A stretch of 55,717 bases of DNA from an uncultured Pelagibacteraceae bacterium. Lineage in GTDB: Bacteria > Pseudomonadota > Alphaproteobacteria > Pelagibacterales > Pelagibacteraceae. Every line of letters begins with the position of its first letter. Within the stretch, counting starts at the first letter, position 1. The translations under genes and the position numbers were made by a program. Below, piece by piece: positions 1 through 55,717 of this stretch. The stretch covers positions 1-55,717 of the forward strand of contig CACOXL010000003.1 of NCBI GenBank assembly GCA_902631135.1, in the 5' to 3' direction. A model generated the notes under the pieces. It was not told the origin of the DNA and made no database searches. It saw only the letters and a list, made by a program, of their open reading frames with translations.

Positions 1-32
1 TAAAAGACGAGAATAAAGAAAAAAGCGCTTAA
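1..32 (+). CDS. dnaK: C-terminal end of chaperone DnaK (partial)
   Basis: Frame 3 reads KDENKEKSA* immediately upstream of dnaJ; acidic/lysine tail and dnaK-dnaJ order fit DnaK. Confidence 0.7.
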   Translation, partial: KDENKEKSA

Positions 33-59
33 CTGACATCTATTTGTCCTGGTTAATAC

Positions 60-1196
60 ATGGCTAAAAGAGATTATTATGATGTCCTTGGTGTTGGAAA
101 AAACGCTTCCCCTGATGAACTTAAATCTGCTTACAGAAAATTAGCTGTAAAATATCATCCTGATAAAAATCCAGATGATAAAATAGCTGAAGATAAATTC
201 AAAGAAGCTAGTGAAGCTTACGGAGTACTTTCAGATAAATCTAAAAAAGAAAATTATGATAACTTCGGCCATGCAGCATTTGAAAATGGTGGTGGTGGGC
301 GAGGAGGTTTTGGAGGTTTTGGAGGATTTAGCGGTGCAGACTTTTCAGATATATTTGAAGATTTCTTCGGTGACTTTGGTGGAGGAAACAGAAGAAATTC
401 AAGCAGAAATTCCCATAATAGAGGGTCAGATTTAAGATATGATTTATCTATTTCTTTAGAGGAAGCTTATACAGGTAAAAAACAAAATATTCAGTTTTCA
501 ACCACTGAAAAATGCAATACCTGTAAAGGTAATGGTTTAAAACCTGGCTCTAGTCCGGACAGATGTACTTATTGTGGTGGAAATGGAAGGGTTCGAACCA
601 ATCAGGGTTTTTTTACAGTTCAACAAACTTGCCCCCAGTGTGCTGGTAGTGGAGAAGAAATAACAAATCCATGCGGTGACTGTAACGGTCAAGGTAATAA
701 ACAAACTTCAAAAAAAATATCTGTAACTATTCCCAAAGGTGTCGATGATGGAACTAGAATAAGACTTGCCGGCAAAGGAGAGGCTGGAACTAGAGGTGGT
801 ACAAGTGGTGATTTATACTTATTTATTAATGTGGAATCCCATCAGCTTTTTAAAAGATCAGATGTAAACTTATTTTTTGAATTTCCTATTTCTATAGCTG
901 ATGCAGCCTTAGGTACAAACATAGAAATACCAACTATTGATGGAGGAAAAGCAAAAATAAAAATACCAGATGGCACTCAAAATGGTAAACAATTTAGACT
1001 AAAAGGAAAAGGAATGCCTTTTATGCGTAGAGGAGACTTTGGAGATCTATATGTACAAGTTAAAACTGAAGTTCCAATATCTCTAAATAAAGAACAGAAA
1101 GAATTATTAGAAAAATTTAGAAAAATAGATAACGAAAGATCTAATCCTAGTATTAAAAAATTTTTTCAAAAAGCAAAAAATTTTTGGAAAAGTTAA
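60..1196 (+). CDS. dnaJ: Chaperone protein DnaJ
   Basis: J-domain with HPD, G/F-rich region, four CxxCxGxG zinc-finger repeats. Confidence 0.98.
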
Positions 1197-1199
1197 TAG

Positions 1200-1367
1200 A
1201 TGAGTTTAGAGGAAATAATTCCAGCTTTAGCTTTAATAGCTGTATTAATCCTAGTTCTCCCAAGTTTTATAAGCTCGAATATTGAAAAAAAAACATTTTT
1301 TAAGAATCTGGTCATTTGGGGTATTATTATTTTAACACTTATGATACTTTTGTATTTTTTTCTCTAA
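1200..1367 (+). CDS. Small (55 aa) membrane protein, unknown function
   Basis: ORF not in the track: MSLEEIIPALALIAVLILVLPSFISSNIEKKTFFKNLVIWGIIILTLMILLYFFL*; two hydrophobic segments, packed tightly between dnaJ and dapB. Confidence 0.65.
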   Translation: MSLEEIIPALALIAVLILVLPSFISSNIEKKTFFKNLVIWGIIILTLMILLYFFL

Positions 1368-1382
1368 TAGAAATTGGTAAAA

Positions 1383-2162
1383 ATGAAAACAAAAATAAAA
1401 TTAAGTATAACAGGGTGTTTAGGAAGAATGGGCAGTAAGATAATCAAATCTGCAAACTCTGATAAAAATTTTAAAATTGTTTCTTTCACTGAAAGCAAAA
1501 AAACTGATAAAAAAATAAGTGGTATAAAAATTACACAAAATACATATGAAACTTTTAAAAAGACTGATTTAATTATAGATTTCACCGTCCCAACATGCAC
1601 TTTTGAAATTTTAAAAATCGCCTCAAAATTAAAAAAGAGAGTCGTTATTGGAACTACAGGTTTTACAAAAAAAGAAGAAGATATAATAAAAAAATATTCA
1701 AAAAAAATTCCAATTTTAAAAGCTGGTAATATGAGTTTAGGGATAAATCTACTTATGTATTTAACTGAAATTACCTCTAGTGCTTTAGGAAATACTTTTT
1801 TAAGTAAAATATTTGAGATACATCATAAACATAAAAAAGATTATCCATCAGGAACTGCCTTGATGCTAGGAAAAGGTATTGCTACAGGTAAAAATAAGAA
1901 TTTTTATAATGTAATAGGGAAGAAATATCTAAATAAAAAAAACTTTCCCTATGGGAATAAGATAAATTTCAACTCAGTAAGAAAAGGTGAAATAATTGGT
2001 GAACATGAAGTAAAATTCTCTAATGGTAAAGAAATAATTACTCTTAATCATGAGGCTTTTGATAGAGCACTTTATTCAGAAGGGGCTCTTTCGGCAGCGA
2101 AATGGTTGATGGCAAAAAAGCCAGGTCTTTATTCAATGAGAGATCTTATGAAATTCAAATAA
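1383..2162 (+). CDS. dapB: 4-hydroxy-tetrahydrodipicolinate reductase
   Basis: SITGCLGRMGSKI nucleotide-binding motif, EIHHKHKKDYPSGTAL motif; ATG at 1383 preferred over TTG at 1374. Confidence 0.95.
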   Translation: MKTKIKLSITGCLGRMGSKIIKSANSDKNFKIVSFTESKKTDKKISGIKITQNTYETFKKTDLIIDFTVPTCTFEILKIASKLKKRVVIGTTGFTKKEEDIIKKYSKKIPILKAGNMSLGINLLMYLTEITSSALGNTFLSKIFEIHHKHKKDYPSGTALMLGKGIATGKNKNFYNVIGKKYLNKKNFPYGNKINFNSVRKGEIIGEHEVKFSNGKEIITLNHEAFDRALYSEGALSAAKWLMAKKPGLYSMRDLMKFK

Positions 2163-2815
2163 TGAATGAGGTTCAGAGATCAAAAATAGTATTAAAAAAA
2201 TTAAATAAAATATATCCAAAGATAAATGTACCTTTAAAAAGCCGGAATGTTTTCACACTTCTAATTTCAGTTCTTTTATCTGCTCAATGTACAGATGTGA
2301 ACGTAAATAATGTCACTAAAAATATATATCACAAATATTATAAACCAGTTCATTTTATAAAACTTGGTAGAAAAAAAATTGAGAAATTGATTAAAAAAAT
2401 TGGTATCTTTAGAATAAAAGCAAAAAGCATTTATAATCTCTCAAAGATATTAGTTAATGAGCATAAAGGACAAGTTCCTAAAACTTTTGAGGAACTTGAA
2501 AAATTACCTGGTGTAGGCCACAAAACAGCTAGTGTTGTTATGTCTCAAGGCTTTGGATATCCTGCATTTCCAATAGACACTCATATTCATAGATTAGCTC
2601 AAAGATGGGGACTAACAAATGGCAAAGATGTAATACAAACTGAAAAGGATCTTAAAAGACTCTTTCCAAAAAAAAATTGGAATAAACTTCATCTTCAAAT
2701 TATTTACTATGGTAGAGAATATTGTAAATCAAGAGACTGTTATGGAATAACTTGTAAAATTTGTACCAGTTGTTATCCTAATAGAAAAAAACCCATTAAA
2801 ACTAAAAAAGCTTAA
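2162..2815 (+). CDS. nth: Endonuclease III
   Basis: HhH LPGVGHKTA motif, C-terminal Cys cluster; ATG 2162 overlaps dapB stop (TAATG). Confidence 0.95.
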   Translation: MNEVQRSKIVLKKLNKIYPKINVPLKSRNVFTLLISVLLSAQCTDVNVNNVTKNIYHKYYKPVHFIKLGRKKIEKLIKKIGIFRIKAKSIYNLSKILVNEHKGQVPKTFEELEKLPGVGHKTASVVMSQGFGYPAFPIDTHIHRLAQRWGLTNGKDVIQTEKDLKRLFPKKNWNKLHLQIIYYGREYCKSRDCYGITCKICTSCYPNRKKPIKTKKA

Positions 2816-3744
2816 TGAAAATTTTAGGGATAGGTAATGCAATTATAGATGTAATTTGTAAAGTCGATGATAATTATTTATCTCAAAATAAGCTCGAAAA
2901 AGGTACAATGAAATTATTTTTTGATGAAATTGAGTTTAAGAAAATAATATCGAATCTTAAAATTGATAAAACTGTTTCTGGTGGTTCAGTTGCAAATTCT
3001 ATAGTGGGTTTGTCTCAATTAGGTAATTCAGTTGGTTTTATTGGTAAAATCTCAGATGATAACTTTGGTGCAAAATATGAAGATGGATTAAAAAAAGAAA
3101 ATGTAAATTTTTTTTATTCAAAAAAAAAAGAAAACTTACCTACAGGTATATGTTTAATTTTAATAACACCAGACTCTGAAAGGACAATGTGTACATATTT
3201 AGGAATATCAGCAAAGATAAATAAAAACGACCTTAACATTGAGTCAATAAGAAAAAGTGAAATAATTTTTCTAGAGGGATATTTATGGGATGAAGGTGAT
3301 GCTAAAGGAGCTTTTGATGAAGCAATAATTCAATCAAATAAAGTAGCAATGTCATTATCTGATAAATTTTGTGTTGATAGGCATAAACCTCATTTTTTAG
3401 AGTTAGTAAAAAATAAACTTGATATTATTTTTGCTAATGAAAATGAAATATTATCCTTAATAAATACAACAAATTTTAAAGAGGTTATTTCGTTTGCAAA
3501 AAAAATTAATAAACATCTAATTATCACGAGAGGAGAAAAAGGTGCTATTTCAGTTCATAATCATGAAGTTTATGAAATTGGATCAAAGGATAATCTCAAA
3601 ATAGTAGATCTGACAGGAGCTGGAGATTTATTTGCAGCTGGGTATCTACATGGTTTCATCAATAATTTAGACATAAAAGAGTGCTTGGCCAAAGGAACTG
3701 ATATGTCTTCAAAAATAATCCAACAAATTGGAGCTAGACTTTAA
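2815..3744 (+). CDS. PfkB-family sugar kinase, adenosine kinase-like
   Basis: SGGSVANSI and DLTGAGDLFAAGYLHG PfkB signatures. Confidence 0.88.
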   Translation: MKILGIGNAIIDVICKVDDNYLSQNKLEKGTMKLFFDEIEFKKIISNLKIDKTVSGGSVANSIVGLSQLGNSVGFIGKISDDNFGAKYEDGLKKENVNFFYSKKKENLPTGICLILITPDSERTMCTYLGISAKINKNDLNIESIRKSEIIFLEGYLWDEGDAKGAFDEAIIQSNKVAMSLSDKFCVDRHKPHFLELVKNKLDIIFANENEILSLINTTNFKEVISFAKKINKHLIITRGEKGAISVHNHEVYEIGSKDNLKIVDLTGAGDLFAAGYLHGFINNLDIKECLAKGTDMSSKIIQQIGARL

Positions 3745-3850
3745 CTCTTTTTTTTCTTTTAAAACTACCTTTACCTTTTTTTGGTTTTACAACTCTAGGC
3801 TTATATTTATTAGAGAAAAGATCCTTTGCAAATGAATTTTTTTTTTTCAA
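3734..3850 (-). CDS. ArfA-like alternative ribosome-rescue factor (38 aa)
   Basis: Unlisted ORF, TTG start at 3850: (M)KKKNSFAKDLFSNKYKPRVVKPKKGKGSFKRKKRVKV*; matches the ArfA core LFRxRVxKxKKGKGSYxRK. TTGA overlap with upstream gene stop. Confidence 0.75.
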   Translation of the reverse strand: MKKKNSFAKDLFSNKYKPRVVKPKKGKGSFKRKKRVKV

Positions 3851-4410
3851 ATTATAAAATATCCCTCCTTTGAACTTATTATAAATTGATCATCTTTAAA
3901 TTTTTCTTTGATTTTTTTTCTTAATCTGTGAATATGGGTTTCCACAGTATGTGTCTCTAGCAAAGATTTGTGATCCCAAACGTTTAATTGAAGTTCTTTA
4001 ATTTTTATAGGTTTTTTTGATTTATTTAAATAAACTATTGTATCAATTTCTTTTTCAGTCAATCTTAAAATGTCTTTCTTATTCGAAATAGTTCTAGAGT
4101 TAAGATCTATAAAGTATTTGCCAATAATTTGACTTGCTTGATCTTTAAAATTCAATTTCAAAAATTCAACATTTAATCTTTCAATTAATTGGATAAGTCT
4201 TATGGGCAAATTATCTAATATGAATTGATTTTCTATATTAGAAATTTTTTTTTGTGTTAAAAAAATATAATTTTGATTTTCATTATTCTTAATAAGATTT
4301 AGCTCATCTTTCTTAATATGGGAAATATTAAAATTTAAATTATCTTTTATTTCAGATAATATCTCATGAATAATTAAAGAATCATATATAATTAATTTTT
4401 GATTATCCAT
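3847..4410 (-). CDS. OmpR-type winged-helix DNA-binding protein with degenerate receiver-like N-terminus
   Basis: C-terminus LTEKEIDTIVYLNKSKKPIKIKELQLNVWDHKSLLETHTVETHIHRLRKKI..GYFII is a Trans_reg_C domain; likely start ATG 4410 (MDNQK). Confidence 0.8.
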   Translation of the reverse strand: MDNQKLIIYDSLIIHEILSEIKDNLNFNISHIKKDELNLIKNNENQNYIFLTQKKISNIENQFILDNLPIRLIQLIERLNVEFLKLNFKDQASQIIGKYFIDLNSRTISNKKDILRLTEKEIDTIVYLNKSKKPIKIKELQLNVWDHKSLLETHTVETHIHRLRKKIKEKFKDDQFIISSKEGYFII

Positions 4411-4421
4411 GTAAAGACAAT

Positions 4422-4916
4422 ATGTTAATTTACTTAAAAAATAAACATACTCTAAAGATAGACGATTTCTCATTTAAATGTGTAATTGGTAAAAATGGCA
4501 CGTCTATAAATAAGATTGAGGGTGATAAAAAAACTCCTAAAGGTACCTTTTGTATTGAAAATTTATATTATAGAAAGGACAGGGTAAAAAAAATACAAAC
4601 AAAATTAAAATCAATACCAATCTCTAAATTTATGGGCTGGTGTGATGATGTAAGCAATAAAAAATTATATAATAAGTTATTTAGAATAACAAAAAAAATT
4701 GGACACGAAAAACTTTTTAGAAAAGACAAAAAATATGATTTATTAATACCAATCAAATACAACTATCATAAAAGAATTAGTGGAAAAGGTAGTTGTATAT
4801 TCCTCCATCTTACAAATAATTACAAACCAACAGCAGGCTGCATAGCTTTAAATAAAAATGATTTTCTAATTATGTTAAAAATTATTAATAAAAAAACAAA
4901 AATAAAAATTAATTAA
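4422..4916 (+). CDS. L,D-transpeptidase (YkuD) family protein
   Basis: GDKKTPKGTF and IFLHLTNNYKPTAGCIAL catalytic Cys/His motif. Confidence 0.85.
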   Translation: MLIYLKNKHTLKIDDFSFKCVIGKNGTSINKIEGDKKTPKGTFCIENLYYRKDRVKKIQTKLKSIPISKFMGWCDDVSNKKLYNKLFRITKKIGHEKLFRKDKKYDLLIPIKYNYHKRISGKGSCIFLHLTNNYKPTAGCIALNKNDFLIMLKIINKKTKIKIN

Positions 4917-5575
4917 TTTCTAACACCAAATATTTTAGAACCTATTCTCAAATATGTTGAACCATATTTGATTGCTAACAAATAATCATTAGACATTCCC
5001 ATGCTTAATTCTTTAAATCCTAATCTCTTTTTAATTTCAAACATTTCAGAAAAATATTTTTCAGTTTTTTCATCATTTGGTGGAATGCACATTAGACCAA
5101 CTACATCTAACCTTAATTCATTTTTACAAAAAAAATAAAGTTTTTCCAAGTTATCTAACTCTACACCACTTTTCTGACTTTCATCTCCAATATTGATTTG
5201 AAGAAATAGCTTAATGTTTTTTTTTATTTTATTTTGTTCTTCAAAGATTTTTTTTGCAAGTTTAATACTGTCTACAGAGTGAATATAATCAAAAATTTTT
5301 ACTGCATGCTTTACTTTGTTTGTTTGTAACTTACCGATCATGTGGAGATTTAAATTTTCAAATTTTTCTTTAATTTTAGTCCATTTATCCATTGCTTCTT
5401 GGACTTTATTTTCTCCAAAATCGATGTGACCGTATTCAATTAATGGATAAATTTTATTTTCTGGGAATGTTTTACTTACTGCAATGATTTTTGTTGATAT
5501 ACCTTGATCAATTTTAGAATTTTTTGAGTTTATTTCTTCTTTTATTCTTATTAAATTTGAAACAATATGATCCAT
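4913..5575 (-). CDS. yggS: YggS-family pyridoxal phosphate homeostasis protein
   Basis: AVSKTFP, FGENKVQEAMDKW, HMIGKLQTNK, LSMGMSNDY, RIGSKIFG motifs. Confidence 0.95.
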   Translation of the reverse strand: MDHIVSNLIRIKEEINSKNSKIDQGISTKIIAVSKTFPENKIYPLIEYGHIDFGENKVQEAMDKWTKIKEKFENLNLHMIGKLQTNKVKHAVKIFDYIHSVDSIKLAKKIFEEQNKIKKNIKLFLQINIGDESQKSGVELDNLEKLYFFCKNELRLDVVGLMCIPPNDEKTEKYFSEMFEIKKRLGFKELSMGMSNDYLLAIKYGSTYLRIGSKIFGVRN

Positions 5576-6115
5576 AAACTTTGTTTTTATTTTATAAGTA
5601 AATTTGAAAAATCACTAATTAATAAATTAGACAAAAATATACATATTATTTATCGAAATTACGAAAAAAAATATAAAAAAAAAGAAATTTTACAAATAAA
5701 GAAAATTTGTAAGTTACAAAAAAGAAAATTTTTTTTAGCAAATAACATCAAATTGGCAAAAAATTTAAGCCTAGATGGTGTTTATATCCCCTCATTTAAT
5801 AAAAATCTAATACCTAATTATTCTAAAAACCAATCTTTTCTTATTCTTGGATCAGCCCACAATTTGAGAGAAATATCTCAAAAGAAAAAGCAAAATGTAG
5901 ATTTTATCTTTATGTCACCTTTATTTAATATAAAAAAAAGAAATTTTTTTTTAGGACCAACTAAATATAGAATTTTGAGTAATCATTTTAATATTAAAAC
6001 AATTGCTTTAGGTGGTATCAATAAAAAAAATTTAAAAATGATTAATTTAATTAATTGTTATGGTTTTGCATCAATATCTTATATAGAAAAGCATAAACTA
6101 AATGGAAAAAGATAA
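5567..6115 (+). CDS. Divergent ThiE/TenI-like thiamine phosphate synthase-family protein
   Basis: LDGVYIPS, LGSAHNLREI, FIFMSPLFN...GPTKY, IALGGI correspond to ThiE/TenI barrel motifs, but divergent. Confidence 0.65.
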   Translation: MIHKLCFYFISKFEKSLINKLDKNIHIIYRNYEKKYKKKEILQIKKICKLQKRKFFLANNIKLAKNLSLDGVYIPSFNKNLIPNYSKNQSFLILGSAHNLREISQKKKQNVDFIFMSPLFNIKKRNFFLGPTKYRILSNHFNIKTIALGGINKKNLKMINLINCYGFASISYIEKHKLNGKR

Positions 6116-7658
6116 AATTAAAGATAAAATTCAACTTCTTGTAAATCATTACAATGCTGGAAATCTTCATTACGTAATTAAAGAAACAGAAAAATTACTT
6201 ATTAAACTTCCAAACAATATATTTTTAATTAATTTAATTGGTTCTTCCTATCAAAGGTTGGGTGATCATAAAACTGCAATTAATACTTTTTTACATATTC
6301 TAAATTTAGATAACAAAAATATTGCTGCATATAACAACTTGGGGAATACATTTAAAACAATAAGAAATTTTGAGGAAGCAAAAAAAAATTATGAGAAAGC
6401 CTTAGAAATAAATCCAGAATTTGTAAATACAATTACTAATTATGGAAACTTATTTTTTGAATTAAACAAATATGAAAACGCAATAGAAAATTTTAAAAAA
6501 GCTATCAAAATTGATAGTAAGGCAATGCAAGCATACTATAATTTAGGTTTAGTTTATCAGAGTATTGGGCAGTTTGAAAAAGCATTAGAAAATTTTGAAA
6601 AAGTTTTACAGCTAGATCAAAATAATACAAATGCCGACAAGATAATAAGTCGACTAACAAAATATTCAAAAGACCATCCGCACATAAAAAAAATGGAAGA
6701 AAAATTACATAAATCTAATCTAAATAACTTACAAAAATCTCATTTATGTTTTTCACTAGGAAAAGCATACGAAGATTTTGATGATTTTAACAACTCCTTC
6801 AAGTATATAAAACTTGGTAATGATTATAAGAGGAATACAATTAAATACGATCTTAAAGATGATTTAAAGACTTTTAGGAAATTAAAAGAATTCTTTTTAA
6901 AATATAAATTTAAATCAAATTTTACTGTTTCGAATAACAAAACAGTAATTTTTATTATAGGTTTACCTAGATCTGGAACAAGTTTGATTGAGCAAATTAT
7001 TTCCTCACACTCAAAGGTATATGGTTGTGGTGAGTTAGATTATATTACAAGAATTGTTAGTGAAAATTTTTTTGATAAAAATGTTTTAAGCATCTCAAAG
7101 CTCAATAATTTAGACCAAATTACCGCAGAAAAATTACAAAAAAAATATTTTAGCTTTTTAGAAGAATTTAGTTCAAATTCTCAATTTTATACTGACAAAG
7201 CTCCATTAAATTTTATTTGGGTTGGTATAATCAAAATTTTATTGCCAAATTCAAAAATAATCCATTGCAAAAGAAATCCTAAAGACAACATTTTATCTCT
7301 ATACAAAAATGATTTTGATGATCGCCTTAATTTTACCTATAATTTTAATGATCTAACAGAATTTTATAAGGAATATTTAAATTTGATGAGTTTATGGAAA
7401 ACAACTCTAAATGATGAAATATATGATGCTACATATGAAAATTTCATATCAAATCCTGAAGATGAAATCAAAAATTTACTTAATTTTTGTGAACTGAATT
7501 TTGAAAAGGAATGTTTAAATTTTTATGAAAATAAAAGACCTATTAAAACAGTAAGTGCAGTTCAAGCAAGACAACCATTATATAACAAATCTGTTAATTC
7601 ATATAAGAACTATGAAAATTATATGAAAGATATATTTCAAAAAATAGATAAATTATAA
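6102..7658 (+). CDS. TPR-repeat protein fused to sulfotransferase domain
   Basis: N-terminal TPRs (NNLGNTFKTIRNFEEAKKNYEKALEINPEF...), C-terminal FIIGLPRSGTSLIEQIISSH PAPS-binding loop. Confidence 0.88.
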   Translation: MEKDKIKDKIQLLVNHYNAGNLHYVIKETEKLLIKLPNNIFLINLIGSSYQRLGDHKTAINTFLHILNLDNKNIAAYNNLGNTFKTIRNFEEAKKNYEKALEINPEFVNTITNYGNLFFELNKYENAIENFKKAIKIDSKAMQAYYNLGLVYQSIGQFEKALENFEKVLQLDQNNTNADKIISRLTKYSKDHPHIKKMEEKLHKSNLNNLQKSHLCFSLGKAYEDFDDFNNSFKYIKLGNDYKRNTIKYDLKDDLKTFRKLKEFFLKYKFKSNFTVSNNKTVIFIIGLPRSGTSLIEQIISSHSKVYGCGELDYITRIVSENFFDKNVLSISKLNNLDQITAEKLQKKYFSFLEEFSSNSQFYTDKAPLNFIWVGIIKILLPNSKIIHCKRNPKDNILSLYKNDFDDRLNFTYNFNDLTEFYKEYLNLMSLWKTTLNDEIYDATYENFISNPEDEIKNLLNFCELNFEKECLNFYENKRPIKTVSAVQARQPLYNKSVNSYKNYENYMKDIFQKIDKL

Positions 7659-7663
7659 AAAAA

Positions 7664-7688
7664 AAGGCCCCAATAAAATTGGGGCCTT
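7664..7688. terminator. Bidirectional intrinsic terminator
   Basis: AAGGCCCCAAT-AAA-ATTGGGGCCTT perfect 11-bp stem, A-tract on the left; sits between convergent genes. Confidence 0.9.
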
Positions 7689-7713
7689 AATATTTTAAGA
7701 AATTATGTAATTA

Positions 7714-8694
7714 TTAGAATGCTAATAATAAACTAAGTTCTAAATGCTCATCATTCTCACCAGTTGTACCTAATAGGTTTGTAGCTTCTGAGAATGTAGC
7801 TCTTACTGTCATTGCACCTACTGTGTAAGCAGCATTGATAGCGTCAGTTGTTTCTGTAACGTTTGTTCCTGATGGTACATCGTATTCTCTGTCTTGTGTA
7901 GCAAATGAAACTTTCATTTCATCACTTACGTTGAATGCGATTGCGTATGCATCAATGTTAGTTCCGTTAGATCCACCTGTTCCATCGTGGAACTCAGCAT
8001 GTCTATAACCAACAGATATTGGACCTGTAGAGTATAAAATGTGAGCAACATTAGATGTATCATCGTTTGCAGAGCTATCAGCGAAATCTTTTGTAGACTC
8101 ACCATAACTTACTGTTAGACCATCAAGATATGGAACTGCGTAGCTTAAGTGCCAGTCAGACTGAGTCGCTGTAACACCTTCACCTTCAACTGATCCATCA
8201 CCAGTTCCAGCAGTACCACCACCAGATCTAGCTAATGAAACTGTTAGTCCCATCAATGTGTTTCTGTAACCAATTGTGTCGTTAGAAGCAGCACCGATTA
8301 CACCTGTTCCAGATACACCGTTCCATACTTCTTCGTACGCAGTTGGAAGAACGTCATCATAAGCAGTAGTTCCTTCTAAACCACCACCATTACCATCGAA
8401 TGATAATTTTCCTAAGTCACCCATATCAAGTGTTTGCCACGTTGATAAAGCTGCACCTAAGTTGTCATTAAACGTTCTTTTGATTGTAGCAGTACCAAAA
8501 CCAACATCACCAGTACCTGTGAATGCTAATGATGTATTAGATCCCCAAGCGTTACCAGTGTTACTGTTTGTACCACCTTGTGTTGTGTAAGTTACTTCAG
8601 CAGTACCTGATACACTCATTTCAACTGCGTTAGCAGAGAAAGCTACAAGTGATCCAGCTAAAGCTGTAAGACCTACTTTTTTTAAGTTTTTCAT
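7714..8694 (-). CDS. Outer-membrane porin
   Basis: Signal peptide MKNLKKVGLTALAGSLVAFSANA, beta-strand-rich Gly/Thr/Ser composition, C-terminal aromatic (LLLAF); strong RBS AAGGAG. Confidence 0.88.
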   Translation of the reverse strand: MKNLKKVGLTALAGSLVAFSANAVEMSVSGTAEVTYTTQGGTNSNTGNAWGSNTSLAFTGTGDVGFGTATIKRTFNDNLGAALSTWQTLDMGDLGKLSFDGNGGGLEGTTAYDDVLPTAYEEVWNGVSGTGVIGAASNDTIGYRNTLMGLTVSLARSGGGTAGTGDGSVEGEGVTATQSDWHLSYAVPYLDGLTVSYGESTKDFADSSANDDTSNVAHILYSTGPISVGYRHAEFHDGTGGSNGTNIDAYAIAFNVSDEMKVSFATQDREYDVPSGTNVTETTDAINAAYTVGAMTVRATFSEATNLLGTTGENDEHLELSLLLAF

Positions 8695-8911
8695 ATTTTC
8701 TCCTTTTTATTATTAATAATAATATGAACAGGTGATATTTATTGTAAATCGAAGCCAACTTGTAAAAAAAAGGCATAAAATAACATTTTTTTATGAATTT
8801 GTGATATTTTTACAACACCAAATGTTATAAAAAAGGCCAAAAAACAGTATTTATGAGAATTTAAGCTCAAGTTTTTATTTAAATAAAATTACAAGGATTT
8901 ATATATCTCTA

Positions 8912-9493
8912 ATGACCTCAAAAAATATAACCACATCTTTTATTAAGTTTTTTTTTATTTTTTCAATAATTTTAATTTTACAATCTTGCGGAACATTTAA
9001 TCCACCAGATGTAAAGGATAGCCCAATTAATGACGCGGATATGAGAAAAAGAAATATTGAAGAAGGTAGAGGTATTACACTTGGAGGAAAAAAAAGAGGA
9101 TCAGGAAATTTTGATTTTGCAACTTCTAACGAGATGTGGAGAGCTGCTTTAGAAATTTTAGATTTTGTTCCATTGTCAACAGCAGATTATGGTGGTGGTG
9201 TTATAATTACCGATTGGTATTCTGATAATTTAAACTCAAACGAATCCATAAAGATTATGATTAATTTCTTATCTAATGAAATTAGAGCCGATGGACTTAA
9301 TATTAAAGTTTATAAAAAAATTTGTAACCAAAGTTCAAACTGTAATACTCAATTAATAAAATCCAGTATAAATAACGATATAAAATTAGCAGTATTAAAA
9401 AAAGCAGCACAAATTAAAAAGCAGGATGGAAAAAGTAGAGCAAAGGATAACCCTTATACTGGTGGCACTTCACCGACTAGCAAAGGTGAATAG
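8912..9493 (+). CDS. DUF3576 domain-containing lipoprotein
   Basis: Lipobox [38 protein letters not shown] typical of the family. Confidence 0.82.
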
Positions 9494-9495
9494 AA

Positions 9496-12036
9496 TTGAG
9501 CAGATATAATTTTAAGCTAATTGAAAAAAAATGGCAGGACTATTGGGATAAGAATAATACTTATAAAGTAATATCAAACCCAAATAAAAGAAAATTCTAC
9601 TGTCTTGAGATGTTTCCATATCCCTCCGGAAGAATACACATGGGTCATGTAAGAAATTATACAATCGGTGATGTTTTAGCTAGATATAAGTCATTACAGG
9701 GTTTTAATGTTTTACATCCAATGGGATGGGATTCGTTTGGTATGCCCGCTGAAAATGCTGCAAAACAAAATAATTTAAATCCAAAAGATTGGACTGAAGA
9801 AAATATTAATGCAATGAAAAATCAATTAAAAAAACTCGGTTTATCAATTGATTGGGAAAGAGAAATTTCAACTTGTTCACCTAACTATTATAAACATCAA
9901 CAAAAACTTTTTTTAGAACTTTATGACAAGGGTTTAATTTATCGTAAGGAAAGCTATGTTAACTGGGATCCAATTGATAAGACTGTACTTGCTAATGAAC
10001 AGGTAATCAATGGTAAAGGATGGCGGTCAGGCGCAGTTGTAGAAAGAAAGAAATTAAATCAATGGTTTTTTCGAATTTCAAATTTTGCAGAAGAGTTACT
10101 TTCAGATTTAGACAATTTAGATCAATGGCCTGAAAAAGTAAAAATAATGCAAAAAAACTGGATTGGAAAATCTTTTGGATGCGAAATTGATTTTAAAATT
10201 GATGGTTCAGAAAAAGTAAAATCAATAAAATGTTATACAACAAGACCAGACACACTTTTTGGTTTTTCCTTTTTAGCACTTTCCGTGGATCATCCTTTAT
10301 CAAAATTATATGAAAAAGATAAAAATTTTCTCTCTTTTAGAGATGAGTGTTCAAAAACAGGAACTACAGAAGAATCGATAGCTCAAGCTGAAAAAATTGG
10401 TTTTAAAACTGAACTTTTAGCAATTAATCCTTTGAATGAAAATGAGAAAGTACCAGTATATTTTGCCAATTTTGTATTAATGGATTACGGCTTTGGTGCT
10501 GTATTTGGTTGTCCAGCTCATGATCAAAGAGACTTTGATTTTGCAAAAAAATATAATTTAGAAATTAAAACTGTTGTTAAACCATTTGATGAAACAGACA
10601 GTTTTACCGTTAACGATGAAGCTTATACTGGTTCAGGCACAATAATAAATTCTGATTTTTTAAACGGACTTAAAGTACCAGACGAGTCTATTGCAAAAAC
10701 AATTCAGATTTTAGAGGAAAAAAAAATTGGTAACAAAAAAACAAATTATAGATTAAAAGATTGGGGTGTTTCAAGACAAAGATATTGGGGATGTCCAATT
10801 CCAATTGCTTATGATGAAAAAAATCAAATACACAAAATTCCTGAAAAAGATTTACCTGTTTTACTTCCAGATCAAATAAATTTAAATACTAAAGGAAATC
10901 CACTTGATTCTGTAGACCAATGGAAGAAAATTAATATTAACGGAAAAAATTGTATAAGAGAAACTGATACATTAGATACTTTTGTGGACTCTTCATGGTA
11001 TTTTTTAAGATTTTGTTCTTCAAAAGATAATGATAATTCATTTAATAAAAATGAAATAGATTATTGGATGCCAGTAGATCAGTATATCGGTGGAGTGGAG
11101 CATGCAATATTACACCTCCTTTATTCTAGATTTTTTACAAGAGCTATTAATTTAAATAATAAAGAGTTTGAATTAAAAGAACCTTTCAAAGGATTATTTA
11201 CTCAAGGCATGGTTTGTCATCAAACTTATAAAGACCAAAATGATAATTGGTTGAGTCCTGATGATGTTTTTTCAAATAATGGTAATGATTATTTTATCAA
11301 AACTAAGCCATCAGAAAAAGTAATGGTAGGACCTTCAGAATCAATGTCTAAGTCTAAAAAAAATACTATAGATCCAGAAAAAATGATTGAAGCTTATGGA
11401 GCTGATGCTGTTAGATTATTTATATTATCTGATAGTCCTCCAGAAAAAGATATCCAATGGTCTGAAACAGGTATGACATCTGCATATAAGTTTATTCAGA
11501 AATTTTGGTCAGTCAGTCAAAATATAATAGAAATAGTTAATACTGAGTCTGATAAATCAATTAACAATGAAATTGAAATATTTACAAATCAGTCCATTGA
11601 AAAAATTAATACTGCTCTAGAAAAATTTAGATATAATGTAATTATTGCTGTATTCCACGAAATATTTAATTTCTTCAACAAAGTTTCAGAAAATAGAAAA
11701 AATTATCAAAATTTAAAAGAAAATTACAATAAAATTCTTATAGTTGTGTCTCCGGTTATACCTCATTTAGCAAATGAATGCTTAAACCTAATGGCTTCAA
11801 AAAATTTTGAATGGCCAAAAGTGAAAAAAGAATTTTTAGAAAAAGAAGAAAAAGAAATTGTTATACAAATAAATGGAAAAAAAAGAGGTAATATATTAAT
11901 TAATAAGAAAACTGAAGAAAATGAAATACTAGCAAAAATTAAGGAATTAGACATAATCCAAAAATACATAAAAGATAAAAAAATTTCTAAAACTATTTAT
12001 GTAAAAGATAGATTAATAAATATAATAATAAAATAA
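9496..12036 (+). CDS. leuS: Leucine--tRNA ligase
   Basis: [36 protein letters not shown] start. Confidence 0.98.
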
Positions 12037-12476
12037 TGAAAAAAATTTTAATTTTATTCTTGTTATTATCTGCATGTGGTTACCAACCACTTTATAATTC
12101 TAGTGATATAAACGTTAAATTTAGCAAAATTAATTTATCTGGAGATACAAAAATAAATAGAAAAATTGTTTCATCTTTAGGATTTGTTGAAACTGAAAGC
12201 GATGATTTGAATAATGAAATTTCAATTATAAGTTCTAAAACAATTATTGAAACTTCTAAAGACGATAAAGGACAACCAGCAACATACAGAACAAATGTAA
12301 TAGTTGACGTTACTATAAAAAGTCTAGATAAGGTAATTAAATCAAGATCATTTAGTGAAAGTTTTTCCTATAAAAATATTGAAAATAAATATGATTTATC
12401 TGTCTATCAAAAAGATGTTGAAAATAATTTAATTAAAAAAATAACAGATGATATAATAGTTTTTATCAATTTATAA
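12036..12476 (+). CDS. lptE: LPS-assembly lipoprotein LptE
   Basis: Lipobox LLSACGYQPLY, position between leuS and holA. Confidence 0.88.
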   Translation: MKKILILFLLLSACGYQPLYNSSDINVKFSKINLSGDTKINRKIVSSLGFVETESDDLNNEISIISSKTIIETSKDDKGQPATYRTNVIVDVTIKSLDKVIKSRSFSESFSYKNIENKYDLSVYQKDVENNLIKKITDDIIVFINL

Positions 12477-13478
12477 ATGATAGTAAAAACATTTGAAATT
12501 AAAAAAAAAGAACTAAATAATTTTAAGTTTTTTCTAATTTACGGGAATAATAGTGGGCTTATAGATGAAATTATTGAAAATGATTTAAAACCCAAACTTT
12601 CAAAAAATATTTATAACTATGATGAAAATGAAATACTTCAAAACGATGAAAATTTTAAAGATGATATTTTGAGTAAATCATTTTTTGATAATGAAAAATT
12701 AATTATTATTTCAAGAACAACTGATAAAATATTCAAGTTAATTGAGGAAATAATAGATAAGAATATAAAAGACATTGTAATAATATTGAAAGCAAGCACC
12801 CTTGAAAAAAAATCTAAATTAAGGAATTTATTTGAAAAAAACAGTGATGTAATTTGCACCCCTGTTTATGAGGATAACAATCAATCTTTAAGTATGATAG
12901 TTAGAGAATTTTTAAAAAAAAATAATATTAATTTATCTCAGCAAATCATAAATATTTTAACTGAGAGAGCTAAAGGTGATAGGATAAATTTAAAAAATGA
13001 ATTAGATAAATTGAAGTATTTTTCTCAAAATAAAAGTAAGATAGAAATTGATGAAATACTTAATTTAACCAATTTAGCTGAAAATTATAATATATCTGAA
13101 TTAGTAGATAATTCTTTAGCTCAAAATAAAAAAAGGACCTTATACATATTTAATGAAAATAATTTTGTATCAGATGATTGTATATTAATTTTAAGAACTT
13201 ATTTATCAAAGTTAAAAAGATTGTTAAAATTAAAGTCAGCGATGACACAAAATAATAATTTAGATCAAGCAATATCTTCTTACAAACCTCCAATTTTTTG
13301 GAAAGAAAAAGATATTGTAAAACAACAATTAAAAATTTTGGACTTTGATGAAATTCAAGACTTAATAATGAACACCAATGAAATAGAATATCAAATAAAA
13401 AAAAATCCTGGTGTTTCTACTTTATTACTTAAAAATTTTATCTTAGAAAAAACATTAAATACTAATAATTTGCTTTAA
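12477..13478 (+). CDS. holA: DNA polymerase III subunit delta
   Basis: YGNNSGLIDE, overall length and synteny with leuS-lptE. Confidence 0.9.
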   Translation: MIVKTFEIKKKELNNFKFFLIYGNNSGLIDEIIENDLKPKLSKNIYNYDENEILQNDENFKDDILSKSFFDNEKLIIISRTTDKIFKLIEEIIDKNIKDIVIILKASTLEKKSKLRNLFEKNSDVICTPVYEDNNQSLSMIVREFLKKNNINLSQQIINILTERAKGDRINLKNELDKLKYFSQNKSKIEIDEILNLTNLAENYNISELVDNSLAQNKKRTLYIFNENNFVSDDCILILRTYLSKLKRLLKLKSAMTQNNNLDQAISSYKPPIFWKEKDIVKQQLKILDFDEIQDLIMNTNEIEYQIKKNPGVSTLLLKNFILEKTLNTNNLL

Positions 13479-14304
13479 TAATATCGATTATTTTATTTAG
13501 TTGATCTAAATCATGATAAAAAAAACTTATCGTTCCTTTGTTTTTTTTATTATTTTTAATGGATACAGATAAACCAATTTTTTTACTTACATTTTCCTCA
13601 AGATTTTTAATATTTGGATCAACATTACGGCTTATGGATCCTTTTTTCTTAAAAATTTTAACAAAATTTTCTGCCTGCCTAACTGACAATTTTTTTTCAA
13701 TAATCTTATTTGCTACAAATAAAGCATTATCTAGACCTACCAAAATTTTAGCATGACCAGAACTAATTTTTTTCTCTTCTACAAACTTTAGAACTTCATT
13801 CGGTAAATTAAGTAATCTCAAAGAATTGGTAATATAACTTCTGCTTTTTCCAATGAATTTAGACACTTTTTCTTGATCATAAGAAAATTCGTCTATCAAC
13901 CTTTTGTAACCTTGAGCCTCTTCTAAGGGATTTAAATCATGTCTTTGAACATTTTCAACAATGGCAAATTCAAGAGATTTAAGATCATCAGCTTGAGTTA
14001 CGACCACAGGTATTTCATGTAACCCAGCCTTTCTTGCAGCAAGCCATCTTCTTTCACCCGCAATAATTTCAAATTTAGAGTCATCGGAACTAGACTTTCT
14101 AACTATAATGGGTTGAATAACACCTCTTTCTTTTATTGATTTTGTTAAGTCATTTAAATTTTCCTCATCAAAATTTTTTCGTGGTTGAAATCTATTAGGC
14201 ACTATTTCACTTAATGATAATTTATTAGTTTTTGTTTCTACTTTAGTTTCTCCTATCAAAGATGATAAACCTCTACCTAAGCCTTTTTTAATTTTTGAAT
14301 TCAT
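13462..14304 (-). CDS. parB: Chromosome partitioning protein ParB
   Basis: KKGLGRGLSSLIGE N-terminus, IAGERRWLAARKAG, VENVQRHDLNPLEEA. Confidence 0.98.
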   Translation of the reverse strand: MNSKIKKGLGRGLSSLIGETKVETKTNKLSLSEIVPNRFQPRKNFDEENLNDLTKSIKERGVIQPIIVRKSSSDDSKFEIIAGERRWLAARKAGLHEIPVVVTQADDLKSLEFAIVENVQRHDLNPLEEAQGYKRLIDEFSYDQEKVSKFIGKSRSYITNSLRLLNLPNEVLKFVEEKKISSGHAKILVGLDNALFVANKIIEKKLSVRQAENFVKIFKKKGSISRNVDPNIKNLEENVSKKIGLSVSIKNNKKNKGTISFFYHDLDQLNKIIDIIKANY

Positions 14305-15098
14305 TAAGCCGCACTCCCTATTTTGTTTTCTTGAACAATAAATTCATCGGTAAAACTGTAATATGATTTGCTACCTACACAGCTTTTATCATATATTAAA
14401 ACTGGAACACCGTGTGATGGTGCTTCTGATAATCTTACATTTCGAGGAATTACTGTTTGATAAACTTTATCTTTAAAATAATTACGAGCTTCTTGTTCAA
14501 CTTGAGCAGACAATTTATTTCTTCTGTCATACATTGTAAGAAGTATACCCTGTATCTCTAATCTAGGATTTAAATTCACTTTTATTCTTTCGATAGTTTT
14601 CATTAACTGAGTTAATCCTTCAAGAGCAAAGAACTCTGTTTGAAGTGGAACCAACAAGGAATTTGATGACACTAACGCCATAACAGTTAATAAGCTTAAT
14701 GATGGAGGGCAATCAATTAATATATAATCATATGAAGCCCTAGAATCGTTTAAATATGCAGTTAATTTGGTCTTTAAGATGAATGCTCTATCATTATCAC
14801 CCGCCGTTTCCACTTCTAATCCTGATAAATCAACATTCGAAGTTATCAAATCAAGATCTTGAAACTGAGTTTTTTTAATTACATCAGAAATTGACATTGT
14901 TCCATTTAAAATTCCGTAAATTGTTTGGCCAGACTCCTCTGTATTTGACAATCCTAATCCTGTTGTTGCATTTCCTTGCGGATCGAGATCGATTACTAAA
15001 ATTTTTTTTCCTTGCTGAGATAAAGCAGAAGCAAGATTGATTACAGTCGTCGTTTTTCCGACCCCGCCCTTCTGATTAATTACTGAAATTATTTTCAT
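14304..15098 (-). CDS. parA: Chromosome partitioning ATPase ParA
   Basis: NQKGGVGKTTTVINLA deviant Walker A, DLDPQGNATTGLG. Confidence 0.98.
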   Translation of the reverse strand: MKIISVINQKGGVGKTTTVINLASALSQQGKKILVIDLDPQGNATTGLGLSNTEESGQTIYGILNGTMSISDVIKKTQFQDLDLITSNVDLSGLEVETAGDNDRAFILKTKLTAYLNDSRASYDYILIDCPPSLSLLTVMALVSSNSLLVPLQTEFFALEGLTQLMKTIERIKVNLNPRLEIQGILLTMYDRRNKLSAQVEQEARNYFKDKVYQTVIPRNVRLSEAPSHGVPVLIYDKSCVGSKSYYSFTDEFIVQENKIGSAA

Positions 15099-15741
15099 GA
15101 AATTTTTTTTCCATTTTTTTTATGTTTAATATGAATGACTTTTCACTTGTTATGCTTTTCTTTTCCTCATAATCTAAATTCCATTCTTTAAGTGTATCAT
15201 TTAAAATTTGTCTTCCTGTGTCACCCATAAAAAAAATAATATTATTAAAATTTTTAAAATTCTCATTTATTAAACTTAGAACTACTGGCATAGGCTTAAA
15301 AGCTCTGGACATTATTGTTCCCGTTTCAATATTTTTAACTGTAAAAATATCTTTTTGTATTACTTCTGTATTCAAATTTAATTTTTTCGAAACTTCTTTT
15401 AAAAAAACGCATTTATGATAACTTTTTTCGTAAAGATTAATTTTTAGACTGTTTTTTAATTGTTTCATGACAATTGCAATTATTAACCCCGGCATTCCCC
15501 CTCCAGATCCTAAATCACAGGTTGTATTGCTATTTAAATCAACAAAATCAATGATTTGAGCAGAATCAATAATATGTCGCTCTCTTATATGGTCTTTTTC
15601 CAATGTTTTTTTACTTATTATGTTTATTTGCCTATTTTTTTCTTTAATCATTGAAATTAAGCTCTCGAGCTCATTACAAGTTTCACGTGAAACATTTAGA
15701 TTTGAAATTTTAGAGTAAGAATTTAAAATTACATTATCCAT
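15076..15741 (-). CDS. rsmG: 16S rRNA (guanine-N7)-methyltransferase RsmG
   Basis: NVSRET, DLGSGGGMPGLIIAI, mnmG-rsmG-parAB synteny. Confidence 0.96.
   Translation of the reverse strand: MDNVILNSYSKISNLNVSRETCNELESLISMIKEKNRQINIISKKTLEKDHIRERHIIDSAQIIDFVDLNSNTTCDLGSGGGMPGLIIAIVMKQLKNSLKINLYEKSYHKCVFLKEVSKKLNLNTEVIQKDIFTVKNIETGTIMSRAFKPMPVVLSLINENFKNFNNIIFFMGDTGRQILNDTLKEWNLDYEEKKSITSEKSFILNIKKMEKKFHENNFSN
15679..15694. promoter_or_regulatory. parS: parS centromere site
   Basis: AGTTTCACGTGAAACA, 15/16 match to TGTTTCACGTGAAACA, within rsmG (encodes VSRET). Confidence 0.9.
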
Positions 15742-17612
15742 TAAGCTATATGCTTAATAGACCTTCTTTTAACGTGTGACAACAAAATATATACAGCTGC
15801 AGGCGTAATTCCGTCAATCCTAAGGGCCTGACCCATAGTTTTAGGCTTTATTTCCTTAAATTTAGCCTTAACTTCATTAGAAAGGCCTGAAAATTGATCA
15901 TAGTCAATATTATCAGGAATTATTAAATTCTCATCCCTTTTAAAAGCTAGAATGTCAGCTTTTTGTTTTTTCAAATAACCTCTGTAATGTGAATTAATTT
16001 CAATTTGCTCATCAATATCAGTACCATGATCAAAAATTTCCGGCCATATATCTCTAATTTTGCTCATATTAACTGATTTTTGTGTTAAAATTTCTTCAGC
16101 TGATCGAAATACACCATCTTTGGCTATTTTAATTCCAAATTTCTCAGCTTTAGAGGGAGAAATACTCAAATTAGACATCTGTAGCGATATCTTACCCAGC
16201 TTTTCAAATTTATCCTCAAATATCTCTTTTCTATTATTAGAAATTAAACCAATACTAATTCCTTTATGGGTAAGTCTTAGGTCAGCATTATCTGATCTAA
16301 GGCTTAATCTATATTCGGCTCTAGATGTAAACATTCTATAAGGCTCAGCAACACCTTTGGTTACTAAATCATCAATCATAACTCCAATATATGCATCTGA
16401 CCTATCAAGGATAAAAGGCTCCATTTTTTTAAGTGAGAGGGCAGCATTTATCCCGGCTATAAGACCTTGGGATGCAGCCTCTTCGTATCCCGTGGTTCCG
16501 TTTATTTGTCCCGCAAGGTACAGATTCTTTATTTTCTTTGTCTCTAATGTTAAAAAGAGTTCTCTAGGATCAATATAATCGTATTCTATAGCATATCCAG
16601 GACGTATAATTTTAACATTCTCTAAACCATTGATATTGTTGAGTATTTCATGTTGCACAACCACAGGTAGAGATGTTGATATGCCATTTGGATAAATTGT
16701 ATAATCATTAAGGCCCTCAGGCTCCAAAAATATCTGATGTCTAGCCTTATCGGCAAATTTTACTATCTTATCTTCTATTGAAGGACAATATCTTGGACCA
16801 ACACCTTGTATACTACCAGAATACATTGCACTTTTAGATAAATTCTTTTTAATGATTTTATGAACCTTTTCGTTGGTATAGGTCATTGAACACGATACTT
16901 GTTTGTTTAGATTTTTTTTTGTTAAGAAAGAAAAAAAATAAGGATCATCATCTGCAAATTGTTTTTCTAAATTTTCAAAATTAATAGTTCTAGAATCCAG
17001 CCTTGGAGGTGTCCCTGTTTTTAATCTACCTATTTTAAAATTATATTTCTCTAACTGTTCACTTAAACCAGTGCTTGGCTTTTCATTAAATCGACCAGCA
17101 GGAGTTCTTTCATTACCAATATGAATTAAACCGTTCAAAAATGTGCCAGTTGTAAGTATTAACTTGTTACAACTTACTTTATTACCTTTTGAAGTTAAGA
17201 AACCACTTATTTCATTATTATTAAAAATAAACTTAATTACAGGATCTGAAAAAATGCTTAAATTACAGTAGTTTACAAGTTTTTTTTGCATAAATTTTCG
17301 ATATAGTGATCTATCAGATTGAGTTCTCGGCCCTCTTACTGCTGGTCCTCTACTTCTATTTAATAATCTAAACTGGATTCCAGACTTATCAGCAACCTCG
17401 CCCATAACCCCATCTAAAGCATCAATTTCCCTTACCAAGTGACCTTTTCCTAAACCACCAATAGCAGGATTACATGACATTTCTCCTATGGTATTTTTGT
17501 TGTGAGTGAATAGGGCAGTGTTAACTCCAAGTCGTGCGGATGCTGTTGCTGCTTCACACCCTGCGTGACCTCCACCGATTACTACTACATCAAAAGATAA
17601 ATCTTTTTTCAT
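15741..17612 (-). CDS. mnmG: tRNA uridine-5-carboxymethylaminomethyl modification enzyme MnmG
   Basis: [35 protein letters not shown]. Confidence 0.98.
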
Positions 17613-17729
17613 GATGTAAACTTATATTCGATTACGATTTTTTACAAGATTTGAGTTTTATTGCTTAAATAAGCGTTATTTATCAAAGAAAAATCAAAAA
17701 AAAGAGCTAAAAATCTAAGAAATTGACGA

Positions 17730-19061
17730 TTATTTTCCAATACAAAAATCGTTGAAAATACTACCTAATATCTCCTCTACATCAACTTTTCCGACAATCA
17801 TGCCTAGTTGTCTCGTAGCAAGTCTTAAATCCTCAGCAGCCTTATCAAAATCGTTTTTATCATTCTTGTCTACAAAATTATTTAAATGATCGACACACTG
17901 AATCAAATGCTGTCTATGTCTTTCCCTAGTAATTAGGATATCTTCTTCAGATATAAATTTATTTTTTAAGTTCTCTTTTATTTTTTCAATCAACTTATCA
18001 ATATTCGAATTGTCTTTTAAAGAAATTAGAACATGATTTAATTTTTCAATTTTTGGATTTAATTTTTCCTGCAAAAGGTCAGATTTATTTATAACTAATA
18101 TGGCATCATTTTTTAAAAAATCATTCAAAAAACCGCTTAAATCAATACTTTTAGCATCAACTACAACCAGTTTCAAATCAGAATTTTCTGCCGTATTAAG
18201 AGATAACTTAATTCCTTTTTTTTCTATTTCATCTTTCGAGTCTCGTATACCTGCCGTATCTGAAATAATAACAGGGTATCCATCTATATTTAAATGTGTT
18301 TCCACAACGTCTCTAGTAGTGCCAGCAATCTCAGAAACTATAGCAACTTCTCTATTTGATAAATTATTTAATAAACTTGATTTACCGGCATTAGTAGGTC
18401 CTACGATTGCGATTTTAAAACCCTCCCGAATTATTTCTCCAACCTTTCGATCATTTAAAATTTTATTAATTTCATTTAATACATTCAATGAATCTTGTTT
18501 AATTTTTTTTAAATTATCTTCTGGTAAATCTTCTTCGGGAAAATCTATTTTAGCTTCAATAAATGATAAAAGTTTCAACAATTTTTCTCTAAGCTCATTA
18601 AATTTATCAGAAGATTTTCCATTCATTATTTTTATAGCTTGTTTTCTCTGAATTTCAGTTTCTGCCGAGATCAAGTCAGCTATACTCTCTGCTTTTAACA
18701 GATTTATCTTCCCATTTTGAAAAGCAAGCTTTGTAAACTCACCTGGTTCTGCTAATCTACAATTTTGAATTTTTAAAATCTCGTTTTGGACAGCTAAAAC
18801 TCCAGCTTTACCGCCATGTACATGTATTTCAGCCATATCTTCTCCTGTGTAGCTCTCAGGGCCAGGAAACCATATAATTATACCCTCATCTATAAGCTCA
18901 GAAGTGTTGATATTGTTTATTTTTCGAAGAGTAGCCATTCTTGGTTTTGGAATCTCTCTCGAAGTAAGCGCTTTTATGACGTTAGAAGCCTCTTGGCCTG
19001 AAATTCTAATAATTGCAACGCCTGACACTCCAGGTCCAGATGAAAGAGCGAAAATAGTCAT
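17730..19061 (-). CDS. mnmE: tRNA modification GTPase MnmE
   Basis: IVGPTNAGKSSLLN, IAGTTRDVVE, C-terminal FCIGK. Confidence 0.98.
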   Translation of the reverse strand: MTIFALSSGPGVSGVAIIRISGQEASNVIKALTSREIPKPRMATLRKINNINTSELIDEGIIIWFPGPESYTGEDMAEIHVHGGKAGVLAVQNEILKIQNCRLAEPGEFTKLAFQNGKINLLKAESIADLISAETEIQRKQAIKIMNGKSSDKFNELREKLLKLLSFIEAKIDFPEEDLPEDNLKKIKQDSLNVLNEINKILNDRKVGEIIREGFKIAIVGPTNAGKSSLLNNLSNREVAIVSEIAGTTRDVVETHLNIDGYPVIISDTAGIRDSKDEIEKKGIKLSLNTAENSDLKLVVVDAKSIDLSGFLNDFLKNDAILVINKSDLLQEKLNPKIEKLNHVLISLKDNSNIDKLIEKIKENLKNKFISEEDILITRERHRQHLIQCVDHLNNFVDKNDKNDFDKAAEDLRLATRQLGMIVGKVDVEEILGSIFNDFCIGK

Positions 19062-19109
19062 TATAAAAAGATCCTATCATAAATTTTAAAAAAATTTAGA
19101 AGAAAGTAT

Positions 19110-21062
19110 TTAATTTTGTAATATCTTTAAATAAAGCTCTTCCAAATTTTTAGTAAACTTATCAGAATCAAATAATGATGAAGTTTTAACAGAATTCTTA
19201 AGGGACTCTTTAAGTTTATTAAATTTTTCAGAATTCTTTCCTAATTCAATCGCAAGATTTTGATAATCTTTTTTGTTATTTGTAACAAGCTCTTTCATTG
19301 CAATACAATTTAGTATACTTGCACCTACTCTAGATTGAAATGAATTACCTTTTAAAGTAATGATCGGTACACCCATTCTAACTGCATCACTTGCTGTTGT
19401 GTGTGCATTGTACGGAAATGTATCTAAAAATAAGTCTGCTAATTTAATTCGTTTTAGATGTTCATCGTTTGGTAAATGATCTGCTAATATAATTCTATCA
19501 GGATTAATGCCTTTTGTTTCTGCTTCTTTTTTTAAATTTAATGTTGCTTTTTCATTTGATTTTAAAATCCACAGAACACTATTATGTACATTGTTTAATA
19601 TTTTCATCCATATCTCGAATATATCAGGGGTAATTTTATAATTATTGTTAAAGCTACAGTAAATAAATGCTTTCTCTGGAAGTCTAAAATCTTTTCGTTT
19701 AAATTCTTTCTTCGATATATCCCTAGATTTCATATTTGGCTGATAACAGTCAGGTAAAAATAAAACTTTTTCAGAGTAATATTTAAAATTTTCTTTTGGA
19801 ATAATTGTTTCATCAGCAATAATATAATCCATATAATCTGCTCCTGTCGTTCCCGGATACCCTAAATAATTAATTTGTAATGGTGCTACACGATTTGAAA
19901 AAATTCCACTTCGTGGATTTCCAGTCAATCCTGATAAATCTATCGCAATATCTAGCTCTAAATCTCTACCAATTTTAACTACTTCTCTATCAGAGATTTT
20001 ATGAATATCTTTAAATTGAGTAAAATAATTTTTTACTTCATTTCTCCACTTATCTTTCTTATCTATACCATATGATAATCCAAAAATATCAAATTTTGAT
20101 TTATCGTGATTCTTAAAAACATCCATGATCAAATGAAGAACAGGATGATTTCCAAAATCACCAGAAAAATATCCTATTCTGGGCTTTTTATGTTCATATT
20201 TTTTAAATATTGGCTCACCTTCAAAATTCTTAATTAATTTATTTTTTACATAAATTTCTGCAGCAATTTTATTATGTTCTGGATTATCTGATATTCCTAA
20301 GAGAGAAAATGGTTCTATTACTCTGTCTTTTTTATTAAGACCATTATCTATTTTTTCACTTAATGTATGAAAATTTTTCCAATCACACAAAAACATACTG
20401 AAATGCAAAACTCTACCAATAATAAATTCGTAATCAGGCTTTAACTCCATTACCTTTTTATAAATAGCAAAAGCATCCTCGTAATGTTTAAGATCTTTAA
20501 GAGCATTTCCTTTGTTATTATATGCTTCAATAAAATTAGGGTTTATCTCGATAGCTTTGTCATAACTTGCTAGAGCCTCCTCATAACGATTCAGATCTTT
20601 TAACGTAATTCCTTTGTTGCCATGTGAGAAGAAATGATTGGGATTTATTTGAATTGCAATTTCATAACTTTGAAGAGCTTCGTCATAACGCTTTATTTCA
20701 TGAAGAATAACTCCTCGATTACTATAAGCATCAGCAAAATTAGGGTTTATCTCAATAGCTTTGTCATAACTTGCTAGAGCTTCCTCGTAGCGATTGAGAT
20801 TTTTAAATGCATTACCTAAATTACTATGAGCAGAGGCATTATCATCTTTTATTAATAAAGATTTTTGTAAATATTCTATACCCAAGTTAGTTTTTCCCAC
20901 TTGAACATATGCAGTACCTAACAGAAATAAAAGTTGTGGATCTTTTTTTTTGTCAGAAATTAAATCTAAATATAAATTAATAGCTTCTTTTATTTTTCCC
21001 TTTTTGTGAAATTCTAGTGCTCTTTCAATCAAAATTTTTTGATTGTTGTCATCTGAAGACAT
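19110..21062 (-). CDS. TPR-repeat O-GlcNAc transferase-like (SPINDLY/OGT-type) glycosyltransferase
   Basis: Tandem 34-aa TPRs followed by IGYFSGDFGNHPVLHL..QINYLGYPGTTGADYMDYIIADE..FNNNYKITPDIFEIWMKIL..DTFPYNAHTTASDAVRMGVPIIT. Confidence 0.92.
   Translation of the reverse strand: MSSDDNNQKILIERALEFHKKGKIKEAINLYLDLISDKKKDPQLLFLLGTAYVQVGKTNLGIEYLQKSLLIKDDNASAHSNLGNAFKNLNRYEEALASYDKAIEINPNFADAYSNRGVILHEIKRYDEALQSYEIAIQINPNHFFSHGNKGITLKDLNRYEEALASYDKAIEINPNFIEAYNNKGNALKDLKHYEDAFAIYKKVMELKPDYEFIIGRVLHFSMFLCDWKNFHTLSEKIDNGLNKKDRVIEPFSLLGISDNPEHNKIAAEIYVKNKLIKNFEGEPIFKKYEHKKPRIGYFSGDFGNHPVLHLIMDVFKNHDKSKFDIFGLSYGIDKKDKWRNEVKNYFTQFKDIHKISDREVVKIGRDLELDIAIDLSGLTGNPRSGIFSNRVAPLQINYLGYPGTTGADYMDYIIADETIIPKENFKYYSEKVLFLPDCYQPNMKSRDISKKEFKRKDFRLPEKAFIYCSFNNNYKITPDIFEIWMKILNNVHNSVLWILKSNEKATLNLKKEAETKGINPDRIILADHLPNDEHLKRIKLADLFLDTFPYNAHTTASDAVRMGVPIITLKGNSFQSRVGASILNCIAMKELVTNNKKDYQNLAIELGKNSEKFNKLKESLKNSVKTSSLFDSDKFTKNLEELYLKILQN
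20532..20596 (-). repeat. Direct repeat copy A within TPR array (pairs with 20736-20800)
   Basis: 65 nt, about 5 mismatches to copy B, offset exactly 204 nt (2 x 34 codons). Confidence 0.85.
20736..20800 (-). repeat. Direct repeat copy B within TPR array
   Basis: See copy A; both encode LNRYEEALASYDKAIEINPNF. Confidence 0.85.
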
Positions 21063-21068
21063 TGAAAG

Positions 21069-22337
21069 CTATGCTGGTTTATTCATAGAGTTGAAAAATT
21101 CAGCATTATTTTTTGTATCTTTTAATTTTGAACTAATAAATTCTATTGCATCCATCGTGCCCATAGGGGCTATAATTCTTCTTAATACATTCATTTTTTG
21201 AAGATCATTTTTATCAAATAGTAATTCCTCTCTTCTCGTACCAGATTTAGTTATATCTATTGCTGGATAAATTCTTTTATCAGCAATTTTTCTATCAAGC
21301 ACAGTTTCACTATTTCCTGTTCCTTTAAACTCTTCAAAAATTACTTCATCCATTCTACTTCCAGTATCAATTAGAGCTGTTGATATAATTGTAAGCGATC
21401 CGCCTTCTTCTATATTTCTGGCAGCACCAAAAAATCTTTTAGGTCGTTGAAGAGCATTAGCATCAACACCACCTGTCAAAACTTTTCCAGAGCTTGGGAT
21501 CACTGCGTTGTATGCTCTACCTAATCTCGTAATGGAGTCTAGTAATATGACTACATCTTTTTTATGCTCAGTTAATCTCTTAGCTTTTTCTATAACCATC
21601 TCGGCAACAGCTACATGACGTTGAGCAGGTTCGTCAAATGTGGAACTTATAACCTCACCTTTTACAGTTCTTTGCATATCTGTTACTTCTTCAGGACGTT
21701 CATCAATTAACAGTACTATTAAATAACATTCTGGGTAATTTTTTGCTATTGAGTTAGCAATACTTTGTAAAATCATTGTTTTTCCAGCCTTCGGGGGAGA
21801 TATAATAATTGATCTTTGTCCTTTACCAATTGGGCTAACGAGATCTATCAATCTCGGTGTTAAATCTGGTTTTTTTTCGGTTTTAACCATCTCAACTTCC
21901 ATTACTAGCTGCTTATCTGGATAAAGAGGTGTTAAGTTATCAAATGCTATTTTATGTCTAGATTTATCTGGTTCTTCAAAATTTATTTTACTTACTTGCA
22001 ATAAAGCAAAATATCTTTCACCCTCTTTTGGTGCCCTTACTGGACCCTCCACAGTATCTCCTGTTCTTAAACCAAACTTTCTTATTTGGCTTGGACTTAC
22101 GTAAATATCATCAGGACCTGGAAGATAGTTGGATTCCATCGCTCTCAAAAAACCAAAACCATCTTGCAATAGTTGAAGAACACCCGCTCCAGTAATTTCT
22201 TCTTTTTCAGCAACTTTTTTGAGAATAGCAAAAAGGATTTCTTGCTTACGTAATGTGCTAGCATTTTCAATACCCAATTCTTCAGCTTGAGTAATAAGCT
22301 GTTCAGACGATTTGAGTTTTAATTCTTGTATGTTCAT
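21069..22337 (-). CDS. rho: Transcription termination factor Rho
   Basis: [45 protein letters not shown] Walker A. Confidence 0.98.
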
Positions 22338-22401
22338 GATTAAAAATTATTAAGGACTTAATAATATGATTAATATATATACTATTTAAAAAAATTCAAC
22401 C

Positions 22402-22833
22402 TCATATCGGCTTAAAAACTACTATAAAAACTATTAAAATTAACAATAAAGTTGGTATTTCATTAATATAACGATAAAATTTAGATGTCTTTTTGTTTTG
22501 ATCAATTTTGAACTGATTAAGTAATGATCCCAGATAAAAATGATAGACAGTTAAAAATACTACTAAAACTAGCTTTAATTGAAGCCATAGATTGGCTAAT
22601 TGATCAAAACCTATTTCATGAATTAAAACCAACCCAAACAACCAGCTTAAGACCATAGCCGGTGTCATAATATAATAGAACAACTTTCTTTCCATTGTTT
22701 TGAATACATTTCTAATAATTTCATTTTCATTTTCAGAGTGATAAACAAATATTCTCGGCAAATATAAAAGGCCAGCCATCCAGGAAATAACAGCTATCAA
22801 GTGTAAACTTTTAAATAACAAGTAACTATTCAT
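22402..22833 (-). CDS. hemJ: Protoporphyrinogen oxidase HemJ
   Basis: KSLHLIAVISWMAGLLYLPRIFVYH; adjacent to hemH. Confidence 0.92.
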   Translation of the reverse strand: MNSYLLFKSLHLIAVISWMAGLLYLPRIFVYHSENENEIIRNVFKTMERKLFYYIMTPAMVLSWLFGLVLIHEIGFDQLANLWLQLKLVLVVFLTVYHFYLGSLLNQFKIDQNKKTSKFYRYINEIPTLLLILIVFIVVFKPI

Positions 22834-23860
22834 AATTTAAGCATGGACATTTTTTAAATTGATTTGGGCATTGTATCTTGGGAGGAAAGAGTTCTCCATT
22901 ATAATTGTAATCTTGTTTATTAATTATTAGATCTGACATCGCTTTTATATATTTGTCATTTACACCAAGCGCTGGCACTCTAGAGTAGTTTTTACAACCA
23001 TTCTTGTCTGCTAATTCTTTGTATTCTATATCTAATTCAACCAAGGTTTCAGAATGTTCTGATACAAACGCAATAGGGACAATAATAATATGTTTTCCTA
23101 ATTTTGAATTTTTCACAATTATATCCTCAGTTGATGGCCCGATCCATTTTAAAGGTCCAACTCGACTTTGATAACTTAATATCCAGTCTAAATTTTTAAT
23201 ATTTAAAGATTTAACAATTTCGTCTACTGATCTTTCTACTTGCCACTGATATGGATCACCTTTTTTAATATTTTTTTCAGGCAAACCATGTGCAGAAAAA
23301 ATTAATTTAAAATTTGTAACATTACTAATCTTTTTTAGTATTTCATCTTTATGTGCTTCAACAAAATTTTTATCCGTAGGGTAACAACAAATTGTACTTG
23401 TTCTCACTTTAAAATTATTTTTTTTACAAGTGTCGTTCCATTCTTTAAAGGATGAGCCAGAAGTTGCGGCTGAATACTGAGGATAAAGTGGTATAAGTAT
23501 TATTTCCTCTGGGTCATAATTAATTACATCTTTAATAACATTTTCTGCTCTTGGGTGCCAACACCTCATTACTACGAAGCACCTATATTCCGATAAATTA
23601 TCTTCTTTGTTAAGTTTTAATTCCAAAGCAGAAGACTGTTCTTTGGTAAGCCTTAGGATGGGTGATGATCCTCCCAACTCTTCATAGATCTTTTTTGCAG
23701 TTGGAGCTCTTCTGTTGGCTATGAATTTTGCCAAAGGATACCTTAGAAAATTAGGTAAATTTAAAATTGCGGGGTCATTGAATAAATTAAACAAAAAAGG
23801 TTCAACGTTTTCTAATTTATCTGGACCACCTAAATTAAATAAAATAACAGCTTTTTTCAT
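22826..23860 (-). CDS. hemH: Ferrochelatase
   Basis: VILFNLGGPD, FSAHGLPEKNIKKGDPY, PIAFVSEHSETLVELDIEY. Confidence 0.97.
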   Translation of the reverse strand: MKKAVILFNLGGPDKLENVEPFLFNLFNDPAILNLPNFLRYPLAKFIANRRAPTAKKIYEELGGSSPILRLTKEQSSALELKLNKEDNLSEYRCFVVMRCWHPRAENVIKDVINYDPEEIILIPLYPQYSAATSGSSFKEWNDTCKKNNFKVRTSTICCYPTDKNFVEAHKDEILKKISNVTNFKLIFSAHGLPEKNIKKGDPYQWQVERSVDEIVKSLNIKNLDWILSYQSRVGPLKWIGPSTEDIIVKNSKLGKHIIIVPIAFVSEHSETLVELDIEYKELADKNGCKNYSRVPALGVNDKYIKAMSDLIINKQDYNYNGELFPPKIQCPNQFKKCPCLNYE

Positions 23861-24862
23861 TTAATAATCTTTTACAGTTTTTACTAAATAATCCATCATA
23901 TTTGGATCTGTGTCGGGTAAAATACCGTGACCTAAATTAAAGATATAAGGATGGTCTTTGAATATATCTAAATATTTTATAATATTTTTTTTTAAATTAT
24001 TTTTATCTGTCAATAATATTTTTGGATCCAATCCGCCTTGAATAGGTATCTTTATTTCCTTACTAATTTTTATTGGATCTACTTCATAATCAATACAAAT
24101 TGCATCTGGTTTAACAATTTCACAATAATTTTTATAATTCTTTATTCCTTTGGGAAAACATATAACGGGTATTTTTAACGATTTAATATATTCAACTAAG
24201 TTTAGAGTGGGTATAAAAACGAAATTAGGTAAATCTTTTTCATTTAACAATCCTGCCCAACTATCAAAAATTTGTATTATTTCGGCTCCATTATCTATTT
24301 GATTTTTAATATGAACCTTTAAAAATTTTTCTAATATAATTAAAATTCTATTTATTAAAAAATCATCTTTAAAAAAATTATCTTTTAATTTCAACTTGGG
24401 AGATTGTTTATTTATCATATAAACTAAAAGTGTCCAAGGAGCACCGACAAAACCTATTGTAGTTTTGTTTTTAATTAATTTATTTTTACTTACTAAATTT
24501 ATAGCTTTATAAACCGGATAAATTTTCTTAACAAAATCAATTTCATCTAGTTTAGAAACTTCATCTAAATTTAAATCACCTAAAATTGGACCTAAGTTTT
24601 TCTTAAATTCAACCTTTTGATTTAAACCATATGGTAACATTAATATATCTGAAAAAATTATAGCAGCATCTAAATCAAATCTTTTTAATGGTTGAAGTGT
24701 TATTTCAGATGATAATTTTTCATTTAAACATAATTTAATAAAGTCTGGATTATTTTTTCTTATTTCTCTAAATTCAGGTAAATATCTACCCGCTTGTCTC
24801 ATTATCCATACAGGATTGATGTTGTTTTTTTTATTTATTATTACTTCTCTAATTAGTGACAT
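23861..24862 (-). CDS. hemE: Uroporphyrinogen decarboxylase
   Basis: PVWIMRQAGRYLPEFR, GFVGAPWTLLVYM, FNLGHGILP. Confidence 0.98.
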   Translation of the reverse strand: MSLIREVIINKKNNINPVWIMRQAGRYLPEFREIRKNNPDFIKLCLNEKLSSEITLQPLKRFDLDAAIIFSDILMLPYGLNQKVEFKKNLGPILGDLNLDEVSKLDEIDFVKKIYPVYKAINLVSKNKLIKNKTTIGFVGAPWTLLVYMINKQSPKLKLKDNFFKDDFLINRILIILEKFLKVHIKNQIDNGAEIIQIFDSWAGLLNEKDLPNFVFIPTLNLVEYIKSLKIPVICFPKGIKNYKNYCEIVKPDAICIDYEVDPIKISKEIKIPIQGGLDPKILLTDKNNLKKNIIKYLDIFKDHPYIFNLGHGILPDTDPNMMDYLVKTVKDY

Positions 24863-25145
24863 ATTAATAATTAAATATATTTAGATTGTATTATTAGTGT
24901 AAATTGTGAATAACGGTGATTATATTTAATAAACATTTTATCAACTTTTTATTAACATCTAGATCTTTAAATTTATTAAATATATATGAAAAAATGAAGC
25001 TTATTAACAAAACCTTCAAATTTACCTATAATACTATACATTTGGTTAAAAATGTTAATAAAAATCAAGTTCTACAACATTTATTTAAAAATTTTAAAAT
25101 TATAAAATATGATTTAAATAATAAATAGTTACCAACATTTAATAC
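24863..25145. other. oriC: Probable chromosomal replication origin (oriC)
   Basis: Very AT-rich gap between divergent hemE and ppsR (Caulobacter-type oriC position). DnaA-box-like 9-mers: TGTGAATAA 24905-24913 (= TTATTCACA on -), TTATCAACT 24938-24946, TTATTAACA 24949-24957, TTATTAACA 25001-25009, TGTTAATAA 25053-25061. Confidence 0.82.
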
Positions 25146-25970
25146 ATGAGTAATACATATCAAATTTATCTTATTTCTGACTCTACAGGAGAAACTCTTG
25201 ATAGAATTTTTCTTGCTATAAAAGCACAGTTTAAAAATATCGAATATAAAATACACACCTGTTCTTTTACTAGAACAGAAAATCAAATATTTAAAATTTT
25301 ATCTGAAGCGGAAAAAGACTCAAATTCTATAATTTTGTATTCTATAGTGGATAGTAATTTAGCCAAATATCTTGCTAATACTAGTGATGATAAAAAGATT
25401 CCATGTTTTGGAGTTTTAGGAGACTTGATATTGAGTTTTTCTAAACTTTTAAATCAAAAAGCATCACATCAACCAAGTGGACAATATGCTTTGAATGACG
25501 AATATTATAAAAGAATTGAAGCAATACAGTTTACAATGAATCACGATGATGGAAATTTAACTAAAGAGATTGAGAAGTCGGACATTATTTTACTGGGTGT
25601 AAGCAGAACAAGCAAAACTCCAACATCAATTTATCTTGCTAATAAAGGATTTAAGACTTCAAATATTCCTTTGGTTAATGATAAATCAATTCCAGAGGTA
25701 TTAAAAGAAAATCCGCAAATTTCATGTGTTGTTGGTTTGAATACTGAACCAGAAAGACTTGCTGATATTAGAAAAAATAGAATGAACTCACTTAAAGAAA
25801 CAGAAAATAAATCTTATACTGACATTGAAAAAATAAAAAAAGAAGTTGATGAAGCAAAAAAAACATTTAAGAAATATCAATGGCCTTCGATTGACGTTAC
25901 TAGAAAATCAGTGGAAGAAACTGCAGCTTCAGTAATTAAGATATACGAAATATATAAACAAAATGGTTAA
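25146..25970 (+). CDS. ppsR: Pyruvate, phosphate dikinase regulatory protein (DUF299)
   Basis: YLISDSTGETLDRI, ILLGVSRTSKTPTSIYLANKG. Confidence 0.95.
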   Translation: MSNTYQIYLISDSTGETLDRIFLAIKAQFKNIEYKIHTCSFTRTENQIFKILSEAEKDSNSIILYSIVDSNLAKYLANTSDDKKIPCFGVLGDLILSFSKLLNQKASHQPSGQYALNDEYYKRIEAIQFTMNHDDGNLTKEIEKSDIILLGVSRTSKTPTSIYLANKGFKTSNIPLVNDKSIPEVLKENPQISCVVGLNTEPERLADIRKNRMNSLKETENKSYTDIEKIKKEVDEAKKTFKKYQWPSIDVTRKSVEETAASVIKIYEIYKQNG

Positions 25971-26547
25971 AATAATACTTGCTTCTAAAAGTAAAGTGAG
26001 AAAAGAAATACTTGATCAAAATAATATTACGAACAAAGTTGAACCTTCTCAAATAGATGAGGATGTCGTAAAAGACAGCTTAAAAAAAGAAAAAGCCTCT
26101 CCATCAATAATATCTAAAAATTTAGCCGAACTTAAGGCTAATAAAGTTAGTCAAAAATATCCTGACGAGATTGTTCTTGGTGCAGATAGTGTTATTGATT
26201 TAGATGGGCAAATAATATCAAAACCAAAAGATAGAAAAGAAGCCCTAAATATTCTTAAAAAACTTAATGGTAAAAGACATAATTTAGTCAGTTCAGTATG
26301 TATTTCTAAAAACGGAACAATGATTTGGAATTATACAGATAAAGCAGCACTAACAATGAAAAAAATGTCTGAAGAAGAGTTAAAAAAATATTTAGAAAAA
26401 ATAAGCGATGAAGCTTTATACGCATACAATGTTTATCAAATTGAAGGAGAGGGTAGATCTTTATTTTCAAAAATAGATGGAGATGAAGATACAATTATGG
26501 GACTGCCGGTTAAAAAAATCAAAGAATATTTGGACAATTATATATGA
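25963..26547 (+). CDS. maf: Maf-family nucleotide pyrophosphatase
   Basis: ILASKSKVRKEIL, VLGADSVID, YQIEGEGRSLFSKIDGDEDTIMGLPV. Confidence 0.95.
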   Translation: MVKIILASKSKVRKEILDQNNITNKVEPSQIDEDVVKDSLKKEKASPSIISKNLAELKANKVSQKYPDEIVLGADSVIDLDGQIISKPKDRKEALNILKKLNGKRHNLVSSVCISKNGTMIWNYTDKAALTMKKMSEEELKKYLEKISDEALYAYNVYQIEGEGRSLFSKIDGDEDTIMGLPVKKIKEYLDNYI

Positions 26548-27335
26548 AAAAATACTTAGTAATTGGAAATCCAATAAATCATTCTTTGTCGCCTAAGCTT
26601 CACAACCACTGGTTAAAAGAAAATAATATTAATGCTGTTTATGATAAAAAAAAACTTGATGAAAATGATCTTAAAAATATTATTCTAGAAGTTAAAGAAC
26701 AAAAAATTAATGGTATTAATGTTACTGTTCCCTTTAAAAAATCAGTAATTCCACTTTTAGATGAATTAAGCACTGAAGCAAAAGATACTCAATCGGTTAA
26801 CACAATATATTTTAAAAACGGAAAGTTAATTGGTCATAATACCGATATAGATGGTTTCAAGTTAGCTATTAAAGCCTCAAAATTTGATGTAAGGGGGAAG
26901 AAAATTTTTATAATAGGTGCTGGTGGAGTGGTATCATCTATCATTTTTGCTCTAAGAAAAATGGGAGCATTAGAAATTACAATATCAAATAGAACTAAAA
27001 ATAAAGCCGAAGCTATAAAGAGGTTATTCGACGATTTAGCAATTGTTAAATGGGGAGAAGTACCTCATTTTGATATGGTAATTAATGCAACCAGTTTAGG
27101 CTTGAATAATAATGATGAACTTAATTTAGATTTTTCAAAAATTGAAAAAGAAAAGTTTTTTTATGATGTGATTTACAATCCAAAAGAAACGAATTTTTTG
27201 AAAAAAGCAAAGGCAAAAGGCAATAAAATAGAAAATGGAAGAAAAATGTTTATTTATCAGGCCGCCTCTGCTTTTAATATTTGGCATGATATTTATCCAA
27301 AAATTGATGATCAGTTAGATAAATTTTTAAATTGA
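26544..27335 (+). CDS. aroE: Shikimate dehydrogenase
   Basis: VIGNPINHSLSPKLHN, GINVTVPFKK, NTDIDGF, IIGAGGVVSS. Confidence 0.97.
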   Translation: MKKYLVIGNPINHSLSPKLHNHWLKENNINAVYDKKKLDENDLKNIILEVKEQKINGINVTVPFKKSVIPLLDELSTEAKDTQSVNTIYFKNGKLIGHNTDIDGFKLAIKASKFDVRGKKIFIIGAGGVVSSIIFALRKMGALEITISNRTKNKAEAIKRLFDDLAIVKWGEVPHFDMVINATSLGLNNNDELNLDFSKIEKEKFFYDVIYNPKETNFLKKAKAKGNKIENGRKMFIYQAASAFNIWHDIYPKIDDQLDKFLN

Positions 27336-27901
27336 TGAAAAGAATTGGAATTTTAGGAGATATTGGATCAGGCAAAAGTTATGTTGCTAAAAGCTTTGGA
27401 TATCCAGTTTTTAACGCTGATAAGGAAGTTTATAAATTATATAAAAAAGATAAAAATACTTTTTTTAAACTGAGAAAAATTTTACCAAAATATTTCATTA
27501 AATTTCCAATAGATAAATATAATATTATTAAAGCAATATTAGATAAGAAAAGTAATTTAAAAAAAATTACGAGAATTGTTCATTTGGAAATAAGAAAAAG
27601 TATGCATAGTTTTCTTAGAAAGAATAGAAATAAAAAAATAGTTGTTTTAGATATACCGCTTTTATTAGAAAATAAAATAAATAAAAAAAATGATATTCTT
27701 ATTTTTATTCAAGCTAAAAAATCTGATATTCTAAAAAATTTAAGAAAAAGGAAAAATTTTAATAAAAAAATATTTATAAAATTCAAAAAAATTCAACTAT
27801 CACTTGATTATAAAAAAAAAAGATCTCAATTTATAATCAAAAATGATTTTACTAAAAGAACAATTGTAAAAAACGTTAAAAATATTTTAAAACAAATATA
27901 A
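27332..27901 (+). CDS. coaE: Dephospho-CoA kinase
   Basis: IGILGDIGSGKSYVAK, VFNADKEV, VLDIPLLLE. Confidence 0.95.
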   Translation: MMKRIGILGDIGSGKSYVAKSFGYPVFNADKEVYKLYKKDKNTFFKLRKILPKYFIKFPIDKYNIIKAILDKKSNLKKITRIVHLEIRKSMHSFLRKNRNKKIVVLDIPLLLENKINKKNDILIFIQAKKSDILKNLRKRKNFNKKIFIKFKKIQLSLDYKKKRSQFIIKNDFTKRTIVKNVKNILKQI

Positions 27902-27903
27902 TT

Positions 27904-28569
27904 ATGAAAGAAATAATACTTGATACTGAGACGACTGGTTTAAATGTAAGAGATGGACATAGAATTGTTGAAATAGGCTGTATAGAACTGGATAACCTGA
28001 TACCTACAAGAAATAATTTTCATTGTTATTTAAACCCAGAAAGAAAAGTGTCTGAAACTGCATTAAAAGTACATGGATATACAGATGAATTTTTATCTAA
28101 ACAAAAAAAATTCAAAGAGGTAGTTGATGATTTTTTATCATTTGTAAAAGATAAAAGATTGGTAATTCACAATGCAGAGTTTGATTTATCACATTTGAAT
28201 AATGAATTAAAGATAATGGGAAAAGAACCTTTAAACAATGAGATTGTTGACACTTTAACTATCGCAAGAGATAAATTTCCAGGATCTCAAATTAATTTAG
28301 ACTCGTTATGTAAAAGATATAGGATTGATAATTCAAAAAGAATTAAACATACAGCTCTTGTTGACTGTGAACTTTTGTCTAAAGTATACATAAATTTAAT
28401 TGATCAAAAAGAGCCAGTTTTAAATTTTAACAATCAAGAAATAAATAAATTTGAAACAAATGAAAAGAATGTTTCATATTTTAAAAAAATTATCAAAGCT
28501 TCTGATGAAGAAAAAAAAAGACATGAGAATTATCTTAAAACTATTTTAAAAAAGAATTATTTTAATTAA
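27904..28569 (+). CDS. dnaQ: DNA polymerase III subunit epsilon
   Basis: EIILDTETTGLN ExoI motif, LVIHNAEFDLSHLN ExoII, HTALVDCELL ExoIII. Confidence 0.97.
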   Translation: MKEIILDTETTGLNVRDGHRIVEIGCIELDNLIPTRNNFHCYLNPERKVSETALKVHGYTDEFLSKQKKFKEVVDDFLSFVKDKRLVIHNAEFDLSHLNNELKIMGKEPLNNEIVDTLTIARDKFPGSQINLDSLCKRYRIDNSKRIKHTALVDCELLSKVYINLIDQKEPVLNFNNQEINKFETNEKNVSYFKKIIKASDEEKKRHENYLKTILKKNYFN

Positions 28570-29011
28570 ATCTTTGACTATAAAGTTTTTCAAAATCAAT
28601 TTTTTTTTCAAATTTGACCTCAGGAAAGCCAGAATTATGTAGTAAATTTAGAAATGAAGTCTCAATATTAGGATAGATTTCTTTTTGCACATCACAAAGA
28701 ATTATTTTTTCAATTTCTTTTTTTTCTTTTACATCTTCATTCACCTTTATTACTGTTGAAAAAACTATTTCAAAATAAGATTTTTTATTAGTTTGTTCTT
28801 TATCCTCATATTTAAGAGTGGTATTTATCTCAACTAATTTATTCTTTAACGGTTGAGAGTTTATGTCGATGTTTAATTGATATTTTGCTATATTTTTTTT
28901 TACAAACAAAAAAGTTTCAATGTCAGGAGTTTCACTAGACATATCTTTTATATATTTTGTTAAAATTTTATATTTTTCTGTTTTTGTCATCATCGATATC
29001 TTCAAATTCAC
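28562..29011 (-). CDS. secB: Protein-export chaperone SecB
   Basis: Size, SecB-like sequence (IEKIILCDVQKEIYPNIETSFLNLLHNSGFPEVKFEKKIDFEKLY) and dnaQ/secB/fxsA synteny. Confidence 0.85.
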   Translation of the reverse strand: MNLKISMMTKTEKYKILTKYIKDMSSETPDIETFLFVKKNIAKYQLNIDINSQPLKNKLVEINTTLKYEDKEQTNKKSYFEIVFSTVIKVNEDVKEKKEIEKIILCDVQKEIYPNIETSFLNLLHNSGFPEVKFEKKIDFEKLYSQRFN

Positions 29012-29393
29012 CCTCTATATAGGGTTTTTTTGTAGTTGTCTCTTTTTTAAATTTTTTTAAAAATTTTCCCAAAAGTATTTTTCTTGAAAATGGAAATAAT
29101 AACAAAAACCCTAATGTATCTGTAGCAAAACCAGGTATTATTAACATCACAGCAGCAAGTGCAATCGTAGCACCAGAAATTATTTCATAAGTCGGTAATT
29201 CATTTTTAACTAATTGTGAGAAACCAGATCTCAAAGTATTCAAGCCTTCATATCGTGCATAAATTACACCCACGATAGCTGTAATGAATATTAAGGAAAT
29301 GGTGTTAAATGCTCCAATTTGACCACCTATCTTAATAAATAGATAAATTTCAATAATTGGAACTAAAATAATGCCTAAAAGAACTGTGTTCAT
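28968..29393 (-). CDS. fxsA: FxsA family membrane protein
   Basis: PIIEIYLFIKIGGQIGAFNTISLIFITAIVG, IIPGFATDTLGFLLLFP. Confidence 0.92.
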   Translation of the reverse strand: MNTVLLGIILVPIIEIYLFIKIGGQIGAFNTISLIFITAIVGVIYARYEGLNTLRSGFSQLVKNELPTYEIISGATIALAAVMLIIPGFATDTLGFLLLFPFSRKILLGKFLKKFKKETTTKKPYIEGEFEDIDDDKNRKI

Positions 29394-29451
29394 TTGTCTT
29401 TAATGTAATTGTTAGTTGAAATTATTCAACATTGTAATTAAGTTATAATTT

Positions 29452-30048
29452 ATGAACTATAGTTTTGAGTACATAGATATAATTTTGCTTGCAATGATTG
29501 CAGGTTTTATTTTTTTAAGATTAAGAGGAATCCTTGGAAAAAGAACAGGATTTGAAGGAAAATCGGCACCTCAGTTTCAAGAAATTTTAAAAAATGTAGA
29601 TACAAAAATTAAAAAAGAACAAAATCTGAATTTTGATGAAGTTGCTCAAAAAGATTTTTTAAAAGGCGCTAAAATAGCCTACGAAACTATTATTACAGAC
29701 TTCAGTGATGACGACAATAAACTTGTAAAAAGTAAACCTTTGTTAAGTCAAAAAATACAAGAACAATTTAATCAAGCTTTAAAAGAGAGAAGTAATAAAG
29801 GTCATTTTGCAGAAATTACTTTCATTGGTGTTAATTCAGCAGATATTAAGGAACATAAAAAAACAAATAATTTACTTCAAGTGACCGTAGACTTTGTTGG
29901 TGAAGTAATAACTTGTATAAGAGACAAGGATAAAAAAATTATATCTGGTGATCCAGAAAAAATAAAAAAAATTTATGATACTTGGGTCTTTTCAAGAGAT
30001 ATGAGATCTAATAACCCGAATTGGCAATTAGTAGATATTTTAACATAA
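29452..30048 (+). CDS. Tim44/TimA domain-containing protein
   Basis: N-terminal TM, LRGILGKRTGFE, C-terminal Tim44-like domain ending DTWVFSRDMRSNNPNWQLVDI. Confidence 0.92.
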   Translation: MNYSFEYIDIILLAMIAGFIFLRLRGILGKRTGFEGKSAPQFQEILKNVDTKIKKEQNLNFDEVAQKDFLKGAKIAYETIITDFSDDDNKLVKSKPLLSQKIQEQFNQALKERSNKGHFAEITFIGVNSADIKEHKKTNNLLQVTVDFVGEVITCIRDKDKKIISGDPEKIKKIYDTWVFSRDMRSNNPNWQLVDILT

Positions 30049-30462
30049 TTGAGCAATAAAATTTCAGATAAAGATAAAAAAGATTGGGAAGATTTTTTAT
30101 CTAAAAATGAAAGTTTGCCCGATAAAGATTCCAAGTATACTAAAAAGGAAATAATAAAAACTCAAAAATTTGATTTGCATGGTTATTCTTTGGAAGAAGC
30201 GAATAGTAAAGTAGAGAGTTTAATTAATGATTCTTATAAAAAAGGCATCAAAAAATTAGTCATAATTACAGGAAAAGGACTTCATTCAGAAAATGAAAGG
30301 AACCCTTATGTTTCAAAAAATCTTGGTATATTAAAATTTTCTGTACCAGACTATATTAAAAAAAATTCTGAATTAATGAACAAAATCTTAAATATTTCTG
30401 ACGCAGAAATAGAAGACGGTGGAAGTGGTGCTTTCTATATTTTTTTAAAAAAAAAATTATAA
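30049..30462 (+). CDS. Smr/MutS2 domain-containing protein
   Basis: [35 protein letters not shown] start directly after tim44 stop. Confidence 0.9.
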
Positions 30463-31830
30463 AATAAATTTTGAAAGATCAGTATCTTTTACTAAATTAT
30501 CAAGATTTTTAGAAATATATTCCTTGTTAATAATAATTTTTTCTCCAGATCTGTCAGTTGCAGTAAAACTTATATCATCTAATATTTTTTCAATTATCGT
30601 ATGTAATCTTCTTGCACCAATATTTTCAACTGTTGCATTTACTTCTGAAGCTATTTTTGCGATAGTATCAATTCCATCCTCTGAAAACTCTAAGTCGACA
30701 TTTTCAGTTTTTAATAATGCTACATACTGTTTAATCAAACTATAATCAGGTTCTTTTAAAATTCTTTTAAAATCATCACTTGTAAGAGCTTCTAACTCAA
30801 CTCTAATCGGTAATCTTCCTTGTAGTTCTGGTAATAGATCAGATGGTTTCGCTAGTTGAAATGCACCTGATGCAATAAATAATATATGATCTGTTTTAAT
30901 TGGACCATATTTTGTATTTACAGTTGTTCCCTCAATTAAAGGTAATAAATCTCTTTGAACTCCTTCTCTAGAAACATCACCGCCAACTCTATCGGTCCTT
31001 CCAGAAATTTTATCAATTTCATCTAAAAAAACTATTCCATTATTTTCGGTCGATGTCTTTGCGGCTTTAATGATCTTGTCTTGTTCAATTAATTTATCAG
31101 ACTCGTCATTTAATAAAATTTCATGAGATTCTTTCACTGTCATTTTTTTCTTTTTTTCTTTTGCGCCCATAGATTTACCAAGCATTTCTCCAATGTTTAT
31201 CATACCAACATTAGCCCCTGGCATCCCTGGTATCTCAAATGATGTGCCACTTCCCCCTGTATCACTTACCGCAATTTCAATTTCATTATCATCTAGATCA
31301 CCATTTCTTAATCTTTTTCTAAAACTTTCTCTTGTTGCTAAACTTGCTTTTTTTCCAACAAGTGCATCTAAAACTTTTTCTTCAGCTAACTTTTGCGCTT
31401 TAGCATATACTTCTTTTCTTTTTTTAACTTTTTCCATTGAAATAGCTATTTCAATTAGATCTCTTATAATTTGTTCAACATCTCTTCCAACATAACCAAC
31501 TTCTGTAAATCTTGTGGCTTCAACTTTCACGAAAGGTGCTTCAGCTAATTTTGATAATCTCCTTGAAATTTCTGTTTTTCCAACACCAGTTGGTCCTATC
31601 ATTAAAATATTTTTTGGAAGAACTTCATTTTTCATTTCACCCATTAAGGCTTGTCTTCTCCATCTATTTCTTAATGCAACTGCTACTGCTTTTTTCGCTT
31701 TATTTTGTCCTACAACAAATCTATCAAGCTCAGAAACTATTTCTCTAGGTGAAAGTGAGCTGCCTATTGAAGACTCTGAATTTTGATTTTTTTCTTTTGG
31801 ATGTAGTTTTGTAACGTTTGAATTATCCAT
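30457..31830 (-). CDS. hslU: ATP-dependent protease ATPase subunit HslU
   Basis: [49 protein letters not shown]-type Walker A. Confidence 0.98.
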
Positions 31831-32345
31831 TATATTTTTTCAATTTTAACATTATTATTTGTAAACACACATATTTCAGCTGCTACCTCTATTGCTTTTT
31901 TTGCAAGTTGTTCTGCGTTCATTTCTGTTCCCATCAAAACTTTTCCAGCTGCTAACGCATAGTTGCCACCAGAACCAATTCCAATAACATCACCCTCTGG
32001 TTCTAGAACATCTCCAGTACCAGAAATGATATAACTGTTTTCTTTGTCACCCACAGCCATTAATGCCTCAAGTCTTCTTAAATATTTATCTGTTCTCCAG
32101 TCTTTTGCTAGCTCAACAGCTGCTCTCGATAAGTTACCTGCATGTTTCTCTAATTTTGCCTCAAGTCTTTCAAACAATGTAAGTGCATCTGCTGTAGATC
32201 CTGCAAATCCTGCAACAACACCTCTTTTTTCAATTTTTCTAACTTTAGAAGCAGTGCTTTTAACAACAGTGTTTCCCATACTAACTTGGCCATCACCTGC
32301 TACAACTACTTCATTATTTTTTCTTACTAATACAATTGTTGTCAT
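31830..32345 (-). CDS. hslV: ATP-dependent protease subunit HslV
   Basis: [30 protein letters not shown]; overlaps hslU start. Confidence 0.98.
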
Positions 32346-32436
32346 AGCTTATAAATGGATATTATTTTTGATAGTTCAAGCCCAGGTTTAGTATTATTGC
32401 CATAATTGAATAATATATGTATACCTGTTTTTAATT

Positions 32437-33027
32437 ATGAAGCGCAAAGGTAAAATAAGCAGAAAAACTAAAGAGACCAGCATCAGTGTTGATCTTAATA
32501 TTGATGGTAAAGGAAAGTATAAAATAGATACTGGTATAGGCTTTCTTAATCATATGTTAGAGCAATTATCTAAACATTCCTCTATTGATATGAACATAAA
32601 AGCTAAAGGTGATACCCATATTGATTTACATCACACTACTGAAGACACAGGTATTGCTATTGGTGAGGCATTAAAAAAAGCTTCAAAAAAATTTATTGGA
32701 ATTAGAAGATATGCACATGCAATGATTCCTATGGACGAAACATTAACAAGAGTAGCTATTGATGTTTCTAATAGACCTTATTTAATTTGGAAGGTTAAGC
32801 TTAAAGTAGAAAAGCTCGGTGAAATGGATACAGAATTATTTAAAGAGTGGTTTCAAGCTTTCTCGCAAGCAGCTGGAATTACCTTGCACGTTGAAAATAT
32901 TTATGGTGACAATAGTCACCACATTATTGAGTCTTGTTTTAAAGGATTAGCAAGATCATTAAGAACAGCATTGGAAATGGACCCCAGGAATAAGAAATCA
33001 ATTCCTTCTACCAAAGGTTCTTTATAA
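32437..33027 (+). CDS. hisB: Imidazoleglycerol-phosphate dehydratase
   Basis: [34 protein letters not shown]. Confidence 0.98.
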
Positions 33028-33032
33028 GTTTA

Positions 33033-33659
33033 ATGAACGTTACAATTGTTGATTATAATTCGGGCAATATAAGCTCGGTAATAAACTCTTTTAAAGAAGT
33101 TGCTCAAGATAAAGTAAGTATAGAAGTAACTTCAGATTTAAATAAGATAAAATCGAGTGACAAAGTAGTTTTGCCAGGGCAGGGCTCATTTAAAAGCTGT
33201 GTAGATGCTTTAAATAAAATTAATGGTCTTACAGACACATTAAATGAATTTGCAATAACTTACAAAAAACCTCTTCTTGGAATTTGTGTAGGTTTACAGA
33301 TGTTCGCGGATATTGGTTACGAAGAAACTGAAACTAAAGGTTTGGGTTGGATTTCAGGTAAAGTTTCTAAAATAGACAATCAAAATGGCAAATATAAACT
33401 TCCTCATATTGGCTGGAACGAAATCAAAATTATTAAGGAAAGCAAAATCTTTCAAAATATAAGAAATAACTCTCACATGTATTTTGTCCATAGTTATGAA
33501 TTTATTCCAAATGATAAAAATGTAATTTCAGCAACAACAGATTATTCCTCAAATATTGTTTGTTCTATTGAAAAAGAAAATATTTTTGGAACACAATTTC
33601 ATCCAGAAAAAAGTGACAAAATAGGACTTAAAATAATTGATAATTTTATTAACTTATAA
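33033..33659 (+). CDS. hisH: Imidazole glycerol phosphate synthase subunit HisH
   Basis: DYNSGNISSV, LLGICVGLQM, FGTQFHPEKS. Confidence 0.97.
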   Translation: MNVTIVDYNSGNISSVINSFKEVAQDKVSIEVTSDLNKIKSSDKVVLPGQGSFKSCVDALNKINGLTDTLNEFAITYKKPLLGICVGLQMFADIGYEETETKGLGWISGKVSKIDNQNGKYKLPHIGWNEIKIIKESKIFQNIRNNSHMYFVHSYEFIPNDKNVISATTDYSSNIVCSIEKENIFGTQFHPEKSDKIGLKIIDNFINL

Positions 33660-33663
33660 AATA

Positions 33664-33813
33664 ATGAAAACTAATTTCTTGATTCTAGTGTTATTAATTT
33701 TAAGTGCTTGTCAAAATATAGAAAATGGAAAGAAAATTACTTTTCCTAAAAAAGAGAAAGAAAACAACATTAATATGAATGCAACAATATCAGAAATAGA
33801 TATAAAAAATTAA
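33664..33813 (+). CDS. Small (49 aa) lipoprotein of unknown function in his operon
   Basis: ORF not in the track: MKTNFLILVLLILSACQNIENGKKITFPKKEKENNINMNATISEIDIKN*; lipobox LSAC, 4 bp after hisH and 1 bp before hisA. Confidence 0.78.
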   Translation: MKTNFLILVLLILSACQNIENGKKITFPKKEKENNINMNATISEIDIKN

Positions 33814-33814
33814 A

Positions 33815-34531
33815 ATGAAAATATTTCCTGCGATAGATATTAAAGATAAAAAGTGTGTAAGATTAGTTAAGGGAGATTTTGATAAAAAAACTGAATATGA
33901 AATGTCTCCACTTGAACAAGCTAGAAAATACAGAGATTATGGTTTTAAAAATTTACATATAGTTGATTTAGATGGAGCTTTAACTGGTGAAGCTGTTAAT
34001 CAAGATATTATCAAAGACATAGTTGTTAAATTTGATCTTAAAGTGGAAATAGGTGGTGGTATTAGAAATCTTGATAATATTCAAAAATATATTGATGTTG
34101 GTGCTGAAAAAATAATTTTAGGAAGTGCTGCAATAAAGGATAAAAATTTTTTAAAAGAAGCATGTGAAAAATTTCCTGATAAAATAGCTTTAGGTTTAGA
34201 TTCTAAAGATGGATATTTGTCAGTATCTGGATGGAAAGAAAAATCTAATCTAATGATGCTAGATTATTTAAAGGAAGTTAATGACTATGGTGTAAGTAGA
34301 TTGATTTATACTGATATTAATAGAGATGGTATGAAACAAAGCCCAAATTTTGATGAAACATTAAAAGTTGCAGAGATATCTAATTGTCCTGTGATTATAT
34401 CTGGCGGGGTTTCATCAATAGATGACATTAAAAAAGCAAAGAATTTAAAAAATGTTGAAGGTATAATAGTTGGTAAAGCTATTTATGATGGTGATATCAA
34501 ATTAGAAGAATTAGTAAAAGAAGATGCTTAA
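33815..34531 (+). CDS. hisA: Phosphoribosylformimino-5-aminoimidazole carboxamide ribotide isomerase
   Basis: [36 protein letters not shown]. Confidence 0.97.
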
Positions 34532-35279
34532 AAATAGAATTATTCCCTGTTTGGATGTTAAAAATGGACGTGTTGTTAAAGGTATCAATTTTATTGATTT
34601 AAAGGATGCAGGAGATCCTGTAGAGCAAGCGAAAATTTATAGTGATGGTGGGGCGGATGAAATTTGTTTTTTAGATATAACTGCATCTAATGAAAATAGA
34701 GATATTATCTATGATGTTGTAAAAAAAACTTCGAAAAAATGTTTTGTCCCTTTGACAGTGGGTGGCGGAATCAGAAGTGTAGAAGATATAAATAAATTAC
34801 TTAATTGTGGTGCAGATAAAGTTTCAATTAATACTACTGCAGTTGAAAATTCAAAAGTAGTTATTGAAAGTTCAAAAAAATTTGGGTCTCAATGCATTGT
34901 TGTTGCAATAGACGCAAAAAAGAATGGAGATAAATGGGAAGTATTTACACATGGAGGAAGAAATAATAGTGGAATTGATGCCTTAGAGTATGCAAAACAA
35001 ATGGAAGAAAATGGCGCAGGAGAGTTATTAGTTACTTCAATGGATAGAGATGGAACACAAATTGGTTATGATATCGATTTAATGTCTAAAATTTCATCTA
35101 AAGTTAATATTCCATTAATTGCATCAGGTGGAGTGGGGAATTTAGATCATCTGGTTGATGGAATTCAATCAGGTAAAGCTAGTGCTGTTTTGGCAGCATC
35201 CATATTTCATTATGGAAAATATTCAGTTAAGGAAGCTAAGGAATATTTGGACTCGAAAGGAATACCTGTTAGAATTTAG
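34524..35279 (+). CDS. hisF: Imidazole glycerol phosphate synthase subunit HisF
   Basis: [46 protein letters not shown]. Confidence 0.98.
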
Positions 35280-35280
35280 T

Positions 35281-35562
35281 ATGTTAAGCACTCTAGAAAA
35301 TTTATTCAATCTTGCAAGAGAAAGAAAAAGATCTCCTGTTGATGGATCCTATACTAACAAATTACTCAGCGATAAATCTTTGAGCAAAGAGAAGATCTTG
35401 GAAGAAATTAATGAACTTATCGAAGCTGTAGAAAATAATTCAAACAAAATTCATGAAGCTGCAGATGTTTTTTATCATTTAATAATGTATTTAGAGGCTA
35501 ATGATGTAAAAATAGAAGATGTTATGAATGAACTGAACAAAAGAAAAAATGACTTACGATGA
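35281..35562 (+). CDS. hisE: Phosphoribosyl-ATP pyrophosphatase
   Basis: Trimmed from track ORF 35155; MLSTLENLFNLARERKRSPVDGSYTNKLL, HEAADVFYHLIMYLE. Confidence 0.93.
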   Translation: MLSTLENLFNLARERKRSPVDGSYTNKLLSDKSLSKEKILEEINELIEAVENNSNKIHEAADVFYHLIMYLEANDVKIEDVMNELNKRKNDLR

Positions 35563-35914
35563 CAATAACATTTTTGCTAAAATTTTAAGAGGAGAAATTC
35601 CTTGTAAAAAAATTTATGAAGATGACTTTGTGTTATCTTTTCATGATATAAACCCTCAAAAAAAAATTCATGCTCTAGTAATACCTAAGGGCAAATATAT
35701 GGATCTTGATGATTTTAGTGAAAAAGCTACTTCAGATGAAATGGTTGGATTGCTAAAAGGAATAAATATTGTCGCAAAAAAATTGGGTATATCGGTTAAT
35801 ACTGGCAAAGGTTATAGAGCATTGGCTAATATCAGTGAGCATGGAGGCCAAGAAGTACCTCACTTACATTTTCATTTGTTTGGGGGTGAAAAAGTTGGCA
35901 AGATGGTTGAGTGA
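35549..35914 (+). CDS. HIT family hydrolase (HinT-like)
   Basis: FAKILRGEIPCKKIYEDD, HLHFHLFGG. Confidence 0.95.
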   Translation: MTYDDNNIFAKILRGEIPCKKIYEDDFVLSFHDINPQKKIHALVIPKGKYMDLDDFSEKATSDEMVGLLKGINIVAKKLGISVNTGKGYRALANISEHGGQEVPHLHFHLFGGEKVGKMVE

Positions 35915-36405
35915 ATAAAATAGATAGAAATTATTTAGAAATATATTCGATTAACGACTTAGTTGAGTCAACTCGTCCTTCAAAAGAATTTAATGTAGAT
36001 TTAATTGATCCACCTAATTTTCAATTAAATAGATTTTTTTATAAAAATATAGGTAAAAATCATAAGTGGGTTGATAGATTGGCTTGGAATGAAAGACAAT
36101 GGATCGATTATTCATCAAGTAAAAATGTTAAAACATATGTGTTGAAAAAGAACAATGATTTTGTGGGTTATTTTGAGCTGAACATTCATCAAGATGAAAT
36201 TGAGATAGCTTATTTAGGTTTACTTGAGGAATACCATAATAAAAAATTAGGATCCTACTTGTTATCAATAGCAATTAAAAAATCTTTTTCTAACAAACCA
36301 AAAAGAGTTTGGGTTCACACTTGTTCTTTAGATCATAAAAATGCTTTAAATAATTATATTTCAAGAGGCATGAAGGTTTTCAAAAAAGAAACAATTACAA
36401 TTTAG
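35911..36405 (+). CDS. GNAT family N-acetyltransferase
   Basis: YFELNIHQDEIEIAYLGLLEEYHNKKLGSYLLSIAIKKSF..VWVHTCSLDHKNALNNYISRGMKVFKKE; GTG start. Confidence 0.88.
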   Translation: MNKIDRNYLEIYSINDLVESTRPSKEFNVDLIDPPNFQLNRFFYKNIGKNHKWVDRLAWNERQWIDYSSSKNVKTYVLKKNNDFVGYFELNIHQDEIEIAYLGLLEEYHNKKLGSYLLSIAIKKSFSNKPKRVWVHTCSLDHKNALNNYISRGMKVFKKETITI

Positions 36406-36406
36406 A

Positions 36407-36955
36407 TTAATTTTGAGTTGGCAGTCTGAATAAGTTTTTTTTGAATTTTTGGTTTTTTTTAATTGAATTCAAATAAGTTATACTGAGATTTTGATAAATA
36501 TCTGTAGTTTGCCAACCAATTAAATTAAAGTTTTTTTTATCAAAAAAAATATTTATTTCATTTTCATTTTCAAAAAAGATGAAATTAATGTATTTATTAT
36601 CTATATCTATTTCGCTTAAATTTTTTATTTTATCCAATAAAAATTCTTTATCTAAAATTAAATTTAGAGGTGTTTTTTCAATTGGATAAATATAAAAACT
36701 ATTAGTTGTTTTAATTACTAATGATCTACCATTAGAAACTAATTTTTTTTTATTTTTAAGATTGTAATTACAGAAAATTTTCTTTGGGTATTCAAGTTGG
36801 CAATTACCATTTTCAATTTTTCCATTTATATTTTGTTCGAAATTAAATGACAAATTTTTGATATTTTCTAAATTTTGAATTATATTTTCTTTAATAGATG
36901 CAGCTACTGGATTTGTATAAAGTAATATAAATAAAAAAAATAAATACTTTTTCAT
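36407..36955 (-). CDS. lolA: Outer-membrane lipoprotein carrier protein LolA-like
   Basis: Signal peptide, LNFEQNINGKIENGNCQLEYPKKIFCNY; downstream of ftsK as typical. Confidence 0.85.
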   Translation of the reverse strand: MKKYLFFLFILLYTNPVAASIKENIIQNLENIKNLSFNFEQNINGKIENGNCQLEYPKKIFCNYNLKNKKKLVSNGRSLVIKTTNSFYIYPIEKTPLNLILDKEFLLDKIKNLSEIDIDNKYINFIFFENENEINIFFDKKNFNLIGWQTTDIYQNLSITYLNSIKKNQKFKKNLFRLPTQN

Positions 36956-39069
36956 TTAAGAACATCACGTTTTCCAACGTGATTTGCCTTGCTCACAATT
37001 CCATCAGCTTCCATCATGTCAATTATTCTCGCAGCACGGTTATAGCCAATTTGTAATTTTCTTTGTAAGAAAGATGTTGATGCCTTACCCTCAGATTTAA
37101 TCATTTCCACTGCAGTTTGATAAAGTTCATCTATTTCTCCTTGGTTTTTGGAACTTTCATTGATTTCTTTTTCATCTACAAAATTTAATATTTCATCTAT
37201 ATAATCAGGCTCCTCTTGTGATCTGAGAAAATTATTTATCTTTTCTATTTCATTATCGGATACAAATGGTGCATGAATCCTAACCATTCTATTCGCTGAT
37301 GACATGTAAAGCATATCACCTTTTCCTAATAATTGCTCAGCTCCTTGTTCTCCTAAAATAGTTCTACTATCTATTTTTGATGTTACTTGGAATGATATTC
37401 GTGTTGGGAAGTTTGCTTTAATTGTTCCAGTGATTACATCTACGCTAGGTCTCTGTGTTGCCATGATAATATGAATTCCAGCTGCTCTTGCCATTTGAGA
37501 TAATTTCTGAATATAATTTTCAATTTCTTTTCCAGCAACCAACATTAAATCTGACATTTCATCAACTACTACAACGATGTAGGGCATTGGGAGTTTATGT
37601 TTTGAATTATATCCATCAATATTTCTAACACCTTCTTTTGTCATTAGTCTGTATCTACTCTCCATTTCTTTGACAACCCATCCTAAAACGGAAGCAGCTT
37701 TTTTTGCTTCTGTGATTACTGGACAAAGCAAATGTGGGACACCTTCATAAGTTGATAATTCTAACATTTTTGGATCTATCAGAATAAATTTACATTTATC
37801 AGGTGAATGACGATATAGGAGGGATAGTATAATTGTATTGATACAAACTGATTTTCCTGAACCAGTTGTACCTGCAATCAATAAATGAGGCATAGATGTC
37901 AAATCTCCTATAATTGCTTTGCCAGAAATATTTTTTCCTAAAGCAATTGGTAATTTTATTTCTTTTCTTTTAAAATCAGAATTACTTAAGATTTCACTTA
38001 AATAAACATTTTCTCTAGATGAATTTGGAAGTTCTATACCAACTGTATTACTTCCAGGAATAATAGATATTCTTGCAGATTCAGAACTAGTGTTTCTAGC
38101 TATGTCGTCAGAAAGATTTATAATTTTTGATACTTTGATACCTGCAGCAGGTTCAAATTCATTTAAAGTAACTACAGGACCATGACTTACTTTTTTTATT
38201 TTTCCATTAACACCAAAATCTAAAAGTATTTTTTCTAAAAACTTTGGATCGAAATTTTCATTTTGGTTTAATTTTTCTCTTTCTTTTTTATTAGGTATTT
38301 TTAATAAATCAATTGAAGGCAAATGAAACTTTTTTTTATTTTGAGAAATAGTATTTTCTGCTTTGATAAATGGTAAATCTTCTTGTATTAAATTTTTAAT
38401 TTCTTCTTGGGGTATATATTGATTTATTAATTCATTTTTATTTGTATAATTTTTAGTCTCTTCTTTAGTGAACAATCTTTTTGTAATTCGTAGCAAATTT
38501 TTTAAATTAAGATTAATACTAAATAAAAATAAAATTGAAGTTAAAATTATTAAAAAATAATAAGCAAAATTTTCGTAAGGTTTTATTAATGAATTTATAA
38601 AAGTTTCGACTAAATAATTTCCTACAAAACCCCCATTACCATTAATGTAAAGATTAAATGACTCATCATGAAAATAATTAAAAAATAACGATCCAATCAG
38701 ACAATATAGTATTAAAAAAAATAAATTTTCAATAAATATAAAAAATTCTTTTCTTCTAAATATGTTTATTCCTGAGAAGAAAAAAGTAAGTGGAACCAAA
38801 AAAGAAATCAAACCAACAGATTGAAAAAAGAGATCTGAAGTATAGCTTCCTTGAAATCCTAAAAAATTATTAATTTCGGTATTTTCTGGAAAAATAAAAT
38901 TGGGATCGTCAGGAGAATAAGAAACCAGTGATAAAAGTAATAAAATACCTATAATTGAAATAAAAATACCTGATATTTCAATCAATCTTTTAACGATAAA
39001 AATTAGTACAGTATTAGCTAGTTTTTTTATATCCATATTAGATGAATCAAATATACCACTTTGTATCAT
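36952..39069 (-). CDS. ftsK: DNA translocase FtsK (start may be ATG 39036)
   Basis: N-terminal TMs, GTTGSGKSVCINT, FILIDPKMLELSTYEGVPHLL, C-terminal gamma domain QRKLQIGYNRAARIIDMME. Confidence 0.97.
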   Translation of the reverse strand: MIQSGIFDSSNMDIKKLANTVLIFIVKRLIEISGIFISIIGILLLLSLVSYSPDDPNFIFPENTEINNFLGFQGSYTSDLFFQSVGLISFLVPLTFFFSGINIFRRKEFFIFIENLFFLILYCLIGSLFFNYFHDESFNLYINGNGGFVGNYLVETFINSLIKPYENFAYYFLIILTSILFLFSINLNLKNLLRITKRLFTKEETKNYTNKNELINQYIPQEEIKNLIQEDLPFIKAENTISQNKKKFHLPSIDLLKIPNKKEREKLNQNENFDPKFLEKILLDFGVNGKIKKVSHGPVVTLNEFEPAAGIKVSKIINLSDDIARNTSSESARISIIPGSNTVGIELPNSSRENVYLSEILSNSDFKRKEIKLPIALGKNISGKAIIGDLTSMPHLLIAGTTGSGKSVCINTIILSLLYRHSPDKCKFILIDPKMLELSTYEGVPHLLCPVITEAKKAASVLGWVVKEMESRYRLMTKEGVRNIDGYNSKHKLPMPYIVVVVDEMSDLMLVAGKEIENYIQKLSQMARAAGIHIIMATQRPSVDVITGTIKANFPTRISFQVTSKIDSRTILGEQGAEQLLGKGDMLYMSSANRMVRIHAPFVSDNEIEKINNFLRSQEEPDYIDEILNFVDEKEINESSKNQGEIDELYQTAVEMIKSEGKASTSFLQRKLQIGYNRAARIIDMMEADGIVSKANHVGKRDVLK

Positions 39070-39099
39070 CTAATTTTTATTGTTAAAATTAAAAATATT

Positions 39100-40173
39100 A
39101 TGAAAGTATGTATTTTAGGAGGTGGTCTAACTAGCTTAACTTTGGCTAAAACTTTAGTTAACCAGGGAATATATGTTGATATTTTTTCTGGAGATAACAA
39201 GCATACTCAAAATAAAATTCGAACAATAGGAATCTCGAAATCCAATATTGAATTTTTTAATGAAAATATATTAAATATTAAAAAATTATCATGGAATATA
39301 AATAGAATAGAAATTTATAGTGATAGTTTTGGTGAAGAAAAAATATTAAATTTTGACAATAATGATGATCAATTATTCTCATTAATTAAAAATAATGAAT
39401 TATCTAATTATTTGAATGATGAATTAAGAAAAAATAAACATTTCCAAATCAAGAAAACTTTTAGAAATTATGACTTAATTACCAAAAATTATGATTTGGT
39501 TTTTAATTGTGATCCAAATAATCATCTTTCAAGAAATATTTTTTATAAGAAAATTGATAAAAACTACAAAAGTTTTGCATATGCAACAATTATTCATCAT
39601 AAAAAAGTAATCAAAAACGATATTGCAAAACAGGTATTTACAAAAAATGGTCCTTTTGCGTATTTACCAATCTCTCAAACTGAAACTTCAATTGTTTATT
39701 CCGTAAAAGGTAATAAAAATGCTAATTTAGAAGAATATATAAAAAAATATAATACAAAATATTTGATAACAAAAATTGAAAAACCAATTAAATTTGAATT
39801 AAGATCATCAAATTTAAGATCATATTATCATAAAAATATTTTAGCATTTGGGGACACTTTGCATAAATTACATCCTTTGGCAGGGCAAGGTTTTAATATG
39901 TCAATAAGAGATATTAGAGAAATTTTAAAATTGATAAAATTTAGAATTAATCTTGGTTTACCATTAGATACGTCTATTTTTTCAAATTTTGAAAATAAAA
40001 CTAAGCATAAGAATTTTATTTTTTCTCAAAGCATAGATTTCATTCATGAGTTTTTTAATTTTGAAAAAGATTTTAATATTCCATTTTTAAGCAAATCTGT
40101 AAAATTTTTAGGAGAAAATAAATTATTAAACAAATCTTTTAAAAAAATAGCTGATCAAGGATTTATGATCTGA
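39100..40173 (+). CDS. FAD-dependent UbiH/UbiF-type hydroxylase
   Basis: VCILGGGLTSLTLAKTLV FAD fold, LAFGDTLHKLHPLAGQGFNMSIRDI; trimmed start ATG 39100. Confidence 0.87.
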   Translation: MKVCILGGGLTSLTLAKTLVNQGIYVDIFSGDNKHTQNKIRTIGISKSNIEFFNENILNIKKLSWNINRIEIYSDSFGEEKILNFDNNDDQLFSLIKNNELSNYLNDELRKNKHFQIKKTFRNYDLITKNYDLVFNCDPNNHLSRNIFYKKIDKNYKSFAYATIIHHKKVIKNDIAKQVFTKNGPFAYLPISQTETSIVYSVKGNKNANLEEYIKKYNTKYLITKIEKPIKFELRSSNLRSYYHKNILAFGDTLHKLHPLAGQGFNMSIRDIREILKLIKFRINLGLPLDTSIFSNFENKTKHKNFIFSQSIDFIHEFFNFEKDFNIPFLSKSVKFLGENKLLNKSFKKIADQGFMI

Positions 40174-40176
40174 TTT

Positions 40177-40893
40177 ATGATAGAAATTAATTGTCAAAAT
40201 TATTTAAACCAATTCATAAACAAAAAAATTACATTTAATCATAAAGATGATGCTAAAAATTTAATGTTAATTGTAGAGACAAGATTATCTCTAAATTTAA
40301 TTCTTGTGATAAAAAATGCTATTGAGAAGTTGCCAAATTTTAATTTAATGTTAGTCAGTACGAAGCCAATAATAGAATATGTTCAAAATGTTTTCGGGAA
40401 AATTTCGAATACAGCTACTATAAATAAATCAAAAATTAGTTTATTAGAATACTCTGAACTTTTAAGGAGTCCTGAATTATGGAAAAGTATCAAGGAAGAG
40501 CGTATTTTAGTTTTTCAATCAGATTCATTAATTCTTAGGAAAATTTCTGAAACAGAATTTTCAAATTTATCAATGTTGGGCCCAGTTTGTGTAAATTTTA
40601 ATGATGAAAAAAAATTTATTATGAATGGTGGATTTAGTTTTAGAGATAAAAAATTAATGCTGGAACTTTGTAAAAATGAGATAATAACTTCAAAAATTGA
40701 AGATATTTTTTTTACAGAACAAATAAGAAAATTTTATCCTGAATTAATGCCATCAATAAGTGAATGTAATGATTTTGCAATTGAATCTGGTGGAAATAAA
40801 TTTAAAGCAAAAGGAATTCACGGAACTGACAAATATTATTATTCGTATGATAATTTTAAGGAATTATTTGATATATTAAAAAATGCAAATTAA
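40177..40893 (+). CDS. DUF5672-like protein (glycosyltransferase-fold candidate)
   Basis: ILVFQSDSLIL...LGPVCVNFNDEKKFIMNGGFSFRDKKLMLEL pattern. Confidence 0.68.
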   Translation: MIEINCQNYLNQFINKKITFNHKDDAKNLMLIVETRLSLNLILVIKNAIEKLPNFNLMLVSTKPIIEYVQNVFGKISNTATINKSKISLLEYSELLRSPELWKSIKEERILVFQSDSLILRKISETEFSNLSMLGPVCVNFNDEKKFIMNGGFSFRDKKLMLELCKNEIITSKIEDIFFTEQIRKFYPELMPSISECNDFAIESGGNKFKAKGIHGTDKYYYSYDNFKELFDILKNAN

Positions 40894-40899
40894 ACTTTA

Positions 40900-41565
40900 T
40901 TATTGAATTGTAGTATTATTAAAATCATCATAAGTGTAAGTGCTTAATATTTCAGAAATTTTTGTCTTCCTAGTAGCTAAATCTTTCGATTCTAACAAAA
41001 CTTGTTTTTCCTCTAAGCTGAATGGAGATGCCATTGCTAGAGCATTAATAGTTTCATTCAAATTTTGTTTTTCGAGTGCTTTCCAATTAATAATAAAACC
41101 TCTTTTTTCAAATAGTGATTTAAGATTTTTAAAAATAAGCTCTAAGTCAGTAAATTTAATTTTTTCATTTTTTTCAGTCAAATCATCTAAGTATTCTTCA
41201 AAATTTACCTCAAATTCTCTGTATTTTTTATTTGATCCAATTTCTTTGATAGTTTTAAATCTAATTAAACCTTTTAATTCAATTAAAAACCTACCTCCTT
41301 TAATTTCTTTAAAATTTGTTATTTTGCCTAAACATCCGATTTGATGAAGATCTATTATTTTGTCATTAATATTTTTTGAAGACCTAGGTTGTATCATCCC
41401 AATAAATTTATCGTTATTCATACTATCATTAACCATATCTACATATCTTGGTTCAAATATATTTAAAGGGACGGACGTATTAGGAAAAATAATGAAATTA
41501 CTAAGAGGAAAAACTGCGATTTTTTTTGGTAAATCTTCTTTTTTCATTTTTTTTGAATATAACAT
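40900..41565 (-). CDS. LON N-terminal (substrate-binding) domain protein
   Basis: IAVFPLSNFIIFPNTSVPLNIFEPRYVDMV, GCLGKITNF. Confidence 0.92.
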   Translation of the reverse strand: MLYSKKMKKEDLPKKIAVFPLSNFIIFPNTSVPLNIFEPRYVDMVNDSMNNDKFIGMIQPRSSKNINDKIIDLHQIGCLGKITNFKEIKGGRFLIELKGLIRFKTIKEIGSNKKYREFEVNFEEYLDDLTEKNEKIKFTDLELIFKNLKSLFEKRGFIINWKALEKQNLNETINALAMASPFSLEEKQVLLESKDLATRKTKISEILSTYTYDDFNNTTIQ

Positions 41566-41616
41566 ATTTAATATTACTTGAATTAAAAAAAACTTCTAAT
41601 TATATTGCAAACGTGT

Positions 41617-41691
41617 GCGGGCATAGCTCAGTGGTAGAGCGTCTCGTTGCCAACGAGAAGGTCGAGGGTTCGACCCCCTTTGCCCGCTCCA
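41617..41691 (+). tRNA. tRNA-Gly (anticodon GCC), CCA encoded
   Basis: Acceptor GCGGGCA/TGCCCGC, D arm GCTCAGTGGTAGAGC, anticodon arm CTCGT-TGCCA-ACGAG, T arm GAGGGTTCGACCCCC, 3' TCCA. Confidence 0.97.
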
Positions 41692-41701
41692 ATTATTTAT
41701 T

Positions 41702-42613
41702 GTGATAAAATCTAAAATAATTACTAAAATATTTCAAAATTTCTTGAACAATAAAGATATTAGATCATTTAAGAGCAATCCTTTTTATTATGTAATTTTT
41801 AGAATTATAAGAAATTTTTTAGTTAACGATATAATAATTCAGATTTATAAGTTTAAAGTATTTGGAAGTATTAAAAAAAATTTTACATCATATTTTTTAC
41901 TAAAAAAATGTGAATTCGGAGATTACCATGAACTTAATACTATAAATAGACTCTCAAATTATAAAAAAATTCTTTTAGTAGACTGTGGCTGTAATTATGG
42001 TTTTTATTCATTTTACACGGCGTCAATCTCAAAAAAAAATAATGTAATATCTATAGAGGCATCAACTCATACTTCAAATGAATTTTTAAAAAATTATAAA
42101 TTAAATAATTTTAGAAATATTACTTTTATAAATAAAGCTGTTTCTGACAAAGATAATGAAGAACTTCATTTTAATGAAAGTGAAAATGATTGGGAAAGTT
42201 CTTTGACGCATGATCATTTTAATATCAAAAGTGTAAACAAAATCAAAACTATAAAAATTGATACTTTACTTCAAGCATACAACTTAAGGGATTTTTTAAT
42301 ATTCATTAAGTTAGATATTGAGGGTCATGAAATGAATGCAATAGATGGTGCACTCAATACAATTAAAAATTTCTCTCCAATAATAATCATTGAATTTTCT
42401 AAATATATTTTTGCTGATTTTAAAAATATTAATTTTTTAAAAAATTTTTTAAAAAATTATGATTATCAGATTTATAATATTCAAAAAAATAAAGTTGAAT
42501 TAGATAATGTTCTTGAAAGTATAAATAAATTGACTAAAAGACACAAAACAATTGGTAATTATTATTTAATTAAAAATTCATCTAATAATTTAAAATTATT
42601 TAAAAATGACTGA
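41702..42613 (+). CDS. FkbM family methyltransferase
   Basis: LVDCGCNYGFYSFYTA..ISIEASTHTSNEFLKNY..KIDTLLQAYNLRDFLIFIKLDIEGHEMNAIDGA; GTG start. Confidence 0.92.
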   Translation: MIKSKIITKIFQNFLNNKDIRSFKSNPFYYVIFRIIRNFLVNDIIIQIYKFKVFGSIKKNFTSYFLLKKCEFGDYHELNTINRLSNYKKILLVDCGCNYGFYSFYTASISKKNNVISIEASTHTSNEFLKNYKLNNFRNITFINKAVSDKDNEELHFNESENDWESSLTHDHFNIKSVNKIKTIKIDTLLQAYNLRDFLIFIKLDIEGHEMNAIDGALNTIKNFSPIIIIEFSKYIFADFKNINFLKNFLKNYDYQIYNIQKNKVELDNVLESINKLTKRHKTIGNYYLIKNSSNNLKLFKND

Positions 42614-42950
42614 ACTTTTTAAAAAAAAATGTCTCCCATGTGAGGGAAATATCTCAGCCTTTGATTTATCAGAGATTCATAATTATCAAAAAAAAGTTGA
42701 TGGTTGGGATATTATAAAGAATAAACAAAATATTTATTATCTAGAAAAGAAATTTGTTTTTAGTAATTTTTTACAAAGTCAAAAATTTATAAATGAAGTA
42801 GGAAAAATTTCTGAAGCTGAGGGACATCATCCTGATATAAGTTTTGGTTGGGGTTATGCAAAAATAAATATATCAACACACGCTATTAAAGGTCTTTCAG
42901 AAAATGATTTTATTTTAGCAGCTAAAATTGATAAAATAATTAATGTCTAA
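42606..42950 (+). CDS. phhB: Pterin-4a-carbinolamine dehydratase
   Basis: AEGHHPDISFGWGYAKINISTHAIKGLSENDFILAAKID. Confidence 0.95.
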   Translation: MTELFKKKCLPCEGNISAFDLSEIHNYQKKVDGWDIIKNKQNIYYLEKKFVFSNFLQSQKFINEVGKISEAEGHHPDISFGWGYAKINISTHAIKGLSENDFILAAKIDKIINV

Positions 42951-44475
42951 AATGTCTAGTCTTTGAAAAAACTAAAACAGTTCCTGTATCATTCGCATAT
43001 TGAATCACCTCTTTATCATTTTTAGAGCCTGATGGTTGTACTACAGCTGAAACACCAGATTGAATTAATTTTTCTATACCATCTACAAAAGGAAAAAATG
43101 CATCTGAGGCTGCAACAATGTTTTCTGTTGGATTAACGAATTTTTTCATTTTATTAATAGCTATTTGACAACTATCAATTCTACTTGGTTGTCCAGATCC
43201 TATACCTACAGTGCTTTCATTATGAGCTAATACAATAGCATTTGATTTAACATATCTACATACATTAAAAGCAAAAATCAAATTTTTCATTTGTTGAACA
43301 TTTGGTTTAACTTTCGAGACTACTTTAAAATTTTTAGGTGTAAATTTTATTTGATCTTCATCTTGAAATAAAATTGCGTTACTGAATGAATTAATTTTTG
43401 ATTTTTTATTTAAAACAAAAGAACTTGCATCTATTAATCTTAGATTTTTTTTCCTTTTAAGAATTTTAAGTGCATCTTTTTCAAAATTATTTGCAATCAC
43501 AACTTCTAAAAAAATCTTATTTAATTCTGAAGCTAATTTGGTATCAATTTTAAAATTGCAAGACACTATCCCACCAAAAGCGCTGATTGGATCACATGCT
43601 AGAGCGGCTTGATAACAATTTAATTTATTTTTGATTATAGATACTCCACAAGGATTAGCATGTTTAACTATTACCAAGCCTTTATTATTGGGCAGTGTTT
43701 TTGAGATTGTTAGAGCTGCATAAATATCATTAAAATTATTATAGCTAAGCTGTTTTCCATGTAATTGTTTTAGATTTAAAGAACCATCAATTGAATAAAT
43801 ACCACTTTTTTGGTGTGGATTTTCACCATATCTAAGTTGTTTAACTAATTTAGAGTGAATAATTTTTTTTATAGGTAGATGATTATAATTAATTTCATTG
43901 AAGTAGTCAGCTATTAATGAGTCATAAAATGCAGTTTCTGAAAATGTATATTGAGACATCTTTTTTCTAAACTCTAAGGAAGTTGAACCATTATTATTTT
44001 TTAATTGTTTTGCTAGATCTTTGTATTGATCAGGTGAAGTTAATACTGTTACATCATTATAATTTTTTGCGGCTGCCCTAACCAACGTAGGTCCACCAAT
44101 ATCAATAGTTTCAATAATTTTTTTGTGATCAGAAGTATTTTTGATAGTTTTTTCAAAAGGATAAAAATTAACTATTACCAAATCAATATTTTCAAGATTA
44201 TTAATTTTAACTTCGTTAATATGTTTTTTGTTATTCCTTATGTTCAGTATTCCTCCATGAATTTTAGGATGAAGAGTTTTAACTCTTCCATCTAAAATTT
44301 CCGGAGATTTTGTGAAATTAGAAACTTCTATACAATTAAATCCTAGTTTTTTGATTTCTTTAAAAGTTCCACCCGAGCTAATAATTTTTATCTTATATTT
44401 TTTTAAGATTGAGAGAAGGGTACTAAGATTTTTTTTATTTGATACAGAAATTAATGCTGTTCTAATTTTATTCAT
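42940..44475 (-). CDS. purH: Bifunctional AICAR formyltransferase/IMP cyclohydrolase
   Basis: ALISVSNKKNLSTL, ILDGRVKTLHPKIHGG, LRYGENPHQKSG, SDAFFPFVDGIE. Confidence 0.98.
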   Translation of the reverse strand: MNKIRTALISVSNKKNLSTLLSILKKYKIKIISSGGTFKEIKKLGFNCIEVSNFTKSPEILDGRVKTLHPKIHGGILNIRNNKKHINEVKINNLENIDLVIVNFYPFEKTIKNTSDHKKIIETIDIGGPTLVRAAAKNYNDVTVLTSPDQYKDLAKQLKNNNGSTSLEFRKKMSQYTFSETAFYDSLIADYFNEINYNHLPIKKIIHSKLVKQLRYGENPHQKSGIYSIDGSLNLKQLHGKQLSYNNFNDIYAALTISKTLPNNKGLVIVKHANPCGVSIIKNKLNCYQAALACDPISAFGGIVSCNFKIDTKLASELNKIFLEVVIANNFEKDALKILKRKKNLRLIDASSFVLNKKSKINSFSNAILFQDEDQIKFTPKNFKVVSKVKPNVQQMKNLIFAFNVCRYVKSNAIVLAHNESTVGIGSGQPSRIDSCQIAINKMKKFVNPTENIVAASDAFFPFVDGIEKLIQSGVSAVVQPSGSKNDKEVIQYANDTGTVLVFSKTRHFRH

Positions 44476-46058
44476 TAAATTTTAGTTAGTTCCCATTTTA
44501 TATAATTATTTTGTGAATTTGTTATTCCAGAAATAAAAATATTTTGATTTTCAGTGTATTTATTTTTATCAGCAAAATAAAGACCATTATCAATATCAAT
44601 TTCGTAATCGTTACAACTAAATTTCCAGCCCTCATTCTCAAGTTCTATAAATATTGATTTATTGTCCTGTGTTTTCATTACTTTTACTGAAGGACATAAG
44701 TGAAAACGAATATCAAATTTTAAATTTGGAATTTTCTTTTTTCCTAAAATTTTTTCAGTTCCAATTAATTTATTTTGTTCAAGAAAAAATTCAATTTCTC
44801 TTCTGTATAATAAATCATATTTTTTTAGGTAACCATCATGTTCTGCAACAATTTTCCAATAATTTTTTTCATATATAATATCTTTATGTGTAATCTTTAA
44901 ACCGTTTTTAATATAGATTTCAGAATCATTTTTTTTCATAAATTTACAAGATGAATTGTCGTCAATAGTTAAAACATTATGTGACGCTGATGATCTCGAT
45001 AATTCATTTAATTTTATATTCCTTTTACTATGATAACCTGAATTAGTTATTATTTTTTTACCATTTGATATAAACTCAAATGATAAAGCACCCGCTTGAT
45101 AGTCATTAGAGAATTTTTTAATTGGAGATGGACCTGCGTCTAAAGCTATATTATTTTTTTTGTTCTTTAAGATAATATAACTTCCTAGTTCATTGTTTTT
45201 ATATTTAAAGGAATAACCAAGTCTTTTTAGATACAAATCAAAATCACTATTATTTGATTTATTATTACCGTTGAATAATAAATCAGAATTTATATTTTGC
45301 CAAAAAAACGCATAAGATTGCCCAAGATAAAATATGTTTTCATTTATAAATTCAGGGATCTCATTTTGAGATTCTCTAAACCATTCTCTAATCAAAATTA
45401 AATATTTGAGAAAAAAAATTGATGATTTAATGTTTCTTGATTTAGGAAAACCGTAGTTATCCATAAAATTTTTTATAATTTTCTTTAAATGAGCTAAGCC
45501 TCTTGAGGTGAAGTTTTTGTAATCATTGTAGCAAAGTCCAACCAAAATAATTGCCGATATGCCAACTAATTTGTTTTTATAATCTTCTATTTTTTCTATT
45601 TGGTTAATTAAATGAAAAGCCTGTTTTTGGATAATATTATCAAAATCTTTCTTATATTGTTTATTACTATCATCATAAGTAAGTTTTGAATTTGATAGCC
45701 AAGAAATAAGTCTTTTGGAGGTTGTATTAAAGTCCCAGCTTTCTGATTTATATCTATAGTTTATTTCAAGCCAATTTTTAATTATTGATTGAACTGATTT
45801 ATTAGATGATCTTAAATCAAGGCTTAAAAGCCAAAAAAAATTATTTAATTTTTTAATTTTTTTTTGATCAAGTTTTTTATTTATCCAAACACTTTCTAAG
45901 GAAAAATCATTAATATTAAATTTTTTTGTTTGAACCTTTATGATTGAAGTAAGTAGATGAACACTAGGTTTATAGTGTAAATTTTTATCAAAATTTTTTG
46001 AAATCTTTTTATCGTAAATTATAGATTTAAGATAAATTTTTCTTAAAAAATCTAGCAT
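44475..46058 (-). CDS. Heparinase II/III family protein
   Basis: ISWLSN..., ALDAGPSPIKKFSNDYQAGALSFEFISNGKKIITNSGYH...SASHNVLTIDDNSS. Confidence 0.92.
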   Translation of the reverse strand: MLDFLRKIYLKSIIYDKKISKNFDKNLHYKPSVHLLTSIIKVQTKKFNINDFSLESVWINKKLDQKKIKKLNNFFWLLSLDLRSSNKSVQSIIKNWLEINYRYKSESWDFNTTSKRLISWLSNSKLTYDDSNKQYKKDFDNIIQKQAFHLINQIEKIEDYKNKLVGISAIILVGLCYNDYKNFTSRGLAHLKKIIKNFMDNYGFPKSRNIKSSIFFLKYLILIREWFRESQNEIPEFINENIFYLGQSYAFFWQNINSDLLFNGNNKSNNSDFDLYLKRLGYSFKYKNNELGSYIILKNKKNNIALDAGPSPIKKFSNDYQAGALSFEFISNGKKIITNSGYHSKRNIKLNELSRSSASHNVLTIDDNSSCKFMKKNDSEIYIKNGLKITHKDIIYEKNYWKIVAEHDGYLKKYDLLYRREIEFFLEQNKLIGTEKILGKKKIPNLKFDIRFHLCPSVKVMKTQDNKSIFIELENEGWKFSCNDYEIDIDNGLYFADKNKYTENQNIFISGITNSQNNYIKWELTKI

Positions 46059-46087
46059 ATTTGAAAAAGATTATTTGAGATTATGAT

Positions 46088-46747
46088 TTACAATGATCTC
46101 AATAAATCTATATTTTTTTTGATATCTCCATCATTACTTTTGAAAATAGTGGTTCCAGATACCAATATATTGACACCAGCCTCAATAGCTAGCTTGGAAT
46201 TTTCAAAGTTAATACCACCATCAATTTCAATATCAAAATTTAAATTTTTCTCTTTACGAATATCGACAAGTTCTTTTACTTTATTTAAAACTTCAGGCAT
46301 AAATTTTTGTCCTCCAAATCCTGGATTTACACTCATTATTAAAATTAAGTCTATTTGATCTAAAAATTTTCTAATTAAATTGATTTTTGTCTCTGGGTTT
46401 AGTGAAACTCCAACTTTTTTTTTAAATTCTTTTATTTTATCAATCGAATTTTGAAGATTTTCTGTTGCCTCGGGATGAATAGTTATTATATCTGCTCCAG
46501 CATCAGCATAAGCTTCAATATATTTATGAACAGGGGAAATCATTAGATGAACATCAAATGGAATTGAGGAATTTTTTTTTAAAGCTTTTATAACAGGAGG
46601 ACCTATGGTTAAATTTGGCACAAAATGGCCATCCATGACATCTACATGAACCATATCTGCTCCCGCGTCTTCGAGTCTTTTAATTTCATCTCCAAGTTTG
46701 CTAAAATTAGCCGAGAGAATAGATGGTGAAATTTGTATTTTTTTCAT
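46088..46747 (-). CDS. rpe: Ribulose-phosphate 3-epimerase
   Basis: ISPSILSANFSKLGDEIKRLEDAGADMVHVDVMDGHFVPNLTIGP, MSVNPGFGGQ. Confidence 0.98.
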   Translation of the reverse strand: MKKIQISPSILSANFSKLGDEIKRLEDAGADMVHVDVMDGHFVPNLTIGPPVIKALKKNSSIPFDVHLMISPVHKYIEAYADAGADIITIHPEATENLQNSIDKIKEFKKKVGVSLNPETKINLIRKFLDQIDLILIMSVNPGFGGQKFMPEVLNKVKELVDIRKEKNLNFDIEIDGGINFENSKLAIEAGVNILVSGTTIFKSNDGDIKKNIDLLRSL

Positions 46748-46775
46748 TGATTACTAAATTTACTAGTATCAATTT

Positions 46776-47132
46776 TTAAAATTTAATTGAATTAAAAAAT
46801 TGATAAATTTGTCTCGAAATTTCACTTTCCAATGGAAAAGATAACATTCCCATAACTGAATAACCTAAAATCCAAGGCATTAAGTAAAATCTAATCATAA
46901 AGAAAAACCAAGCAACATAGAGTGGAATTAAGGGTCCGATAATAAACGAAGGTGTTATTGGTTTAAATAAAGTCATTAAAGGATTAGTAAACTTTACAAA
47001 TACTCTCATAAAAAAGAATTGAGAGTCCTCTCTTTGAAATATATTCATTGCAACTCTTCCAATTAAAGTCCACATGATTACTCCAAGAATATAATCAATT
47101 ATATAAACTATAGGATGAAAGTTAGCTGACAT
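46776..47132 (-). CDS. YggT-like small integral membrane protein
   Basis: IVYIIDYILGVIMWTLIGRVAMNIF...FTNPLMTLFKPITPSFI... Confidence 0.65.
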   Translation of the reverse strand: MSANFHPIVYIIDYILGVIMWTLIGRVAMNIFQREDSQFFFMRVFVKFTNPLMTLFKPITPSFIIGPLIPLYVAWFFFMIRFYLMPWILGYSVMGMLSFPLESEISRQIYQFFNSIKF

Positions 47133-47165
47133 TTAAAATTTATATTGGAAAAATTCAGAAATTAA

Positions 47166-47189
47166 AAGGGGCGAAATTAATCGCCCCTT
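47166..47189 (-). terminator. Intrinsic terminator downstream of the symporter gene
   Basis: AAGGGGCGA-AATTAA-TCGCCCCTT perfect 9-bp stem followed by T-rich tract on - strand. Confidence 0.85.
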
Positions 47190-47200
47190 AATAAGATTAT

Positions 47201-49015
47201 TTAATGTTGCTTGCCAAGGATCGATTTACCAGATGGTACACGAACCTCATCAACCATTTTTTGTGTTGCAGCATTAGGTTCTGAAGTAATTAAACTTACA
47301 ACAACCATAGATACTAAACTAACTGCTGAACCGAAGATACCAAACGTTAACTGTGTAATTCCTAAGAATCCACTTCCGCCGTTTCTTACCCAAATTAGGT
47401 AACCAGCACCAGAAATTAATCCTAAGGCCATACCAGCTATAGCACCTTCTCTGTTAGCTCTCTTCCACCATACACCAAGTACAAGTGGGAAGAATAATCC
47501 AGACATCGCAAAGTCAAAAGCCCAGATTACTGAACCTAAGATACCTTGGATCTCCATCGCTGCAATAGTTGCTCCAGCAAAACCAATTACTACAAGTAAT
47601 ACCCTTGCAACAACTAGTCGTTTTGCAGTTTCTGCTTTTGGATCAATGATCTTGTAGTACAAGTCATGAGATAAAGCATTTGCAATTGCTAGAATCAAAC
47701 CATCAGCTGTAGACATGGCAGCAGCCATACCTCCAGCAGCAACTAGACCTGAAATTACATATGGTAATCCAGCTATTTCTGGAGTTGCTAACACTACGGC
47801 TTTACCACCCATGAAAAACTCGTTTAATTCAAGAGTTCCATTTCCGTTAAAGTCGCTTACAAACATTAAGTTTGCTTGGTTCCAGTTTTGATACCAATCT
47901 ATCGACTGAACTTCTGCAATTGATTTACCGATGATACCAGTTGGTAATGACGGGTCAATCAATGACAATTTAGACAGTGTCGCTAACATTGGAGCAGAAG
48001 AATAAAGCAGGAAGATAAAGAATAATGACCAACCTACTGATTTTCTAGCTGCTTTTACACTTGGAGTAGTGAAATATCTCATCATCACGTGCGGTAATGA
48101 AGCTGTTCCCATCATCATCGCTAGTGCTAATGAAATAAATGCCCAAGGTGTAGCGTTAACCGCTGAGTGAGCTTTAGTTATTCCAGCCAACCCTTTTGGT
48201 ACCATAGCAAGATTTTCTTTTGAATTTGCCACAAAACCAAACTGTTGTTCTAGTTCACCAATTCTAGCTACTTCATCAGCTAACATAAAGTGTGGGAAGA
48301 AACCCGCACCCATTTTGTTACTGATCCAGAATACTGGAAGTAAGTAAGCTATAATTAGCACAATGTACTGTGCAACCTGCGTCCAAGTTACTCCTCTCAT
48401 ACCACCTAACATTGAACATAATAAGATACTTATTAGTCCAACATAAACTGCGTATTGGAATGGAATATCAAGAGCAACAGATGCAATAGTACCTGTAGCG
48501 TTAATTTGTGCAGTCACATAAGTAAATGAAGCAACAGTTAAAACTATTACTGCCATTAACCTTGATAGATTACCACCGTATCTTGTACCAATAAAATCCG
48601 GAACTGTGTAACAGCCAAATTTTCTTAAGTAAGGTGCTAATAAAGATGCAACTAATACATAACCACCAGTCCAACCTACAAGTAGTGCCATATAACCGTA
48701 ACCTTTAAAGTAAATACCCCCAGCCATTGCAACGAATGATGCACCAGACATCCAGTCTGCTGCAGTCGCCATTCCGTTGAACACGGTAGGTACTTGTCTT
48801 CCAGCTACGTAATACGCATCTGCTTGAGCTGTACGTGATAGATATCCAATTATCGCGTAGATGGCTACAGTAAAGGCTACGAAACAAATTCCGATAGCTT
48901 TAGCTGACATACCCATCTGCTCAGCAATTGCCATAATGATTATGAAAGCTAAAAATCCACCTGTATAGATTCCATAAACTTTAGGCAAATTATCTATAAA
49001 ATTACCTTTTAACAT
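47201..49015 (-). CDS. Sodium:solute symporter (SSS), ActP/VC_2705-like, with internal EF-hand
   Basis: YYVAGRQVPTVFNGMATAADWMSGASFVAMAG, MRYFTTPSVKAARKSVGW, ISGLVAAGGMAAAMSTADGLILAIANALSHD. Confidence 0.93.
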   Translation of the reverse strand: MLKGNFIDNLPKVYGIYTGGFLAFIIIMAIAEQMGMSAKAIGICFVAFTVAIYAIIGYLSRTAQADAYYVAGRQVPTVFNGMATAADWMSGASFVAMAGGIYFKGYGYMALLVGWTGGYVLVASLLAPYLRKFGCYTVPDFIGTRYGGNLSRLMAVIVLTVASFTYVTAQINATGTIASVALDIPFQYAVYVGLISILLCSMLGGMRGVTWTQVAQYIVLIIAYLLPVFWISNKMGAGFFPHFMLADEVARIGELEQQFGFVANSKENLAMVPKGLAGITKAHSAVNATPWAFISLALAMMMGTASLPHVMMRYFTTPSVKAARKSVGWSLFFIFLLYSSAPMLATLSKLSLIDPSLPTGIIGKSIAEVQSIDWYQNWNQANLMFVSDFNGNGTLELNEFFMGGKAVVLATPEIAGLPYVISGLVAAGGMAAAMSTADGLILAIANALSHDLYYKIIDPKAETAKRLVVARVLLVVIGFAGATIAAMEIQGILGSVIWAFDFAMSGLFFPLVLGVWWKRANREGAIAGMALGLISGAGYLIWVRNGGSGFLGITQLTFGIFGSAVSLVSMVVVSLITSEPNAATQKMVDEVRVPSGKSILGKQH

Positions 49016-49275
49016 TAGTCGTCTCCTCTCTCACTGAAGCCGAACTCTTCATCAATTTTTTCTTGTCTATTCGCAAACCAAAAAATCAATATTACGAAAA
49101 TTCCAAGAGAACCTTGACAAGTGAACCAATAAGTTAGCGGATAACCAAATGGTCCCGTAACTTCGTTCATTTCTGCTCCAAAAAGGAAGATGCCAATTGA
49201 GAATACAAACCAAATTGCTAATGTAACCATTAACAATCCCCTGGTTTTTTCCCAGTGTTGTGCTTGTTTTGACAT
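49015..49275 (-). CDS. DUF4212 domain-containing symporter small subunit
   Basis: HWEKTRGLLMVTLAIWFVFSIGIFLFG...GFPLTYWFTCQGSLGIFVILIFWFA-like sequence; overlaps symporter start. Confidence 0.92.
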   Translation of the reverse strand: MSKQAQHWEKTRGLLMVTLAIWFVFSIGIFLFGAEMNEVTGPFGYPLTYWFTCQGSLGIFVILIFWFANRQEKIDEEFGFSERGDD

Positions 49276-49400
49276 TTATACCTCTCTCTTTTTAGTTATA
49301 ACTGGCAAAAACCATAACCATTATGAAAGAGATTTAAAGTATTAAAATTGTTCAAATTAAGCGACTTTTTGAGGTATAAATACGCAAATTATCGCATTTT

Positions 49401-50024
49401 ATGGCAAAATATAAGTTAACCTGGAAAGATCTTACCTGGAAAGATTTTAAGATATATTTATTTGCTTTATTTAAAGCTTTTATACCTAAAAAAAAAATTG
49501 ATAATTTCGATTCTTTAGAGGATTTTATTCAAACTAAATCAGCCTGGGTTACTCAGGTAACTCTCTATGGATATTTAAAAACAAGAATGGGAACAAGATA
49601 CGTTCTTCATTTTGAAAATGATGTATTCATGTCCTCAGTTAATCTAGCTAAATGGAATATTTATGCTGTTGCATTACAAGATTTGACTTTTTTTGCGTTT
49701 TCATACTTAAAAAAAAATTTTCAATACAATGGAGTTGAAAAGGCAAAAGAAATCTTTTTAAAAATTCTAGATGATGAAATTTCTAATAAAATGCCTTTAG
49801 ATATTATTGAAAATGCAAAGAAAAGTTTTGATGAAAGACTTAAAAATATTAATTGGGATTTATATTATGATGATCTACCATTTAATCCAAGTGCATTATC
49901 TTTGTATAAGTGGGCACCTATTGCAGAAGACTTGAAAACTTTAGACCGTAAAATTGTGTTGAACTCTGTAATTTTAAAATGGGATATTGTAAAAAAAGAA
50001 TTTAGAGAAAGAATAAAATTTTAA
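49401..50024 (+). CDS. Conserved-looking hypothetical protein between symporter and acs
   Basis: 207 aa ORF with no recognised motif; divergent from DUF4212/SSS genes and convergent with acs. Confidence 0.75.
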
Positions 50025-52114
50025 ACATTTTTTCTATTTTCCACTAAACTATCCACAACACCTGGATCAGCTAAAGTTGTTGTATCACCTAATTGAGTAT
50101 GTTCATTTGCAGCAATTTTTCTCAAAATCCTTCTCATAATTTTTCCAGATCTTGTTTTAGGTAAACCTGGTGTAAAATGTATTAGGTCAGGTGTTGCCAA
50201 TGGACCTATTTGTTTTCTAACCCACAATTTTAACTCTCTTTCAAGATCCCCAGATCCTGCTTCACCAACATTTAAAGTTACGTAGCAATATAAACCGTTC
50301 CCTTTAATATCATGCGGATAACCGACGACAGCTGCTTCAGCAACTTTAGGATGTGCAACAAAGGCACTTTCAATTTCTGCTGTTCCAAGATTATGGCCTG
50401 AAACAATTATTACATCATCAACTCTACCTGTTATCCAGTAATATCCATCTTTATCTCTTCTACAGCCATCACCTGTAAAATATTTTCCATCAAATTGAGA
50501 AAAATATGTATCAATGAATCTTTGATGATCGCCATAAACAGTTCGCATTTGCCCTGGCCATGATTGTGAAATGCAAAGTCTTCCTTCTCCAGCTCCCTTA
50601 ATTTCTTTTCCATCTTTATCAACAAGACTTGGTTTTATTCCATAAAATGGTTTTGTGGCAGACCCAGGCTTTAAAGAAATTGCTCCAGTTTGTGGCGCAA
50701 TCATTATTCCACCTGTTTCAGTTTGCCACCAAGTATCCACTATAGGGCATTTAGAGTTTCCAACGGTTTGGTAATACCACATCCAAGCTTCAGGATTTAT
50801 AGGCTCCCCAACAGTTCCAAGTAATTTAAGAGATTTTCTCGACGTCTTATTTACTGGCTCATCGCCTTCTCTCATAAGAGCTCTTATAGCTGTTGGAGCT
50901 GTATAAAATATATTAACTTTATATTTATCTACGATTTGCCACCATCTAGAACTATCAGGGTAATTAGGCACTCCTTCAAACATAATGGTTGTTGCACCAT
51001 TCGAAAGTGGACCATAAATTATATAACTATGACCAGTTACCCATCCAATATCAGCTGTGCACCAATAAATGTCTTTAGGTTTATAATTAAAAATATACTG
51101 ATGCGTCATTGAAGCATAAACCATATATCCACCAGTAGTGTGCAATACTCCTTTTGGTTTACCCGTTGATCCCGATGTGTATAGTATAAAAAGAGGATCC
51201 TCAGCATTCATTTCCTCTGGTTCACATTGATTTGAAACATCTTTAATTAAATCGTGATACCAAACATCTCTCTCATTATCCCAGTAAACATAATTTCCTG
51301 TCCTTTTTACAACAATACATTTTTTTACATCTGGACAATTAGTTAAAGCTTCATCAGTAGTAGATTTGAGAGGGATAGTCTTTCCTCCTCGCACACCTTC
51401 GTCAGCTGTAATTATGTATTCAGATTTACAATCATTCACACGACCAGAAATGGACTCAGCTGAAAAACCGCCAAAAATAATCGAATGAATTGCCCCAATT
51501 CTTGCACATGCCAACATAAGAATTGCTAATTCAGGAATCATAGTTAGATAGATCGTTACTCTATCACCTTTTTTAATTCCCAGTTTTTTTAATCCATTAG
51601 CTGCTTTTGAAACTTTTTGATGTAACTGTTTATAAGAAATTTTTTGTGTATCTTTTGGATCATCACCAACCCAAATAATTGCAGTTTTATCTTTTTTATC
51701 TTTTAAATGTCTATCAATACAGTTTGTTGATGCATTTAAAGTACCATCTTCAAACCATTTTATTCTTACCTCATCTTTACTGTATTTAACATCTTTAATT
51801 TTTTTATACGGCTTGATCCAAGAAATCCTTTTTCCCTCTTTTTTCCAAAAGGCATTATTATTTTTAATAGATTCGTTATATTTTTTTTGATAAAGAGTTT
51901 TATTAGCTAAACTATTTTTTATCCATTCCGCTTTTGTTTTAAATACTAATTCTGAGGAAGAGGATTTTTCATTTTCATTTTTTTTTGTATAAATCTTTTT
52001 TTTTATATTTCTTTTCTTTGATTTTATTTTTCCTCTTTTTGATATTTTTTTTCTAGTTTTATTTCTTCTCTTTTTTGGAAATCTTTTTTTTGATCGTTTT
52101 TTTTTTTTCGGCAT
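50021..52114 (-). CDS. acs: Acetyl-CoA synthetase with lysine/arginine-rich N-terminal extension
   Basis: [87 protein letters not shown]. Confidence 0.97.
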
Positions 52115-52128
52115 ATGATATTTTTATA

Positions 52129-52548
52129 CTAAATTTTACCCATATTGATTAAAATTTTCCAGCTTTTAGGATCAATTGGCATAACAGAAAGTCGACTTTG
52201 TTTTATTAATGGTAAATGGCCCAATTCCTTGTTTTTTTTAATATTTTCTAAAGTAATTGGTTTACTCAATTTTTTAATAAATTTTACTGATACAGCAACA
52301 AACCGACCAGATTGGTCTGTTTTATCCAAATAAGCCTCCTTAATGACCTCAACAATTCCAACTATTTCTTTACCAATATTTGAATGATAAAAAAAACATA
52401 GATCACCTAACTTCATTGATTTTAAATTTTTTGCTGCTTGATAATTTCTAACCCCATCCCATGCAGCCCCTTTGGGGCCTGCTTTTTTCTGTTGTTCAAT
52501 GGACCATACATCAGGTTCAGATTTAAGTAACCAATATGATTTAGACAT
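52129..52548 (-). CDS. EVE domain-containing protein
   Basis: YWLLKSEPDVWSIEQ..WDGVRNYQAAKNLKSMKLGDLCFFYHSN..GIVEVIKEAY. Confidence 0.95.
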   Translation of the reverse strand: MSKSYWLLKSEPDVWSIEQQKKAGPKGAAWDGVRNYQAAKNLKSMKLGDLCFFYHSNIGKEIVGIVEVIKEAYLDKTDQSGRFVAVSVKFIKKLSKPITLENIKKNKELGHLPLIKQSRLSVMPIDPKSWKILINMGKI

Positions 52549-52598
52549 AATTTTTAATTATAGCTTTGTATTTATTTAAATAATATAATTTTTTCATT

Positions 52599-53441
52599 AT
52601 GATTATTTGGATAAGCTCCTATCCCAAAAGTGGAAATACATGGGTTAGAGCATTGCTTTCATCATACTTTTATTCAAAGGATGGAAATTTTCATTTTGAT
52701 TTACTTGAGCACATTAAAGAGTTTCCAAAGCATTCTGACTATTTAAATGAAATATCAGTTTATAAAAATTTAGCTGAAATAGCAAAAGAATGGATACCAG
52801 CTCAAAGAAAACTAAACTTAAAACACAATAATTCAACATTCTTCCTAAAAACTCATAGTACAATCTGCAATGTAGAAGGATCACATTTCACAAACAAAGA
52901 AAACTCCTTAGGCGCAATATACGTTGTAAGAGATCCAAGGAATGTTATTTTATCATTATCAAACCACTTTGATTTAAGTATTGAAAAAAGCTTAGAAATG
53001 ATTTGTAATAAAAAACAAATTATTACAAACCCAACAAAAGAAAATAGATATATTGGATTTACAGTGCTAAGTGATTGGCAAAACCACTATCGAACGTGGA
53101 AAAATTGTAAACTAGTTGAAGTAAAAATTGTTAAATATGAGGATTTAATACTTTCACCTAAAAATACATTTATCGGTATACTAAATTTTATTAATAAGTT
53201 TATGCAAGTTGATATTGATGAAGATAGAATAAAAAACGTTTTAATGTCTACGGAGTTTAGTAAATTACAACAATCCGAAAACAAATATGGTTTTAAAGAA
53301 TCATCTAATATGTCTGGTTTTAATAAGAAATTTTTTAACTTAGGTCCTAAAAATAATTGGAAAAATTTACTAAAAAAAGAAATTAAAGAGAAAATAGAAA
53401 ACCATTTCAAAGAAGAAATGAAAGAATTGGGATATTTATAA
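52599..53441 (+). CDS. Sulfotransferase domain protein
   Basis: WISSYPKSGNTWVRALLSS (5'-PSB loop), YVVRDPRNVILSLSNHF (3'-PB motif). Confidence 0.93.
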   Translation: MIIWISSYPKSGNTWVRALLSSYFYSKDGNFHFDLLEHIKEFPKHSDYLNEISVYKNLAEIAKEWIPAQRKLNLKHNNSTFFLKTHSTICNVEGSHFTNKENSLGAIYVVRDPRNVILSLSNHFDLSIEKSLEMICNKKQIITNPTKENRYIGFTVLSDWQNHYRTWKNCKLVEVKIVKYEDLILSPKNTFIGILNFINKFMQVDIDEDRIKNVLMSTEFSKLQQSENKYGFKESSNMSGFNKKFFNLGPKNNWKNLLKKEIKEKIENHFKEEMKELGYL

Positions 53442-53465
53442 TATTTATATATTATTTTATTTTCA

Positions 53466-54539
53466 TTACAATTTTATACCTGCACCTTTAAGGAAAATTG
53501 CATTTTCATCTAAAGGCCATCTTGGTTTTGCTGGGTAATCCAAATTATTAAATTGTTTTAATTTAAATTTTTCTAAGCCAACCATGGCAATCATTGCAGC
53601 ATTATCACTACATAGTTCAATAATTGGAAAAATAGACTCATATTTTTCTTTTTTGCATAGGTTAATTAACATTTTTCTGATCTCTTTATTAGCAGCAACT
53701 CCTCCCGCAACAACAAATTTTTTTTCTTTTGGATTATTTTGTTTTTCAAATTCAGCAAAAGCTATTTTTGTTTTTTTATATAAAATTTCGATAACTGTTT
53801 TTTGAAATGATGCCGCAAGATCAAATTTTTCTTGATCAGTGTTAATTTCTTTTGAGATTTTTAATATTGCTGTTTTAAGTCCCGCGAAAGATAAATTGCA
53901 GCCACCTTTGTTAAAAATGGGTTTTGGTAAATTATATTTATTTGGATCTCCTTTTTTTGCTAAAATTTCTATTTGAGGGCCTCCAGGAAATTCTATTCCT
54001 AGAAGTTTTGCAGTTTTATCAAATGCCTCGCCGATTGCATCATCAATGGTTGTTCCTAGTCTTTTATAATTACTTAAATTTTTAACACTTAAATATTGAG
54101 AGTGTCCTCCTGAAATCAGTAAAAGTAAATAAGGATAATTTAATTTTGAATTTAATTTTGGACTCAAAGCATGACCTTCCAAATGATTTACTGCAATGAA
54201 TGGTTTATTTAATGAAGCAGCGAAAGCTTTTCCAAAACTTAATCCAACTGAAAGACATACAACTAAACCAGGACCTGCTGTTGATGCAACAGCGTCTATA
54301 TCTTTAATATTTATTCCACTATCATCAATTGCTTTTTGTACAATCCAGTCAATCTTTTCTACATGTGATCTGGCCGCAAGTTCAGGTACAACTCCACCAA
54401 ATTTTTTATGAATATCAACTTGGCTTGACACTACATTAGACATAACTATAGGATTTCCTTGATCATTTTCTGATATTATCGATGCAGCTGTTTCGTCACA
54501 ACTGGATTCTATTCCTAGAATTAAGGGTTTTTTATTCAT
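53466..54539 (-). CDS. tsaD: tRNA N6-threonylcarbamoyladenosine biosynthesis protein TsaD
   Basis: ILGIESSCDETAASI, NHLEGHALSP, LLISGGHSQ, VAGGVAANKEIR. Confidence 0.98.
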   Translation of the reverse strand: MNKKPLILGIESSCDETAASIISENDQGNPIVMSNVVSSQVDIHKKFGGVVPELAARSHVEKIDWIVQKAIDDSGINIKDIDAVASTAGPGLVVCLSVGLSFGKAFAASLNKPFIAVNHLEGHALSPKLNSKLNYPYLLLLISGGHSQYLSVKNLSNYKRLGTTIDDAIGEAFDKTAKLLGIEFPGGPQIEILAKKGDPNKYNLPKPIFNKGGCNLSFAGLKTAILKISKEINTDQEKFDLAASFQKTVIEILYKKTKIAFAEFEKQNNPKEKKFVVAGGVAANKEIRKMLINLCKKEKYESIFPIIELCSDNAAMIAMVGLEKFKLKQFNNLDYPAKPRWPLDENAIFLKGAGIKL

Positions 54540-54595
54540 TCAAATAGTTTTTAATAATTGTACAATCTGAGTACAAAAAAGAAATAAATTTATTA

Positions 54596-55513
54596 ATGAA
54601 CAGAAAAATTATTATTGGATCTAGAGGTAGTAAACTTGCCTTGCTTTATGCTCAAAAAGCTAAAGATACTATTATTGAAAAAACTGAACTTAATGAAGAG
54701 GAGATTATTATTAAAACAATAACTACAAAAGGAGATCAAATTAAAGATAAAAGATTGTCCGAATTTGGAGGAAAAGGTTTATTCTCAAATGATATTGAAA
54801 AAGAACTTCAAGATAAAAAAATTGATATAGCAGTACACGCGCTTAAAGATTTACCAGCTGTTCAAACAGCTGATTTAATAACTGAAACTTTTTTAGAAAG
54901 AAATAATCCAAAAGAAGTATTGATTTCAAAAGATAAAAAGAAATTGAAAGAATTAGAAGTGAAATCAATTGTGGGGACATCTTCATATAGAAGAGAATTT
55001 CAAATAAAAAAGATAAGACCAGATATTAATTGCAAACTTATCAGAGGCAATGTTGATACAAGAATTAAAAAATTAAAAGATGGTTTGTATGATGCAATAA
55101 TCTTATCTTATGCAGGAATAGAACATTTAAAACTTGAAGATGAAATCTCTGAGATATTTAATACTGAAGAAATAATTCCAAGTGCAGGTCAAGGAATTAT
55201 AGCTTTGCAATGTAGGAAAAATGATCAGGAGATAATTTCTATTTTGAATAAAATCAATCATGAAGAAACTTATAAAAGAGCTCATGCAGAAAGAAATATT
55301 TTGAAAATTTTAGAGGGCGATTGTGAGACTGCTATAGGAGCACATTCAATAATTAAAGGAGATAACATTGTTGTAGAAGCAGAACTTTTTTCTTTAGATG
55401 GCTCAAAAAGGTTTTATGAAAAAAAAATTGAAAAAATTGAAAAATTTAAAGAAATTGGAAATGAAATTGGTCAAATTTTAAAAACTAAATCGAATAACTC
55501 GTATAAAAGATAA
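54596..55513 (+). CDS. hemC: Porphobilinogen deaminase
   Basis: IIGSRGSKLALLYAQKAK, FGGKGLFSNDIEKEL, LEGDCETAIGAHS. Confidence 0.98.
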   Translation: MNRKIIIGSRGSKLALLYAQKAKDTIIEKTELNEEEIIIKTITTKGDQIKDKRLSEFGGKGLFSNDIEKELQDKKIDIAVHALKDLPAVQTADLITETFLERNNPKEVLISKDKKKLKELEVKSIVGTSSYRREFQIKKIRPDINCKLIRGNVDTRIKKLKDGLYDAIILSYAGIEHLKLEDEISEIFNTEEIIPSAGQGIIALQCRKNDQEIISILNKINHEETYKRAHAERNILKILEGDCETAIGAHSIIKGDNIVVEAELFSLDGSKRFYEKKIEKIEKFKEIGNEIGQILKTKSNNSYKR

Positions 55514-55514
55514 T

Positions 55515-55717
55515 ATGCATATTTTATTAACTAGACCATTAGAGGATTGTTCAGAAACGATTTTAAAATTTCAATCACTAGGTCATCAAGTTTCTCATCT
55601 TCCGTTATTAAGTATAGAAAAAATGGATTATGAAGAGATTAATTTTTTTGACTATGGTGGAATTATTTTTACGAGTGCTAATGCGATAAGATTTTTAGAT
55701 TTAAATAAATTAGATAA
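55515..55717 (+). CDS. hemD: Uroporphyrinogen-III synthase, N-terminal part (runs off window)
   Basis: MHILLTRPLEDCSETILKFQSLGHQVSHLPLLSIEKMDYEEINFFDYGGIIFTSANAIRF; 1 bp after hemC. Confidence 0.88.
   Translation, partial: MHILLTRPLEDCSETILKFQSLGHQVSHLPLLSIEKMDYEEINFFDYGGIIFTSANAIRFLDLNKLD

Follow-up and report, generated by a model that had tools for sequence, protein, structure and literature searches.

The window analysed here, a stretch of 55,717 nucleotides from an uncultured Pelagibacteraceae bacterium (GenBank assembly GCA_902631135.1, contig CACOXL010000003.1), carries on its minus strand (3734–3850) a frame, arfA, for a predicted 38-aa ribosome-rescue factor of the ArfA family. The frame runs from a TTG start to a TAG stop, and its product, read from 3850 to 3734, is LKKKNSFAKDLFSNKYKPRVVKPKKGKGSFKRKKRVKV; its assignment draws on translation, the Pfam family PF03889, an alignment of orthologues and pN/pS. 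On comparative sequence grounds, it is highly probable that the frame represents a genuine, vertically inherited Pelagibacteraceae arfA, the product of which would recruit RF2 and serve as a back-up to tmRNA-SmpB where ArfB is absent.

The frame sits between two genes with which it shares bases at both ends. Upstream, on the same strand, lies an ompR-like gene encoding 208 aa (3847–4473, minus strand; PF00486, 38.7 bits), in the product of which Pfam matches only the OmpR-type C-terminal DNA-binding domain and no receiver domain. Convergent with arfA is an adoK-like gene for a PfkB-family sugar/nucleoside kinase (2815–3744, plus strand; PF00294, 162 bits). The TTG start codon (3850–3848) is the sole ATG, GTG or TTG in the open frame upstream of the conserved core, and it overlaps the stop codon of the ompR-like gene (3849–3847) in a TTGA junction common to both (3847–3850, minus strand). 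At the other end, arfA and adoK overlap by 11 bp where they both stop (3734–3744), and the C-terminal VKV* of arfA falls within the segment common to the end of the kinase gene. An earlier note on this DNA had described a 38-codon, TTG-started ORF on the minus strand that overlaps the ompR-like stop and 11 bp of adoK; its frame, peptide and start are borne out by the sequence and its translation, and its two overlaps by the coordinates. The overlap of start and stop makes it probable that translation of arfA is coupled to that of the ompR-like gene. An end overlap is also present in E. coli, where arfA (L343:2932-3150) converges on mscL with 4 bp in common, paralleling the arfA/adoK arrangement.

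The peptide clears the curated 25.5-bit cut-off of the Pfam ArfA profile (PF03889) with 28.1 bits (E 1.4e-6), which answers the HMM check that the earlier note had proposed; when the frame is instead taken from stop to stop, the score is 24.7 bits, slightly below that cut-off. In a control of the genome search with this profile, E. coli alone gave a match among 14 well-known genomes. The best and only matches to solved structures are chains of E. coli ArfA, weak ones obtained from a single sequence (E 0.04–0.1), PHROGs matches are weak and point to families of unknown function, and NCBIfam holds no model matching the host or phage versions of ArfA. The 38-aa peptide lacks a GGQ motif, and so lacks the hydrolase domain of ArfB (PF00472, about 140 aa, with its own GGQ). 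Two other small basic rescue proteins that depend on release factors, BrfA of Bacillus and ArfT of Francisella, have been described (PMC6881298), and BrfA is reported there to be distinct from ArfA in sequence, whereas the SAR11 peptide has the ArfA signature; it is by description that the two are set apart. The observation of a real ArfA-family frame is thus confirmed, and its reading as ArfA is supported by these profile and sequence comparisons.

Alignment with E. coli ArfA (PF03889; YhdL, b4550) is gapless over the core, window residue n corresponding to E. coli residue n+9. The two proteins have a KKGKGS[FY]xRK core in common, in which K24, K25, G26, K27, G28, S29 and R32 align with E. 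coli K33, K34, G35, K36, G37, S38 and R41; the KPKKGKGS segment of the window protein (residues 22–29; 3764–3787, minus strand) is the tunnel-binding signature found at K31-S38 of E. coli ArfA. Register is kept in the N-terminal half as well, where N5, L11, the aromatic Y16 and R19 align with N14, L20, F25 and R28, and these residues place the RF2-contact region, as defined by this alignment and the published contact residues (PMC5378476), at NSFAKDLFSNKY (residues 5–16; 3803–3838, minus strand). The SAR11 peptide is about nine residues shorter at its N-terminus than E. coli ArfA, some of the N-terminal residues of which touch h44 and uS12. The last residue of the window protein aligns at E. 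coli Asn47, and E. coli ArfA cut at Asn47 works while shorter versions are inactive (Demo et al., PMC5378476). The description of the factor as a miniature one hence holds, the SAR11 protein ending where the functional core of E. coli ArfA ends. Lengths among SAR11 ArfA range from 34 to 42 residues, and a protein so near a natural minimal ArfA can be used to test which residues are needed for RF2 recruitment. Unbound ArfA is presumably disordered.

Conservation among relatives shows that the frame is maintained as protein. It is open in all 142 distinct orthologous cores, where differences per site reach 0.42 at codon position 3 but 0.17 at position 1 and 0.13 at position 2. Over 331 close pairs, pN/pS is 0.12; arfA is under purifying selection at the protein level. 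A short frame with a non-ATG start and an 11-bp overlap with adoK might be taken for a chance antisense frame at a gene-end overlap, or for DNA kept because of an RNA or antisense role, but the uninterrupted frame and the three-base periodicity of its changes already refute this reading. Moreover, no RNA-structure signal is seen over arfA at 152 loci (mean z +0.2), and the frame is cleanly gone from arfA-negative genomes that retain both adoK and the ompR-like gene, leaving such an explanation with virtually no probability. Among 26 aligned orthologues, KKGKGS (K24-S29) and R32 are invariant in all 26, as are N5 and L11, and Y16 is kept in at least 90%. The start site is also preserved, with ATG in 114, TTG in 28 and GTG in 10 of 152 orthologues at or near this position. 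In 102 of the 152, the assigned start lies in an NTGA sequence, although a frequent lysine codon following the start makes NTGA likely anyway; in the few loci inspected by eye, the window included, its TGA is the stop of the ompR-like gene. The earlier note had put forward, as a check, conservation of the KKGKGS core and the TTGA junction in related genomes. The core is conserved there, as are the gene order and the start site, and NTGA is present in 102 of 152 orthologues, in part as expected from the lysine codon.

The window's genome is not peculiar in having this locus, which is typical of SAR11. Matches to arfA were found in 28 of 61 nearby genomes, all from the window's own genus, and, across the order, in 196 of 297 genomes at E <=0.001, representing 6 of 11 genera (113 of 297 score above the PF03889 cut-off). 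A separate collection yielded at least 415 places with arfA, and the 80 kept from these all bear Pelagibacteraceae, Pelagibacterales or Pelagibacter in their titles. The ompR-like gene, arfA and the convergent adoK occur in this order at 76 of these 80 loci, the other four showing one neighbour; counted singly, adoK is present at 79 and the ompR-like gene at 77. The same order recurs in four further genera (g7, g8, g9 and g10), and in another, g5, the distance between arfA and adoK is about 1.5 kb in one genome and larger in the other. In a class-wide sample of 386 genomes, PF03889 matches outside the Pelagibacteraceae were found in 7 genomes only. Within Pelagibacter, neither profile detects arfA in complete genomes, among them G062, G063, G066 and G067, that lack it, and in the arfA-negative genomes examined the ompR-like gene and adoK stand end to end, a few to about 45 bases apart. 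Since some complete genomes are without the gene, arfA is dispensable in part of SAR11. The occurrence of one locus in several genera, together with its clean absence inside a single genus, points to an ancestral SAR11 gene with later losses. The ompR-like protein, which has no recognisable receiver domain, stays beside adoK even in genomes that lack arfA.

The very lysine-rich composition of the peptide, and the existence of complete SAR11 genomes without it, could also fit a conserved basic peptide that has lost its role in rescue, such as a ribosome- or nucleic-acid-binding remnant with an ArfA-like tail. A bare basic peptide, however, would not need the conservation seen in both halves of the protein (N5, K9, L11 and Y16 in one, KKGKGS and R32 in the other) nor a pN/pS of 0.12, and this reading is very improbable.

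In the preferred reading of the peptide as a functional ArfA, the choice of partner deserves separate attention. In E. coli ArfA, a patch formed by Leu19, Leu24 and Phe25 contacts Trp319 of RF2 (PMC5378476). Two of these three residues differ in SAR11, where the Leu19 and Leu24 positions are mostly D/E/N and K/R, respectively, and Phe25 is kept as Tyr or Phe. Furthermore, the position of Ala18, which inactivates E. coli ArfA when changed to Thr (PMC5378476), is Lys in SAR11 ArfA. With the contact patch and the Ala18 position both changed, RF2 specificity could differ, and the protein might be an ArfA homologue that works with both RF1 and RF2, in the manner of ArfT, or contacts RF2 differently; ArfT itself shows that the partner range of such factors can vary (PMC6881298). 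Against a changed partner choice, the equivalents of L20 and N14 are invariant, the Phe25 position remains aromatic, and the switch-loop Trp of RF2 (IGWG.QIRSYVL), the residue contacted by ArfA (PMC5378476), is present in every SAR11 RF2 examined, whether arfA is present or not. We therefore think a different partner choice unlikely; alphaproteobacterial and phage copies have much of the altered pattern in common, suggesting that the RF2 contact is probably built somewhat differently.

The remainder of the rescue system in SAR11 is consistent with such a role. An alpha-type tmRNA is found in 35 of 37 SAR11 genomes. PF00472, which covers ArfB as well as release factors, matches two proteins in 35 of the 37 and one in the other two; the open frames concerned are nearly all 345–374 aa long, with one of 310, and no ArfB-sized PF00472 protein occurs in the 37 genomes. 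These sizes indicate that RF1 and RF2 are present and ArfB is absent. The window's own assembly, about 55% complete, shows one release factor, and its lack of a detected tmRNA and RF2 is taken as missing data. In a survey of 15,259 genomes, the 2,376 from Alphaproteobacteria included none with arfA and 2,022 with arfB (PMC11633108). Set against this survey, SAR11 look like the reverse of their class, and appear to be without the ArfB that most Alphaproteobacteria carry (PMC11633108). The suggestion that arfA is a tmRNA back-up fits this gene content, because SAR11 have an alpha-type tmRNA and RF2 and no ArfB.

In the mechanism that we propose, arfA would be translated downstream of the ompR-like gene, probably coupled to it through the NTGA overlap, to give a basic peptide. 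In the ArfA family, it is the basic C-terminal half that occupies the empty mRNA tunnel, and the N-terminal half grips RF2 by its switch loop and opens it for release (PMC5378476). Likewise, when a ribosome has stalled on a non-stop message, the lysine- and glycine-rich C-terminal half of SAR11 ArfA would sit in the vacant mRNA tunnel. The N-terminal half would bring in RF2 and open it, allowing RF2 to release the nascent chain without a stop codon, and the protein would thereby back up tmRNA-SmpB in cells that lack ArfB. The control of the gene presumably differs from that of its E. coli counterpart. E. coli ArfA has a regulatory hydrophobic C-terminal tail, and its gene an RNase III hairpin or terminator that gives rise to a non-stop message, whereas the SAR11 protein is without the tail and the 152 orthologous loci give no signal of a hairpin or terminator that would produce a non-stop arfA message (mean z +0.2, as above). 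The hairpin and the unstable full-length tail belong to the way E. coli arfA is regulated and lie outside the family profile, and the lack of both makes E. coli-style control by tmRNA unlikely in SAR11. The SAR11 gene further differs from E. coli arfA in its setting, behind an ompR-like gene with which it overlaps at NTGA.

Few cells in the ocean are as abundant as those of SAR11. Two published accounts restrict ArfA to the beta- and gammaproteobacteria (PMC8012679, PMC6881298), and the presence in SAR11, where ArfB is missing, of a conserved arfA with constant neighbours changes this picture of the range of ArfA. What is new is an ArfA-family member in a lineage reported to be without ArfA, overlooked in the sense of the published accounts consulted. 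A pelagiphage arfA, gp30 of HTVC027P, has already been published (PMC12753301), and phages that carry the gene often meet hosts with a copy of their own. IMG/VR provided at least 192 candidate stretches encoding ArfA relatives, of which 80 loci were kept. The phage proteins (HTVC027P gp30 and those from IMG/VR) have the same core as the host protein, with up to 79% identity over 33 residues, and tails and N-termini that are far more varied than those of SAR11 host copies. The host flanks ompR, adoK, nth and ykuD were found in none of the 80 kept viral loci, ruling out host contamination as the source of these matches. At one viral locus (L110), the surrounding genes are phage-like, as judged by eye, and on a 74-kb viral contig arfA (L115:5001-5096) lies directly 3' of what looks, again by eye, like an AAA+ clamp-loader gene, in surroundings that resemble a replication module. 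A tblastn search of annotated phages with the peptide gave no match, the low-complexity filter probably masking the lysine-rich query.

Peptides with an ArfA-like N-terminal half and other tails are also found in and around SAR11. In 21 Pelagibacter genomes of the 297, a separate locus encodes a 45-aa short-tail peptide of the type KKKNPMAKLLSSPMLRNKIVKNKKKIYNRKK (L316-L320, L344-L363), and five such peptides have about 97% identity. It is absent from all 196 arfA-positive genomes (Fisher p 3e-11, with genomes treated as independent), although the genomes with the short-tail peptide may form one clade, so that the exclusion may reflect a single replacement event. Three nearly complete, single-contig genomes (G063, G066 and G067) have neither arfA, a clear short-tail peptide nor ArfB, and may depend on tmRNA by itself or on some unrecognised factor. 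Sporadically, other Alphaproteobacteria encode KKxYxRK peptides, one of which matches the Pfam family of unknown function DUF7230 (PF23876) at 42.8 bits. Peptides of DUF7230 (L307 and others) and of the short-tail type have the NPxAKxLRTxxYRxxVV N-terminal register of SAR11 and phage ArfA, but either lack the GKG of the tunnel core (KKxYxRK) or have a different tail, and they fall below the ArfA profile cut-off or are unmatched by it. We propose, tentatively, that short-tail and KKxYxRK peptides are ArfA-like factors with other tunnel tails, and DUF7230 may be a divergent ArfA-like family. A broader reading, possible though somewhat doubtful, is that SAR11 swapped ArfB for a minimal ArfA within a wider set of rescue peptides with exchangeable tails that includes the DUF7230 and KKxYxRK types; if this were true, short-tail and DUF7230 peptides would be further, mostly unrecognised rescue factors that recruit release factors. 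The ArfA profile has no match in the sister SAR11 family (f2), 8 of 9 genomes of which encode a peptide that combines the N-terminal motif with a tail of a third kind (L314, L315 and L321-L326), for instance KSNPIARQLRTDKFRPKKVANKKKLHEKKRIKIKL. In that family, L236 and L237 were weakly matched by the alignment of SAR11 ArfA; these were rejected, as the proteins keep the N-terminal motif and have a different tail. At two of the f2 loci (L315, L325), the peptide is encoded between genes that, named by eye, resemble those for a short-chain dehydrogenase and a nitroreductase.
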